Positions 1 through 64,000 of a stretch of DNA of 64,000 nt are shown piece after piece. The position numbers and the translations under genes were made by a program. The notes below the pieces were generated by a model that made no database searches, was not told the origin of the DNA, and saw only the letters and a program-made list of their open reading frames with translations. Source of the DNA: Paramyrothecium sp. XJ0827 (taxonomy: Eukaryota; Ascomycota; Sordariomycetes; Hypocreales; Stachybotryaceae); the NCBI GenBank assembly GCA_020881915.1, contig JAJFPB010000008.1, forward strand, positions 1,488,001 through 1,552,000, read 5' to 3'. The first letter of the stretch is position 1. Each line of letters begins with the position of its first letter.

Positions 1-1722
1 TCGTCCGCACCAAGGATGCGAGGGACGCAGACTGACGACATGGCCAGCTGTTCCCGGATTGCCTGTTTGGGCGGCACAGCCCTGGGATTTACCGGTTCTC
101 GCCAAGGCCAGGGACCAAAGACGGAAAGCCTCGCTGGCTGTTGCCCAGCCGTTTTTGCGGCGATGGAGGGTCGCGAGGGTAGGCTTGTGGAGTTGAAGGC
201 ATTCGAGATCGGCGCCGAAAGAGCTCCAACGGGGCCTGGGGGATGGGAAGCTGGAGGCCAATGAACGGCGCAAAGCACCCTGGTTCAGCCACAGGCCCCT
301 GTCCCGCTAAGGGTCCATTAAGGTCTTTTAAGCCTTCTCCACCGTGATAGCCGCTGATCGTGCCTGGACATGGCAGTTTGCCACTCGCCAGGCAGGACGA
401 GGATAAACCTGTTTTGAGGTCTTGTGATGCGAAAAAGAGAAGGAAAAGGTGGTCCCCCGCAGTCCGGTGGCAGGTGGAAGAAATTGATCAGATAACGAAA
501 AGACCCTGATTTTTCTGTCAAGCTTGGCAGCTTCCATGTTATCCAACTTCTGGGGCACTGATGTCCAAGCTCTCGGGTATTCTAGGCATAGCGCCACACC
601 AACAACGTGCGGGTGCTCTAGCACACCATCGAGCCCATGGCGATGACGTCGGCAACAGAGACTCGTAGTGATACGAGACCGGGCCTTGTCCGGCACTGCC
701 ACGTCGAGTTCTTCCATGTGAGGAATTTCGAGGCGCATAGCGCCGTGATGCGAGACGTGAGACCACGTGCATGGTGCCTGTCCTGAGTCTTGGCTCGCCG
801 CGCACCCGTTGCCATAGATTTGTCGGTCTTGGTGCGTTTCTGCAGGCGCCAGCTCGTTGGAACGGAGCACCCGCAGCCTATCATGACGGCCCCGCCAGCA
901 ATCAGCCCAAGCGCCAGGCACAAGGGACTCCACCGGAACACACGACACCAGCCGCTTCGCCGCTCCGGAGTGCCGCAGATAGGCAGCTGGCTTAATTCTG
1001 TGATCAAACGTCTTTGGTCGGTGTTGAGAGCGTTCGCTGTGTGGGTCTCTCGAGTAAGTTGTCCATGGCCAATTCTTGTCCGCCCCACGGCATGGTTATT
1101 TGCTCAACTGCCATGCCCAAGAGAATTACCATAAAAGTGTCGCTTCCACTCATTTGATGCCATTTTTTGCCTTTGTGCTCCCTCATCTCACTCCCAACTG
1201 CTTTGAGCCTCCGCTTTGCCTTCAAAAATGATTCAGCCACGATGCACATGTCGTACTTGAAATGGTAGAGAGTGGGAAGTAGAGCCAAGGTACGGTGTCT
1301 TGTGTGAAGAGCAGCTGCTCAAGTGAGGCCTCGGTGATTTCAATGCCCCTTTTCCACTTAGTGTGATTCCATCCAAGGTTTCGCATAAGCCAAACAGGCA
1401 ATTGGCTCGGCATGGCCTCGAGCAGTCAAAACGAGGCCGTCCCTAATGCGTGTTCGAAGTGTTGAGGTCAGAGACAGCTATTGTAGCGGGGTAGTTTCAA
1501 CAAGAATATCCACCGCCAATGTCCGTTTTGACCTACCACGGCGCGCAAGCTCGGGGCGCAGCTCCCCACCATAGCTTTATCGTCCCTCAGCTAAATACTC
1601 GTCTTCGTCGACCTCCTTGACATCATTGATATTCTTTCAATTTTTTTCAAGTGTTCCTCTATCTCGTTATAACGCCCTCTATCCTCTCAGAAAGCCCTTC
1701 ATAAACATCAGTAACAGCGGAA
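1..1722. other. Intergenic, no supported gene
   Basis: Several overlapping open frames occur on both strands (for example 328-948 and 618-1088 on the minus strand), but none shows a recognisable domain, a convincing start or intron signals, and they overlap one another in different frames. The last 150 bases are pyrimidine-rich, as expected for the promoter and 5' leader of the methyltransferase gene that follows. Confidence 0.5.
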
Positions 1723-2980
1723 ATGGCTACTGCTGTCAGCGAGACCACGGCTCTAAGCCAGCAGTATGATACGCCCATGGGCCTCGCTCACACCACGATG
1801 CAGGCCCTCAAGGACCGGATCAAGCAGCATTATGATTTAGCCAGTGACTACTACCTGAGCTTGTGGTGCGTGTGATACCGCACTCCAATGAGGCTTCACC
1901 CTGGAAAATCCCCCATTACGCACACTCAGCCTCATTGCATGCAATGCCATGTAGAACTCTCGGCGAGCAACCACTACAAGGCCAGCAGCACTCACCAAAG
2001 TCAATGCTAACACGGTTTCAAGGGGCGAGCACATTCATCACGGCTACTGGCCTACGGAGGAATCTCAGGCCACGGAAACCAAGGAGACGGCGCAGCTGAA
2101 CCTCATCCGCCTCCTCCTTGACTCCTCCCAGATCACCCCAAACAGCCACATCCTCGACGTCGGCTGCGGCATCGGCGGCACGACCCGCTACCTCGCCGCC
2201 AAGCACGGCTGCACCGTCACCGGCATCACCATCTCTACCAAGCAGGTCGAGATTGCCAACCGCCTCACCAAGGCCGAGGCGGAGAAGCAGCAGCCCCAAG
2301 ATGGCGCCTCCTCGGAGTCGGCCGGCTCGCCGGATGCCGAGGGCTTCGTGAGGCTAGGCGCCGGAAAGGTCCGCTTCATCGAGCTGGACGCCGAGAAGAT
2401 GGCCGACTTCTTCTCCGGCCAAGAGGGCACCTTCGACGCGGTCTGGATCAGCGAGGCGCTCAGCCACTTCCCTAACAAAGCCCTCTTCTTCAAGAATGCC
2501 CACGCCGTCCTGAAGTCTGGCGGGAAGCTTGCCCTCGCCGACTGGTTCAAGGACGAAAACGTAGACGAGAAGACGTTTGTGAACGACATTAAGCCCATCG
2601 AAGGTACGTGTGCCAGCCCTCAGCTGACCCTACGTCTGCTAACGCCATGCAAGACGGCATGCTTCTTCCACCTCTGTGTACGCAGAAAGGCTACGTGGAG
2701 CTTGCCAAAGACGCAGGCCTACAAGTTTTCGCCGAACCCAAAGACATCAGCCAGCAGGTCCGCCAGACTTGGTACGTTTCATCCCGACCCGGGTAATTTT
2801 CTTGGCTAACAGACCACAAACAGGGATATCACATGGTCTTTGGTTCAGAACCCATCTCTCTGGGCTTTTGCCTTGTCGCAAGGTCGTGACGGGATTGCTT
2901 TTCTGCAATCATTCCGTGCTATGCGGAGAGGTTACGCGAATGGAAGCTTCAGATACGCTGTCATGGCATTCCAAAAATAA
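1723..2980 (+). CDS. SAM-dependent methyltransferase (UbiE/tocopherol-methyltransferase-like)
   Basis: Four exons are read as 1723-1865, 2023-2603, 2654-2771 and 2824-2980, giving 332 residues. All three introns have GT..AG ends, the first two have a gctaac branch site, and the frame joins cleanly at each one. Motif I of class I methyltransferases is clear at about residues 91-100 (ILDVGCGIGG), preceded by a region with HHGYW that is typical of the gamma-tocopherol/sterol-type small-molecule methyltransferases. A later EALSHF segment and an ALADWF strand fit the remaining Rossmann motifs. It should transfer a methyl group from S-adenosylmethionine to a small, probably lipophilic substrate, but the substrate cannot be read from the sequence. 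There is no signal peptide or membrane segment. Neighbours do not suggest a biosynthetic cluster. The fold assignment is firm; the 'tocopherol' label is only a family resemblance. Confidence 0.85.
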
Positions 2981-3651
2981 TTCGAGAGCTTGCGTACCCT
3001 TAAAGGTATTTCGAGGTGCAGATTGGGAGCAAGAGACTAAATGTGAGCCACAGGCCATCTAAATTGAGTTCAAAGCAGCAGGAATTACAGCAAATCATGG
3101 TACAGCTTGTGTAGAGCTCAGATTTAGACATGCCACGAAAGCTAATAGAATGATCACGACCAAAGTCACAGAACAGTGCATCGCAAAAGCAATCGAGAAT
3201 GGGTTTTACAAGTATGTGATCATATTGATTGGTAGCGTACCCAAGCAAGTTGCACATCTATCATTTCCATGGAGCGCGAAGAAGTGAACCCAGCGAGTGT
3301 TGCTTGAAGTAGTTCTCAAGTCGATCTGACACCATAACTTGCGGATAGTTTGCACAGCTGTGGATGTAGACTAGCTCGAAGGGAGCCCGCCGTGAGCGGC
3401 GTTGCTGCGGAGGATGCTTTGCTCCCTTCGTATCCGTTGGCGCCACGTCTGGCGTTGAAGAACCGTGAGACATCGTACTGTTAACGCAAAAAGGCAGTGT
3501 GCGTTCTATTCCATCCCGAAGCCTCTGCCAGCAGTAAAGCAAGAAATCGCAAAGTCCCAGAATGTTCCATCAATGAAATCGCATTACAAGCATGACCGGA
3601 ACGCCCTCATCATCCTCGGCAGTCGTAGATCGGTGGACGACAGTAGTTGAC
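2981..3651. other. Intergenic between convergent genes
   Basis: This holds the 3' regions of the methyltransferase (+) and atg8 (-). A 93-codon minus-strand frame at 3261-3542 ends in a basic, moderately protein-like segment, but I recognise no family and see no supporting splice structure, so it is not called. Confidence 0.4.
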
Positions 3652-6046
<2,395 letters not shown>

Positions 6047-7343
6047 ATGGCCGCCCGTCGTCAAGCTCAGCGCCTGGCTGCGCAGCTTCGCTCTCAACAC
6101 TCCACGCACCTCAGAGCCGGCCAATTGAGATCGGCGAACCGATTCTTCACCAGTTCGAGCGGCTCAGCGTCTGCTAGATCCCAAGGAACCTCATCCCTCC
6201 CCCTCTGGTGCGCCATGGCAGCCCTCGGCGTCGCTGCCCCTTTGGCATACTCGATTGTTCGTCTCTTCCCTCCCACAAACCCCGACCTTAGCCGTGCAGC
6301 TACTCACATTGCGCAACCCACAGGTTTCGGCGGACGAGGTCAAGCTGGACGCCCCGACACTTGCCGAGATCGATGCCCAGAAGAAGCGTGAGGCCGCTGT
6401 CGGCGACGATTCGCCCATGCGCCTCCGAATGGAAAAGTTCATTAAAGAACAGCAGCAGATCATTGTGCAGGAACTCGAGAGGATAGACGGCAAAAAGTTC
6501 CGCAAGGACGAGTGGAACCGAAAGGATGGAGGGGGCGGCATCACCTGCGTGCTGCAGGAGGGCAACGTCTTCGAGAAGGGCGGCGTCGGTGTCAGCGTTG
6601 TGTACGGTTCCCTGCCCAAGCCTGCCATTGAGAAGATGCGCGTGAACCACAAGGCCCTGGATCCCAACGTAGAGTCTCTCGACTTCTTCGCGGCCGGCCT
6701 CAGCATGGTTCTTCACCCCCACAACCCAATGGCGCCGACCGTACACCTCAACTACCGGTACTTCGAGACGGCCAACCCCGACGGTACCTCTCAGGCTTGG
6801 TGGTTCGGAGGCGGCAGCGACCTGACCCCGTCATACCTCTTCGACGAGGATGCCATCCACTTCCACAAGACGCTCAAGGAGGCCTGCGACTCCCACGACA
6901 AGGAGTACTACCCCCGCTTCAAGAAGTGGTGCGATCAATACTTCCACAACAAGCACCGAGGCGAGTGCCGCGGCATTGGCGGCATCTTCTTCGACGACTT
7001 GGACGAGGCGGAACGGGACCAGGAGAACACGTTTGCCTTCATCCAGGACTGCCTCAAGTCCTTCATCCCCTCGTACGTCCCCATCCTGGAGAAGCGCAAG
7101 GACATGCCCTTCAACGAGAAGGAGAAGGAGTGGCAGCAGATCCGCAGGGGCAAGTACGTCGAGTTCAATTTGGTGCACGACCGCGGCACCGCCTTCGGGC
7201 TGAACACGCCCGGCTCGCGCGTCGAGAGCATCTTGATGAGCCTGCCTCTGACGGCCAGCTGGAAGTACATGCACGAGCCGGAGCCAAAGAGCCGGGAGCA
7301 GCGGCTGGTGGAGGTGCTGCAGGATCCCAAGGATTGGGTCTAG
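6047..7343 (+). CDS. hem13: Coproporphyrinogen III oxidase
   Basis: Two exons (6047-6256, 6324-7343) give 409 residues. The enzyme performs the oxygen-dependent oxidative decarboxylation of coproporphyrinogen III to protoporphyrinogen IX, the sixth step from 5-aminolevulinate in heme synthesis. The catalytic part is highly typical: [60 protein letters not shown] and the C-terminal [20 protein letters not shown] segment. The first exon supplies a basic, Ser/Arg-rich presequence and a hydrophobic segment at about residues 50-70, suggesting targeting to the mitochondrial intermembrane space or inner membrane, whereas the yeast enzyme is cytosolic. The intron has a GTTCGT donor, weaker than GTAAGT but used elsewhere in this window; it is required because the two halves are in different frames. 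Identity is certain; the targeting is inferred. Confidence 0.95.
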
Positions 7344-7741
7344 ATGTTTCGACTAAAAGGGGTCTTTGGACCGGGGATCGGGGGAATATTGTACTATACA
7401 AAACACGGCATAGAGGGAACAAGACTCTAGAATAAAATGTAAAATCTCGCAGAAATAATTACAGGATCAAGAAAAGCGTCCTGTTATTTTATTTATTTAT
7501 TTATTTCCGTTTGTGCTCTGCTTTGTTGCTCGAGCTTCGGTACTTCTGCAGTCTACTGGGGCCACTATGTGCGGGCCGTCTCAAGCATCAACCCTCAAGA
7601 ACCCCCAGTCATACTGCCAACTGAACAACTTGTGCATGAACTCATTCTGTTCAACCTCTTTCCGCATCGGCCCAACATCCGACGCCTTCAGAGAATGACC
7701 TAAGCAAACCCCGAAAGCAAAAAGGGCCGACGCGTCGAAAG
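7344..7741. other. Intergenic with ATTT microsatellite
   Basis: This contains the 3' region of hem13 and the upstream region of the SWIM-domain gene. A short (TTTA)n tract lies at about 7488-7505. No gene is seen. Confidence 0.6.
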
Positions 7742-7825
7742 ATGCAAAACCTCCCATCTCACCGGCATCTCCTCACCTCCCTCGTCGACACGCTCGAGGG
7801 ATCATCGTCAACCGCTCGTCCAGAT

Positions 7826-7859
<34 letters not shown>

Positions 7860-8461
7860 AGCTCAGCAGCCCAGGTGATCGCAGGCGCCTGCTCCTAACG
7901 CTTCACGTCTTGTTCCCGACGCTGCTGCTGCCGGCGCTGGACCTGCTTGATCGTCGGCTGGTGACGCGGATCAACCTGGACGTGCCGCGGGGTGGACCCA
8001 GCGATGCCGGCGCCCCGGCCGGAGGAGCTTCTAGCGCTGCCGTCGAAGCAGCCCAGGATGCAGCTCATGAGGATGGTTCGCCGAGCGGCTTATCAGGCAC
8101 CTACGTTGTACAGTCTGTGGCTGCCACGCTGACCCGCCGCACCCGTGACGCTCTCTCTGGAACCTCTTTGCGATCGTACCTTATCCAGCTTGATGTGTGG
8201 CACTGCTCCTGTGCCAGCTTCGCCTTGGAGGCGTTCCCCGCGCGGCCCATCCATAAGGACAATGCCGCTGAGCGAGACGGCAGCGCCAACAGCTGGTCAT
8301 TTGGTGGGCAGCAGCACGGCGGGCTTGGCGGGAACGCGCCATGTTGCAAGCACTTGCTCGCGTGTCTGCTCGCGGAGAAGTGCAGCGGTATGACGGGTGG
8401 GCAGGTTACGTCTCGAAGTGTATCAAAAGAGGAGTTTGCAGGTCTGGTCACGGACATGTAG
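7742..8461 (+). CDS. SWIM-type zinc-finger protein (Sws1/Shu2-like)
   Basis: A single exon encodes 239 residues. The C-terminal half carries a SWIM signature CxC...CxH: Cys155 and Cys157 in WHCSC and Cys202 and His204 in CCKHLLACLL, flanked by a YLIQLDVWHCSCASFALEAF segment. In eukaryotes this arrangement is found in Sws1/Shu2, the SWIM subunit of the Shu complex that works with Rad51 paralogues to promote homologous recombination. The N-terminal half has leucine-rich helices (LLLTLHVLFPTLLLPALDLL) and, before them, an 11-residue polyalanine run encoded by an uninterrupted (GCC)11 tract at 7826-7858, which may vary in length between strains. The gene converges on rpn8. The zinc motif is seen directly; the Shu-complex role is an inference, and no gene symbol is given. 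Confidence 0.7.
7826..7858 (+). repeat. (GCC)11 trinucleotide microsatellite
   Basis: Eleven perfect GCC units inside the SWIM-protein gene encode eleven consecutive alanines. Slippage would add or remove alanines without shifting the frame. Confidence 0.95.
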
Positions 8462-8667
8462 CGGTTGCCATCAATCGTGTCTGGCTTGTATTACTGTTGC
8501 CGAGTCTAAATCCGACATGCATAATCATTGTACAAGGCGCAGCGCCCTGTTCCTAGAGCACCCGCCGCAGCTCCGGTGCTGGGAATACTTGACGGGTGTA
8601 GGATGTCCTCAAGGGCCTGCGGATCTCACGCCGTTCTACCAGGCCATCTACCAGTTTTTCCCCTCAT

Positions 8668-9841
8668 TTATTTCTTCTTCTCCTTGACGTCTTTGTCCTT
8701 ATCGCTGCCCTCCTTGCCTTCACTGTTGGCGCCATTGACGCCAGCTTCCTTCTTCTCGTCCTTGCCGTTAGTCTCGTCCTTCTTGGACTCCTTGTCCTCC
8801 TGCTGCTGTCGGTTCTGAATCTTGTTCTCTATCAAGTCGTGGAAGGCGGTGATGGCGCGTATCAGACTGCTGAGGTAGATCGCCATGAGCTGGTCGTTGG
8901 TCTTGATGCTCATTGCGTGTGCCAGCTCGCCACTGCCGGACTTGACGTCGCTCTGTGGGGTGGAGAGGTTCGGAAGCAGGTTGAAGACGTCCTGGAGGTT
9001 TCCGAGGATGGCGTGGTTTACGGGCAGCTGCCCATCGAGGACCTTTTGTAGGTAGGCGCCGATGTCGCGCAGGCGCAGGTGCAAGCCCTGGAGAGATTGG
9101 AGCTGGTTGGTCACGCGAGTTGACAGGGTGCCGACGGCGACATCACGGATGTCTCTTAGTAGGTGTTCAACGCCGATTTCCTCAGCTTCCTCCGCTTCGA
9201 TAATCGAAGGGGTGTGGACAAATGTCCGCGAGGTAGTGGTACCATCCTGTAGAGGATATTAGCATCTTTGTCGCTCCAAGGTCACAGACCGCATAGCCAA
9301 CGTACGTCCTTGATCTCCTCCACGGCAAAGTAGGCATCGGTCGGCACGCCGGACTCCTTGGGCTGAACATCGATAATGACCAGCAGAGGGTTCGGAGCGT
9401 AGCGCTTGAAGAGCTCATTGATTTCAAGATCCGACGCCCTGAGCTTGGGGCCGGTGTGATACCATCCTATCAACTTCTCGCGCGCGTTGACTTTCTTGAA
9501 CATGTCATTCATGGACTCGACATAGTTGTGGTCCAAGAACCAGACAGAGGGATCCTTGTCATCCTCCTCGAAGGGGACTGTGGTAGCATGTGTCAGTGGA
9601 TAGCTGTACGGCCACGAGAAAGCGACGAGATGGCGTCATGGAGCGACATACCGGCAAAACTGTTTGACACCCTTACGTTCTTGCCATCGTTCTGACCCAG
9701 CAGCACGCCCACAACTCGCCTCTTGGCCTTGTTGTTTGGTACTGTTCTGTTGTAGTGATCGACGGCGGAGAGGAGGACGAGGGGTGCGACGGAGACGTTT
9801 CGGGTGACTAGGGAGAGGGTCTCGGCGGTGGTGGTAGGCAT
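8668..9841 (-). CDS. rpn8: 26S proteasome regulatory subunit Rpn8 (PSMD7)
   Basis: Three exons (9841-9652, 9577-9306, 9246-8668) encode 346 residues. The N-terminal MPN domain begins with [17 protein letters not shown] and continues through [19 protein letters not shown] and GWYHTGPKL. The zinc-binding HxH of the active JAMM deubiquitinase Rpn11 is absent (YHTGP instead), as expected for Rpn8, which is the catalytically silent partner of Rpn11 in the 19S lid. The C-terminal part has the helical segment [19 protein letters not shown] and [14 protein letters not shown], and a strongly charged Lys/Glu tail ([11 protein letters not shown]). All introns have GT/AG ends and keep the frame. Start at 9841 is the first ATG of the conserved N-terminus. 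Identity is certain. Confidence 0.96.
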
Positions 9842-11337
9842 CGTAAGTTGGTTGCGCCGCACAGGCAATGGTGTGCAGAGGAGATGGGAATCTTTTCGGA
9901 TCGGGAGTGTGGTGGCCGCCGAGCAAGAGACTGCGTATGGTTCGGCTTTGGTGGATGGGTTTGCTTGCACGTACGTAGCCTTGAGGCTGCCTTCGAGTAC
10001 TTCATGAAGCTTAGCTCTGCATGGACGCCTCAATGGGATGGCCAGGCGCTAAGCCAGAGAGAGAAGACGGCTTAGTCAGGTAGAGAGCTGATCACGTGCT
10101 GGGATGTTGAGAGCCACACCAGCCACAGCGGGTGTGCTTCTGAGCCAATCAGATCGTGCAAGGACTCTCTGCCTTGCTGCATTGGGCTAGGGCCCAGGTA
10201 TGGCTGAAGCGCCGCGATTCCTGACATCATCAGAATTCGACGTTTGGCTGTGAGCTCGCAACCTTTAACGTGAATCAATGCTTTCACCATGAAAACGTAA
10301 TCTATAATCCGTGGAGATTCAAGCGAAACAGGTCCCTCTAAAGAAGAGCCTTTGATTGCATGGCATGCTTGTCAGCATGCCATGGCTGATTTGAGTTCCT
10401 GCAAGGGCTTAGTTGAGTTCATGGAAGTACTAAGTTATTGTACACTTCCCTTGATCCAGTCCGACCCTGGTAAACGTACTTAAGGTACCGAAAGTACTAC
10501 TTGATCCAGCACTTTGCGCTTCAAATTCTTCTGGTCAAAAATGCCCTGCTCTGCATCCAGTCCACAATACAGCATGTGAAGGGCAAGATTATGGCGAATA
10601 AGGCAGGAGGTATGCTTGACAAATACTGCAGCACATGGAAAGCCATTGGATGCCCAAAAGCCTCGGTACGACAGTGATTCAAGTTTCTTTGCCAGGGGAT
10701 AAACGGACCGGAGTGCAAGGGTACCTGCTGTTCCTGGAGCAAGCCTCCCCAAGCTATCCTGGATCACTGAATGGGTCGGAATGGGTGCTCGACCCAACAA
10801 GCGCAAAAAAGTTCACTCAGTCTGTAAAAAGCAGATGGGAAAAATCTTAAGTACAGGATGCAGTAGGCGCTCGAGGTACAGTACCTTAAAGTATTTGGCG
10901 ACCTCTAGCTGGAGGTTCCCGTCAGTATCCCTTTGTACAGACAATAGCAGCTCGCCCAGAAAGTGACGTTGCGGTACCGGCGCCGGCACGTTTTCGAGAC
11001 AAGGAGAGGGAAGCGAACCTCCCAGGAACCGGCCACAACCCCCATCCTGTAGCCCGGCCAATCACATGCGCCACTGAGCTCTGGGAGCTCCATCTCGAAA
11101 ACGCGCATCGGTTCGGTCGAGCGCCCCCATCGATTCGTCCCGTCCTCGGTAAATTCTTATTTACGCTGTCCTCTTTTTTTTCCTTCCCCTTTGCCTTCCA
11201 TTCCTCCGAATCGCCTCTCCTCCCCCGTCACCGCCCCATCAATTCACCTCTCCTTGGTCTCCCGCACCCTCTCGGACCGCCCGTCGAACTCCCGTCTCCC
11301 TTTCCAACCCCCCACCGGTCTTTCAAAAATCGCAAAC
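9842..11337. other. Divergent promoter region of rpn8 and adk1
   Basis: No gene is supported. There is a perfect 10-bp inverted repeat at 10359-10384 and several GGTAC-containing motifs (about 10482, 10874). The 150 bases before adk1 are very pyrimidine-rich (CT tracts), a common feature of highly expressed fungal promoters and leaders. Confidence 0.5.
10359..10384. repeat. Perfect inverted repeat, 10-bp arms, 6-bp loop
   Basis: CATGGCATGC (10359-10368) is followed by a six-base spacer and its exact reverse complement GCATGCCATG (10375-10384). It could form a hairpin or be a dyad protein-binding site. No adjacent direct repeats mark it as a transposon end. Confidence 0.8.
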
Positions 11338-12347
<1,010 letters not shown>

Positions 12348-13082
12348 GGTAGAACGAGCCTTGTGCTACCAATTTATCTGAATCTACGAGACGAGGAAAA
12401 TGTACGCGGACCAGGACTAGAAGGGGTCCTCTATGGATCAAATCAGTGTCGCACTAACCCAGACGACGCTTGTATGTATCAAATGTTTCAATACCAAATG
12501 CCTACGAATGAAAGGTTCAGTCAATCCAGTAACGGATGGCCAGCCTTGATGTACGTCTATGCGCCCTCACAAGTACCAACGAGCCATTCTATCTATTACC
12601 TGTTTCAAGTGTGATGCACCGTTCTACTGCATAACCCCCCAAGTTTTAAACCTACTCTTTATCGGAGGCCGACCGCTTGCAGCGATTACAGGAAATGCAC
12701 CGGAAAGAAGAGAAAGGTGGGAGAGAAATAAAAAGAAAACTCCGAGCTCCTATGCATTGCCCAGAAGAAATGGTATAAAGTGATGCTCCTCCCCGACAGT
12801 GCGCCAGCCCAATGCTGCCATACCCTGCCCCCAATCGATTTCAAAAGCCTTACAGGAAGGCGACAGATCTACTCGTGGCATCACGCCACATTCGAAAATA
12901 ATGATGGTAAAAAACTGCTTATCCAGCCTCAGAAGGCTAGCGAGTGAGAGACACGTTCCCAAACTCCCAACTCGCGGCGTGGGTTAGGAATCAGTCGTGC
13001 CGGCTGAAGGAGAAACCCTCAGCCTCGACTGGAAATACGCGACGACAACCTATCTTCTTGGAGTAGCTTGACGAAGTTCACG
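12348..13082. other. Intergenic between convergent genes
   Basis: 3' regions of adk1 (+) and the Hook gene (-). No additional gene or structured element is seen. Confidence 0.6.
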
Positions 13083-16000
13083 TCAGTAGAGGTAGAGCGA
13101 GTCGCGGCGACGCAACTGACCGTTGACCATCTGCCTCTGCTTGTTCAGCCAACTCTTGGGGGCGTCGTGCCGCCGCTGGATCACAACGTGATTGCTCTGA
13201 AGTCGATTCGAGAGGTCATACCACGCCGATGTGATCATTGCGTTTTCTCTCTGAAGGTTTCGGATCATCTGATCGGTGGAGGCCTGGTTAAATCGAGTGA
13301 TGTTAGTGAGATTCTGGCACCACAAGTATAGTTTCGCCGATTCGATCGTTGACCACCATCTCACATTCTCCTCGACGGCGTGTGTAAGAGAAGACCGGCC
13401 GGCTGGAATCTGCATGAAATGGACAGCACGTACCTTCTGCGCGGCTGCCGTTTCTCCGCCGTGGGCCATCTTGAGCTTGCGCTGAAGGTCAAGTCTGTCT
13501 TGCTCGGATTTCTCGAGTTGCTGCAGTATCTCGTCAGTAAGTAAACGAGGGTCGATGGAAGTCAACGTAGCAGTCCGAGGGCAGAAGCAGGAGACTCTGT
13601 TCGGCCCGCTTGATGGCTGCTTGACGGAAACATCCTTGCTCGAAGCTTTCTGGCAAGGCTTGCCAATTTTTGACCAGGCACTTTCTTGTCATGCAAACGG
13701 GCCCTCAGAGGGGGACAGGGAAGCACGAAATTCGCATCACCGGATACGAACTCCTCTTCAGCCTTGAACCCAAGAACCGATGGCCAAGTATCCGGCATCT
13801 GATTTGTATCTTGGTCTTGGCAGCCCACAGGACCCAGATCCTCGGAACTCCCCATAAGAAAATGAACATTCCCACTCACCTGCTGTCGCTCTTTGAGACG
13901 CTCACGGAGCTTCGTGATCTTCTCCTTGTCCTTTTCAAGAGCCGTAGCCACGTCTGCGTCTCCTGTGCCGGCCGTGGTGTCTTGCGACTCCTTGTTGCCC
14001 TCAATGGACTTGCGTAGCTGTTCCTTAGCAAGCAGAGCTTCAATCAACTGTGTCTTTTGAACGTCACGTTCGTTAAGCACAAAGCTGTGCTCGTCCCGCA
14101 GTCGGTCCAATTCAGACTTCAGGGACTCGGAAATTAGCTTGTCAGTACTCCTAAGCTCCTCCATGGCTTCCACGCGGTCCTTGTCGAGGGCGGAGAGATG
14201 TGCTCGGGCATCGAGAAGTTCGCGATCTGCGTCGGCAAGTTTCCTTTCGAGTTCTTGTGCACGCTTCCTAGTTTCTTCGAGATCATTGGTAGCTTGGACG
14301 CACTGGGTCCGAAGGTTGATGAAGGCCTGATCCCTGTAGTGATTGCTTGTAAGTATATGCATCGGCCCGTGACACAGTGCATCGTTGATGGCTTTGACTA
14401 ACTCTTCCCCGGTCATATTCTTGGTAATAGCCTCGATTTGATCCTGCGCAATGGCGTACTTCTCGAATACGTCGTTATAGTTCTGCTGCAAGCGCTCTCG
14501 TTGGCGTTTCTGCTCCTCCATGTCACGTCTTAGGAGCGCGGCATCACCAGTAGAGCCCATCGTCCTGCGCAAAAGCTCATTCTCGGCTTTGAGCCGCGAC
14601 AACTCTAGTGGCAAGTTAGTTTGCCCGTCATCTTCCGCTGCGTTGTTAAGCTCGTCTTCAAGGTTAAAAGAGGTCGAAGCGCCCAGAGCCCCGGCCCCGC
14701 CAACACCGCCTCCACCGTGTTGCAGTTGCTCTTGAAGATCCTGAATGAAATGCTCGTCGTGACTGCGTTGTGCCTTGAGTCGCATGAGCTCCTCCTCTAG
14801 GGCTGAAACATCTTTGATGAGCTGAGTCTTCTGGTTGCGCTCGTCCCAAAGATGTTGTTCCGACTGCGTGATCATCTTGGTAAGCTCTGCCTCCGCTGTG
14901 CGACTGCGATCACCCCTTTCTTTGTCTGTAACCAAAGATCGAAGCTGCTCCTGCAGTTCCGCCCTCTCGTACTGGAGATTTTGCACCTCCTTGACGAGGT
15001 GCTGCTGTGACTCAAGCTTCTGCTTGTACCGTTCTGCCGTGTTCGCCTTCTTCTCGAGCTCCTCGGCTTTGTGCTTCCACTCGGTCACCTGGTCACGCAG
15101 CTCATCGGCCTGAATGCTCTTCTGGCTGAGCCTCTGAACCTCACTCTCGAGGTGCGCCTTGGCCTTTTCGTGGTTTCGAATTATTTCCTCTGATCTAGCA
15201 ATGATCTCCATCTGCTCGTGCACTTGTGCCTCGAGGGCCTTGATAGCTTCAGCGCTATTGGCGCCGTCTAGCGTGGCTTTCCTCAAGACCTCAAGCTCAC
15301 GGTCGTTTTTCTCCTTCTCATACTTCAGTTCCTCATGGCTCATCTGAAGATGCTCGAGGCGCGTAATGTAATCGGACAGCGTCTTTTTCGTCGTGTCGAG
15401 CTGCGATCGCAAAGCCGCATTCTGCTCTTCCACAAGAAGGTCAATGTCTCGAGCTTCCATGACAGCGTCAATCGCCTCGTCCAAATCATCATCGTCCTTG
15501 GCACTGGCTGCATCCTGCTGCATCGTCCGGATGATCTGCATGATCTCGGCCTGCGTGTCGCGATCTAGGTCGTTCTGGATGCGAGGAATATACTTTTGAT
15601 TACCGGGACCCATAGCAGCGGCAGAAACCATGACGGCAAGCAGCTGAAGAGACGTGGTTAGTATTCGATTGCGCATAACTCCAGCGCGATACGGGCTTAT
15701 TGATCTGCGGCATACCTGACTGATGCCCTGAGGCTCAGGGTTCTCGGCGACGGCATGGTAGTCAAACTTCTTGGCCTGGAAACCAAGCTCGGGGAGTTGA
15801 CGGCGTATGAAGCGAAAGAGGCCTTTATACACGGCCTGGATGTTTCGCTTGTTGGTCAGGTATTTGGAGGTGCCGGCGTTCGCCTCGAGGTCTGAAGGGT
15901 CGAATTCGGGGTCGAGCTCGTGCAGGATGTGTGCGAGCGTGACACCGTTGGTGAGTTCGTCAAGCGACTCGGCTGGTCGGCCAAGCTGGAAGACATGGTT

Positions 16001-16111
16001 GACCTGTGAGAAGTGGACGGTTAGTTCTTCTGTCTGTACTCGCGCAGGAAAGAAAATGCTAACAGCTTTCAGCAGCGCGGCCTGCGCGCGAGCACTGTAT
16101 ACTGGAGCCAT
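13083..16111 (-). CDS. hookA: Hook-family dynein adaptor
   Basis: Five exons (16111-16064, 16003-15716, 15643-13880, 13520-13434, 13283-13083) give 795 residues. The N-terminal Hook domain (about residues 10-150) shows LDELTNGVTLAHILHELDPEFDP, which binds dynein light intermediate chain. It is followed by a very long coiled coil of Glu/Lys/Gln/Leu heptads (about 200-690) and a conserved C-terminal part ending near STDQMIRNLQRENAMITSAW and RRHDAPKSWLNKQRQMVN, the cargo-adaptor region that contacts the FTS/FHIP complex on early endosomes. In filamentous fungi this protein couples dynein to early endosomes for retrograde transport along hyphae. Introns 1 and 2 read through without a stop, so a naive ORF wrongly includes them; the branch sites and the conserved joins support removing them. 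The third intron (13521-13879, 359 nt) is unusually long. The symbol follows the Aspergillus name. Confidence 0.9.
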
Positions 16112-17369
16112 GGGGTATAGGACCGACCGCGGAGCGTCAAGCCGGTTGGGCAGGCTTGGGAGGGAAAGGGATGGAGCTCGCGCGGCGCGTCTTATGGAGG
16201 GGAAATCAAATTATAGTGGGTTGTTGCAAAAGTGGAACGAAATTAGGAGTATAAGGGAGACTACAAGTGAGGTCAAGAGCCATCAGCAGGATACAACCCC
16301 TTTTTTTATGGATTAGAAGTCGTGGAGAAAAGAAAAAGGTCGAGTTGAATGGTGAAAGCGAAAAAAGAAAAAGAAAAAAAGCCATTGCCATCTACCCTCT
16401 ATCGTCATAGGTGTCTGTTCCATTCTGCTTTAGAAAGACTTATTGGAGGTGGTCGGATTTAGAGTGCAGGGGGAGGCTACTTTAGCTGGGAGACAGACAC
16501 TCGCGCTGTGAGGTACGGTCCAGCGCCCCCAAACAAGGGTACTCTTGTCTCATTGTTCATTCGAAACCTCCTTTGAGGCTGCGCTTCTCTTATTCATGCA
16601 CTCATTGATTCATATTAAACAATGAATCCCTTTGTTTGGCTCCATGTTTAGACGAACAGATTGATTCTCATCCTATCAAGTCTCGACTTTCCGAATACAG
16701 TACAGTACTGCACCAAGCTTGAATTGTGTCCGACATCATCTTCGCCCAGACCTCCTATTGCCTCAAGGGGTAGCACTTTTGACTTTCCTCTAGTGTCTAC
16801 ACGACGTCGGCGCTGAGGTCATGGCTCCAGGCGATGGTAGCAGATGATGGGCCGGTGCTTTGATCAGCGCTCGCTCAGAACCACCGGAATCTCGAGCTTA
16901 TTGCCTCCCATGACATAGACACCTAAACCAGCTGTGCTGGTGCTGCCTTATGGTGATTTGGGGAGCCTGCAGAAGCGAACAAAGGTATGCATCTCTTCTG
17001 CCGAATGACTGTTCCATTAGTATTTTCGCACTCATTATACCGGGGTACTGTAGCACCTCATGATATGTGCGAATCGAGATTGCGTGGAACGAGCTACAAC
17101 TACTGCAATCACGATGACGATAGTGGTAGGGAAACACAATATATGCACAAGAAACGGAACACGGCTGGTTATACCGAATTACGTTGTGGGGAAAGTCATC
17201 TATTTATTTGCATAGCAACCAGTTCCATCGCTTATACACCCATAACGCCTGTGGAACTCCTTTCCTGGGAATCTGATGATATGTGCCGCCAGACCTGCGG
17301 CCGTCGGTGATGTAATGTCAGAGGGAAAGCCCACCGAATCGGCTCGCGACGGTCGAAGTGGTAGTCCAT
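16112..17369. other. Intergenic, hook promoter and downstream of inhibitor gene
   Basis: The first 300 bases upstream of hook (plus-strand 16200-16400) are purine-rich on the plus strand, hence pyrimidine-rich in the hook leader. No gene or recognised element is seen in the rest. Confidence 0.5.
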
Positions 17370-17733
17370 TTACAAAGCCGAAATAACCTCATCCTCCTCA
17401 ACTCGAACGGAATGCTCAGTACCCCACGTCGACATGGTCTCGAGCGCGGCGGCGGGTGCGACGACCGCAAAACCCCTACACATAATACAGATTAGCATGT
17501 GACGCTGGCTATGTGAAGCGCGGACACGCCGCATCGGGAGAGACAAACTTGATGATCGTATACTCGTGGGTGATCTTGCCACCAGCCTTACGGATGGTAT
17601 CCTTGGCCTGGTTGATGATGGAGTCGGATGTCGCAGGGTCATCGAACCAGACGATGGCGGACTTGGTCTGGTCAACGCCGAGAACGCCCGGAACGAGGGC
17701 AAGAGCCGCAGCGAGGAGTGTGGTAGGTCTCAT
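17370..17733 (-). CDS. Small secreted peptidase-inhibitor I9-like protein
   Basis: Two exons (17733-17549 and 17475-17370) encode 96 residues. An N-terminal signal peptide is evident (MRPTTLLAAALALVPGVLG), followed by a compact domain: SAIVWFDDPATSDSIINQAKDTIRKAGGKITHEY, then KGFAVVAPAAALETMS and a terminal VEEDEVISAL. The strand-helix-strand plan with KGF.V..P...L and the closing 'VE.DEVI' matches the I9 family: subtilisin propeptides and stand-alone cytosolic or secreted inhibitors such as yeast Pbi2. Unlike Pbi2 this one has a signal peptide, so it may inhibit or chaperone a secreted or vacuolar serine protease. The intron ends are GT/AG and the AA|G codon join is in frame. The function is inferred from fold resemblance only. 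Confidence 0.75.
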
Positions 17734-18661
17734 GACAACGGTTCGTGGGGACGGTTTGAAAGGTTCGAAGGGCGCTCAATCAAAATGGTGTGCGATGCGA
17801 TGTGTATGGGCTGTCGGAGAGCTGGATGCTGACACAGGCTAAGTTGAAGAATGTAGGTTGGAAACGGAGCGGGCAGACCAGTCTTGAGGCCGCGGTACTT
17901 AAGAGGCAACTTGTCCGGCACCCAACAGACGCAATGACGGGGATGCGGCGGGTCTCGGGAAGCCAACGCATGAAGGGGCTTGGCTTTGGGGTGGTACATG
18001 GCTACTTGTCCCGCCTATTGGCTCCCGCTGTGTTTCACACACACCCGGTGTTGCGAGGTACTTCAAAATGCTGCGGCCTGGAGTCATTCTATTTTAGCTT
18101 CCTCCTTAGGCAGGTGAGGTCTCCCCACGCGGGTAGATCGCTATTCAGCACTACTATGGTACCACAGTCGTAAGGGTCCATTTGAACCTGCTTTCATCCA
18201 CACCACAGGACGTCATCTGGTTCTACGAATACTATGAAGAATAGGCAACAATATGAGGTTAGAGACTGGAGGTCCGTCCTGCGAAGCATGAGCATCCTTT
18301 GCAGACACATTTTTTCTGTTCGTTCTCTGCAGATACCATGCAGTCGCCGAGATCTATCGTTCAAGTTTGGCTTTCGACTGCATCCAGAACAAACGCTTAA
18401 AGGTCACGTAACGCACCCAGTTCTCACCATGACGTGACTATGGTGACCATCTGGAGTCTTGCTCAGATCGTGGACAGCTTTCAGAGGCTGAACTGCGTGA
18501 TTTGTGCCTGCCCTGGATCAATTCTATACAAGTTAATGCACGTCTGAGTGCATGCGTATCCGAACCAAATACTGCCCAAACTCCCAAACTCCACTGCTGA
18601 TATCCCTTACACCAAGCGCCATGCAATCAATTACTTCAAGTTCGAGTAAGTCTCGGTCATA
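17734..18661. other. Intergenic, nothing recognised
   Basis: Upstream of the I9-like gene and downstream of the minus-strand hypothetical gene. Short open frames only; no supported gene or element. Confidence 0.5.
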
Positions 18662-19555
18662 TCAAGTCCGCGTACTGCCCAGAACACTACCGTTCTCATT
18701 CCATAGTTCCTTGCTCTCCTGTTCGACCGCTCGCATTGCTAGAGCAACTTCCTCAAGCTTGGCCACCACATCAATGACGCCGTTGTTGACGCGTTGGAAA
18801 TAAACGTCATTCGCTTCACGACGTTTCCTGGCTGAGAGAATGTCCGATTCTGTCTCTTCTTCCAGCTGTGCACCTAGGCGATCGACGTCACCACTGCTGT
18901 CAGGCCGCGGGTTAGAAGCTCCCGCAGTTGTGCTCCTCGGCCCATCAGTTCCATCACCTGTCGCAGATCTAGCTGCGTCCGCGGAACTGCCTTTCATATT
19001 ACGCAGCTCGTCTCCTGCGGCAGAGGTCGCCGTCTCACGTAGGCTTGTTCCCAGAGCGTCATCGGCCTCACTTCGGGCCCAAGCTTGTGCCAATGCGATC
19101 TGGGCCGACCTCAAATCTGCCAGTTTCCGTTCGTGCTCCGGTCCAAACACATGCGTTCCACCCGTAGCCGAAAGCTGTACATCCTCCAGCGTTGCCTGCA
19201 TTTCCGCCCACAGAGCGTCTGTGCGATCTGTGCTGCGGGTGCTGTTGGCGTGCTGCAGTGTCCGTGTAGGTCGTTGGGAGTCATGTTGAGCCCGGGAAGA
19301 GCCAGGCCGAAGAGAGCCATGGCCGTCTGGGACGTTTCGGTCTCGGCCAAGGTTAGAAGGTCCTGGTACGGGTGCACCTGGAGCCAAGATACCAGGGAGA
19401 GACACAATCGACCCTGCCGGAGATGGATGCATAAACAACGACGGTGGTGGCCCTCGTTGCTTGGACTTCATTCTAGTAATTGGAGTCGCAACGTCCTCAT
19501 TGATGTTCCAAGTTTTTGAGGGAGATGCCTCACTGTGCTGACTCAACGGCGCCAT
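18662..19555 (-). CDS. Uncharacterised conserved-looking fungal protein
   Basis: A single exon of 297 residues from the ATG at 19555 (context CTCTCCATGGCG); the frame stays open to an upstream ATG at 19615 that would add 20 residues. The N-terminal third is Pro/Ser-rich and probably disordered. Two segments look structured: residues about 110-180 with ALWAEMQATLEDVQLSA and ERKLADLRSAQIALAQAWAR, and the C-terminal 65 residues with ILSARKRREANDVYFQRVN and VAKLEEVALAMRAVEQESKEL, which should be amphipathic or coiled-coil helices. A low-complexity, Ser/Asp/Gly-rich linker separates them. There is no signal peptide, membrane segment or metal-binding motif. I do not recognise the family and assign no function; the helical ends suggest a subunit of a larger complex. 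A further 3' exon cannot be excluded. Confidence 0.65.
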   Translation of the reverse strand: MAPLSQHSEASPSKTWNINEDVATPITRMKSKQRGPPPSLFMHPSPAGSIVSLPGILAPGAPVPGPSNLGRDRNVPDGHGSLRPGSSRAQHDSQRPTRTLQHANSTRSTDRTDALWAEMQATLEDVQLSATGGTHVFGPEHERKLADLRSAQIALAQAWARSEADDALGTSLRETATSAAGDELRNMKGSSADAARSATGDGTDGPRSTTAGASNPRPDSSGDVDRLGAQLEEETESDILSARKRREANDVYFQRVNNGVIDVVAKLEEVALAMRAVEQESKELWNENGSVLGSTRT

Positions 19556-20280
19556 GGAGAGAGTGATGAGAGAATGATCCGATAGCGGGGTTACATCCAG
19601 ATGTTCATAAGTCAAGTCGTGTTCAAACCACTCTCACACACACTTCCAGCTTGACTGACAATCGTGGAGGAGTCTCTGTCACCCAAGCTAGGTACCTCAA
19701 TTGGGGAACAGCTTCCCCGATAAGATAAGGTGGGAGAAGCACATGAATTAGGCAAGCGGCTGGCAACAAAAACCAGGACCGCAAAACCATAGATCTACTT
19801 ATATGTATAACAAGTAGTAGCTTTTAAAATAAAGGTATTCTTAAAATAACTCTGTATAAAATTTTAAAGATACTGGAAAATAATATTTATTTATTTAAGA
19901 ATTGTTTTATTTTAGTCAAAATTCTCTTAGACGATTTAAGAATAGACCGTTTTGCAGTCTGGGTATTTTTGCTCACCACTTGTCAGTGCAATCAAGTGGA
20001 GCAACCATGGCCCCAAAGGAACATTGATGCTCCGAATCGCCACGCACAATCACGTGCCGCAAAACTCCACAAAGCCCCAATGGCCACCACGCTAGGGCCC
20101 AAAAACCCTACGTTGAATTTCCGCAGGCTAGACAACTTTTCGCTGCTCCGCCCTGTCACATCACCAACCAGAGTCGCGATACACAGATAAGTCGGTACGT
20201 CGAAGCAATCCCCTCCATCCCGGTCCAGGACTTCTCTCTTCCCTTCTTTCGCCAGCGTTCTAACATAACGAAAAGCAATC
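19556..20280. other. Intergenic with AT-rich island, upstream of rps23
   Basis: An AGGTACCT palindrome lies at 19690-19697. An abruptly AT-rich block follows at about 19790-19955. The final 120 bases before rps23 are the pyrimidine-containing promoter and leader. Confidence 0.6.
19790..19955. repeat. AT-rich island, possible decayed mobile element
   Basis: About 165 bases are overwhelmingly A and T, in sharp contrast with both sides. The block holds imperfect inverted copies (ATTCTTAAAATAA at about 19837-19849 against TTATTTAAGAAT at 19891-19902) and a direct repeat of ATTTAAGAAT at 19893-19902 and 19933-19942. This would fit a small RIP-mutated or otherwise decayed element, but no terminal repeats or target duplication are certain. 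Confidence 0.4.
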
Positions 20281-20795
20281 ATGGCTGGAGGCAAACCCCG
20301 TGGTCTTAACGCTGCCCGCAAGCTGCGAACGAACCGAAAGGACCAGAAATGGGCCGATCTTCACTATAAGAAGCGTGCTCTGGGCACTGCCTTCAAGTCC
20401 TCGCCCTTCGGTGGCTCTTCCCACGCCAAGGGCATCGTCCTCGAGAAGGTCGGTGTCGAGGCCAAGCAGCCCAACTCCGCTATCCGAAAGTGTGTCCGTG
20501 TCCAGTTGATCAAGAACGGCAAGAAGGTTACGGCTTTCGGTACGTGCTCTCCAAAGCACGCAATCGTGCTCCCCAGGATAATTGATGAGATCCGAACTAA
20601 CAAACGGCTTGCGCAGTCCCCAATGACGGTTGCCTGAACTTCGTGGACGAGAACGACGAGGTCCTCCTGGCCGGTTTCGGTCGCAAGGGCAAGGCCAAGG
20701 GTGATATTCCCGGTGTTCGATTCAAGGTCGTCAAGGTCTCTGGTGTCGGTCTGCTGGCCCTGTGGAAGGAGAAGAAGGAGAAGCCCCGTTCTTAG
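20281..20795 (+). CDS. rps23: 40S ribosomal protein S23 (uS12)
   Basis: Two exons (20281-20539, 20617-20795) encode 145 residues, exactly the family's length. The sequence begins [20 protein letters not shown] and contains [19 protein letters not shown] around Pro64, the proline that is hydroxylated in yeast and animal uS12 and lies near the decoding centre. The second exon starts with [16 protein letters not shown] and ends [17 protein letters not shown]...KEKPRS. uS12 monitors codon-anticodon pairing and influences translational accuracy. The single intron has a GTACGT donor and GCGCAG acceptor; a second intron in the 5' leader is possible but cannot be called. Identity is certain. Confidence 0.98.
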
Positions 20796-21048
20796 AGGAA
20801 GAAAATTGGAGGGAAATGCTGCGTCACATTTCGGCACGAGGAGTCTCATCGGATTGTTTGCATCGGCATTAAAGGTTAGGGTTTTGATCATGGGCGGCGT
20901 GATCTGAAAGATAGATCAATCGTCACCTGAAGAAAAAACGATTTACGTTCCATGTGTCCAAGACTTGGCTGCCCATTTTGAATCTCTATGTCCGTCTATT
21001 GTACAGGTTGTTTCTTGTACAGAAATGTAATACAATCCGCTTCCGACT

Positions 21049-22272
21049 TTACTCGAGCGACTCGCCTTCTTTGCTAGTTACCTCCCGGGTCTGCATGTAC
21101 TGAATGCCATAGTCGGCAGCAAGGCCCAGGCTCACGACGCCACCAGTGATCCAGCACCCATTAACGAACCACCACCAGCAATCTTTCACACTCTTGAGGT
21201 TAACCCGCTTGATCATGACACCCAATGTCACGAGGGCTCCTCCACAGCTGCCGATGAAAAAGGCAGGTCCGGCTCCAGACGCGACGCCGGCAGCCGCGAG
21301 CAAAGCTACCTGAACCGCTGCCAGGCCAGTCAAAACTTGCTTGGTTTCTGCATCATGCTTCAATGCGATGCTCTTGATTCCAGCCTTGGCATCATCGCGG
21401 ATGTCCATGTGGGCATAGATCATGTCGTACAGAACGGTCCAGGCGACGTTAGACGTGTATAGAAGTGCTGCAGACGTGAGGGCCGCAGAGTTTGAGAGCA
21501 AGTCGATGCCAAGAGCAGGGAAGCCCATCATGGCGCCCCAGGAAAAGGTCAGACCAAGCACAAACTGCGGATAATACGTGACTCGCTTGGCGAGAGGATA
21601 GCTGGCCACGAACAACAAAGACGGCACGCCGTAGAATAGGCATGGAAGAGGAAACTGCAAAAGTATGCCAAGACCAGCGAGAAGTTGAACGCCGGTGAAG
21701 ACAAGCCCGTTGAATGGTGTGATGGCGCCTCTGGCAATAGGGCGGAATCGTGTCCTGGTCACTTGGGGGTCGAGATTCCTGTCCCAGAGGTCATTTATTG
21801 AACAACCCGCTCCGCGCATGATAACGGCACCGGACAGGAAGAGCAGAGACGTGCCTATCACGGCGCCTGGGCCCGCAATAGGCGAGGCCATCGGCGCCGC
21901 CATCAGTGTTGAGAAAAGGCATGGGAAGAAGAGGTAGTAGGTGCCAGCGGGTTTGTCGATTCGTGTCAGCTCGGCATAAGGCACCCAGGAACGGGGCAGT
22001 CTGGACAGAATGCCGCTTTGCGGAGGGCTGTAGCTCGGGGCCTTCACAAGGTCTTCTGGTTTCTCAATAGGGTCCAACACTGGTGAAAGCTGCGTTTGGG
22101 TCTGATGATATGTGACAACTTGCTGCCTCACATGCCATGGTTGGCTCTTTTGGCTGATTCGACTGTTACTCCAGGTCGATGTGACTAAGCGACTCTGCAC
22201 GTTTCTGTTGAAGCAAGTATTGCTGCCAAGTAGGCGCCAGGTTGCGCTCCTTGGGAGAGCGTGGAATCTCAT
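21049..22272 (-). CDS. coq2: 4-hydroxybenzoate polyprenyltransferase, mitochondrial
   Basis: A single exon of 407 residues. The enzyme attaches the polyprenyl tail to 4-hydroxybenzoate in ubiquinone synthesis at the mitochondrial inner membrane. The first aspartate-rich motif is NDLWDRNLD at residues 160-168 (preceded by RGAGCSI), and the second is at about 283-294 (DMIYAHMDIRDD); these bind the Mg-diphosphate of the prenyl donor. Around them lie eight or nine hydrophobic membrane helices, and the RTRFRPIARGAI segment is typical of the UbiA superfamily. The N-terminal 60 residues are rich in Arg, Ser and Gln without acidic residues, consistent with a mitochondrial presequence. The gene is convergent with rps23 (253 bases between stops) and divergent from the JmjC gene. 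Identity is very secure. Confidence 0.95.
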   Translation of the reverse strand: MRFHALPRSATWRLLGSNTCFNRNVQSRLVTSTWSNSRISQKSQPWHVRQQVVTYHQTQTQLSPVLDPIEKPEDLVKAPSYSPPQSGILSRLPRSWVPYAELTRIDKPAGTYYLFFPCLFSTLMAAPMASPIAGPGAVIGTSLLFLSGAVIMRGAGCSINDLWDRNLDPQVTRTRFRPIARGAITPFNGLVFTGVQLLAGLGILLQFPLPCLFYGVPSLLFVASYPLAKRVTYYPQFVLGLTFSWGAMMGFPALGIDLLSNSAALTSAALLYTSNVAWTVLYDMIYAHMDIRDDAKAGIKSIALKHDAETKQVLTGLAAVQVALLAAAGVASGAGPAFFIGSCGGALVTLGVMIKRVNLKSVKDCWWWFVNGCWITGGVVSLGLAADYGIQYMQTREVTSKEGESLE

Positions 22273-22863
22273 GGTGAAAGACTCAACACGGAAGAGCTAA
22301 AGCAATGCCAATCAGTCAGTAAGACAGCTACTGCTTCCAAGTTCGTGCGTAATTGAAGTACCTACGCGATCATGAGTTTAAAGTTAGCATGCAGACTTCA
22401 TTACACTTCTGCCTGCCTGGGCATGTTGGCGCTCAATCTCACATCCGCAAGGTTGACTTACAAAAATATCTTGGAGCGATGGGCCTCATCACGTGCCAGT
22501 AATTTAGAGGCTGCCGTAGGTGCCGGCTTTCGACGAGATCAATTCCGAAGTGACGGGTTTGGCGGGGTGGTGGATTCACGTGTTGATTGGCTAATCAACT
22601 GTGTTAGCTGTGTTTGCTTGTAGGGAACCCTGCCAATCTTGAAGAGTTCCCGTTCATGATACCAAACAGCTGCGAAGCTTGTTGTATTCATTCAGGGACG
22701 CACTTGCGCCAACATTTTCCCTACTCCATGCCCACCGTGAGGTAACGCAGAGGCATGTCGCGTCATACCATCGTTGGGAACGCTCGTGTTGTTTGGATTA
22801 AGCTTCGCGCCCTGTCATCCCCAGCTGAAGCCTAACAAACGCGGGCGCGGCATCACCGCCGAG
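22273..22863. other. Divergent promoter, coq2 / JmjC gene
   Basis: No gene is seen. An in-frame upstream ATG at 22774 would extend the JmjC protein by 30 residues, but the extension does not resemble the following conserved region. Confidence 0.5.
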
Positions 22864-25800
22864 ATGCCTACCTCCTTGCACCCCCAAGCCAAGTTCGATC
22901 CTCTGCCTCCCGACCTCGATATACATGGCCTTGTCGAAAAAACGCCCAACTTTAAGCGGGTACAGCGCGTATCACTATCGCAAATCCGAAATCTAGGACA
23001 GCAAGAGTTCGAAAAGCTCGTTCGGATTCACGTTATCGACGGCGGAAAGCCGCTCGTAATCGATGGCTGGGACAGCGTCTTTCCGACGGAGCTGTTCAGC
23101 GCGGACTGGCTCGAGGGAACCTACGACAAGAAACGTTGGTGCAACTCGTCACCCATCATGCTTACGTTTTATTGACCACTGCGCAGAGGAGAATGTTCGC
23201 GACATATCCGCTGCTTCTGACATCCCGATGACGACGGGGCACTATCTGCGGTCCATGAGGCAGCTCACGAATCAGTGGACGCCTACGAACTTCCGTGACG
23301 AGCGTCGACAACGCCTTTATATGAAAGATATCGACTGTCCTCCCGAATGGAGGGAAGCTCTACAGAAAATCATTCACCCAAGTCTTTTCTACCTGAACGA
23401 GAATGTCTCCAGCACTGGCCAAAAAACGAGGGATGCTGGTGGAATGTTTGACGATAAGGCGTCTGCTGCACCAGCTGGCGACCTCATGTCCAGCCTGCCA
23501 GAAGAGATGCGAGCCGAAAATCTGATGTGCTACATTGGTCACGAAGGCACATATACGCCAGCACATCGCGAGATGTGTGCCTCATTGGGCCAAAACATCA
23601 TGGTTGACGCTTCCAAGGACTACAATGGTGAAAAGGCGGGCAGCTCTCTTTGGTTCATGACGGAGAGTAAGGATCGCGAGGTCGTTCGCGAATACTTCCT
23701 CTCCATGCTGGGCCACGACATTGAGATTGAGAAGCATTTCGCCCAGATCAACGCCTGGAAAAAAGCTCCGTTCGATGTTTACGTTGTTGAGCAGCGACGG
23801 GGCGATTTCATCTTGGTTCCACCTCTGGCGGCTCATCAGGTCTGGAATCGAGGTACGCGCACGATCAAGGTGGCCTGGAATCGAACCACTGCCGAAACGC
23901 TTGCGCTTGCGCTACACGAGGCGCTGCCCAAGGCGAGGCTGGTATGCCGTGATGAGCAGTACAAGAACAAGGCCATCATTTACTTCACGTTAAAGAAGTA
24001 CTATGAGAAGCTACAGAAGTTGGAAGAGGATGCGGAGAGGACTCAAAAGAGCTTTATCGGTTTGGGTCAGGAAATCGTCCGAAATTCGCCACGAGCGAAG
24101 CAGCTGGCGAAAGACTTCAAGAAGCTCTTTGGTCTGTACACCGAGGTGCTCGTGGACGAAATGTTCGCGATCAAAGAAAAAGAGGTCGAATTCGTAGAGT
24201 ACGACTCATGCGTTACCTGTTCGTATTGTCGATCGAACATCTTCAATCGCTTCCTAACGTGTAAGCACTGCGTGCGTACGTTGGTTAATGGCGACGAGGA
24301 TGCATACGATATCTGCATGGAGTGCTACGCCATGGGCCGTTCTTGCGCTTGTTTATCTGGCCTTCAGTGGTGTGAACAGTGGCCTTGGGCAGACCTGGTC
24401 ACCGATTACGAAGTTTGGCGAGCTATGGTTATCAAAAACGACGGTTTCGTGGACTTGGAAACATCTCCACAGCCCTTTGAGATTGCGCGCCTCAAATCTG
24501 GAAAGAAGTCAGTTGCTCAGATTTGTCAGGAGGCTCTTCGGAGGCGGCCCTGGAAAGACATTACCAAGCCTGAGAGAGAAAAGACGCCCAGTGACTCTGA
24601 GCCGGAGGGTGATGATAAACCCAAGAAGAAACCCAAGAGAAAACAGAAGAAGGGAGAGGTGCGCCGATGCCACGTTTGTTGTCACAAAGACTACGCTTAC
24701 CGTGTGCACTCATGCACTAATCCTGACTGTGCCGAAGCTTACTGCTACGGTGTTCTGTACAGAGCTTTCGACATGATGCCTCAAAAGGTTCTCGAGGACG
24801 AGCACTGGCAGTGTCCGAAGTGCTTGGGCATATGTAACTGCGGTCACTGCAGGCGGTCCGGCAACACCAACTTTTACACTCCAAAGAACACCTCACTTGG
24901 CCATGACACGCGGCCCATTGCCGACGATCGCAGCGTCGAGGCACTCGTTGATTTTCGGATGAACAATCTTTCATGGCTGAAGGTCACTGGAGAGGAAAGC
25001 CGCAGCAAAGACAGCAGAAGAATGAAGCGTCTACGAGAGCAAGCCGACAATGCCAAAGCTCAAGATTTGACCGAGCAAGCAGAGGCAGAACAACAAATTC
25101 AGCATAGTGTCGATTCCAACGAGAGCCGCGGAGACAGTGCGGTGAATGAGGCTGACGAAGGGTTTCCATATCAAAACCATGCAACCGCCGATGATGCACC
25201 AACTTCTCACGGCTTTGACAACCAAGACGACCTCCACAGCCACGATGACGAGATGGTTGCTCAGTTAAATTCACTTGCCGCAGCGGAGGGCCTCCTTGGA
25301 GACGAGGCCGCGGATGAGTCCCTTTACCCTGATCCGGCAATCATGAGTCGACAGCGCATTGGCATGGGATATTATGAACAGGATGATACGGCAGACAAGA
25401 TCTTGTTTGACCCTTACCACGCACCTTCTGCGGATGCCATGCGACTGGATGAGCCTGATGTGTCGGAATATGTGAAGAAATCAATCCGGGCTGCCAAAAG
25501 AAAGGCGAAAAGGGACAATGAAGATCCGGATTTTGTCGTTGGGAAAGGCCACCACAAGAAGCCGCGTCTTGCTGCGGAGCCAGACTACCTCAACGCCATG
25601 GATCCGGCTCTTTTTGAAAGTGGCCCTTCCGCCCCCGTGACTCCTATGGAATCCAGCGTCGTCGACCCGCAAGTCGCAGAATCAGCTGGGCCACCCGAAA
25701 GCGAACAACAACCTGAAGCGGCACTAGTAGCGGAAGCGCCAAAGAAAGCAACTGCTAGGCTCTTTGACGCAAATGAGCCGGAGCTGCGACATGCCAAGCC

Positions 25801-26929
25801 CAGAGCCTCGTACGTAGAGGTCGAGGATGGTGAGATGGACTATTCGGAGCCTGAACAAGAGACTGTTCAGCAACTAGCTCGATCTCCGGAACCCGGGGCT
25901 ACGGATGCAGTCCAGAGTAATGCTGTGGACCTAGCTGCAGATGCGGTACGCGCTTTGTTTGGGGGGACAAGTGCACCACAGCCCCAGACCAGCCCGCCAC
26001 CGCAACAAGCAGCCACCGGGAAGAAGCGAGGGCGACCACCAAAACTCATTTCCGAGGTAGCATTGACTGCTTCTCCAAGCACAGTCTCTGGGGAAGATTC
26101 TCGGGCAAAATCTACAGAAGTGTCTCTGGCCAAGAAACCGCGCGGTCGACCTAGGAAATCTATTAATCCCGACACTACAGCCGACAAAGATCCTGAAGAG
26201 GCAGGTTCTGAAGCAGCTGCTGATGCCGTTGAGGAACAGGCAGTCGATGCGGCTCCTTCGCAGAGACGAGGACGAGGCCGCCCCAGGCGGTCGGGTGTCA
26301 CTACCATTGCCGCTGCCACCTGGGGTACAGAATCTCCTAGTCCAGAGCCGAGTCCAAAAGCGCCGGTTTCGAGCCGCGGAAGGGGCCGCCCACGACGGTC
26401 AGGACCACCTCCAGAGGTTCCATCTATTCAAGAAAAAGCAATCGAGAATTCACAATTCATGTCTTTGGCTGAACGGATGGCTATGCGCGGAAAGTCCTTT
26501 AAGATAGGCAAACGCAAGCCGACCGATCGACGCAGTGGCACAGATTCCCCAGCACCAAACAATGAGTACAACCGCTCGAGTTCGGTTGGTGACTCAAGTT
26601 CGGGATTGCAACCCGCCCAAACTCCTAGCACGGTATCTCGTCCTCACTCTATTACGGAGACATTTAATGCGACAACGGTTCCTGAGGAGGTTAAACGCGG
26701 TGTCACTGCGAAGGGCGCGACTATCGTACGGCTCAGTGACCCGGAGTCTGAACCAGAAGTATCGGACGAATCCGCACTGTTTATGGGCTCCAGTGACGGA
26801 TCTGAAGACGAAGGGGATATTCCAGCAAAACCAACAGTGTCTGCCGGCAGGGGGAGGGGAGGCAGTATCCGTGGCCGGGGCACGACTCGGGGAAGAGCTC
26901 GTGGCCGAGGCCGAGGACGAGGACGATGA
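22864..26929 (+). CDS. JmjC-domain chromatin protein with zinc fingers and AT-hooks
   Basis: Two exons (22864-23134, 23187-26929) encode 1337 residues. The JmjC domain (about 130-320) carries the iron-binding triad His217, Glu219 (in TPAHREMC) and His307 (in LAAHQVW), so it may be an active Fe(II)/2-oxoglutarate oxygenase, probably a histone lysine demethylase. A Cys-rich module at about 430-480 (CVTCSYCRSNIF, CKHC, CMEC) is followed at about 583-650 by a second cluster (CHVCCHKD, CPKCLGICNCGHC) resembling the zf-4CXXC_R1/CDCA7-type domain. The disordered C-terminal half has four AT-hook motifs near residues 1035, 1075, 1118 and 1154 (cores RGRPP or RGRPR) and ends in an Arg-Gly-rich tail (1310-1337). 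DNA binding in the nucleus is therefore likely. The 52-nt intron is needed to join the frames and yields KKQENVRDIS. The exact substrate is unknown. Confidence 0.88.
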
Positions 26930-27623
26930 CGTTGGCCTTCATGATCATATAAAGCACGTAGATGCGGATAGCAGTGCACGTTATTGCTGCTCGCCCCGTT
27001 TGTGGTTCAACCAGGAGACAGGGCAGGCAAGACTATTGCCGTGGTGGGCGATGGGCGGCTCCGAACCATACAATCGGGACCGCATGGGGTGAGCTGTGGT
27101 CAATTAACCACATTTGTACGGCCATGAAACGACAAGATACCCTAGTCTTTTTAGTTTAGACGACCCAACAGAGGTCGATTCCTCCACTTCTCGTATTGGC
27201 AGTAATTTACCGCGAGTGTTAGTGAGTATGTAGGGTTGGCCAAAGTCTAAGGTAAGGCATGGAATGGAGCACGCTGCAGTGGCCTGCGGTACCGTAGCAG
27301 TGCACCCTGGAAGCAATTGACGAGTTGGGAGGTGCTCTCCCGGCACGTGCTCCCCAACCACACTCACTTCTGCCTCGTCCTACGTGCCGTTTCCCACCAG
27401 GACCTGCAGCAACTGCGGATAATGACCCAACTGTCACCGCATGAGAGGAGACGCTAGGCTCCATCGTTCATTTGCTCGCGAGTCCCTGTTCGCGTACCGA
27501 ACTCCAGTCTCGCGCATATCTCGAATGGGCCCTGCTGCAGCTGCGTCGTCCCTTCGACTGCAACCCACGTGGTAAAGCGATCAATGACCCTCTGGCATCA
27601 AGATAAAGATAAAAAGGGCATGG
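26930..27623. other. Intergenic, nothing recognised
   Basis: 3' region of the JmjC gene and promoter of the phosphatase gene. No gene or clear regulatory element beyond scattered GGTAC motifs is seen. Confidence 0.5.
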
Positions 27624-29599
27624 ATGGCATCTCACGCTCCGGGCCATCTCGGTCGGCGCAACTCCCTGAGGACTAGCACATCCGTCGTCGTCGTCTCTGG
27701 TCTCGGTGTCGCATCCTGCATCTTGCTACTTGGAGTCATGTCTTCCTCCTGGAGGTTCCCGGCGGCCGCTCTGGCCATCTTCAGCCACGTCCGGCCCGGG
27801 GCCGTCGCCCAGGCCGTCGACCTTGGCTGGTACGCGCCGGCAAAAACCGACATCAACGACCTGGACAAGGTGCTCAGCGCCAAGGGCGTCTATGGCTGGA
27901 TCTACGACTCGTCTGAGACGCCCGACGACAAGTACGGCACCTACAACTGGTGCAACATGCCCCATGTGCGAGCCAGGGAGTATGTCAAGGCCAAGGACGA
28001 GTTCAAGCTGCAATATGTCGAAGTGGTACGTCGTCATAGACTTTCGGTCACGGCTGGTTTTCATGCTGACCGTCACCTTTCAATAGATTCACAGGCATCA
28101 CAAGCGCACCCCCTACTCATCCAATGCATTCCCTGTTGAGCCCTACCAGTGGAACTGTGATGCCCAGGGCCTCTACTACTACGGAGAGCCTTGGGACGGC
28201 GAGGACGCTGCCCGCGCTTATCGACAAGGCTTCATCTCCGAGATCAACCCCTTCGTCCCGTCAGGCTGGATCGGGTCTTGCCAGTTCCCCCAGATCACCG
28301 CTCAGGGTCTGGACGATTCTTGGCAGCACGGCGCCGACCTCTTCGCGGTCTACCACGACTTGCTGGGATTCCTGCCTGGGAAGAAGGATGACTTCCGCAA
28401 GAAGGTCCAGTACCGGGTGACGAACAACCTCATCACGAGTCAAGTTGCCGGCATGCTTATCAAGGGCATGTGGGACACAACTGAACCTTTCCCCGTGCTT
28501 GCACAGGTAAGATGATGACTTCACATCCTCTTTCCCAGCTCTCTGGAGTCATCTTCATAAGAGTTGCAGTCGCACACGAATAATTGATGCTAACTACCAT
28601 GAAAAGGCTGCCGGAGTCGACAGCTTGGAGCCTCAGTACAGCTGCAGCTCGTCCTCAAATATCTTCAATCGCATCAAGTCAAGCTCCAACGCGGATTGGA
28701 AGAGGCACTTGGACCAATCCGCCGGCCTTTTCAGCACCCTCGATGGCATCTCAGGCGTGCCCAGCAACGACGGCGGCTTCCATGCCTCGTTTGACCACTA
28801 CTACGACAACCTCTCGGCCCGCCAGTGCCACGACAAGCCTCTCCCCTGCAAGCTCGTCAACGGCGTCAACAGCACCACCTGCATCGACCAGGAGCTCGCG
28901 GATGCCGTCTATCGCATGGGCCACTGGGAATACAGTCAGATCTACCGTGATAGCCCCGACGCTCTCCAGGCCAGCGCTGGTTCTCTGGGCGTGTGGGTTG
29001 GTGAGTTGGCGACTCACCTACGCGAGGTTATTGATGGGAAGCGGGAGACCATCTACTTCCACAACATCGCCCACGACGGCTCCATCTCCCGTCTGCTTTC
29101 CATCCTGCAGCTCGATGAGATGCCGTGGCCGGGCATGGGATCCGAGGTCGTGTTCGAGCTCTACAAGAAGAAGGACACGCCAGCACAGCCTACTCCCACG
29201 GTTGTGGCCCCCGGCTGTAGCCGCAACAACTGCCTGCGCCAGATGATCCGCAGCTCCGCTGCCGCCGACGCGTTCTGCCCAACGTTTACGGCGTCTGAGT
29301 GGACGGGTCCCAAGCCCACGTGGCCCGCCAACTGCGATAGCGTCGAGGCCATCTCCTCCGCTTGCTCGTGTGTGGTCGCGCCTAGCGCCACATCCACGTC
29401 TGCTGGTTCACCTTCGCAGACCGCAGCTCCCAGCAAAAGCGGATACTACATCCGTGTTCTCTGGGGAGGCCAAGTTTTCAAGTCATCCAGCCCTACATTG
29501 GGCCTCATCGACATGCTCCCTGTTGAGACGCTTCTGGCTTACTTCGATGGGTTGGTCGGCGAAAGCGCCAGCAAGGTTAAGGCAAACTGCCAAGCTTGA
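27624..29599 (+). CDS. Secreted or membrane-anchored histidine acid phosphatase
   Basis: Three exons (27624-28025, 28087-28506, 28607-29599) give 604 residues. The catalytic motif RHHKRTP (residues 137-143) is the family's RHGxRxP variant: His138 would be the phosphorylated nucleophile. A second motif, AHDGS with His430-Asp431, supplies the proton donor. The many Cys residues (such as CHDKPLPC and NSTTCIDQ with an N-glycosylation site) indicate an extracellular, disulfide-bonded enzyme. A hydrophobic stretch near residues 19-40 from the ATG at 27624 could act as a signal anchor. Alternatively the in-frame ATG at 27738 gives a conventional signal peptide (MSSSWRFPAAALAIF...). A Ser/Thr-rich linker at about 530-550 precedes a last small domain. 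It would release phosphate from phosphomonoesters. The fold is sure; the start and the substrate are not. Confidence 0.87.
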
Positions 29600-29727
29600 G
29601 ACGCGGTAGAAGGTGATTTTGGGTTCCAAGTAAAGTAATAGGTAGATTGGGTATAATACTAATGTATGCTGTCCAGGACTGACGTCCTCTTTCTTCTTAA
29701 TCGCATTATCGTGAGTGCTCATGATGT

Positions 29728-31219
29728 TTAAAGGCCTGCTTCTGCCTCCATGTCCCTCCATCGACCGCTGCGCTTTGGGTCCAGCTCCTTCAACTTACCG
29801 AGCCATGACGAGACACTAGCCTGCTCCTCTGCGCTTGGTGCTCGGTCGAGCATCTGAGGAATGGCTAGCGTATACTCAAGTAAGACTTCATAGATCCACT
29901 TGATATCCGTGTAATCTTCCAACAGATCCTTGACCTCGTCTATTTCACGAAGGACGTATGCTTCGCGCTCTTCAATGTTCAAGCCAGGAGCAATGGTCAG
30001 AGGACCAGCCGGTTGAAGGATATTCATGATGAGGTATTGGTGGTAGAACCAGAGAGACTGGTCTTCGGGACCAACGTTGACGGCGTCGCGAATCTGGTCA
30101 AGCTCTGCAGCCGAGGTAAGTATCAATCATCACTCAGCGATGCGAATGGCACAAACCTTTGTCCAGAAACTTCCTACGCGCGGCATCATCCGCATTCCGT
30201 TCCTTGAGTAACCGAGGTATGAGCTGGCTACGATTATGCCATGCGGAGAAGTTGGACAAATTGGCATTGATCATCTTGTCAGTGTACTCAAACTCGGGTT
30301 CCACAAGACTCTCGCCAGCAAGAACGGAGCTTTCGAGCTTCGCGACGACATGCCGCCGGTAGCCCCAGGCATGAAAGTTCCTTTGATCTCTGTGTAGCAT
30401 CTTGCCAACCAGACCAAGCTCTGCCTCCCAGAGTGAACGGGCTTTTGGAGTTGGCAGCTGTTCAATGGCCTGTGCTAGAACCCACAATCGGTAGTTCCAT
30501 ATCCAGTAGCATTTTGGGAACTGTATCAGTAACGGCATGGTGAAGGCCAGCTCGGCTTGCAGGGTGTCTAGGTCGCGTTCGAATGAGGAGTTTGAGTCAT
30601 GGTCAGGAGTTGTACCACTCGTCCCAGCTGTCCGGGAGGCGGGGACTAGCGGGGTCTCGGTCGAGGAGGATGGCAACGAGGCGGCGGAAGAGGGCGTGGG
30701 AGTGGCGTTCGCTGAAGTACTCTGCGACGCCGTCGAGGGCCATGATCCAGCCGAGGGTTTGGACAATAGTCCAGAGATTAGACAGCGTCTGCGCGCGTTC
30801 CATACCGTGTAGTACTCGGGATTGAGACGGAGGAGCTTCGAGGTGAGCTGGAAAGTATCCAGGTCGTGGAGATGCTCCGAAACCTGCAACGGGAGGAAGA
30901 GAGTCAGCTGAGACACGAGAGGCGGTCGCGACGCGACGACGTGGTGGTCGGGAAACGACCGGACGGACAGACGGACCCTGAGACGTAGCTGATCCTCCAG
31001 GGACCGATATTTCTGGATTTTATCGAGATCTTGCTGGCGCTGCTCTTCGGTTCGAACGTGCGTAGTCTTGGCTACGTTGTGCTAGATGCAGGCGTCATCC
31101 GTCAGCCATGTAAGTCGGATTGGTGCGGGCGCGCAGCATGGGGGTAGGGGTGGCCGTTCCGAGGCATCCAGAGGGAAGCACGCCGCGGGCGACGGGAGGT
31201 GAGCACTCACGTTGTCCAT
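29728..31219 (-). CDS. bet4: Rab geranylgeranyltransferase alpha subunit
   Basis: Four exons on the minus strand (31219-31211, 31081-30977, 30883-30157, 30104-29728) give 405 residues. The protein has the tandem helical PPTA repeats: KLLRLNPEYYTVWNARRR, PKCYWIWNYRLWVL, RNFHAWGYRRHVVA, SNFSAWHNRSQLI and EDQSLWFYHQYLI. Together with a beta subunit and the Rab escort protein it transfers geranylgeranyl groups to C-terminal cysteines of Rab/Ypt GTPases. The first exon encodes only three residues (MDN) and is followed by a 129-nt intron; this start is a prediction based on a good GTGAGT donor and a CTAG acceptor. A Ser/Thr/Pro-rich insertion of about 60 residues separates repeats 1 and 2, where another frame is also open. 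Family identity is secure; the extreme N-terminus is less so. Confidence 0.88.
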
Positions 31220-34200
31220 CTCGAGGTTGGACAGGGCCAGGAACCGCTCGGAGACAAAAAGGAAGACAGGCCAGGCCGGCCGAGAATGGTGGAGCTGGGG
31301 AAGCTCGGCGTTGAGGGTGCAGGAGTTCTGCGTGGTGTGCTATCAGGCAGTAGCTGTAGCTGTGGCTGAGAGCTGTTAAGCTCTTGCTGCTGCTGCTGCT
31401 TGGAATTGGTGTCATTCCCTGTTCCTGCCGCTTACGGGCTGGCCAGCCAGTGTGGGGAAGGCGGGTCGTTCGGTCATGGCGGGGGATTCCACCAACCCGT
31501 TCCCGGCCAGCCGGTCTGGCCGCAGGTTGCGAGGCTTAATAAAGGAAATAGGAAGGGTGTTTGTGGAAATCTAGATCTTGGGTCATGCCCCGGTAATCAA
31601 TCTAATTAATATAGAGGTTGGGCTTGCCTCCCGTCGCGAGAGGCCTGTGTGAATTCGCCGCTGCTCTAATCGTCTGTGTAAGGTGCGTGGAATAATAGTC
31701 AACTGTTAACTGCCTGTATGTATGTCTTACCCTGTACTACTGCAACCGCGATCCCCTACAACTAGTTGTCGCTGCTTGTGCACTTTTTGTCACTTTCCTG
31801 TCCTTCCCATGGTCTTTGGCGATGGTCAGTGACTATGTGGAGACTTGTTGTATCGATTTGTAATGCTGTGATCAGTCATGTAAGTTGGCAATGTCAGGGG
31901 AGCGTGTGTCGGAAGGACGACGCGCCAGATCTGCTTCCCAACAGACACGCCTCTTCAAACCAGCAAAAGAACAGAAAGCTCCAACCCCGTGTTAGGTCTT
32001 TCGACCTTCCGACCTCCCGCCATTTCTGTCTACGAGCCCCAAATACTCCAGCAAATCTGAACCGTCGTATTTCAGGAGGTTCATTCGACCACCCGTACCC
32101 TATACCTTAATGGGGAATGGCCAGGCAAAGTAGCAGCCTGCCCAATACGGCAAGGCAAGGACGACCACCAGCCAGCCACACGTGCCCCTGATTTCCCCAG
32201 GATCGTCCGAGACATTCACACGTTCGTGTGCATCCATTTGCTGTGCAACCTATCTGTCAAAGCAACCTTAACCCCGAACATGAGACGACCTGGCCCGCGT
32301 CTCGCTGATGACTTGGGATTCGTGGGGACGGATGATGCCCCTGACCATCGCTCCCGGCTTCATGTGATGAGACCCTGAGTTGCATATGCTGAGGTCGCAG
32401 AACCTGACCATCAACCACTTCGGTGACCCTGGCTTTGTTAACCACCACCTCCCGTCCATGAGATCCGTCTCCCTCCAGGTTGGGGAAAACCGGCTGTCGA
32501 TCGGCGCCTAGGTGTAGTTCACCTACCATCCCTGGCCCTTTGCCATCGGCGGCCCACACCAAACGGCCGAACTTCGTCTCCTATCGCGAACCTGTCACAG
32601 CCATCGCAAGCTACCGCGTAAATGAGAGTCGCGTAACGTTGCAGGACCAACCATTGCGCGCCGCCGATGCAACACCGCAATCCCGTGCTATCGGAGTGCA
32701 ACCAACACCAAACAACCCAGCAAACCACTCCACAGTCCGGAGCACTTGGTGTCGCGAAAAATCCTCTCTCCCCCTCTCTCTCCTCTCAGGCCACATGATG
32801 AGTGCCCATCTTTGGTTAGGCGTCGTTCCTATCACCCGCTCACATACGCCTCGGATGGCAATGCAGAAGCCACACATGGCTTTTGTTGACCATTGTCTCC
32901 AAGTTTCGATGTAAACTCACCTCGGTTCCGATGACTTGACTCCCGTCGCTGCAATCTGATTGTCGATCACGCACCTGCGGGTGTTCCGTGACACCCTTTC
33001 GTCAATCGGACGAATAGACTTGCACGCTCCGCTGTGGAAAAGGCAATTTGCCCGCTTTAGCCAACCACGACAGCCGCCGCATGGGAGACGAAATCCGACC
33101 CTCCCTGCGTTTGTGCCACGACCATCGTCTTTGCCCTGATTTGCCGAGTGTTTTGACCCCTTGACCTTTAATGGTCGCCGCTCAATAGCTTTCGCTTATC
33201 GGACGAGCGGCATGCCTCCGTCGCAAAGCTTCGAGACCGATATTAGTGTCCTTCTCAGCCTGCTTGCAAGAACCCTGTATTTGCTAGCAGCTAGATCCCC
33301 TTTCCTGATGCGACAAAACCCCGTGCCAGGTGTTGTTGGCTCAGCTGCCCCTGCGTGATATTCATTTCGAGGCCTAAAGCATTCGGAACCTTGAGGCATG
33401 GGTGGGGCGGGATGGTTGCCGCCAAACTTGTTCGGCTATCGAGGAACGCTTCTGACCATTCCGGGGTCCTGAGGTTTCGTCATATGAGCCGCCTGGCGAT
33501 AGCCTCTTCTACTCTTCCTGAAGTGTGGGTGTTCGCTTGCATGGTCACGGTTCGGGCAATGTTACACCCTCCTTCCTTTACCGGAAATTTGCCCTGAGTT
33601 GAGTGATGGATCGGAGATGTTGGTAGCTACTTTGAACCCCTTACCATCAGGCATTTTGACTCGGTGTTACTCTTCCAAGCCTCAGTGGGTTACAGCGGAC
33701 ATGCGCACATTTCGCGATAAGCATGGACGGGTACTTTCCGCAAACGCCTTCAAGAAGACGAAGAAGAAGAAGGGCCTAGGGGTGTATCGCGAGCAACGTT
33801 GCCAACAGCACAGCAAGTGCTAATTTGGACATTGAAGGTGCTGAATGGAGTCGTGCCAGGAGGTGAACTTTAACACCGCTGTTGCTTAGTTGCATGCAGC
33901 TGGTGAGGCTCCAGGTTGGTAGATTTGCTTTACCCGCAGTAAGTTACATTTGCAAAGCCAAAGTGGTGAGAAAGCTCGCGTTCCAACAGTGACATTGTCG
34001 AACGGGTGGCCGGGTCTCAAGTGACATTCCTTTCTAAGTCCTAAGCATGGATCTGAGACTCGTCAACGTTGTATAAATACTACCAGTTCGTCACCCTTCC
34101 TCTTTGATTCTAGGTTTCGTTTCACAAGCAGAACTTTCCACTCCCTTCCAACCCTGTGCCTCACCCGGTGCTCCCTTCTCGAGCTTCTTGCTTGCATCTG

Positions 34201-34233
34201 TCACTTTCCTGCCTGATTACCGAGTTATTGAAG
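31220..34233. other. 3-kb gene-free stretch upstream of chitinase gene
   Basis: No open frame here has a recognisable domain or convincing splice signals; the longest (32480-32914, +) looks non-coding. The region is the upstream area of both bet4 and the chitinase gene and could hold a long regulatory region or non-coding transcripts. I see no tRNA, rRNA or transposon signature. Confidence 0.5.
34072..34079 (+). promoter_or_regulatory. Candidate TATA box of the chitinase gene
   Basis: TATAAATA lies 162 bases before the chitinase ATG, a usual distance given a leader of about 100-130 bases. Strong TATA boxes are typical of inducible fungal genes. Inferred from position only. Confidence 0.55.
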
Positions 34234-35691
<1,458 letters not shown>

Positions 35692-36628
35692 ACGGACCTC
35701 ACGCCAAGCATGGACCTCTTCTTGGTTGTACATTCTCGACTTTCTATGGTCACTCGAGCAGTGGATTGTTCCTCGAGATTGAACCATTCTTAGTTTGACA
35801 ATTCGACTTCATCGTGAGTCAGAGGGAGCCATGGTTGTGTATGGGAGGGAAGACATGGCACCGGGTGATGTAGTTGACACTTTACGCGTTCGCCTTGACG
35901 GCGAATGTTTCTCAGTATATATTGTTCCCTGAGTTAGTTGAGCAGCACAGTACATACGTCTCTCGTTCAAGCAATAGCTTACACAATTGCACCATCACAT
36001 TCTATTCGACCTTTCCACACAATGCTTTTCGCACCTAGATGCTTTACATGAAGTACGCGCTCAGTTACCCCTTACGAGACAAGCAAGTGCCTTCCCTTAC
36101 CTGGAAGGCATGCCACACGGGTGACGCTCCCGCCTGCCCGAGTCACAAATTCCATTGACCGGGTCTTGCCTTCCCCGTTGTTCCGCCCGGCCTCGCCGCT
36201 CCTCGACGCCGATCATTAGAAACGTCTCGGCCTCTTTCGTGCTTACCTCTAGCATGCGTTCTACCTACAGTAAGTTTGCCATGAGGCCTTGATTTGTTTG
36301 GTGGCTGCGGCCGCAGTGGTATTGTACCCTGCTTCCTCCTTCTACAGGAGCCCTTGTACACACCTCTACCCGTTCTTCTATTTCTATCCTATCAATTTTT
36401 CTTACAACCGGTCGACCGGTGTGCAATAACGGCTCGAGGTGACAGTGCTGGTACAGCCAAGTGCACAAGTATCACATTTTCAGCTACTTATTGTTTATGA
36501 ACCCACGTTGAACCAGTATTTCACATAATATTATTCAAAGTCATTCGTTTCTTCCGGGCTTCCACAGTCCAAGCCGCCTCGGCCTGTCGCACAGCCATTG
36601 ATACCGCCATACGTCACTCGCAACTCCA
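35692..36628. other. Intergenic, nothing recognised
   Basis: Downstream of the chitinase gene and upstream of the AMA1-type gene. Short unsupported frames only. Confidence 0.5.
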
Positions 36629-39193
36629 ATGCCGTCGTCCATGGCTTCATCGCGGGAGGATAGTTGGATTGTGCGAAGACTGGGCTGCATACGCCAGTCA
36701 ACACGGCGGTCTTCACGAAAGCAACCGATCCTTCTCAGCCCCGGGGATTCTGGCTACGACTCAGTCGACGACAGCTCACCAGAACGCTGCCATAAGTCAA
36801 GATGTCCTCCACCTCTGGATGGACCGGGATCGCAGAGTGATGCCGAGTCGTTTCTGTCGACCGATTCAGAACCTACGTTCGACTCGCCTCCTCGAAGACA
36901 TTGCCTGCCCGAGGGTGGATACTGCACTCCAACCAAGTCAAAACAGCATAGGCACCATGTTTAGTGGATTAATGATGCCTCTAATTCGCCAACGCAACCA
37001 GCCATCCTGCACAGAAGTAATACCAACACTCCGGACAGGTTCATCCCTTTGCGCGATGACCTTGTGCCGATTGCACAGAGATACAACACTACTAAGCCAC
37101 TGGACTCACTTACGGCAACCGAGAAACTCTTAAGACAAAACACAGCTTCCGCAGACCCTTTCATAAGCCCCCGAAGACTACGAGCTCCGGTTACCACCGA
37201 CCAGATTCAAGTTTCAAGAACGCGAGCACAACCACCTGTTGCAGGTTAGATCCCGTCATTTCATTTGAAACGGCAACATAGCTGATTATATGCTAGCCTC
37301 AGTCGCCGGTGTGATTCAACACCGCCATGGTAATGAAAGACAAGCCAGTCAAGGCGCGGTTTGGACGGTTGGTGGCTTGGCTCCCCATACCACCTCTGCC
37401 GTCGATGATGGTCGTGGTCACTTGCTACAAAGTGGCACTAATGCTCGAGTATTTACCACATCTTTTTTCGAGGCCAAACCGAACAGACAGGAAGACCCAG
37501 TCAGATATCACGACCGAATAGCTCTGGCTCTGAAGATCGATCGTGTTCGCAAAATGCTCGACTTTGACCGAAACATACTCACACCCTTGCCGTCTCGGCT
37601 ATCACAAATGGACAGTTTCGCTGACCATCAGAGGGTTTCCTGGAACGGCCATTGTTGGGTCGGGCCTGAGGGTACACGTCGTGAGTTTTTGTCGCTCCAC
37701 TGTCAAGGCATATCTGCTTTCTAATTGAGACACAGGACAGCAGAAATCGATCTCAAGGCGTGTCTTAGCAGCAGCGCCCTTCAAGTGAGTACCGTGCACC
37801 ATCGCTAATATACTTCTAATGCGCTTCCAGGGTTTTAGATGCACCGAATCTAAGGGATGATTTCTATTGCTCGGTACTGGCGTATTCGACGACGTCTCAA
37901 ACGCTCGCAGTCGGCTTAGGGAACGTAATGTATACGTGGTCCGAAGGCATCGGGGTTCGCATGTTGCATGGGTTGCCCCTCGAAGGTGTTTGGGTGACTT
38001 CAGTGGCCTTTTCCTCGGCCAAAGGCGGAAAGAGTATTCTTGCAATTGGCCGATCGGACGGAACGTTGGTTCTCAAATCAGTCTGTGACGGACTGCCGCG
38101 TTTCGAAATTCAGCAACCATGCCCGGTATCTTGTCTTAGCTGGCGTCCAATATGTACACCGCGCCCATCGAAGAATGTTCTCAATCCAGGAGTTCCCGTG
38201 CAGACCGAGGATCTTGTAGTCGGCGACGAAACCGGCACGATCTATTACTATGTGGTGGAGTGGCCCTTGCATTAGGAAATTTCTAGGGACACATGGCCAG
38301 GCTCGATTACTCTCGTTGGGAAGCTGTCCCTTCATGCCCAACAGATCTGTGGGCTTGCCTGGTCGCACGATGGTAAACTTCTCGCAACTGGAGGCAATGA
38401 CAATCTTTGCTGCCTGGTTGAAGTGGACGAGATTGTAGGCCCCTCCAGATATCCATCTCAGACCCCTCGAGAAGCAGATCGTCGAGGCCACCCAAGCAGG
38501 TTACGTTTTGGAGCTTCTCCATCGAACAGAGAGCCGCAAGTAGACGTCCAAGAAAGCCAGGATGGAGCTGAACAAATCGACCAACAGACCTGGGACCCTC
38601 GTCCGGCTCGACAGTGGACGGACGGCATACGAAGGCTTGGTCGCGGATGCGAAAGATACCGCTGGCTACATGGCGCAGCCGTCAAGGCCATTGCTTTCTG
38701 CCCCTGGCGCGATGGCCTTCTCGCAACGGGCGGCGGTTGCAATGATAAGTGCATTCGCTTTTTCCATACTTCATCGGGGTCAGCGTTGGCAACCATTGCC
38801 GTGTCGGCCCAAGTCACCTCCCTCATATGGTCACTCACCCGACGAGAGATTGTAGCTACGTTTGGGTATGCTCAACCGGAGCACCCCTACCGAATAGCTG
38901 TTTTCAGCTGGCCAGATTGTAGACAGGTTGCTGCGATACCGTGGGATGGTGAGCTGCGTGCCCTGTATGCTATTTCGTACCCAGGAGGCTCAGTCGACGG
39001 AAGGATACAAGGAGGAAGACGCGCAGCCCAGGAAGGATGCATTGTGGTCGCATCAAGCGATAAGAGCGTCAAATTCCACGAAGTGTGGGCAGACGATAGA
39101 AAGACCGCGGTCAGTGGAGCTGGTGTGCTCGGTGGCAGCGATATCCTCGAGGACCTGGAGGGCATTGACAAGGAGGGCGATATCATCCGTTAG
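36629..39193 (+). CDS. ama1: AMA1-type meiotic APC/C activator with an in-frame TAG
   Basis: Five exons are read as 36629-36936, 37015-37244, 37303-37680, 37736-37784 and 37831-39193. Without the internal TAG at 38273-38275 (codon 470) they encode 775 residues; with it, only 469. The protein belongs to the Cdc20/Fizzy WD40 activators of the anaphase-promoting complex, subfamily Ama1, which acts in meiosis and spore formation. Seen in order: a Ser-rich N-terminus, the C-box DRFIPLR at 110-116, the AVWTVGG and DGRGHLLQSGTNARVFTTSF block typical of Ama1, then WD repeats (QTLAVGLGNVMYTW, ICGLAWSHDGKLLATGGNDN, VKAIAFCPWRDGLLATGGG, CIVVASSDKSVKFHEVW) and a final Ile-Arg tail (GDIIR) for APC3 docking. 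The TAG sits where Trp is expected and the same frame continues for 305 codons. The donor of intron 1 (GTCAAA) is weak. See findings for the editing hypothesis. Confidence 0.82.
38273..38275 (+). other. In-frame TAG, candidate A-to-I stop-loss editing site
   Basis: The context is TGGCCCTTGCAT-TAG-GAAATTTCT. U precedes the candidate A and G follows it, the favoured neighbours for fungal UAG-to-UGG editing. Family proteins have a WP-x-x-W-E-[IV] pattern here, so TGG would restore the expected Trp. CCCT (38264-38267) can pair with AGGG (38285-38288), placing the A in a loop. Confidence 0.55.
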
Positions 39194-39518
39194 ATGTCCG
39201 GACAAGACAGCGTGGAGTACCTGGAATAACAGATTACACTATGAAGTCGGTTGCAGGGGGCATGCTCGTTCCTAGGCAGTGGTAGCAGTTTCGAACCTCA
39301 CTTGACCCAAGTTGAGTCTTTCAAGTCCAAGTGCACGCGTAGCATCCTGACAGACCCGGGCAAATGTAAGCATCCCTCTGCAATGCGTTATATAATATAT
39401 ATGTAAACCAACCAGTTAGCAGGTATTATCCCATATCCCATAAATCAACCAAACGCCTTGTGCGCCTTCCAATGCCATCAAAATCAACGCTTGCTCCTCG
39501 AATGTCGTGTAATCTACA
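39194..39518. other. Intergenic between convergent genes
   Basis: 3' regions of ama1 (+) and the SNARE gene (-), with a short AT-rich TATATAATATATAT tract near 39390. Nothing else is seen. Confidence 0.6.
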
Positions 39519-40431
39519 TCATTTCAAGATCGCTATCAAGAGGACCAAAATGATGATGAGGATCACAATTGCCGTCATCTGCTTGTTCTCACCGGCACCC
39601 CTGGCAACCCTGCCGAGGACCCTGCTCGCGCGGTCGAGACGGCCCTGCTGACGGTCAGTGGCAGCCTCGACGTCGTCGAGCATGGCGACATGGCTGTCGA
39701 GTTCATCGCCGATCTGCATGCTTAGCTCGCGTTGACGACCAATGGACTCGCCCAGGCGGTCGAGCTGCTCGTCCTGCTGCTCCAGGATGCGGGAGTGGTA
39801 CTGGTGCAGCTGCTGGTTGTCGAGGTTGGCGGCCTCGTCGCGGTAGCCGGCGGTGTCGTTGGCGGAGGGATCATCGCGGTAGGGGCCGAAGAGCTCGTTG
39901 TGCGCGGCGTCGTCGCCCACGGCCGGGGACGAGGGCGTGTCGCTGAAACGCACCGTCTTGGACTTGCGAGCAGCAGCAGCGGCGGAGGATCGGTCGGTGG
40001 AGGCAGCGTGGGCAAAGTCCTCGGAGAGCTCCTCGGAGTTGGGGTGGTTGAGCGTGGCGGTGGTGGACGGGTTGGAGAAGCCGTGGAACTGGGCCGTCAG
40101 GTCGTCAAACTGCTTCTGGAGTGACGGGAGGGCGTCGGAGATGGCGGAAGCGCCGCTGCGACGAGTAACCACCCGGGTGTTAGTTCAATGGCATTTTCGG
40201 GTTGGACAAGCGATGCTGGAGCAAATGAACGAACCTCTCGTCGCCAGCCTGCTCGAGCCTGTCCCGCTGCTGCTTGAGCGCCGCGAGGCCGTCGCGGAAC
40301 TGGTCCAGGGAGCGGGAGACGTGGCCGTCCTGGGTGTCGTTGTCGAGGTCGAGCGTCTGGGCGCGCTGCCTCTCGAGCAGCGACAGCTTGACGTGGTCGG
40401 CGAGGAGGAAGAGCTGGTTGGGATTGGACAT
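39519..40431 (-). CDS. Qc-SNARE, syntaxin-8/Syn8-like
   Basis: Two exons (40431-40235, 40155-39519) give 277 residues. The N-terminal part (MSNPNQLFLLADHVKLSLLERQRA) forms an Habc-like helical region. A disordered Ser/Asp-rich linker follows, then the SNARE motif with EQQDEQLDRLGESIGRQRELSMQIGDEL, where the Gln in SMQIGDEL fits the ionic zero layer of a Qc SNARE. A single C-terminal membrane anchor (TAIVILIIILVLLIAILK) ends the protein. It should sit on endosomal or trans-Golgi membranes and take part in vesicle fusion. The AG|C codon join across the intron is in frame. Assignment to Syn8 rather than Tlg1 rests on overall resemblance, so no symbol is given. Confidence 0.85.
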
Positions 40432-41693
40432 GGCGGGCGATCCTGTGCGTGCGAACAAGAGGTTTTCTCTAACGGGCGTTGTATCGATTTCGTCTTTCCT
40501 GAGCTCTAGGTGGCCGTGGTCTACACTACTGGGGGTCGCTGTTACGTTCGCAGGGATATGCCGGGGGGGGGGGGGGAGAGGGCTGGTGTGAACTGCGTTC
40601 GACGCCGGCGGAAACGGAGGGGGATATTCTCCGTTTGCAGTGGAGTGGTTTCCCGCACCGGATGGATCGAAATCTACGAAAGAAAGGAAGAATCACAGGC
40701 CGTTGGACAGGTCGATGGGGTGATGATGTATGAGATGGCGCGTACAGCTGATGATGTATCGTACTCGACGCTTGTCTTGTCGCAAGTAATCTGTTGCATG
40801 GGCGGCTGCTGGAGCTAATGTATACAGAACTGCCTAACCGGGATGATTCTACAACGACAGAGGACTAGATAGAATTTAACGTGGCGTCATAATAGATAGC
40901 ACTAACAGGAGATCCGTACCGCAAAAGTCCATTCCATAAGCTCTCGGGTACTGCCAAAGGCAGCGACTTCCTGGCACACCTCTATGCGTAAGCGTACAAT
41001 GGCACGCTTCGACATGCAGGAAGCGGGTTTGGAGCCTCGATTTAGACCGATCCTGTGCAGCGGCGTGGGAGAAGGGGATAAAGCATGGCGAGCCCATCGA
41101 ATCACTTGTCCTTACCGTGGCTCCGCTGAAAGTGAGTGTACTTTAACCCCCCTTCCCTATCCGCCTACATAAATGCCCACGGGGGCGATTGAGACCTCAG
41201 ACAGAGCAACTGGATAGGAAACCCCCGTCTGCGCTCGGAATTCTCCGTCCGACGGCACCAACTGCCAAGTGAGACCACCCCAGCTCGGGGCATAGGAGCG
41301 AACGTGCGTACTTAGGCCCCTACTGGTTCCCCGGCGACTGGCCACCTGCATCCATCGCAACCACCTACTGTACAGCTCCCCTTGCGCAGTTGGGGAGCAC
41401 CACCTCCGTGAGAGTCACATTAGGACCTCGCACCCATTTTGCATACGAGGTTCACGCTGTATCAAGCGCAATTTCAAGGAGCCATGCTTGGAAATGGATG
41501 TCAAATTTGGTTAATAACTGCAATAGTGTAATTGATGATACATGGCGACGTAAAGATCCGGAAATGTCGCGTTACCCAGCCCCGTAAACTCCCATGAAAC
41601 CCATCAGCATCCCTCCAGGACGCGTCGCGCCGCAAGGAAACTCCCATTTAAATCAAATAAATCGATAAGAAATTTACTCCAAAAGACTTTTCT
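40432..41693. other. Intergenic with G homopolymer
   Basis: Promoter of the SNARE gene and 3' region of the next minus-strand gene. A run of 14 G lies at 40563-40576. No gene is supported. Confidence 0.5.
40563..40576. repeat. Homopolymer of 14 G
   Basis: Uninterrupted G run in the SNARE gene's upstream region, about 130 bases before its ATG on the opposite strand (14 C in the transcript sense). Its length may be a sequencing estimate. Confidence 0.85.
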
Positions 41694-42560
41694 TTAAAGG
41701 CTCATCTCAGTGTCGGCAGAGGACGTCGTCAAAGGAACTTCCACGGGACGTGGAGACTCAGTCGCTGTGAGGGTGGTGGCGCCATCAAAAGTTGGTGGTG
41801 TACACTGCAAGTGCTGTAGCGCACGCTGAGCGTCTTGGCTGACGAGGCGACCCTGGCGCAGGTTCTCGTCGAAAAGGAAAAACCCTTCGTTTGCTTCGAC
41901 GAGGTAAGACTGTAGGCCCCTGCTTTCAAGGCTGATGCGGACGTTGGAGACGGGATAGTGGTTCTCGATGTAACGCGCCCAGCCTCGAGCCGCAGCCTGG
42001 ATGTGCTCGTCGCTACTGATCTTGCGCCAGCCAATGCCCATCTGCAGCGTGAAGTCGTCGACAACAGGGCCGCTGTTTGCGTCCAGTGGCGACGTCGCGA
42101 TTCCAAACTGAGCAGTGGCCTCGGAAAGTGGTGTTGAGGTAGGAGAAATGCTGACGTCGCGATCAAGCCGCTGGGACTTGTGGCTCCGTTGGCTAACATC
42201 CGCCGACTGTGACGGTTGGGAATCAGGAGCGCTGGCGACCTTTTCGTCTACCCAAGTGCCCGACTGAGAGCTCGCGTCAGGGACGTAGCTAGGGCCTGGC
42301 TTAATGAGAACCATGCCTTCGCCGTAGGTCCAGCCTTCTTGCGGCGCAAGAGCATCGGATTCAAGATTGACGGACGCCTCGTCTCGCGACCGTTTCCTGC
42401 CCACAGAGGTAGTTGTGCGCTGCGTGGTTGGGAACGACTTGAATGGTCTAGGCGAGGGACGGCGTGGGAAGTTCGCCCTGGGCAGCGGCGTCTGGAGAGA
42501 GTGCTGGGGGGACATGGTGAGCACCGGTGAGCCGGAGAACTGACGCCCGAAGAATGCCAT
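41694..42560 (-). CDS. Uncharacterised protein, probably fungus-specific
   Basis: A single exon of 288 residues from the ATG at 42560 (context CCACAATGGC, good for fungi); an upstream in-frame ATG at 42623 would add 21 residues. The N-terminal half is Pro/Ser/Thr/Arg-rich with a basic cluster (GRKRSRDE) that could be a nuclear-localisation signal. The middle contains EGWTYGEGMVLIKPG. The best structured part is about residues 175-250 (DFTLQMGIGWRKISSDEHIQ, ARGWARYIENHYP, NVRISLESRGLQSYLVEAN), which looks like a small mixed alpha/beta domain. There is no signal peptide or membrane segment. I do not recognise it. The codon-level regularity of the second half supports it being a real gene. Confidence 0.65.
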   Translation of the reverse strand: MAFFGRQFSGSPVLTMSPQHSLQTPLPRANFPRRPSPRPFKSFPTTQRTTTSVGRKRSRDEASVNLESDALAPQEGWTYGEGMVLIKPGPSYVPDASSQSGTWVDEKVASAPDSQPSQSADVSQRSHKSQRLDRDVSISPTSTPLSEATAQFGIATSPLDANSGPVVDDFTLQMGIGWRKISSDEHIQAAARGWARYIENHYPVSNVRISLESRGLQSYLVEANEGFFLFDENLRQGRLVSQDAQRALQHLQCTPPTFDGATTLTATESPRPVEVPLTTSSADTEMSL

Positions 42561-43320
42561 TGTGGGTAGATTTGTCGACGGCGAGGAAAGGGTTGCTAGA
42601 AGGTCAGTAGTCAAAACGTCCACAAACCACTGGTTAACCAGTTTAGTAATCGGAGAGCAGCAGGTTGAGAGTTCAAAGTGATGGCTTGGGCCTGTCGGTA
42701 GTTGTAATAAGAGGCAGTGGTGGCGGTGATGATCGAAAGGTGCCGATACGAAGACGGGACTCGCGCTAGTAATATGTGAAGTAGCAACGATGGCTGGAGA
42801 TGTCGACGATAAGATGATACGGGCAACGACGTTGGTAAGCTACAGGTCGAGGAGCGTGGTTGAAGATGTTCAAGCCATGTGTAAGACGAGATGTGATGGG
42901 TGTGGCTCTTGAAGCTGCTATAGTAAAGGGTGGTAGGTTGGAGAAGTGGAAGTAGGAAGGGCTACGGGAAGTAGTGAAGTGGAAAGGAGGAAGAGGAAAA
43001 GAGAAGGAGGAATTGGGGGAGGGTAGGAGAGTAAGTGGAAGAAGACGCGGAAGTGAAAAGAGACCAATCGCAAGGGAGAGAGAGGGCGACGAAGATGGAC
43101 GAGGTAAAGCTGCACGACTGGAATAGAACGAATAAGGTAAGGTAAGGTAGGTACTTAGTACAAGGAGCACTGTCTGTACTGTAGAGCAGAAAATGGGGCG
43201 GCGGCGCCCCGTGGCTGCAGCAGCTGCAGGAAAGAGAGGTACTCTCACTCAGTCTGGAGCGTAGCGTCGCGTTGGCTGCAGCAGCAGAGAGAAGTGCAGG
43301 TAGATCGAGGATCCGCAAGG
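42561..43320. other. Promoter/leader of the preceding minus-strand gene
   Basis: Read on the minus strand this region is strongly pyrimidine-rich, with long C/T tracts (about 42950-43130) as in many fungal promoters and long leaders. It also has TACCTACCTTACC-type repeats at about 43134-43155. Minus-strand open frames here are compositional artefacts of the CT tracts. Confidence 0.6.
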
Positions 43321-46300
43321 CTGGATGTGGGCTAGTGGGACAGTGTCTCGGACTGTGAGTCGTCGGCTCGACCCCGGAAGCTTCGCACTGTCCTGCATGT
43401 CAGAGCTAGACCCACTCGCTAGGACCCGCCTTTGGGGTACAGGGGCCGTCTCGAGAAAGCCTCGGAGTGTGTGGACCCTCACGTGGACGAGCAATGTGCT
43501 CTGGCACTGTGTACTGATCGCCTCTGCATGCTTTTTCTGTCCGGCAGGACCACTAGCAGCTAACGTGCCGACCTTGCCCGCGAATCCCGGTGCGGCAATC
43601 GCTCCGTCTGCCTGTCGGCCTCGGCGAGCGCAGCACAGTGCCAGGCTCCCCAGCCCCCACTCCATTACAAAAAGAAAACGAAGAGCTGGATGGCTCAGCT
43701 TACGGTTTTGCCAGAACTTTGTCAGCCCACCCGGCACGACTCAGCGCCAGGAACGGTTACATCCATCCACAAGCGGCCGCAGGGAGAAATACCACATCAC
43801 GTGCCTGCGGAATGCGCTGAACTCCATGGACGCTAGGACTGCCCCGTTGGTTGGTCAACCTAAGAGCCAATCATTACCCGAGACACCACTGTCCGGCAAT
43901 ATCCTTACTCCGAGAAGGGTTCACCCTCGGAGACGACGCGGACGGACGGACGCGAAGTCAGGCGTTTCTTATCAGCACTTCATTTCTCGTAGGAGCAATC
44001 CTTATTTTAGAGCTTGTCCCTCAACGGGTCCTGTCACCAAGACTGAACCTGTTTAACCGACTCTCGTGAACGCAGGGATGAAGTGTCTCTAGCCTATCGG
44101 CTTATTCTCACGGTTTGCTAGACAAAAAGACGCTGAGTGATGACTGTAGAGCGAGAAGCAGGCACGATTAACACGCCTTTGCACAGTCGAGTCATAGGCC
44201 ACGCACGCAGATATGCCTGCAGGGGTTGAGTGATAAGTGTGCTTAAACGTGTTATATTATACACAAGGCAATATCACGACGCACTCCCCAATCGCTTTCT
44301 GCCAACCTCAAAGCATACTGCTTCAATCACTCCCTGCGTCCTCGAGCATAGCTTCTTCGTTTACGTGTTCAGCTCCACTGTACAGAACATTGAACCCTGG
44401 TGTGGTGTAATTGTACTAAGGGCTGTTGTCTTTCTGGCTCTGTCGTCGCCCACCGGGTGTTGTACGCGCAATACTGATGCGGGATCGGCTGTGGACAGCC
44501 GGTACGGCATGTATCCCTCCAATTGGCTACCTTTGCAAGACCAGCACGTCCGCTGGTGTTTGCGATCGCGCAGCCGCAGACCCTACATTGTCGCACGCAG
44601 CCATATCCTCTGGTGGTTTATGGGCCTCTCATTCCGACTTCCTTCCATCTTGTTCGGCCTCTTGTCGCTGCTCCTTTGTCTGGTGTTCGGGACTTGCCGG
44701 CTTTCTTGCGAAACGTAGGACCAGCTTGACTTCCTCACCAGCTAACTCCGACCCATCTGTCCCCATCTGCGTCTTCCATGACTGAAGTTAGCTGTTGCCC
44801 GCCTCCACTATTATCTGAAGGAAGACCCACAGTGACGATGTCTGCCGTCGTTGGTTCATCACCACAATCGCCTTGTATCGGGCGGCTGGACCCCGGTAGC
44901 AAGTCTTTTTTATGTCGTTCAAAAGGTAGTTCGGAGCCGTTTGGTGGTGCGTTACGTGTTGTCGCTGCGCTGCACGACGCGAGCCTCGTCGGATCTTCCG
45001 ATTTGGTGAGGTTTTGCAGGAGACTGTTTGCAGACACGTCAGGAGAAGGGAAATCGCTGTCTAGCAAAAATCGCCCCAGGAGCCCTGTCTGAGATAGAGG
45101 ATGAGAAAATCCTCTGTCTCGCAGTCTGCCAGCATCACAGCGGTGGTGGACGACGAAGTCCTTCACCTCGGCAGATGTCAGCGTTATTGTAGTTGGTTTG
45201 AGTCGAAGCATTGATTCGCCGGGTTCATCGACAAATTGGACAATTTCAAAGCTACATCGTCACTAAGAGGCCTCATGAGAGTCGGATTCTCAATTGTGAG
45301 GATCGGTTCCATGCGTTCTCGCGCTCTCGGAAGCTGCATCCCAAGTGCTTTCCGAACATTGTTTCTGCTGCACCTCTTAATTTATACCTACCTAAGGTAA
45401 CTACTTCGTGTGTTGAAGTCAGTCGAACCAGCTCGTGTCTTGCTTCTTGCGTCTTGCGTCAAGTGTGAACGGAAAGCGCAAGGCCAAAGCTTCGTCTACT
45501 CAATACCCTGACCTACCGGATGAAGATACGGGCAAATTTCGTAAATACTGTGGTTGTCTCACTACATAGTGAGCACAGACGCGATAATGTTAAAGTCCAT
45601 GGATCATGAGTTTACCGGCCACTTGCTTAAGTAGGTAGCTTGGGTCGGAGGTAGTAATCCTAAAGGGTTGACGCGACATTGGTGAAAACTGCGGCGGGTT
45701 TCCTAGACAAGTCCATCAGTCAAAAGGAAGCTGGTCTCCGCCCACGTTCGAGTTCGTGACCTGACCAAACGAATAGTAAGGAAGGCATTCTCGTAACTAT
45801 GACCAGCGGGTTGCTACGCGGCTAGCCACATTAAATATCACAATGATCGGCATGGTAGCTTCAATGTCTGCCTGGCACCGACACTGCATGCCGGTACAGA
45901 CATCATTGCTGCAGGGCGCCCCACCCAGGGCTGGCGTAGGTGGTCATAGGGTTGTAGATATCAACTCGTTTACCAAGAAGTTGGGTGTGACCAAGAGAGA
46001 CGCGTAGTGTTTGATGACTGGGGTTTCACACCAGTGCGCGGAAGCTCTTGGGCGTTACTGCAGGGAATCTAGCCTACCTTACTCGTTGGAAACATGTGCG
46101 AGTAAGTCGACAAAAAGACATTACGCGGACCAGGTATCTTCCGCGAGAGTGAATGGCACCGGCAGCAGGCCATTTTCTTTGCCTTACCCAAACCGTCGTT
46201 GCTCTAGATGAAGCGCATGTACCTAAGGTAGTCTCAGCCTCTGGGTCGCGCGCTGAGTCCTTGGGCGAGTTGGGATAGCAGAATACGGGACGTTGGGCTG

Positions 46301-46620
46301 GGTAGGGATGCTCAGCTGTGTACTGCGCTAATTTCAGCGCCCACTCTCCCCAGTAATCTGGACATACGAGGCACCTCCCCACCCAACTTACCGCAAATGC
46401 CCAGAGGGACCAAGTACCTGGCCATACAAACAGCACAGCCCTGTACCGCCCAATACATGACGATCTGCAACCACCACACCATACGGCACCACATGGTCGT
46501 GGCTCTGGGCAACGCCGACGCCGTCCGTGGCCGATCAACCTTCGCTCGCTTCAACGTGTCCAGCAGTCCGTGTGTCCATCGCGTCAAAGTCGCTGACCAA
46601 GGCTCCTTGGACCGCCCATC
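43321..46620. other. Gene-poor region, no supported gene
   Basis: The longest frame is 43325-44056 (+, 243 codons), and there is a minus-strand frame at 44735-45211 (158 codons). Neither shows a domain, signal peptide or splice support, and the first overlaps a 162-codon frame on the opposite strand. CCTAAGGTA motifs occur near 45391 and 46221. The region may hold lineage-specific genes or non-coding RNA that cannot be recognised by eye. Confidence 0.4.
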
Positions 46621-49035
46621 ATGAATGGGGACCTGAGTCTTTCTCAAGCGCTGGGCGGACTGCGGATCGCCAACCCGGACGATGCCACGGATCCCGTACC
46701 CCCCACGATCGCTCAACCAACCTCGCCTGCTGCTACTGCTGCCGCGGCTCACGACGCCAATCTGCATAACCCGACCGCTGCGAACGCGAATTCTTCCGGC
46801 TATAGCGAGCCTCTAATGAATGAATATCAGCATGTTGCCGTCCCCTTAGAGTCACAAACTTCCTCCCGCTCCGACATGGCCCGGTCCTCCATTTACGGCG
46901 CCCCTGACTATGTGGATTCTTCAACTGCATCCATGGCCGCCTCTGCTTCCACATCGTACCTGTCGCGCGAGTCGAGCCAGCGGGACACACATCGGTTTTC
47001 TCAGTCGTCTCGGAATGCACCCTTCCCCCCTGGCGCCGGCTCCCTGCCTCCTCGGAGGAGTTCTAGAGGTATGGCAGGTGGGTATGGATCCATGCCCGCT
47101 GGCTCCCAGGCTGTACCCTTTGCTGGAGATGCTCCAGTGCCGACAACGAGCGAGGAGTGGAAGGACCGTGGCGCTGCCGTCGGTGTGCGCCGGGAGGTGG
47201 ACGCCAATGGGCGAACAGTGGTTCGCCAGGTGAAAAAGGGCGTCCGCGACTTCTCATTTGGCCGCGTTCTCGGTGAAGGATCATACAGTACCGTCTACCT
47301 GGCTACTGATCGCCAAACACTCAAGGAATACGCCATCAAGGTTCTCGAGAAACGACACATAATCAAGGAGAAGAAGATCAAATATGTCAACATCGAGAAG
47401 AACACGCTCAACCGCTTGACGGAGCATCCCGGCATTGTTCGCCTGTACTATACCTTTCAGGACGACTCTTCTCTATACTATGTCTTGGACCTGTGTAACG
47501 GCGGCGAGTTGCTGGGCGTGTTGAAGAAAACCGGCACTTTCGATGTCGAGTGTACACGGTTCTATGGCGCGCAGATCCTCGATGCCATTGACTATATGCA
47601 CTCGCGTGGTGTGATACACCGAGATTTGAAACCGGAGAATGTACTACTCGACGACTCCATGCATATAAAAATCACAGATTTCGGCACGGCCAAATTGCTT
47701 CGAGACCCCCGTCAACCGCAACCCGCCGATGCCACCAGTCCTGATCCTGGGAGGCCAGATGAAGATGATGATAACCGAGCCGCCTCCTTCGTGGGAACTG
47801 CCGAGTATGTTAGCCCTGAGCTGCTCACTAGCAAGAGTGCCTGTAAGGCTAGTGACCTGTGGGCGTTCGGGTGCATCATCTATCAGCTACTTGCTGGGAG
47901 ACCACCGTTCAAGGGTGGCAGCGAGTATTTGACGTTTCAGAAGATTGTCAACCTCGAATATGAATTCCCTCCAGGCTTCCCACCCGCCGCTAGGGACTTG
48001 GTTGAGCGTTGCTTGGTTCTCGACCCGGCTCGAAGAATCACAATGGAACACATCAAGAACCACGAGTTCTTTGACGGCCAGCAATTCGGCAAGGTACTTT
48101 GGCGAACAAAGGCACCGAGGCTGAGGCCCTACGTTCCATCGCCGCAGGAACCCAGCATTATACAGCTGAATGGGTTCGGCGGAGCCTCTGCACCCAACCC
48201 CCCGCCTGAGACACGGGCCGCCATGCAATCCCAGGGCAACCCGACAAACGGGGCGAATCGCCCAGCTCGGATCATCACAGAGCTTCCGCCTCCTACGCAG
48301 CTGGATATTGAATGGTCGCCTGTACTCACTAAGAATAACGAACGTATCCTCAAGCTCGGAGACTTGATGGTCATTTCCACACCTATAGCCCATAGTCCAC
48401 ACGGGAAACATTCCGATGACGGCCACAAGAAGTTGTCGCGATTCTTTGGAGGAAGCACCACCAAGAAACGTCAACGGCTCGTTATGGTAACCTCAAGCGG
48501 TCGAGTTATACTTGCTGCCGCCGGAGGAAAAGAGAAACAGGCCAAACAAGAATTATCCCTACTCGCCCCAGACTGCACCTGGAGAAGCCAGCAAGATGCC
48601 AAAGGACAGCTTGTCTGGTGCGTTGATATTGTAAGTCAAACCCAGCTTGAACATTGCCTTCTCGTACGAGTTATCTAATGACTGTTTCAGGGGGGCAATC
48701 ACTACACGTTCGAAGACGTTAAGGGCACAGCGAGCACCGACCCCCCCTCCGCCGTCGAATGGATCGAGTGTCTTGAAAGAGCGAAAGAAATGGCCCTGTC
48801 TCAGAACTCTGGAAATTATAGCGGCGACAACAGCTTCTCTGAGATGCCCTCCACAATGTCAAGCCCAGCGAGCACAATTGCAGGCCGACCGAGCTACGCC
48901 GAGGGCTTTGGCGTAGGCGACTGGTCGGGTCGCAACCACTTGAGCAAAAGTCAGGCAAGCGCTGAGGATCCAGCTCCGAAGCGTAACCGCTTCAGCAAGA
49001 GACAATCGCGCAGCGGCTTAGGTTCCGCATTTTGA
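46621..49035 (+). CDS. PDK1-type AGC kinase (Pkh-like)
   Basis: Two exons (46621-48630, 48691-49035) give 784 residues. A disordered Ser/Ala-rich N-terminus of about 205 residues precedes the kinase domain (about 211-480): glycine loop GEGSYSTVY, Lys240 in YAIKVL, HRDLKPEN with Asp335, DFGTAKLL with Asp353, and the activation loop ASFVGTAEYVSPELL with Ser389 as the expected autophosphorylation site. The Ser-Phe-Val-Gly-Thr-Ala-Glu-Tyr-Val signature and a PH-like domain at about 574-710 (ERILKLGDLMVIS, RLVMVTSSGRVIL, ending near VEWIECLERAKEM) mark it as a 3-phosphoinositide-dependent kinase 1 homologue. Yeast Pkh1/2 respond to sphingoid bases and activate Ypk, Sch9 and Pkc1 at the plasma membrane and eisosomes. 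The 60-nt intron is in frame. Family identity is very secure. Confidence 0.94.
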
Positions 49036-49939
49036 GTTTGTCCCATGTTGCCGTCCCCCGATATGCTCGCCCGCAAGGGGGACGATGGTTTCTATCTTAC
49101 ATCTGCTTGGACATCTTACTTCGGCTTACAGATTTGGTACGACACTGATCATTGGCAGCGAGGCGCATCAACAAAGGAGTTTGTTTCTCACAAGGGCGGG
49201 TCACCCCATTTTTTGGTCGAATTTCTCTCCTAAAGCATTGAGGAGGGTATTGCATGGAAGTTCAGAGTTGACGGCTATGCATTGAAGGCATTAGGACACC
49301 TCTTAGCCATTCGGAATTTTTGTTTCAAACCATACTGTTACTGACGGGCACCTTTGTTGCGAGTGTACGTCAAGGCCCCCGGCAACGCCAAGTGTAGAGC
49401 ATCCTCACATTGGCTTTTCTTTATTTTGTGAACCAAGCTTTTGAAGCTCGTGAAAAAAGTAAACATACAAATAGGCAGTGTGCGGATCACAGATAGATAA
49501 TGACGAAAAAGGAACCGCTGTTCTTTTGCATCAGTGCTCAGCCATTACACCAACCGCCGTGCTCTGGGTTAGGCCCATTCTATACGCTTGAGATGGGAGG
49601 CGACACAATCTGAGACGTCAAGCTCCTTCGGTGTATCGCTCAGCACATAGTGGTATGGCAGCAATTCAATGTCTCTTGAAGCTTTTAATTAGGCTGGGAA
49701 AAGGGCCGTATTTTAAGGAACGTTGACCACTACCATATTGGGACATGAGAAGCTTCCATGCAGGTAAGGTACGTACTGTTCTCTGGCGCTCCTGCTTTGT
49801 CAATGATGCACGTGACTGCTTAGTTGGACGTGGGATTTTGATGGGCAGGCGCGACTGTGTCGCGCAGAGATCCCTATCAATTGTACGGAGAGTAGCATCG
49901 CATCGCTTCTACGCACGCCACGAATTGAAATTCGCAAGC
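49036..49939. other. Intergenic, nothing recognised
   Basis: 3' region of the kinase gene and promoter of the SWIB gene. Contains a CAGGTAAGGTACGTAC motif near 49759. No gene is seen. Confidence 0.5.
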
Positions 49940-51655
49940 ATGCAGCAGCAGCAGCAGCAATACCGACAGTATGCCCCGCAGCTTTCGCAGCGGTCTCCTC
50001 ATGCCCCTAACCAACGTCGAGGGGGCATTGGTAAGGACATTCGCGATTCCACGTCGACCTCAAAAGACTAATCTAGAATGCGACAGGTCCTATGATGTCG
50101 TCTGGGCCTCATCCTCAGGTCCCGCTTACCCAGGCACAGATTGCGCAGCAACAGCAGGCTCAGGCGCAGGCCAGTGAGCTCGCAAAACGTCGCAGCCGAA
50201 AGCCGACAGACAAGAACATCCCCGACGGCGTTGAAGACAGCATTGTCGACCCGGGGGGCGTGCAGCGCTACAAAGAATTACGAGATGTCGAGCGTCGGTT
50301 GGATGCGACGATGACGCGCAAGCGGCTCGACGTCGTAGATGCAGCGAACCGGAATAACAAGGTACGTGTCCATTCGTCTAGGGGACCTTCACAAGACTTA
50401 TTCTTTGCCTGTGTTACAGTCTTGGAGGACACTGCGAATCTGGATCAGCAACACGGTTGAGGATCAAGTATGGCAGGCCAGTGGCATGAATGTCGACGCA
50501 TTCGACTTCAGCCCGAACATGGAAGCCTCCTATCGTGTGAAGATCGAAGGGCGTCTGCTTGACGCAGACGACGAGACGGGATCCGAAAATGCAGAAAAAA
50601 GCGAGGCAGATCCGTCAGTGTCGACGACTGGCGACGCGAATAAGATGGACGAGGACAGTTCAGCGGGCCAGAGTGCAAAGCCAACCCAGACCGATTCCCA
50701 GAAGCCTAGGTTTTCTCACTTCATCAAGGCACTCTCAGTCGACTTCGACCGCTCACGATTCCGAAACGGGGCCGAGCAAAGCGTGGACTGGAAGAAGCCA
50801 GAGCCTGGTGCCCGCAACCAGTCTGGCGCCAACTTGCCCCCCGCCGCCGACTTTGATGAGTTTACGTTCAAACGCAATGGGGACGAGAACACCAACATTA
50901 CGATCAATCTTTACCGGCACGAGACGCCCGAGCGGTATCAACTTAGCCCAGACCTGGCAGAGGTGGTTGATATGACCGAGGCAACGCAACAAGAAGCTGT
51001 TATGGGGCTGTGGGAGTACATTCGATTTTGGGGTCTGCAGGAGGACGAGGAGAAGCGCAACTTCCGGTGCGATGAACTACTGAAGAAGGTGCGTACATGA
51101 ACCTGCTACATGACTTGTAGAGCACTGTTCTAACCGGCTTAGGTTATCCGACGCGGAGACATTGGTTACATTCCCATGCTGAACGAGTATGTGACGCAAC
51201 ACTTGCGCCCACTGCCCCCAATTAACCTGCCTTACACGATTCGTGTCGATGAGGAGTTCCACAAAGATCCACAACCCACTATATATGATGTCCAGGTTCT
51301 TGTTGAGGATCCGTTGAGAGCATCCCTGCTTCCTCTCATCAACAACCCGAACTATGCAACAATGCTGAAGGACGTCATGGGCCTGGATGACCAGCTAGCC
51401 AAGCTCGTCCAAGCTATTGCCGTTTCGAAAGCCAAGCATTCCTTCTTCAACTCTCTGAGCGAGGATCCAACCAATTTTGTCAGGAACTGGCTAAGTTCGC
51501 AGAAGCGCGATCTTGAAGTCATCATGGGAGAGGCAACCAGAGGCGGAAGCGAGCTGGCCACGGGTGACGAGTGGCGCCTGGGAGGAAAGAATAGCGTCTG
51601 GACCACACAAAACGCCCGGGAGAGCGTCAACGTCTTGCTCTCCAAACAGCGATAA
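49940..51655 (+). CDS. SWI/SNF and RSC complex SWIB subunit (Rsc6/Snf12/Ssr3)
   Basis: Four exons (49940-50030, 50087-50361, 50420-51088, 51143-51655) give 515 residues. The protein starts with a short polyglutamine run and a Gln/Ala-rich disordered segment, then DKNIPDGVEDSIVDPG and the helical RYKELRDVERRLDATMTRKR. A beta-rich module follows (SWRTLRIWISNTVEDQVW..YRVKIEGRLL). The SWIB/MDM2 fold spans about residues 310-370 (YQLSPDLAEVVDMTEATQ, MGLWEYIRFWGLQ, RGDIGYIPMLNEYV). The C-terminal third is helical with WLSSQKRDLEVIMGE. This is the BAF60-type subunit shared by ATP-dependent chromatin remodellers; it bridges the complex to transcription factors and nucleosomes. Most fungi have one such gene serving both complexes. 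All introns have regular ends. Confidence 0.92.
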
Positions 51656-52087
51656 GCCCGCTTCCGACCCGCAGTTCGCAGGAACGTCATAGCGGATGGC
51701 TTTGTCAGAAGGCTTTCATGCCACTGTCTATTAAGGGGCTAGGCGTTTTCTTCATTTGAGCCAGAGGCAGCGCATTGTATTATAAGAGTTTAATGAGGAA
51801 CGGCGCAGGGGTGGACCGCTAGATATCCAAAAATGCAACGGTGCCATTGTTCATATCGACGATAAATTTGGAGACAGTAACTCTTGAAGATTGTGAAATC
51901 CCTGAGACTTGCTACAGCCAGGTAGTTGATTCTTGCTTTACATGCCGACATCGACCCTGCTCTCTACTCCCCTTCCTTTCCCGTTCTAACGCCTTTGAGA
52001 CAAAGTGACGCTGGTTTAAATCAGAAACAAAGTAATGCACGCTCCCCTTTGTGGCAAAAAAATAAAATAAAAAATCCGTGTAAAACA
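51656..52087. other. Intergenic between convergent genes
   Basis: 3' regions of the SWIB-subunit gene (+) and hym1 (-). No further gene is seen. Confidence 0.6.
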
Positions 52088-53480
52088 TCACCGCTGGGGC
52101 GGTACTGGGGATGATGGCATGTTGCGGATTTGCTTGATCAGGAACTCCCTTTCGTCGATGAACTGCTCATCATCTGTTCGATCCTCCAAGAAATGTGACA
52201 GGAACGACAAGAGCTTCTCGCGATTCATAAGCAGAATCTTCTGCACAGCGATGGACTTGTGAGGGTTGGCAACAAAGACTTTGAAGACATGAAACCCCTC
52301 ATATTGAACCATTTTCCTGTCGTCGCGCAGGAGGTTCATGCATATTTTGAGGTGCTCGCCACGATCAACGTAGGCGGTCATGACACTGTAATTGGAACGA
52401 TCAAGAAGAATTTCTCCAAGGAGCTTGATTGACTGACGCTTGGTGACGTAGCTGTTGGATTGCACCAAGATGTTGTTATACTTTTCGAAGAAGAGATCGA
52501 AATTAACCGAGAGGTAGCGTGGCACAAGGTCCTTGTGCCGTGTGAGGAGTTCCTATTGTGGAGAGTCAGCTTGAACCGCCTGCCAATAGTGCGTACAGAG
52601 AGCAGAGTTGGCAAATTCCTGTCCGATTTGAGGGGATGTCACAGGCTCTAAAAGCGGAACTTACTCGGAAAGTGGTAAAAGCATCCGCGGCAACTTCGAA
52701 TGAGCTTTTGTCGATCCAGTCGAAAAACCTCCAGAAAACACCCCTTCCGGTCTGCGGGCGTTCGCGGTCTATAGCATTGAGGCCCTTGGAACTGGAGCCG
52801 GGCTCATCGCCATCATCGTAGAGGATGACAGCTGCGGCGGCCTCGTTCTTGAGTAGCTCTCTTAGTACCGAGCCAGCCGGAGTTGCGCTTTCTTTATGGT
52901 CGTAGGCTCGACAAAGCTCGACGAGTACTTGCGGACGGTTGCAGACAACGTATGATAGCGCAATGGGATCGCTCTTGGGGGCGGCATTGGCTGGGCGAAA
53001 GCGGAAAACGTAGGAGAAGATGACTTGTGTGTCTTTGCGAGATTCGAACGGCAACCGGTATAAGTTGACGGCGAGGAGATGCAAGAGGTCTTCGTCTATG
53101 AGGCCAGTGACGAGCTGGTAGATCTGTTCTGGAGAGCTTTCTGCCTCTTTCCCTTCGAGTCAGCAATGTGCATGAGGAAGGCGGCAGTAGTCGAGTCGCA
53201 ATGGGAACGTGGTTGGACTCTGAAATGGACGGACTGTGCTGGTAATTCAGGGGGGCATACCCTGTGTGCCCTGCAGGACGACTTTCATTTGGCTGAGGAC
53301 TCGTGCGAGCTCCTCGGCCTGAAGAAGTGTAAGTTAGCGGAACGGATCATCTGCCATCCAATGTAGTCGACTGACCTTGGCAGCGCCGTTAGGACCCTCA
53401 AGCTTTGTGACATGCTCGCGAGCCTGCTTGGGCAGGTCGGCGGCGGTGCGCGTTCGTGCTCTGCCAAATAAAAAGGACAT
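52088..53480 (-). CDS. hym1: Mo25-family scaffold protein Hym1
   Basis: Four exons (53480-53376, 53318-53261, 53146-52665, 52552-52088) give 369 residues. The start MSFLFGRARTRTAADLPKQA and segments AEELARVLSQMK, SSPEQIYQLVTGLIDEDLL, LLAVNLYRLPFESRKDTQVI, ILYDDGDEPGSSSKGL, FFDWIDKSSFEVAADAFTTF, FDLFFEKYNNILVQSNSYVT and RTDDEQFIDEREFLIKQIRN are all strongly conserved in Mo25/Hym1. The armadillo-like helical scaffold binds the GCK kinase (Kic1/MST) in the RAM/MOR network that activates the NDR kinase Cbk1/COT1, controlling polarised hyphal growth and septation. All joins keep the frame, including two split Glu/Gly codons. Identity is certain. The gene is divergent from ils1 across a 770-base promoter. 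Confidence 0.96.
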
Positions 53481-54250
53481 GACGATGGCGGTTTGGTCGA
53501 GGTCAAGTGTGAATTAGCGTAGCGAGTTATTCCGCACTGCCCCCGTCTCGCACGATGAATTGAAGAGTCGTCTCGAGGACCATGGATGCATAGAATATAC
53601 TCTACGCTCGGGCTTGGACGCTGACAATGGTGGTCGTTTTTTTGTTTTGTTTTGTTTAAACTTGCTGGGTAGGTACCTCTCAGCCTCAATGGGAGTGGGT
53701 GTGCCTTGCTCTGCCCAATGCACATATCGATTTGCGGGGTGCGGCAACCATGAGGTACCTGGGCATGGTCCTCTCAAGGTACCTCCTTGATCCAGTGTTA
53801 CAGGGCCCAGGTACATTGGCAAGGGCGGCGACTGTCGCCGAGGAAGAACCAAAAGGGCGGAGCCGGTGGTGGTTGCCCAGCATCGGGCTTGGGGACGTGC
53901 CAAGTACTCAGGGACCTGACTCCGGAAGGTACCTTTACCTCTGACCGAGATGCACTACGCCGGTCCAAGGAGGGGCAATTGTCAACCCCACCAATACCAT
54001 CTGCATTATTTGAGTCACAGCACGAGGCCCTCGAAAATATATCGAAGTTCGAACCCCTCCAATACTTCCGTGGGAGCAACAGCTGCCGTTGGTGACGCAT
54101 TTCCACTTGAACGTCAGAGCCTCAACTTTGAGGCGCATTCAAGGGAAGCGTTGAGTCAGAGAGCTGACGCCTGCACATAAGGGCCAGCTTCGCTCTCCTT
54201 CAGCCGTTTTCACTTTTTCGATCTCCAAGACCCCCCCTCATATTTGCGCA
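53481..54250. promoter_or_regulatory. Divergent promoter hym1/ils1 with AGGTACCT cluster
   Basis: Four perfect AGGTACCT palindromes lie within 264 bases (53671-53678, 53753-53760, 53777-53784, 53927-53934), plus half-matches such as CAGGTACA near 53813. A TTTTG repeat is at about 53640-53657. The last 60 bases before ils1 are pyrimidine-rich. No gene is seen. The palindromes are candidate binding sites for a dimeric factor; this is inference. Confidence 0.55.
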
Positions 54251-57200
54251 ATGTCCATCGACTTCCCCAAGGAGGAGGAAGCCATCCTCGAGAGATGGCG
54301 CGAGATTGGCGCCTTCCAGCGTCAGGTATGTTTCTCTGGCCTGATCTGTTTGTTCATGTCAGTGGTCTGACTATGTTCGCAGCTGGAGTTATCCGAGGGT
54401 AGGCCTCATTATACCTTTTACGACGGACCTCCTTTCGCGACAGGTCTTCCTCACTACGGTCACTTGCTAGCCTCCACCATCAAAGATGTCATTCCCCGTT
54501 ACTGGTCCATGAAAGGCTACCACGTTGAACGACGCTTCGGATGGGATACTCATGGCCTACCGATCGAGCACGAGATTGACAAGAAGTTGGGCATTTCCGG
54601 CAAGGCTGCCGTGGAGAAGCTCGGCATTGGTAAATACAACGAGGAATGCCGTGCCATCGTCATGCGCTACTCCAGTGAATGGCGGGAGACGGTCGAACGA
54701 CTTGGACGATGGATCGACTTTGATAACGACTACAAGGTTAGCCTCCGGGAAGGGACTGGTTCTGTTTCTTATTCATACTAACGCTTGTTTAAGACCATGG
54801 ACTTCAAGTTTATGGAGTCGGCTTGGTGGGTATTCAAGCAGCTTCACGAGAAGGGTCAAGTCTATCAGGGATACCGCGTCATGCCTTATTCGACCGTTTT
54901 GACAACAGCGCTCAGCAACTTTGAGGCCAACCAAAACTACCAGGACGTCAACGACCCTGCCGTGGTTGTTTCGTTCCCTCTCGTGGACGATCCCGAGACT
55001 TCCTTGCTTGCCTGGACAACCACTCCCTGGACACTCCCCTCCCACACCGGCCTCGCCGCCCATCCCGATTTCGAGTACGCCAAGGTCAAGGACGAGAAAT
55101 CGGGCCACACATATATTATCATGGAGAACTTGCTGAGCACACTTTACAAAGATCCCAAGAAGGCCAAGTATACCATTGTCGGCAAGATCAAGGGAAGCGA
55201 GATGCTGGGCTGGAAGTACCTGCCCCCATTCGACTACTTCTACGAGGACTTCAAGGATGTCGGCTTCCGAGTCTTCAATGCCAAGTACGTGACAGCAGAC
55301 AGCGGTACTGGTATCGTCCACAACGCTCCTGCTTTCGGTGAGGATGATTACAATGTGGCCGTGGAGGCTGGTGTAGTCACCGAGAAGCGCCCACCACCGG
55401 ACCCCGTTAACGATACTGGCCACTTCACCGAGCGTGTTCACCATTTTGCCGGTATGCACGTGAAGGAGGCGGATAGGCACATCATCAAGCACCTCAAGGC
55501 CTCTGGAAGAATTGTCGTCGACTCCCAACTCAAGCATTCGTACCCCATGTGTCCTAGGTCCGACACACCCCTCATCTACAGGGCGGTGCCTTCCTGGTTC
55601 ATCCGTATCCCCGACATCATTCCACAAATGTTGGAGAACATCAAGGACACCCACTGGGTTCCCAGCTTCGTCAAGGAGCGCCGATTTGCCAGCTGGATTG
55701 CCAATGCCCACGACTGGAACGTTGGTCGAAACAGATACTGGGGTACTCCTATCCCGCTCTGGGTCAGCGATGACATGGAAGAGCGCATCTGTGTCGGTAG
55801 CGTAGAAGAGCTGCGAGAGCTCAGTGGCTACGAAGGCGAACTGACTGACATCCACCGCGATAAGATTGACCACATCACCATTCCCAGCAAGCAGGGCAAG
55901 GGCGTCTTGAGGCGAATTGAGCAGGTGTTTGACTGTTGGTTCGAATCTGGTAGCATGCCCTACGCCAGCCAACATTACCCCTTCGAGAACGTCGAAAAGT
56001 TCAAGAAATCCTTCCCAGGAGACTTCATTGCCGAGGGTCTCGATCAAACTCGAGGCTGGTTCTACACACTTCTCGTCTTGGGCACGCACCTCTTCGGCGT
56101 CTCGCCCTTCCAGAACTGTGTCGTTAACGGCATCGTGCTTGCCGAGGATGGTAAGAAGATGTCAAAGCGTCTAAAGAACTATCCCGACCCAGGCATTGTG
56201 ATGCGACAGTATGGTTCTGATGCGCTCCGCCTTTACCTGATCAACTCCCCAGTTGTTCGCGCCGAGCCTCTCCGATTCAAGGAGTCTGGTGTCAAGGAGG
56301 TCGTTCAGAAAGTGCTGCTTCCTCTATGGAACAGTTACAAGTTCTTTGAAGGCCAGGTTGCTCTGCTGAAGAAGGTAGAGGATGTTGATTACCAGTGGGA
56401 TCCTAAGATGGAGGCCAGCAACACCAATGTCATGGACCGCTGGATCCTTGCCAGCTGTCAGAGTCTCCTGGAATTCGTCAATGTTGAAATGACGGGTACG
56501 TTGCTCCGGCCTAGGGCCCTATTCATATGCTAACAAGTAATTTAGGTTATCGTCTTTACACTGTTGTGCCCCGACTTTTGGAACTCATCGACAACACCAC
56601 CAACTGGTACATCCGCTTCAACCGACGTCGTCTCAAGGGCGAGAACGGCTTGGAAGACACTCTACATGCACTCAACTCTCTGTTTGAGGTGCTTTTCACT
56701 CTTTCACGTGGTCTCGCACCCTTCACACCCTTCCTCGCAGATACTATCTACCTGAGACTCCTCCCCCACATCCCGAAGGAGCTTCAAGGCGAGGATGCAC
56801 GCAGTGTACACTTCTTGCCATTCCCAGACGTGCGACAAGAACTGTTTGATGCGACGGTTGAGCGAAGAGTGGGACGCATGCAGCGTGTTATTGAACTTGC
56901 CAGAGTCTCAAGAGAGCGGAGAGCTATCGGTCTGAAGACCCCTCTCAAGACGCTTGTTGTTATCCACTATGATCAGCAGTATCTTGATGATGTCAAGTCG
57001 CTTGAGAATTACATCACAGAGGAACTCAACATTCGGGACCTGGTTCTCTCCTCGGACGAGGACAAGTACAAGGTGGAGTATAGCGTCACAGCAGACTGGC
57101 CAGTGCTTGGCAAGAAGTTGAAGAAGGACATGGCCCGTGTGAAGAAGGCACTGCCAACGCTGACCAGCGACCAAGTCAAACAGTATCTTGAGGACAAGAA

Positions 57201-57633
57201 GATTCTGGTTGATGGCATCCAACTGGACGAGGGCGACCTCGTTGTGAGGCGAGGCATCAAGGAGGACGAGGAATCAAAGAACCTAGAAACCAATACCGAT
57301 CGCGATGTTTTGACCATCCTCGACGCAGCGATGCACCCCGAGTTAGCGGAGGAGGGCCTTGCTCGTGAGGTCATAAACCGCGTGCAGCGACTACGAAAGA
57401 AGGCTGGCCTACAACAGACGGACGATGTCAAGATGGAATACCGTGTGGCTTCTGATCCGGATAATGTTGGACTAGCGAATGTCTTCCAATCTCAAGCACC
57501 GGCCTTTGAAAAGGCGCTCCGCCGACCGGTCGAGCAGCAGGTGGAGGAAGGCAACGTCGACAAGCTCATTGCCGAGGAAGAGTTCGAGGTGCAGCAGGCG
57601 ACATTGGTGCTGAGACTGCTGAAGCTTGATTAA
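54251..57633 (+). CDS. ils1: Cytosolic isoleucyl-tRNA synthetase
   Basis: Four exons (54251-54325, 54383-54736, 54794-56495, 56546-57633) give 1072 residues, the typical eukaryotic cytosolic length. The class I signature HYGH is at residues 49-52 ([16 protein letters not shown]) and KMSKR begins at 598. Between them lies the CP1 editing domain ([16 protein letters not shown]), which clears mischarged valine. The [15 protein letters not shown] and [18 protein letters not shown] segments fit the catalytic core. The C-terminal part has the anticodon-binding helices ([13 protein letters not shown]) and the eukaryotic extension ([20 protein letters not shown]). No mitochondrial presequence is present. 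It charges tRNA-Ile in the cytosol. All introns are canonical. Identity is certain. Confidence 0.97.
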
Positions 57634-57743
57634 GATATTGGCTTAGACCTGGGTTTGCCAGCATGGATGTAGACATGAAGAAAAAAAGAATTGCAAGTAG
57701 ATTTGGGGATATGATGCTAGTGAACATGTAGAACCAATTTCGA

Positions 57744-58056
57744 TTATTTTTTTGACGCTGCCTGTGACTCCATATGAGTGAGGGTGGTTGTAGAAAGCTA
57801 CAGGGGTATACGAACCAGTACACAGTCCTTGAGTCTCATGAACTCCCGTGAGCATTTATCCTTGTGAATCGCATTGTAATCAGCAACGATGCACTTGCCA
57901 TAAATCGCGGCCTGAATGTGAATTTGAATGGCGTCAGCTATTGATATCACAAACAGATCATGTTCGATGAGCGGCTGCAACTCATACCTCGGCTGTACAC
58001 TGAGAGGCAGCCTTTGCAAGCTTTTGAATGGGTCGTGTGGTGGTCTGGGGAGCCAT
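57744..58056 (-). CDS. Small twin-CX9C mitochondrial protein (NDUFAF8-like)
   Basis: Three exons on the minus strand (58056-57988, 57911-57816, 57761-57744) encode only 60 residues. Exon 1 reads MAPQTTTRPIQKLAKAAS then QCTAE; exon 2 continues AAIYGKCIVADYNAIHKDKC and SREFMRLKDCVL; exon 3 of 18 nt adds AASKK and the stop. Two exact CX9C motifs appear, C20-x9-C30 and C43-x9-C53, forming the helical hairpin of Mia40 substrates in the mitochondrial intermembrane space. The first is created by splicing across intron 1 (a GCTGAC branch site and CAG acceptor). Closest in pattern are the short CHCH-like proteins of the NDUFAF8 (complex I assembly) type; the match is by pattern only. If intron 2 (GTTCGT donor, 54 nt) is not used, the protein would end VLVRIPL. 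The gene lies tail-to-tail with ils1. Confidence 0.75.
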
Positions 58057-58667
58057 CACGAGGGCTGTTCTAAAAAGCACAGCGGGAGATCTGTTGCTGA
58101 AAGATACAAGCGTAACAAGGTGTGGGAGGTTCTATAAAGCCTTCATACCTGGTTGACGAGTGTTTCTCAAGGCGATGCAAGTACGGATCAGAGAAGAGAT
58201 GACTAAGAATGAATGGGGTACAATAGAGTACAAGAGGTGAATGCCCCGCCACTTAATTTAATGGTGACCAGCCACTTTGAAAGTACTTTGTGGCCAATGG
58301 GCTTTAAGGTACTCTGTATGGCGCGAAGTTTCACTATTTTTCTCCAGCATTCGCATTGTCGCAAGCATTGATTGGTGATAAGCACCCTTTGCACATCGGC
58401 ATTCAACAGTGAGCCCGGACGCGCTCTGCAACCTCACCCTCGCTTTTCTTTGAACTAGCTCCCGGAACGCATTTTTTTGGTGTCGCATACAATCTTGGAA
58501 ACCGCCCAAACGATTTTTGGCGTGTCTGTAAAGCTCAACATAGCTTCACACTTATCCTGGAGTGATCGCGCGTCGCGCCTGCATCGCTCGCGTTACCGCT
58601 TCCTGGCAACGGGCTGTCGGACACTGTTTTGACTATGGATCAATAACAACGTGGAAACTCTGCCTCA
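58057..58667. promoter_or_regulatory. Divergent promoter, CX9C gene / sfi1
   Basis: No coding region is seen. The stretch includes the sfi1 5' leader, whose last base (58668) begins the start codon before an intron. A short in-frame ATG-TAA (58635-58646) precedes it as a possible minimal upstream ORF. Confidence 0.5.
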
Positions 58668-61600
58668 AGTAGGTCGCAGCTCTTCCCTGGTCTTTCCTTT
58701 CCTCGCTTCCAGTCCTAATATCGAACTTGATAGTGGCCTACGCGCAATTCCAGCCACAACCTCCGACGTCGTCTTCCGAAGATGGACACTCTAGCACGAA
58801 CAGTTTGACTCAATCGAGCCGAGAGCCTTTCTATTCTAACAAAGGTACGCAGTACGGCAGGCCTTTGCTGACCATTAGTCGTCTGACTGTAAGCAGATAT
58901 TGAGATTTTGTACGACATTGTTGTTGCTGCGCAGGAGCGGCTCGACAACGATCCACACTCTTCCTCGCTGCCCGCCGCCTCGCTTTTCAAGGCTTACGAT
59001 GTGGTCCTCCCTAAATACGGGATTGATCCGGACGACGATCACCACCTGTCGACATTTGTGTTTCGTATAGGAGGAGAGCGCGGCGATGGTACCCTTGTAG
59101 ACAAATTTCAGGCCATCCTCGGTCGGATGGGAATCGTCTTGGAACATGGCGACGATACTACAGTTTCCCCGCGTGCCTCCCATTCAGCTTCTGACTCCCA
59201 GTCAAAGCTAGTCTCAAGATCTCTGCCGCAACACGACCACCGACGTATGGTAGACGAGCATGCACTGGAAAACGAGCGCCCTTCATCTCTTGTTGTGGGA
59301 GTTGATGATGCAGCACGTAACAGGGAGTCGAACGCCTCCGGAGTCTATTCAGAATTAGGCCCAATCTCGCCTATGGAATACGACTGGCTAGAGCATCCAG
59401 ATCAAACCCATCCGGAAACCCTGAAGAATGATGAACAAGCAGGCCAAGCAGGACAACTCTCCCGTGAGAACTTCAACACAGTTCAGCCATCGCCAGATGC
59501 ACAAGTTGTCGAGTATGACGATAGTGCAGTACAAAAACAACAGGATGAAGCCGATATAGTCAACAATGGAGCACGACGGTCGGCTTTGATGGCAGCCCTG
59601 GACCGTTGGCGGGACATCTCAAACCAGCGATCTCGGCAACAAGTTGAGGATGACTTGTCAAACCGTCCACCCTCTCGACATGATTTTCAACCCTTTTGGC
59701 CCGGTTCAGCAGCGCATATGGCTAAACAAACTAGTACCACTACTGAGGCTCTCCAAGCCAGGCCTTGGCGAGGTTCGACGGCGCCATTCATGAACACAGG
59801 CTCTGCACGTTTCAGTTCGATTGCAAGACCAATGCATTTATCACCCATCAAGGAGGCTACCTCGAGTGTATCTGTGGCCCCTGTGGTAGCCAGTGATGAC
59901 ACATGGAGCGTGCAAGACTCTCCCCATGTGATGCAAACACCCCAAGCCCAGAACGGCCATGATCTGGATAATGCTCAGCTCTTGGCTCGTGCCGCTCGCG
60001 CACGAGAAATTTACCTTGCAAGCAAAGTTTTCAACCATTGGGCAGATCGTACGGCTCGCCGACTGGAGCGGGAGGCGGTTGCCCGGAGGCATATGCTTCG
60101 TTTTCGGTATTTTCGCAGCTGGAGCCAAGTTCCAAGTTCGAGAATGCCAGACAAGGAACATCTGCGATCAATCACGGCGTTACAGAAGCTGCGTCGCGCA
60201 GTTGCGCAGCAAGAGGAGCAGTTCAGCAAGGCCGCTTCCGTCATCGCGCACAAACACAAGATCGAGACTTTGTCCCGGGTCTGCGGATGGTGGCTTTGTC
60301 AGGTCAAGAGCCATTCTGGACTACAAAAAACCAATGCCCGAACCAGGGCTGGAACGCTGAGCACTTGGGCACGGCAGGCCTCAGAGGCCGTAAATTTCAA
60401 CACGGCTCTTACATTAGACCGGCAGCGTCGAGACGAGATCCAGGGTCTGCGGCAATGGCAGGCTCAAGCTGAATGGCTAGCTGCACAAGCCTCGGCTGCT
60501 CGAGGCTTAGAAATCTCTCGCCTTGTCTATTCCCACCTTCGTGAGTGGTGGGATCAAGCAGAGGTGAAACGGAGGGCAGAGGAATGGCGGCATCGTTACC
60601 TGGTTGATCGGGCTGCACTCGTTTTCGATCAGTGGAACTTGCGAGCCCGCGCACAAGCGTTTATTTGGAGAACCGAGTTCCTGTCGGTGTCTCGATGTTT
60701 CAACATATGGCAAGCAAAAACGATCGACTTGGAGTCTCAAGAGCGCCGAGCAACATCTGTTTACAGACATGCTTGTGCGTACAAAATTCGTATGCACTGG
60801 AATGGAGCAGCCAAACAGCATTTGGCATTATCTCAAATGCAGACCCGTGCACGTTTCTATATCAGGGCAACGCGCGTGTTGGACACCTTCGACGCTGCAG
60901 TAAAGCGGCGTCGCACCCGGGAAAAGCATAAAATTCGACAATACCTCATGGCAAGATACACACAGGTATCTTCGCAGCGGAAAAGAAGAAACTTCTTCGC
61001 AGCACTAGATACTTGGAGATCCAAGACAAGGGATGCGCATGAAGAATCGCAAGTGATAGAGGCCTCCTTGGAAGCCATGGATGCCTCACGAAAAGAGATT
61101 GCTTTGGCGACGTGGCGAAGGCGTGTTGATACTGGTTTTCAGCTTCAGCGCATTGCAGACATTCACCAAGTCGATAAACATCTATCGACTTGGAGCCAAT
61201 TCTCAAACCAAATTGAGAAGGCCGACATGCAGGCATGGGATGCCTGGGTGTCTAGAAAACAGTACCAATCCTTGAAAGAGTGGTCGATCGCATCTATGCA
61301 AGGCGATGGGCAAGCTCACACAGCGACGCTTGTCAAACAAAAGCATGACCGGGAGAAACGCGCTCAAGCGCTCCAGTTGTGGAAGCAAGCTCTCAAGGGC
61401 AAGACAACTATGGCTCAGAATTCAGGCCTTCGACGGACACCCCCGCCAGGAAAGATGTTTGCGAACAGCTGGCGAGGATCGTTGATGGCCCGGTCTCTGG
61501 CTAGACGAACCCCACAGTATCGCGAACCACTGGCCAGCCTTATCGAAACTCCCACTCGCTCGACGGGAGTGCCCCTGCCTGTGGAAATAAAATCGGAAGC

Positions 61601-62189
61601 CTGGCACATACCACCACTAATGGAGGAGCAAGAGGATGTTGATCTAGAACCTGAACCTGTCGAGTCAACCAATTCTATCCCTCATCCTGCACTGCGGCAC
61701 CCTCGCAATCTCCAGGTTGTCCTACCATCAACAACTCCTAAGGCACCTGTACCACCACATTTGCAGCGAGAAGGTAGTGGTCAAGCCCTGGAATCTGAAC
61801 GACTTACACCAAGTCGATTCAACCCTCAACGTAGTACATTCTCTCGACTCCCCATTGGATCAACCGGGCGAGACGTTATTGCGTTGCGTAAGACTGTCGC
61901 CGAAAGATTGGCTTCTCAATCAACGACGCAGAGAAATACGCCAGCCTTTGCAAAAACACAACCAGTTACGAACCAAGCAGCCACTCCTGAGTTGTTTGCT
62001 CCGGCTGTGAAGAATCGGTTGGACAACAACATTTCTCAGTATTCGCAAGATACACTGTCCAGACTCTCTACATCCACGTTGGTGAATTCGATCGGGAATC
62101 AATCACCGTGGCGCAACGATATATCTGGACAGCTTCCCTCCGAACTGTCAAGTGACGGCAGAACTATAGGTTTCCGACGGAACGCTTGA
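58668..62189 (+). CDS. sfi1: Sfi1-like centrin-binding spindle-pole-body protein
   Basis: Exons are read as the single coding base 58668, then 58734-58844 and 58897-62189, giving 1134 residues starting MAYAQFQPQPPTSSS. The start codon is split by an intron (A|TG), see findings. The N-terminal part IEILYDIVVAAQERL..LFKAYDVVLPKYGIDPD is conserved in fungal Sfi1. From about residue 380 to 880 there are a dozen or more Sfi1-type helical repeats, each with a Trp in a pattern like FNHWADRTARRLERE, FRSWSQ, LREWWDQAEVKRRAEEW, FDQWNLRARAQ, LDTWRSKTRD, LATWRRRV and LQLWKQALKG. These bind centrin (Cdc31) along a long filament that licenses duplication of the spindle pole body. The C-terminus is disordered with Ser/Thr-Pro sites such as RRTPPPGK, likely cell-cycle kinase targets. 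Family assignment is strong; the exact start is moderate. Confidence 0.88.
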
Positions 62190-62765
62190 CACAGGTTGAG
62201 AAAAATGTGGACGTGGTACGGAAGCGGCGAAGCAGGAGTCGCAAAGTCACTTTATGAGGTCAATGATGAATGGTCATTGTTTGGATTTCTGGTCAAGGGC
62301 CAGTTTTTGTATATACGAGTTGTTTTCTTGGATTTGACTTGTTAGATACCCTTGGGAAGAATCGGAAGCTGATAGCCGGCGTTATCAATCAAAAAGATTT
62401 GTCCAAAAGAACAAAATTCCCTCCAAAACTTATGTTGGAGGGAAATCTGATTCACATGATGCCTGTGCCAGACTTCCCTCGAGGCATGCTCGGACGCATT
62501 GCGGTCTTAGACAGGGCAGGTACCTGAAGGTAAGGTAGGTGATTACCCAAATTGGACGAGCCCGATAAGATAAGGCTGTCGCATCGGGTTGCGCTGTGGG
62601 CAATACGTAACCACGCAGCTGCTGTACGCTACAGCTCCTAATGCCAAGTAATGCATCTCTATCCAACCGAGCTGTCAATCTAGCTCTTCAATTAGTCTTC
62701 GGATCTTACAAGCTACGGGCCTTGAAATATCATAGATATGCGCTCACGTCTTACTCATCAGTAGA
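62190..62765. other. Intergenic with AGGTACCT motif
   Basis: 3' region of sfi1 and promoter of rav1. AGGTACCT at 62518-62525 is followed directly by AAGGTAAGGTAGGT. No gene is seen. Confidence 0.55.
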
Positions 62766-64000
62766 ATGAGCGCTGTGCTGCCTGGGCAACCGCCGCCTCG
62801 GCTTCAAGCTCTGGCAACGGCCTACTGGAACGGCAGACACATCAGTGTAAGGCTAATGCCGGGCGTTTCACGACCGCACCGCTGACGATGGTGATTTTCT
62901 AGGCATACATATCGGGCCACGCTTTTACGGTACTCGATGGAACGCAGAACATTCTTCAGACCACCTACGATGACGACGAACAGCCTCTCCGAGCGATCGC
63001 GGTCGACGAAACGACGGGCAAGATTGCTACCTGTACAGCCACTCAGGTTCGCGTATATAGACCCTTAGGGTTAAGAGATGAGATACCTAAGGTACGAATG
63101 ATTTCGGCCTCTGATCGCATGGTATTCGCGCATGCTGATTAGGAAGCAGTGGGCATTGGATTTGAGCTTTGAGCTTCCCGACAAGGATTCCGACACGGAC
63201 TGCGCTTTGTCTTGGGGTGGTTCTGACGAGCTGCTGGTAGCAGCAAAATCCTTACACCTCTTTTCCACACAAGGAGAAGCCACCTGTCGCTGGGAAAAGT
63301 CGCTTCCGTCCCCTGTCAAATCGGCAGCGATTTCATACGACTCGGCATACATTGTTTCCATTAGCCAATTCGACCGCCTGCCCAAGGTCTGGCGCCGTCT
63401 CAACTACGGACAGGACGAGGTCCGGTTTGATCTGACATATCTGCGCCATCCTTCGATAGTCACGACTGTGAGGTGGCGTAAACCATTTCACATCGAGCAG
63501 ACTGTTGAAAATGTATTATACACCTTCTGCCTCGACAACATCGTTCGTGTCTGGGTGCCTACAGACACGGTTGATGGTCACCACTGGAGGCTCTGGGGGC
63601 AAATCAACGTGGCAGCTGGACCAAGTCGCAACCCCGGCACTGATGTGAAACACCTGGTTTACATTGTAGATGGACGGGATTTTACAGCATCCGTGGAAAA
63701 AGCCGTCGCACTTCGGATGGCAGATGATTCAAGCACCGACGATGTCGCTCTCGACCACCTGGTAGCCATTGCCAACAAGAACCCCGAGGTTTGCATCGCG
63801 GTTGATAGCAACGGTCTCATGTCAGCGTGGGCCCTAGAGAATGTGGGCAGTAGCACCGCCGACAAACCGACTGTCTTCAACATAGCACAGGTCACGTCCC
63901 GAGAGTTTGAACAACTTGGAGGCTTGATTTCAATAAGCCAAGCACCTCATTTGGACGTGCAGACTTATTGTGACAAGAAGTCCGGCAACCTGCACGTCCT
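62766..64000 (+). CDS. rav1: RAVE complex subunit 1 (Rav1), 5' part
   Basis: Exons 62766-62846, 62903-63091 and 63150 to the window end give the first 374 or so residues; the gene runs off the window. It starts MSAVLPGQPPPRLQALATAYW, the typical N-terminus of fungal Rav1, and continues as beta-propeller (WD40-like) repeats: SGHAFTVLDGTQNILQT, DETTGKIATCTATQVRVYRP, LSWGGSDELLVAAKSLHLFS, AAISYDSAYIVSISQFDRLP, YLRHPSIVTTVRW and LDNIVRVWVPTD. Rav1 with Rav2 and Skp1 promotes reassembly of the V-ATPase V1 and V0 sectors on vacuolar and endosomal membranes. The third exon has a tandem acceptor (AAGCAG), so one extra Gln may be included before TGGGCA. Identity is very likely; the remainder must lie beyond the window. 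Confidence 0.88.

What the first reader, a model, noticed from the sequence alone, without database searches (positions are those of the whole stretch)
38273..38275. In-frame TAG inside the AMA1-type gene at an expected Trp: candidate developmental UAG-to-UGG recoding
Seen: the reading frame of the Cdc20/Ama1-like protein is continuous for 445 bases up to a TAG and for another 305 codons after it, with family-typical sequence on both sides (DETGTIYYYVVEW before, SRDTWPG and ICGLAWSHDGKLLATGGNDN after). Truncation at codon 470 would remove the rest of the WD40 propeller and the C-terminal Ile-Arg tail. One base, TAG against TGG, gives the Trp expected there. Known: Sordariomycetes (Fusarium, Neurospora, Sordaria) carry out A-to-I mRNA editing specifically in sexual fruiting bodies, favour U before the A, and convert UAG to UGG in some genes needed for sexual development; I recall an AMA1-family gene of Fusarium being discussed in this context but cannot verify that here. 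Inference: the stop acts as a developmental lock so that full-length activator is made only in fruiting bodies. Alternatives are a nonsense mutation, a sequencing error, or an in-frame 60- or 78-nt intron (donors at 38216 or 38198), which would delete a conserved strand.
Basis: partly seen in the sequence, partly recalled or inferred. Interest (0 to 1): 0.88.

Follow-up and report, generated by a model that had tools for sequence, protein, structure and literature searches.

The report
RNA-edited stop codon in meiosis gene
A fungal meiosis gene carries a stop codon in place of a highly conserved tryptophan, very probably overridden by RNA editing during fruiting; such editing is known from Fusarium, but relatives seem to have such stops at several different tryptophans of this same gene.

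Summary
In detail: window 38273-38275 is an in-frame TAG inside a single-copy AMA1 (meiosis-specific APC/C activator) gene. In my four-exon model it is codon 498 of 803 (not 470). In the 120 full-length relatives listed, that codon is Trp in 106, Tyr 1, Ser 1, gap 12. The best explanation is sexual-stage A-to-I editing of UAG to UGG, already published for Fusarium graminearum FgAMA1, so the kind is known. Comparative support: of 157 short relatives, 96 end inside residues 351-789, and 68 of these end one residue before a conserved Trp (2.4 expected): 40 at codon 498, 18 at 454, 7 at 721. Ten gene models have a hole ending exactly at 498, which points to TAG. The genome has an AME1-like gene with the editing-specific MV residues. 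No canonical in-frame intron spans either TAG. Not seen: any RNA or any relative's DNA. The role of codon 112 is unsure. The nearest named relative, Paramyrothecium foliicola, has Trp at 498, so this stop comes and goes.

The parts
36629..39193 (+). AMA1 gene, four exons (36629-37244, 37297-37680, 37736-37784, 37831-39193), 803 codons plus terminal TAG
   Evidence: Model by frame and splice signals; best named hit is annotated as meiosis-specific APC/C activator AMA1; no RNA seen
38273..38275 (+). In-frame TAG at codon 498, position of a conserved Trp; candidate edited base 38274
36962..36964 (+). Second in-frame TAG at codon 112; candidate edited base 36963; residue not conserved in relatives
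37034..37054 (+). C-box DRFIPLR (codons 136-142), downstream of the first TAG; next Met after codon 112 is codon 292
   Evidence: motif name recalled
37831..39190 (+). Exon 4, WD40 region of Cdc20/Fizzy type, interrupted by the TAG at 38273
   Evidence: Pfam PF24807 E 6.5e-58, 196.8 bits, just under its 200-bit cut-off; solved Cdh1/Cdc20 chains
39185..39190 (+). Terminal Ile-Arg (IR tail)
   Evidence: motif name recalled
39191..39193 (+). Terminal stop TAG; a TAA follows 11 codons later in frame

Best explanation
This is a functional AMA1 gene of a Stachybotryaceae-like fungus whose mRNA carries premature UAG codons. During sexual development the Tad2-Tad3-Ame1 deaminase turns the A of UAG into inosine, read as G, so codon 498 is translated as the conserved Trp and full-length activator is made. 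In vegetative cells translation stops and no functional activator of this type appears. Shown here: the TAG, the Trp it replaces, intact sequence downstream, an AME1-like gene with the editing-type residues, and stops at exactly this codon in many relatives. Inferred: the editing itself, its restriction to fruiting bodies, and the same treatment of codon 112, which would also have to be overcome because no in-frame Met lies between it and the C-box.
For: Trp in 106 of 120 listed relatives at codon 498. 40 of 157 short relatives end exactly at residue 497; 68 of 96 internal ends lie right before a conserved Trp, 2.4 expected. Ten gene models with a hole ending exactly at 498 imply a codon ending in AG. 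Identity to P. foliicola 136/148 before the stop, 56/62 just after, 170/183 near the end. No canonical in-frame intron across either TAG. Context tTAGgaa fits all six published positions; 3 of 210 codon pairs score as high as the two TAGs. DUF726 gene with MV 89 residues before Asp, as in Ame1 M500-V501/D589. Tad2-like deaminase motifs. Single copy. FgAMA1 precedent.
Against: No RNA was available. Relatives' DNA could not be read. The nearest named relative has Trp 498, so a young mutation is not excluded. No second edited gene was shown in this genome. Predicted folds are no more stable than shuffles; the A's sit in hairpin loops in 61-nt folds but not in 101-nt folds, and 36% of all A's in the CDS sit in such loops. 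Codon 112 replaces no conserved residue. Part of the good context at 498 is forced by the conserved Glu 499. Tad3 was not identified.
Confidence: 0.85

Rival explanations
1. The TAG is the 3' splice site of a short in-frame intron (60 or 78 nt), so the protein lacks 20 or 26 residues and no editing is needed.
For: A review says one Fusarium gene (FgBUD14) has both splicing and editing at such a stop.
Against: No in-frame canonical intron spans the TAG. The removed stretch is conserved in relatives with Trp there, whose codon has no AG to splice to. Published work reports that annotation programs insert such false introns at edited stops.
Confidence: 0.06
2. A recent nonsense mutation (or two) in a gene that is dying, for example in a lineage that has lost sex.
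For: The nearest named relative has Trp 498; two stops in one gene; a young mutation would leave no decay.
Against: The same codon is a stop in 40 of 157 short relatives. Both stops are TAG and none is TAA or TGA; 21 of 317 single-base routes are TGG to TAG. No decay downstream. An AME1-like gene is kept.
Confidence: 0.05
3. Sequencing or assembly error at the site.
For: Reads were not available; one base decides.
Against: Two independent TAGs, the frame otherwise intact, contigs of megabase size, and the same stop position in many other assemblies.
Confidence: 0.02
4. Programmed translational readthrough of UAG without any change in the RNA.
For: It would also give a full-length protein from the same DNA.
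Against: Exact truncations fall at conserved Trp codons (68 of 96), as a UAG-to-UGG change predicts; readthrough has no reason to prefer Trp positions.
Confidence: 0.02

Closest known systems
FgAMA1 (FGRRES_10728) of Fusarium graminearum, premature-stop-correction (PSC) editing
   Same: Same gene, same type of in-frame UAG that editing turns to UGG in perithecia
   Different: Gene models suggest that the Fusarium stop is at Trp 404: 7 of 13 Fusarium rows have a hole covering it, 6 have Trp. Here the stop is at 498, plus one at 112. The primary paper (Hao 2019) was not held
PUK1 of F. graminearum
   Same: Two stops in one gene, both edited in perithecia
   Different: PUK1's stops are tandem; here the two are 386 codons apart
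CHE1 of F. graminearum
   Same: A conserved stop that makes gene prediction give truncated or falsely spliced models
   Different: CHE1 is edited in vegetative hyphae and its site is described in near Fusarium relatives; the AMA1 stops here recur in Hypocreales, Xylariomycetidae and Glomerellales

Membership tests
AMA1 (Cdc20/Cdh1-family meiotic APC/C activator) | Cdc20/Fizzy-type WD40 region | tested here: met
   PF24807 E 6.5e-58 but 196.8 bits against a 200-bit cut-off; PDB chains of Cdh1/Cdc20, best E 5.5e-36
AMA1 (Cdc20/Cdh1-family meiotic APC/C activator) | C-box and C-terminal Ile-Arg | tested here: met
   DRFIPLR at codons 136-142 and IR at the end; motif definitions recalled
AMA1 (Cdc20/Cdh1-family meiotic APC/C activator) | Closest relatives are AMA1, distinct from Cdc20 and Cdh1 | tested here: met
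   Best named hit annotated AMA1; the genome's other two matches are 43% or less
AMA1 (Cdc20/Cdh1-family meiotic APC/C activator) | Expression and role in meiosis or ascospore formation | not testable with these tools
   No RNA or mutant data
PSC-edited genes of Sordariomycetes | In-frame UAG where full-length protein needs Trp | tested here: met
   Codon 498: Trp in 106 of 120. For codon 112 the residue is not conserved, so not met there
PSC-edited genes of Sordariomycetes | Preferred flanking bases | tested here: met
   Six of six at 498, five of six at 112; -1 U and +1 G come with any UAG
PSC-edited genes of Sordariomycetes | Edited A in a hairpin loop | tested here: inconclusive
   Yes in 61-nt folds, no in 101-nt folds; 36% of all A's do so too
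PSC-edited genes of Sordariomycetes | Editing machinery (Ame1 with MV, Tad2, Tad3) in the genome | tested here: inconclusive
   Ame1-like gene with MV and Tad2-like motifs found; Tad3 not identified
PSC-edited genes of Sordariomycetes | A-to-G mismatch in perithecial but not hyphal RNA | not testable with these tools
   No RNA data

The most novel reading that the evidence does not exclude
AMA1 is a gene on which an editing lock evolves again and again. Sordariomycete lineages have placed UAG at different conserved Trp codons of the same protein (404, 454, 498, 721), with repeated gain or loss, so selection acts on having a lock and not on where it sits. The window lineage may carry two locks at once (112 and 498), while close relatives show Trp at 498 (P. 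foliicola) or a stop at 721 (P0222).
Probability: 0.65. Interest if true: 0.75.

Novelty: new member of a known kind. Interest (0 to 1): 0.56.

Why it matters
If restorative editing only mends chance nonsense mutations, stops should be scattered among genes and sites. One meiotic gene in which several lineages have stops at different conserved tryptophans suggests that the stop-plus-editing switch is itself favoured, and it offers natural replicates to test why. A practical side: AMA1 looks mis-annotated (truncated, or given false introns) in a number of public fungal genomes.

Tried and rejected
PUK1-like control: 138 Pkinase matches were listed in the genome (123 of 263 candidates scored), 21 of them with at least one TAG by my count. 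I read the six with a TAG and little room for an intron; all six look like ordinary introns. The other 15 were not read. The Rid and SPO22 loci show no same-frame TAG split in their listed ORFs. Pal1 (2 matches) and RhoGAP (12 matches) domains carry no TAG. So no second edited gene was shown here.

Relatives' DNA: viral contigs gave 7 pattern stretches and genome contigs 85, none confirmed.

Holes near Trp 721 are not counted as evidence: two Lachnellula models, which I recall as Leotiomycetes, where editing is not known, have a 6-residue hole 716-721, too short for an intron, so an ordinary intron border may lie there. The seven exact ends at 720 are kept.

Class control (genera assigned from memory): 32 of the 120 listed relatives are Leotiomycetes; residue 498 is W in 31 and S in 1, with no gap. 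All 12 gaps at 498 are in models with Sordariomycete names. The short-relative lists are skewed to Sordariomycetes, so this is weak.

RIP as the source of TGG to TAG was set aside by reasoning only: the gene is single copy and has no other internal stops.

The tree has 142 columns for 244 rows and 121 of 236 inner branches are open. Rows left out: 34 of 278 (27 with another letter or no letter at 498, and 7 too short).

Full report
What is there. The window carries an AMA1 gene on the + strand. My four-exon model encodes 803 codons with a C-box (DRFIPLR), a WD40 region and a terminal Ile-Arg. The TAG of the finding, 38273-38275, is codon 498. A second in-frame TAG, 36962-36964, is codon 112. 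The gene is single copy: a search of the window's 51.8-Mb, 15-contig assembly gives this locus at 100% with one TAG inside, and otherwise pieces of two other proteins at 36-49% identity, which I take for Cdc20 and Cdh1.

Which organism. The best named relative is Paramyrothecium foliicola (84% identity over 75% of the query), of Stachybotryaceae, Hypocreales, Sordariomycetes. No tool names the window's own organism.

The codon. One search found 732 relatives and listed the best 120. Aligned, residue 498 is W in 106, Y in 1, S in 1, and absent in 12. Identity to P. foliicola is 136/148 in residues 350-497, 56/62 in 499-560, 36/57 in the loop 561-620 and 170/183 in 621-803, so the part after the stop has not decayed more than the part before. 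A very recent mutation would not show decay either.

Truncated relatives. I searched with the piece up to the stop (52 hits) and with residues 205-497 (263 hits, best 120 listed, 15 of them already seen). Length limits keep out most full-length proteins. Of these 157 short relatives, 40 end exactly at residue 497. Nine bear an organism name: Hypoxylon texense, Anthostomella pinea, Hypoxylon sp. CO27-5, Hypoxylon sp. FL1284, Xylariaceae sp. FL0016, Daldinia childiae, Hypomontagnella monticulosa, Parahypoxylon ruwenzoriense and Truncatella angustata; 31 have none. Another 18 end at 453 (stop at Trp 454; Colletotrichum fructicola and C. truncatum among them), 7 at 720 (Trp 721), 2 at 627 (Trp 628), 1 before Trp 683, and 2 at 403 (Trp 404 in the query; Stachybotrys elegans and Conoideocrella luteorostrata). 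Overall 96 of 157 end inside residues 351-789; 68 of the 96 end right before one of 11 conserved Trp columns out of 439, where 2.4 are expected if ends were uniform; the Trp 404 cases are counted among the other 28. The queries were cut at 497, which favours that end point; leaving codon 498 out, 28 of 56 remain against about 1.3 expected (my arithmetic). Merged at 80% identity there are 35 clusters at Trp and 19 elsewhere. Rows are still not independent in descent. An ORF that simply runs into an intron would not stop exactly at the Trp codon, because an intron begins with GT.

Gene models with holes. Twelve of the 120 full-length models lack residue 498. Nine of these and one have a hole that ends exactly at 498. 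A predicted intron must end in AG, so codon 498 of those species should end in AG; at a Trp position where a plain reading was avoided, that points to TAG. In Fusarium, 7 of 13 rows have a hole covering Trp 404 (four of them ending exactly there) and 6 have Trp. Published work says that annotation programs insert false introns at edited stops. Hence FgAMA1's edited stop is probably at Trp 404, another Trp than here; the primary paper was not held.

Recurrence. On a tree of 244 rows from 142 columns before the site, Trp-498 against stop-498 needs 17 changes, or 20 if the holes count as stops; for the stop-498 group against all other rows the figures are 20 changes, at least 7 forced by starred branches, shuffled mean 38.7. 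The window's nearest rows are P. foliicola (Trp 498) and P0222, a row without organism name with Trp 498 but a stop at Trp 721. Gain and loss cannot be told apart.

Mechanism. Preferences published for F. graminearum are U at -1, C/U at -2, A/G at +1, +3 and +4, and G at +2. Codon 498 (tTAGgaa) fits all, codon 112 (tTAGtgg) five of six. Among 21 Trp-or-TAG codons of this CDS only 498 has all four free positions preferred, and 3 of 210 codon pairs score as high as the two TAGs. Part of this is forced by the conserved Glu 499. Folding adds little: both A's are in hairpin loops in 61-nt folds, not in 101-nt folds, z-scores about 0, and 200 of 561 A's in the CDS are in such loops. The editing complex is Tad2-Tad3-Ame1, and Ame1's role depends on MV at 500-501. 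The genome has three DUF726 loci (six matches); the one on contig 8 has MV exactly 89 residues before the Asp of 'EQD', the spacing of M500 to D589. I did not make a tree of these genes. Tad2-like motifs are present; Tad3 was not identified.

Codon 112. It lies before the C-box (codon 136), and the next in-frame Met is codon 292, so an unedited transcript could make a 111-residue peptide only. No canonical in-frame intron spans it, and the exon aligns in frame with relatives on both sides at 28-43% identity. But the residue is not conserved: gap in 79, F in 21, others in 20 of 120. I hold it as a probable second lock, about 0.6.

What speaks against. Other genes edited in Fusarium do not show such stops here where I looked (limits in Tried and rejected). 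No RNA was available, and no relative's DNA.

Literature seen. PMC4817773: passages and section 12. PMC11156358: parts 1 and 2 of 3. PMC9600606, PMC9499528, PMC11050156, PMC12582100, PMC11087585, PMC11169179, PMC13278821: passages only. Hao 2019 (10.1111/mmi.14219): not held, known from citing passages. Eight searches of the open-access library listed no title or abstract start on AMA1 stops at different tryptophans across Sordariomycetes; subscription papers are not covered.

Verdict. The finding is real and its interpretation is well supported by comparison. Mechanism and gene are already known from Fusarium, so this is a new member of a known kind; the recurrence at several tryptophans is the part a specialist may not expect.

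Noticed in passing
   Followed up: partly
window 39191-39193: The terminal stop of the gene is TAG as well, with TAA 11 codons later in frame; a stop-loss edit there would add a 12-residue tail.
   Followed up: no
window 34660-35691, + strand: Open frame with a DGIDIDWEYP motif, which I recall as that of GH18 chitinases.
   Followed up: no
window 39519-40692, - strand: Frames that look like a SNARE-type protein with a C-terminal membrane anchor, judged by eye.
   Followed up: no
window 47257-48072, + strand: Protein kinase domain in a 693-codon open frame (G000:C14:1535257-1536072).
   Followed up: no
protein P0001 (Paramyrothecium foliicola): The public AMA1 model starts near the end of exon 1 and lacks the C-box; an unread stop or a plain annotation error could be the cause.
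   Followed up: no
protein P0173 (Hypoxylon texense): Named 'ubiquitin-like protein atg8' in a public source, but it matches AMA1 and ends at the Trp 498 position; the name looks wrong for this part.
   Followed up: no
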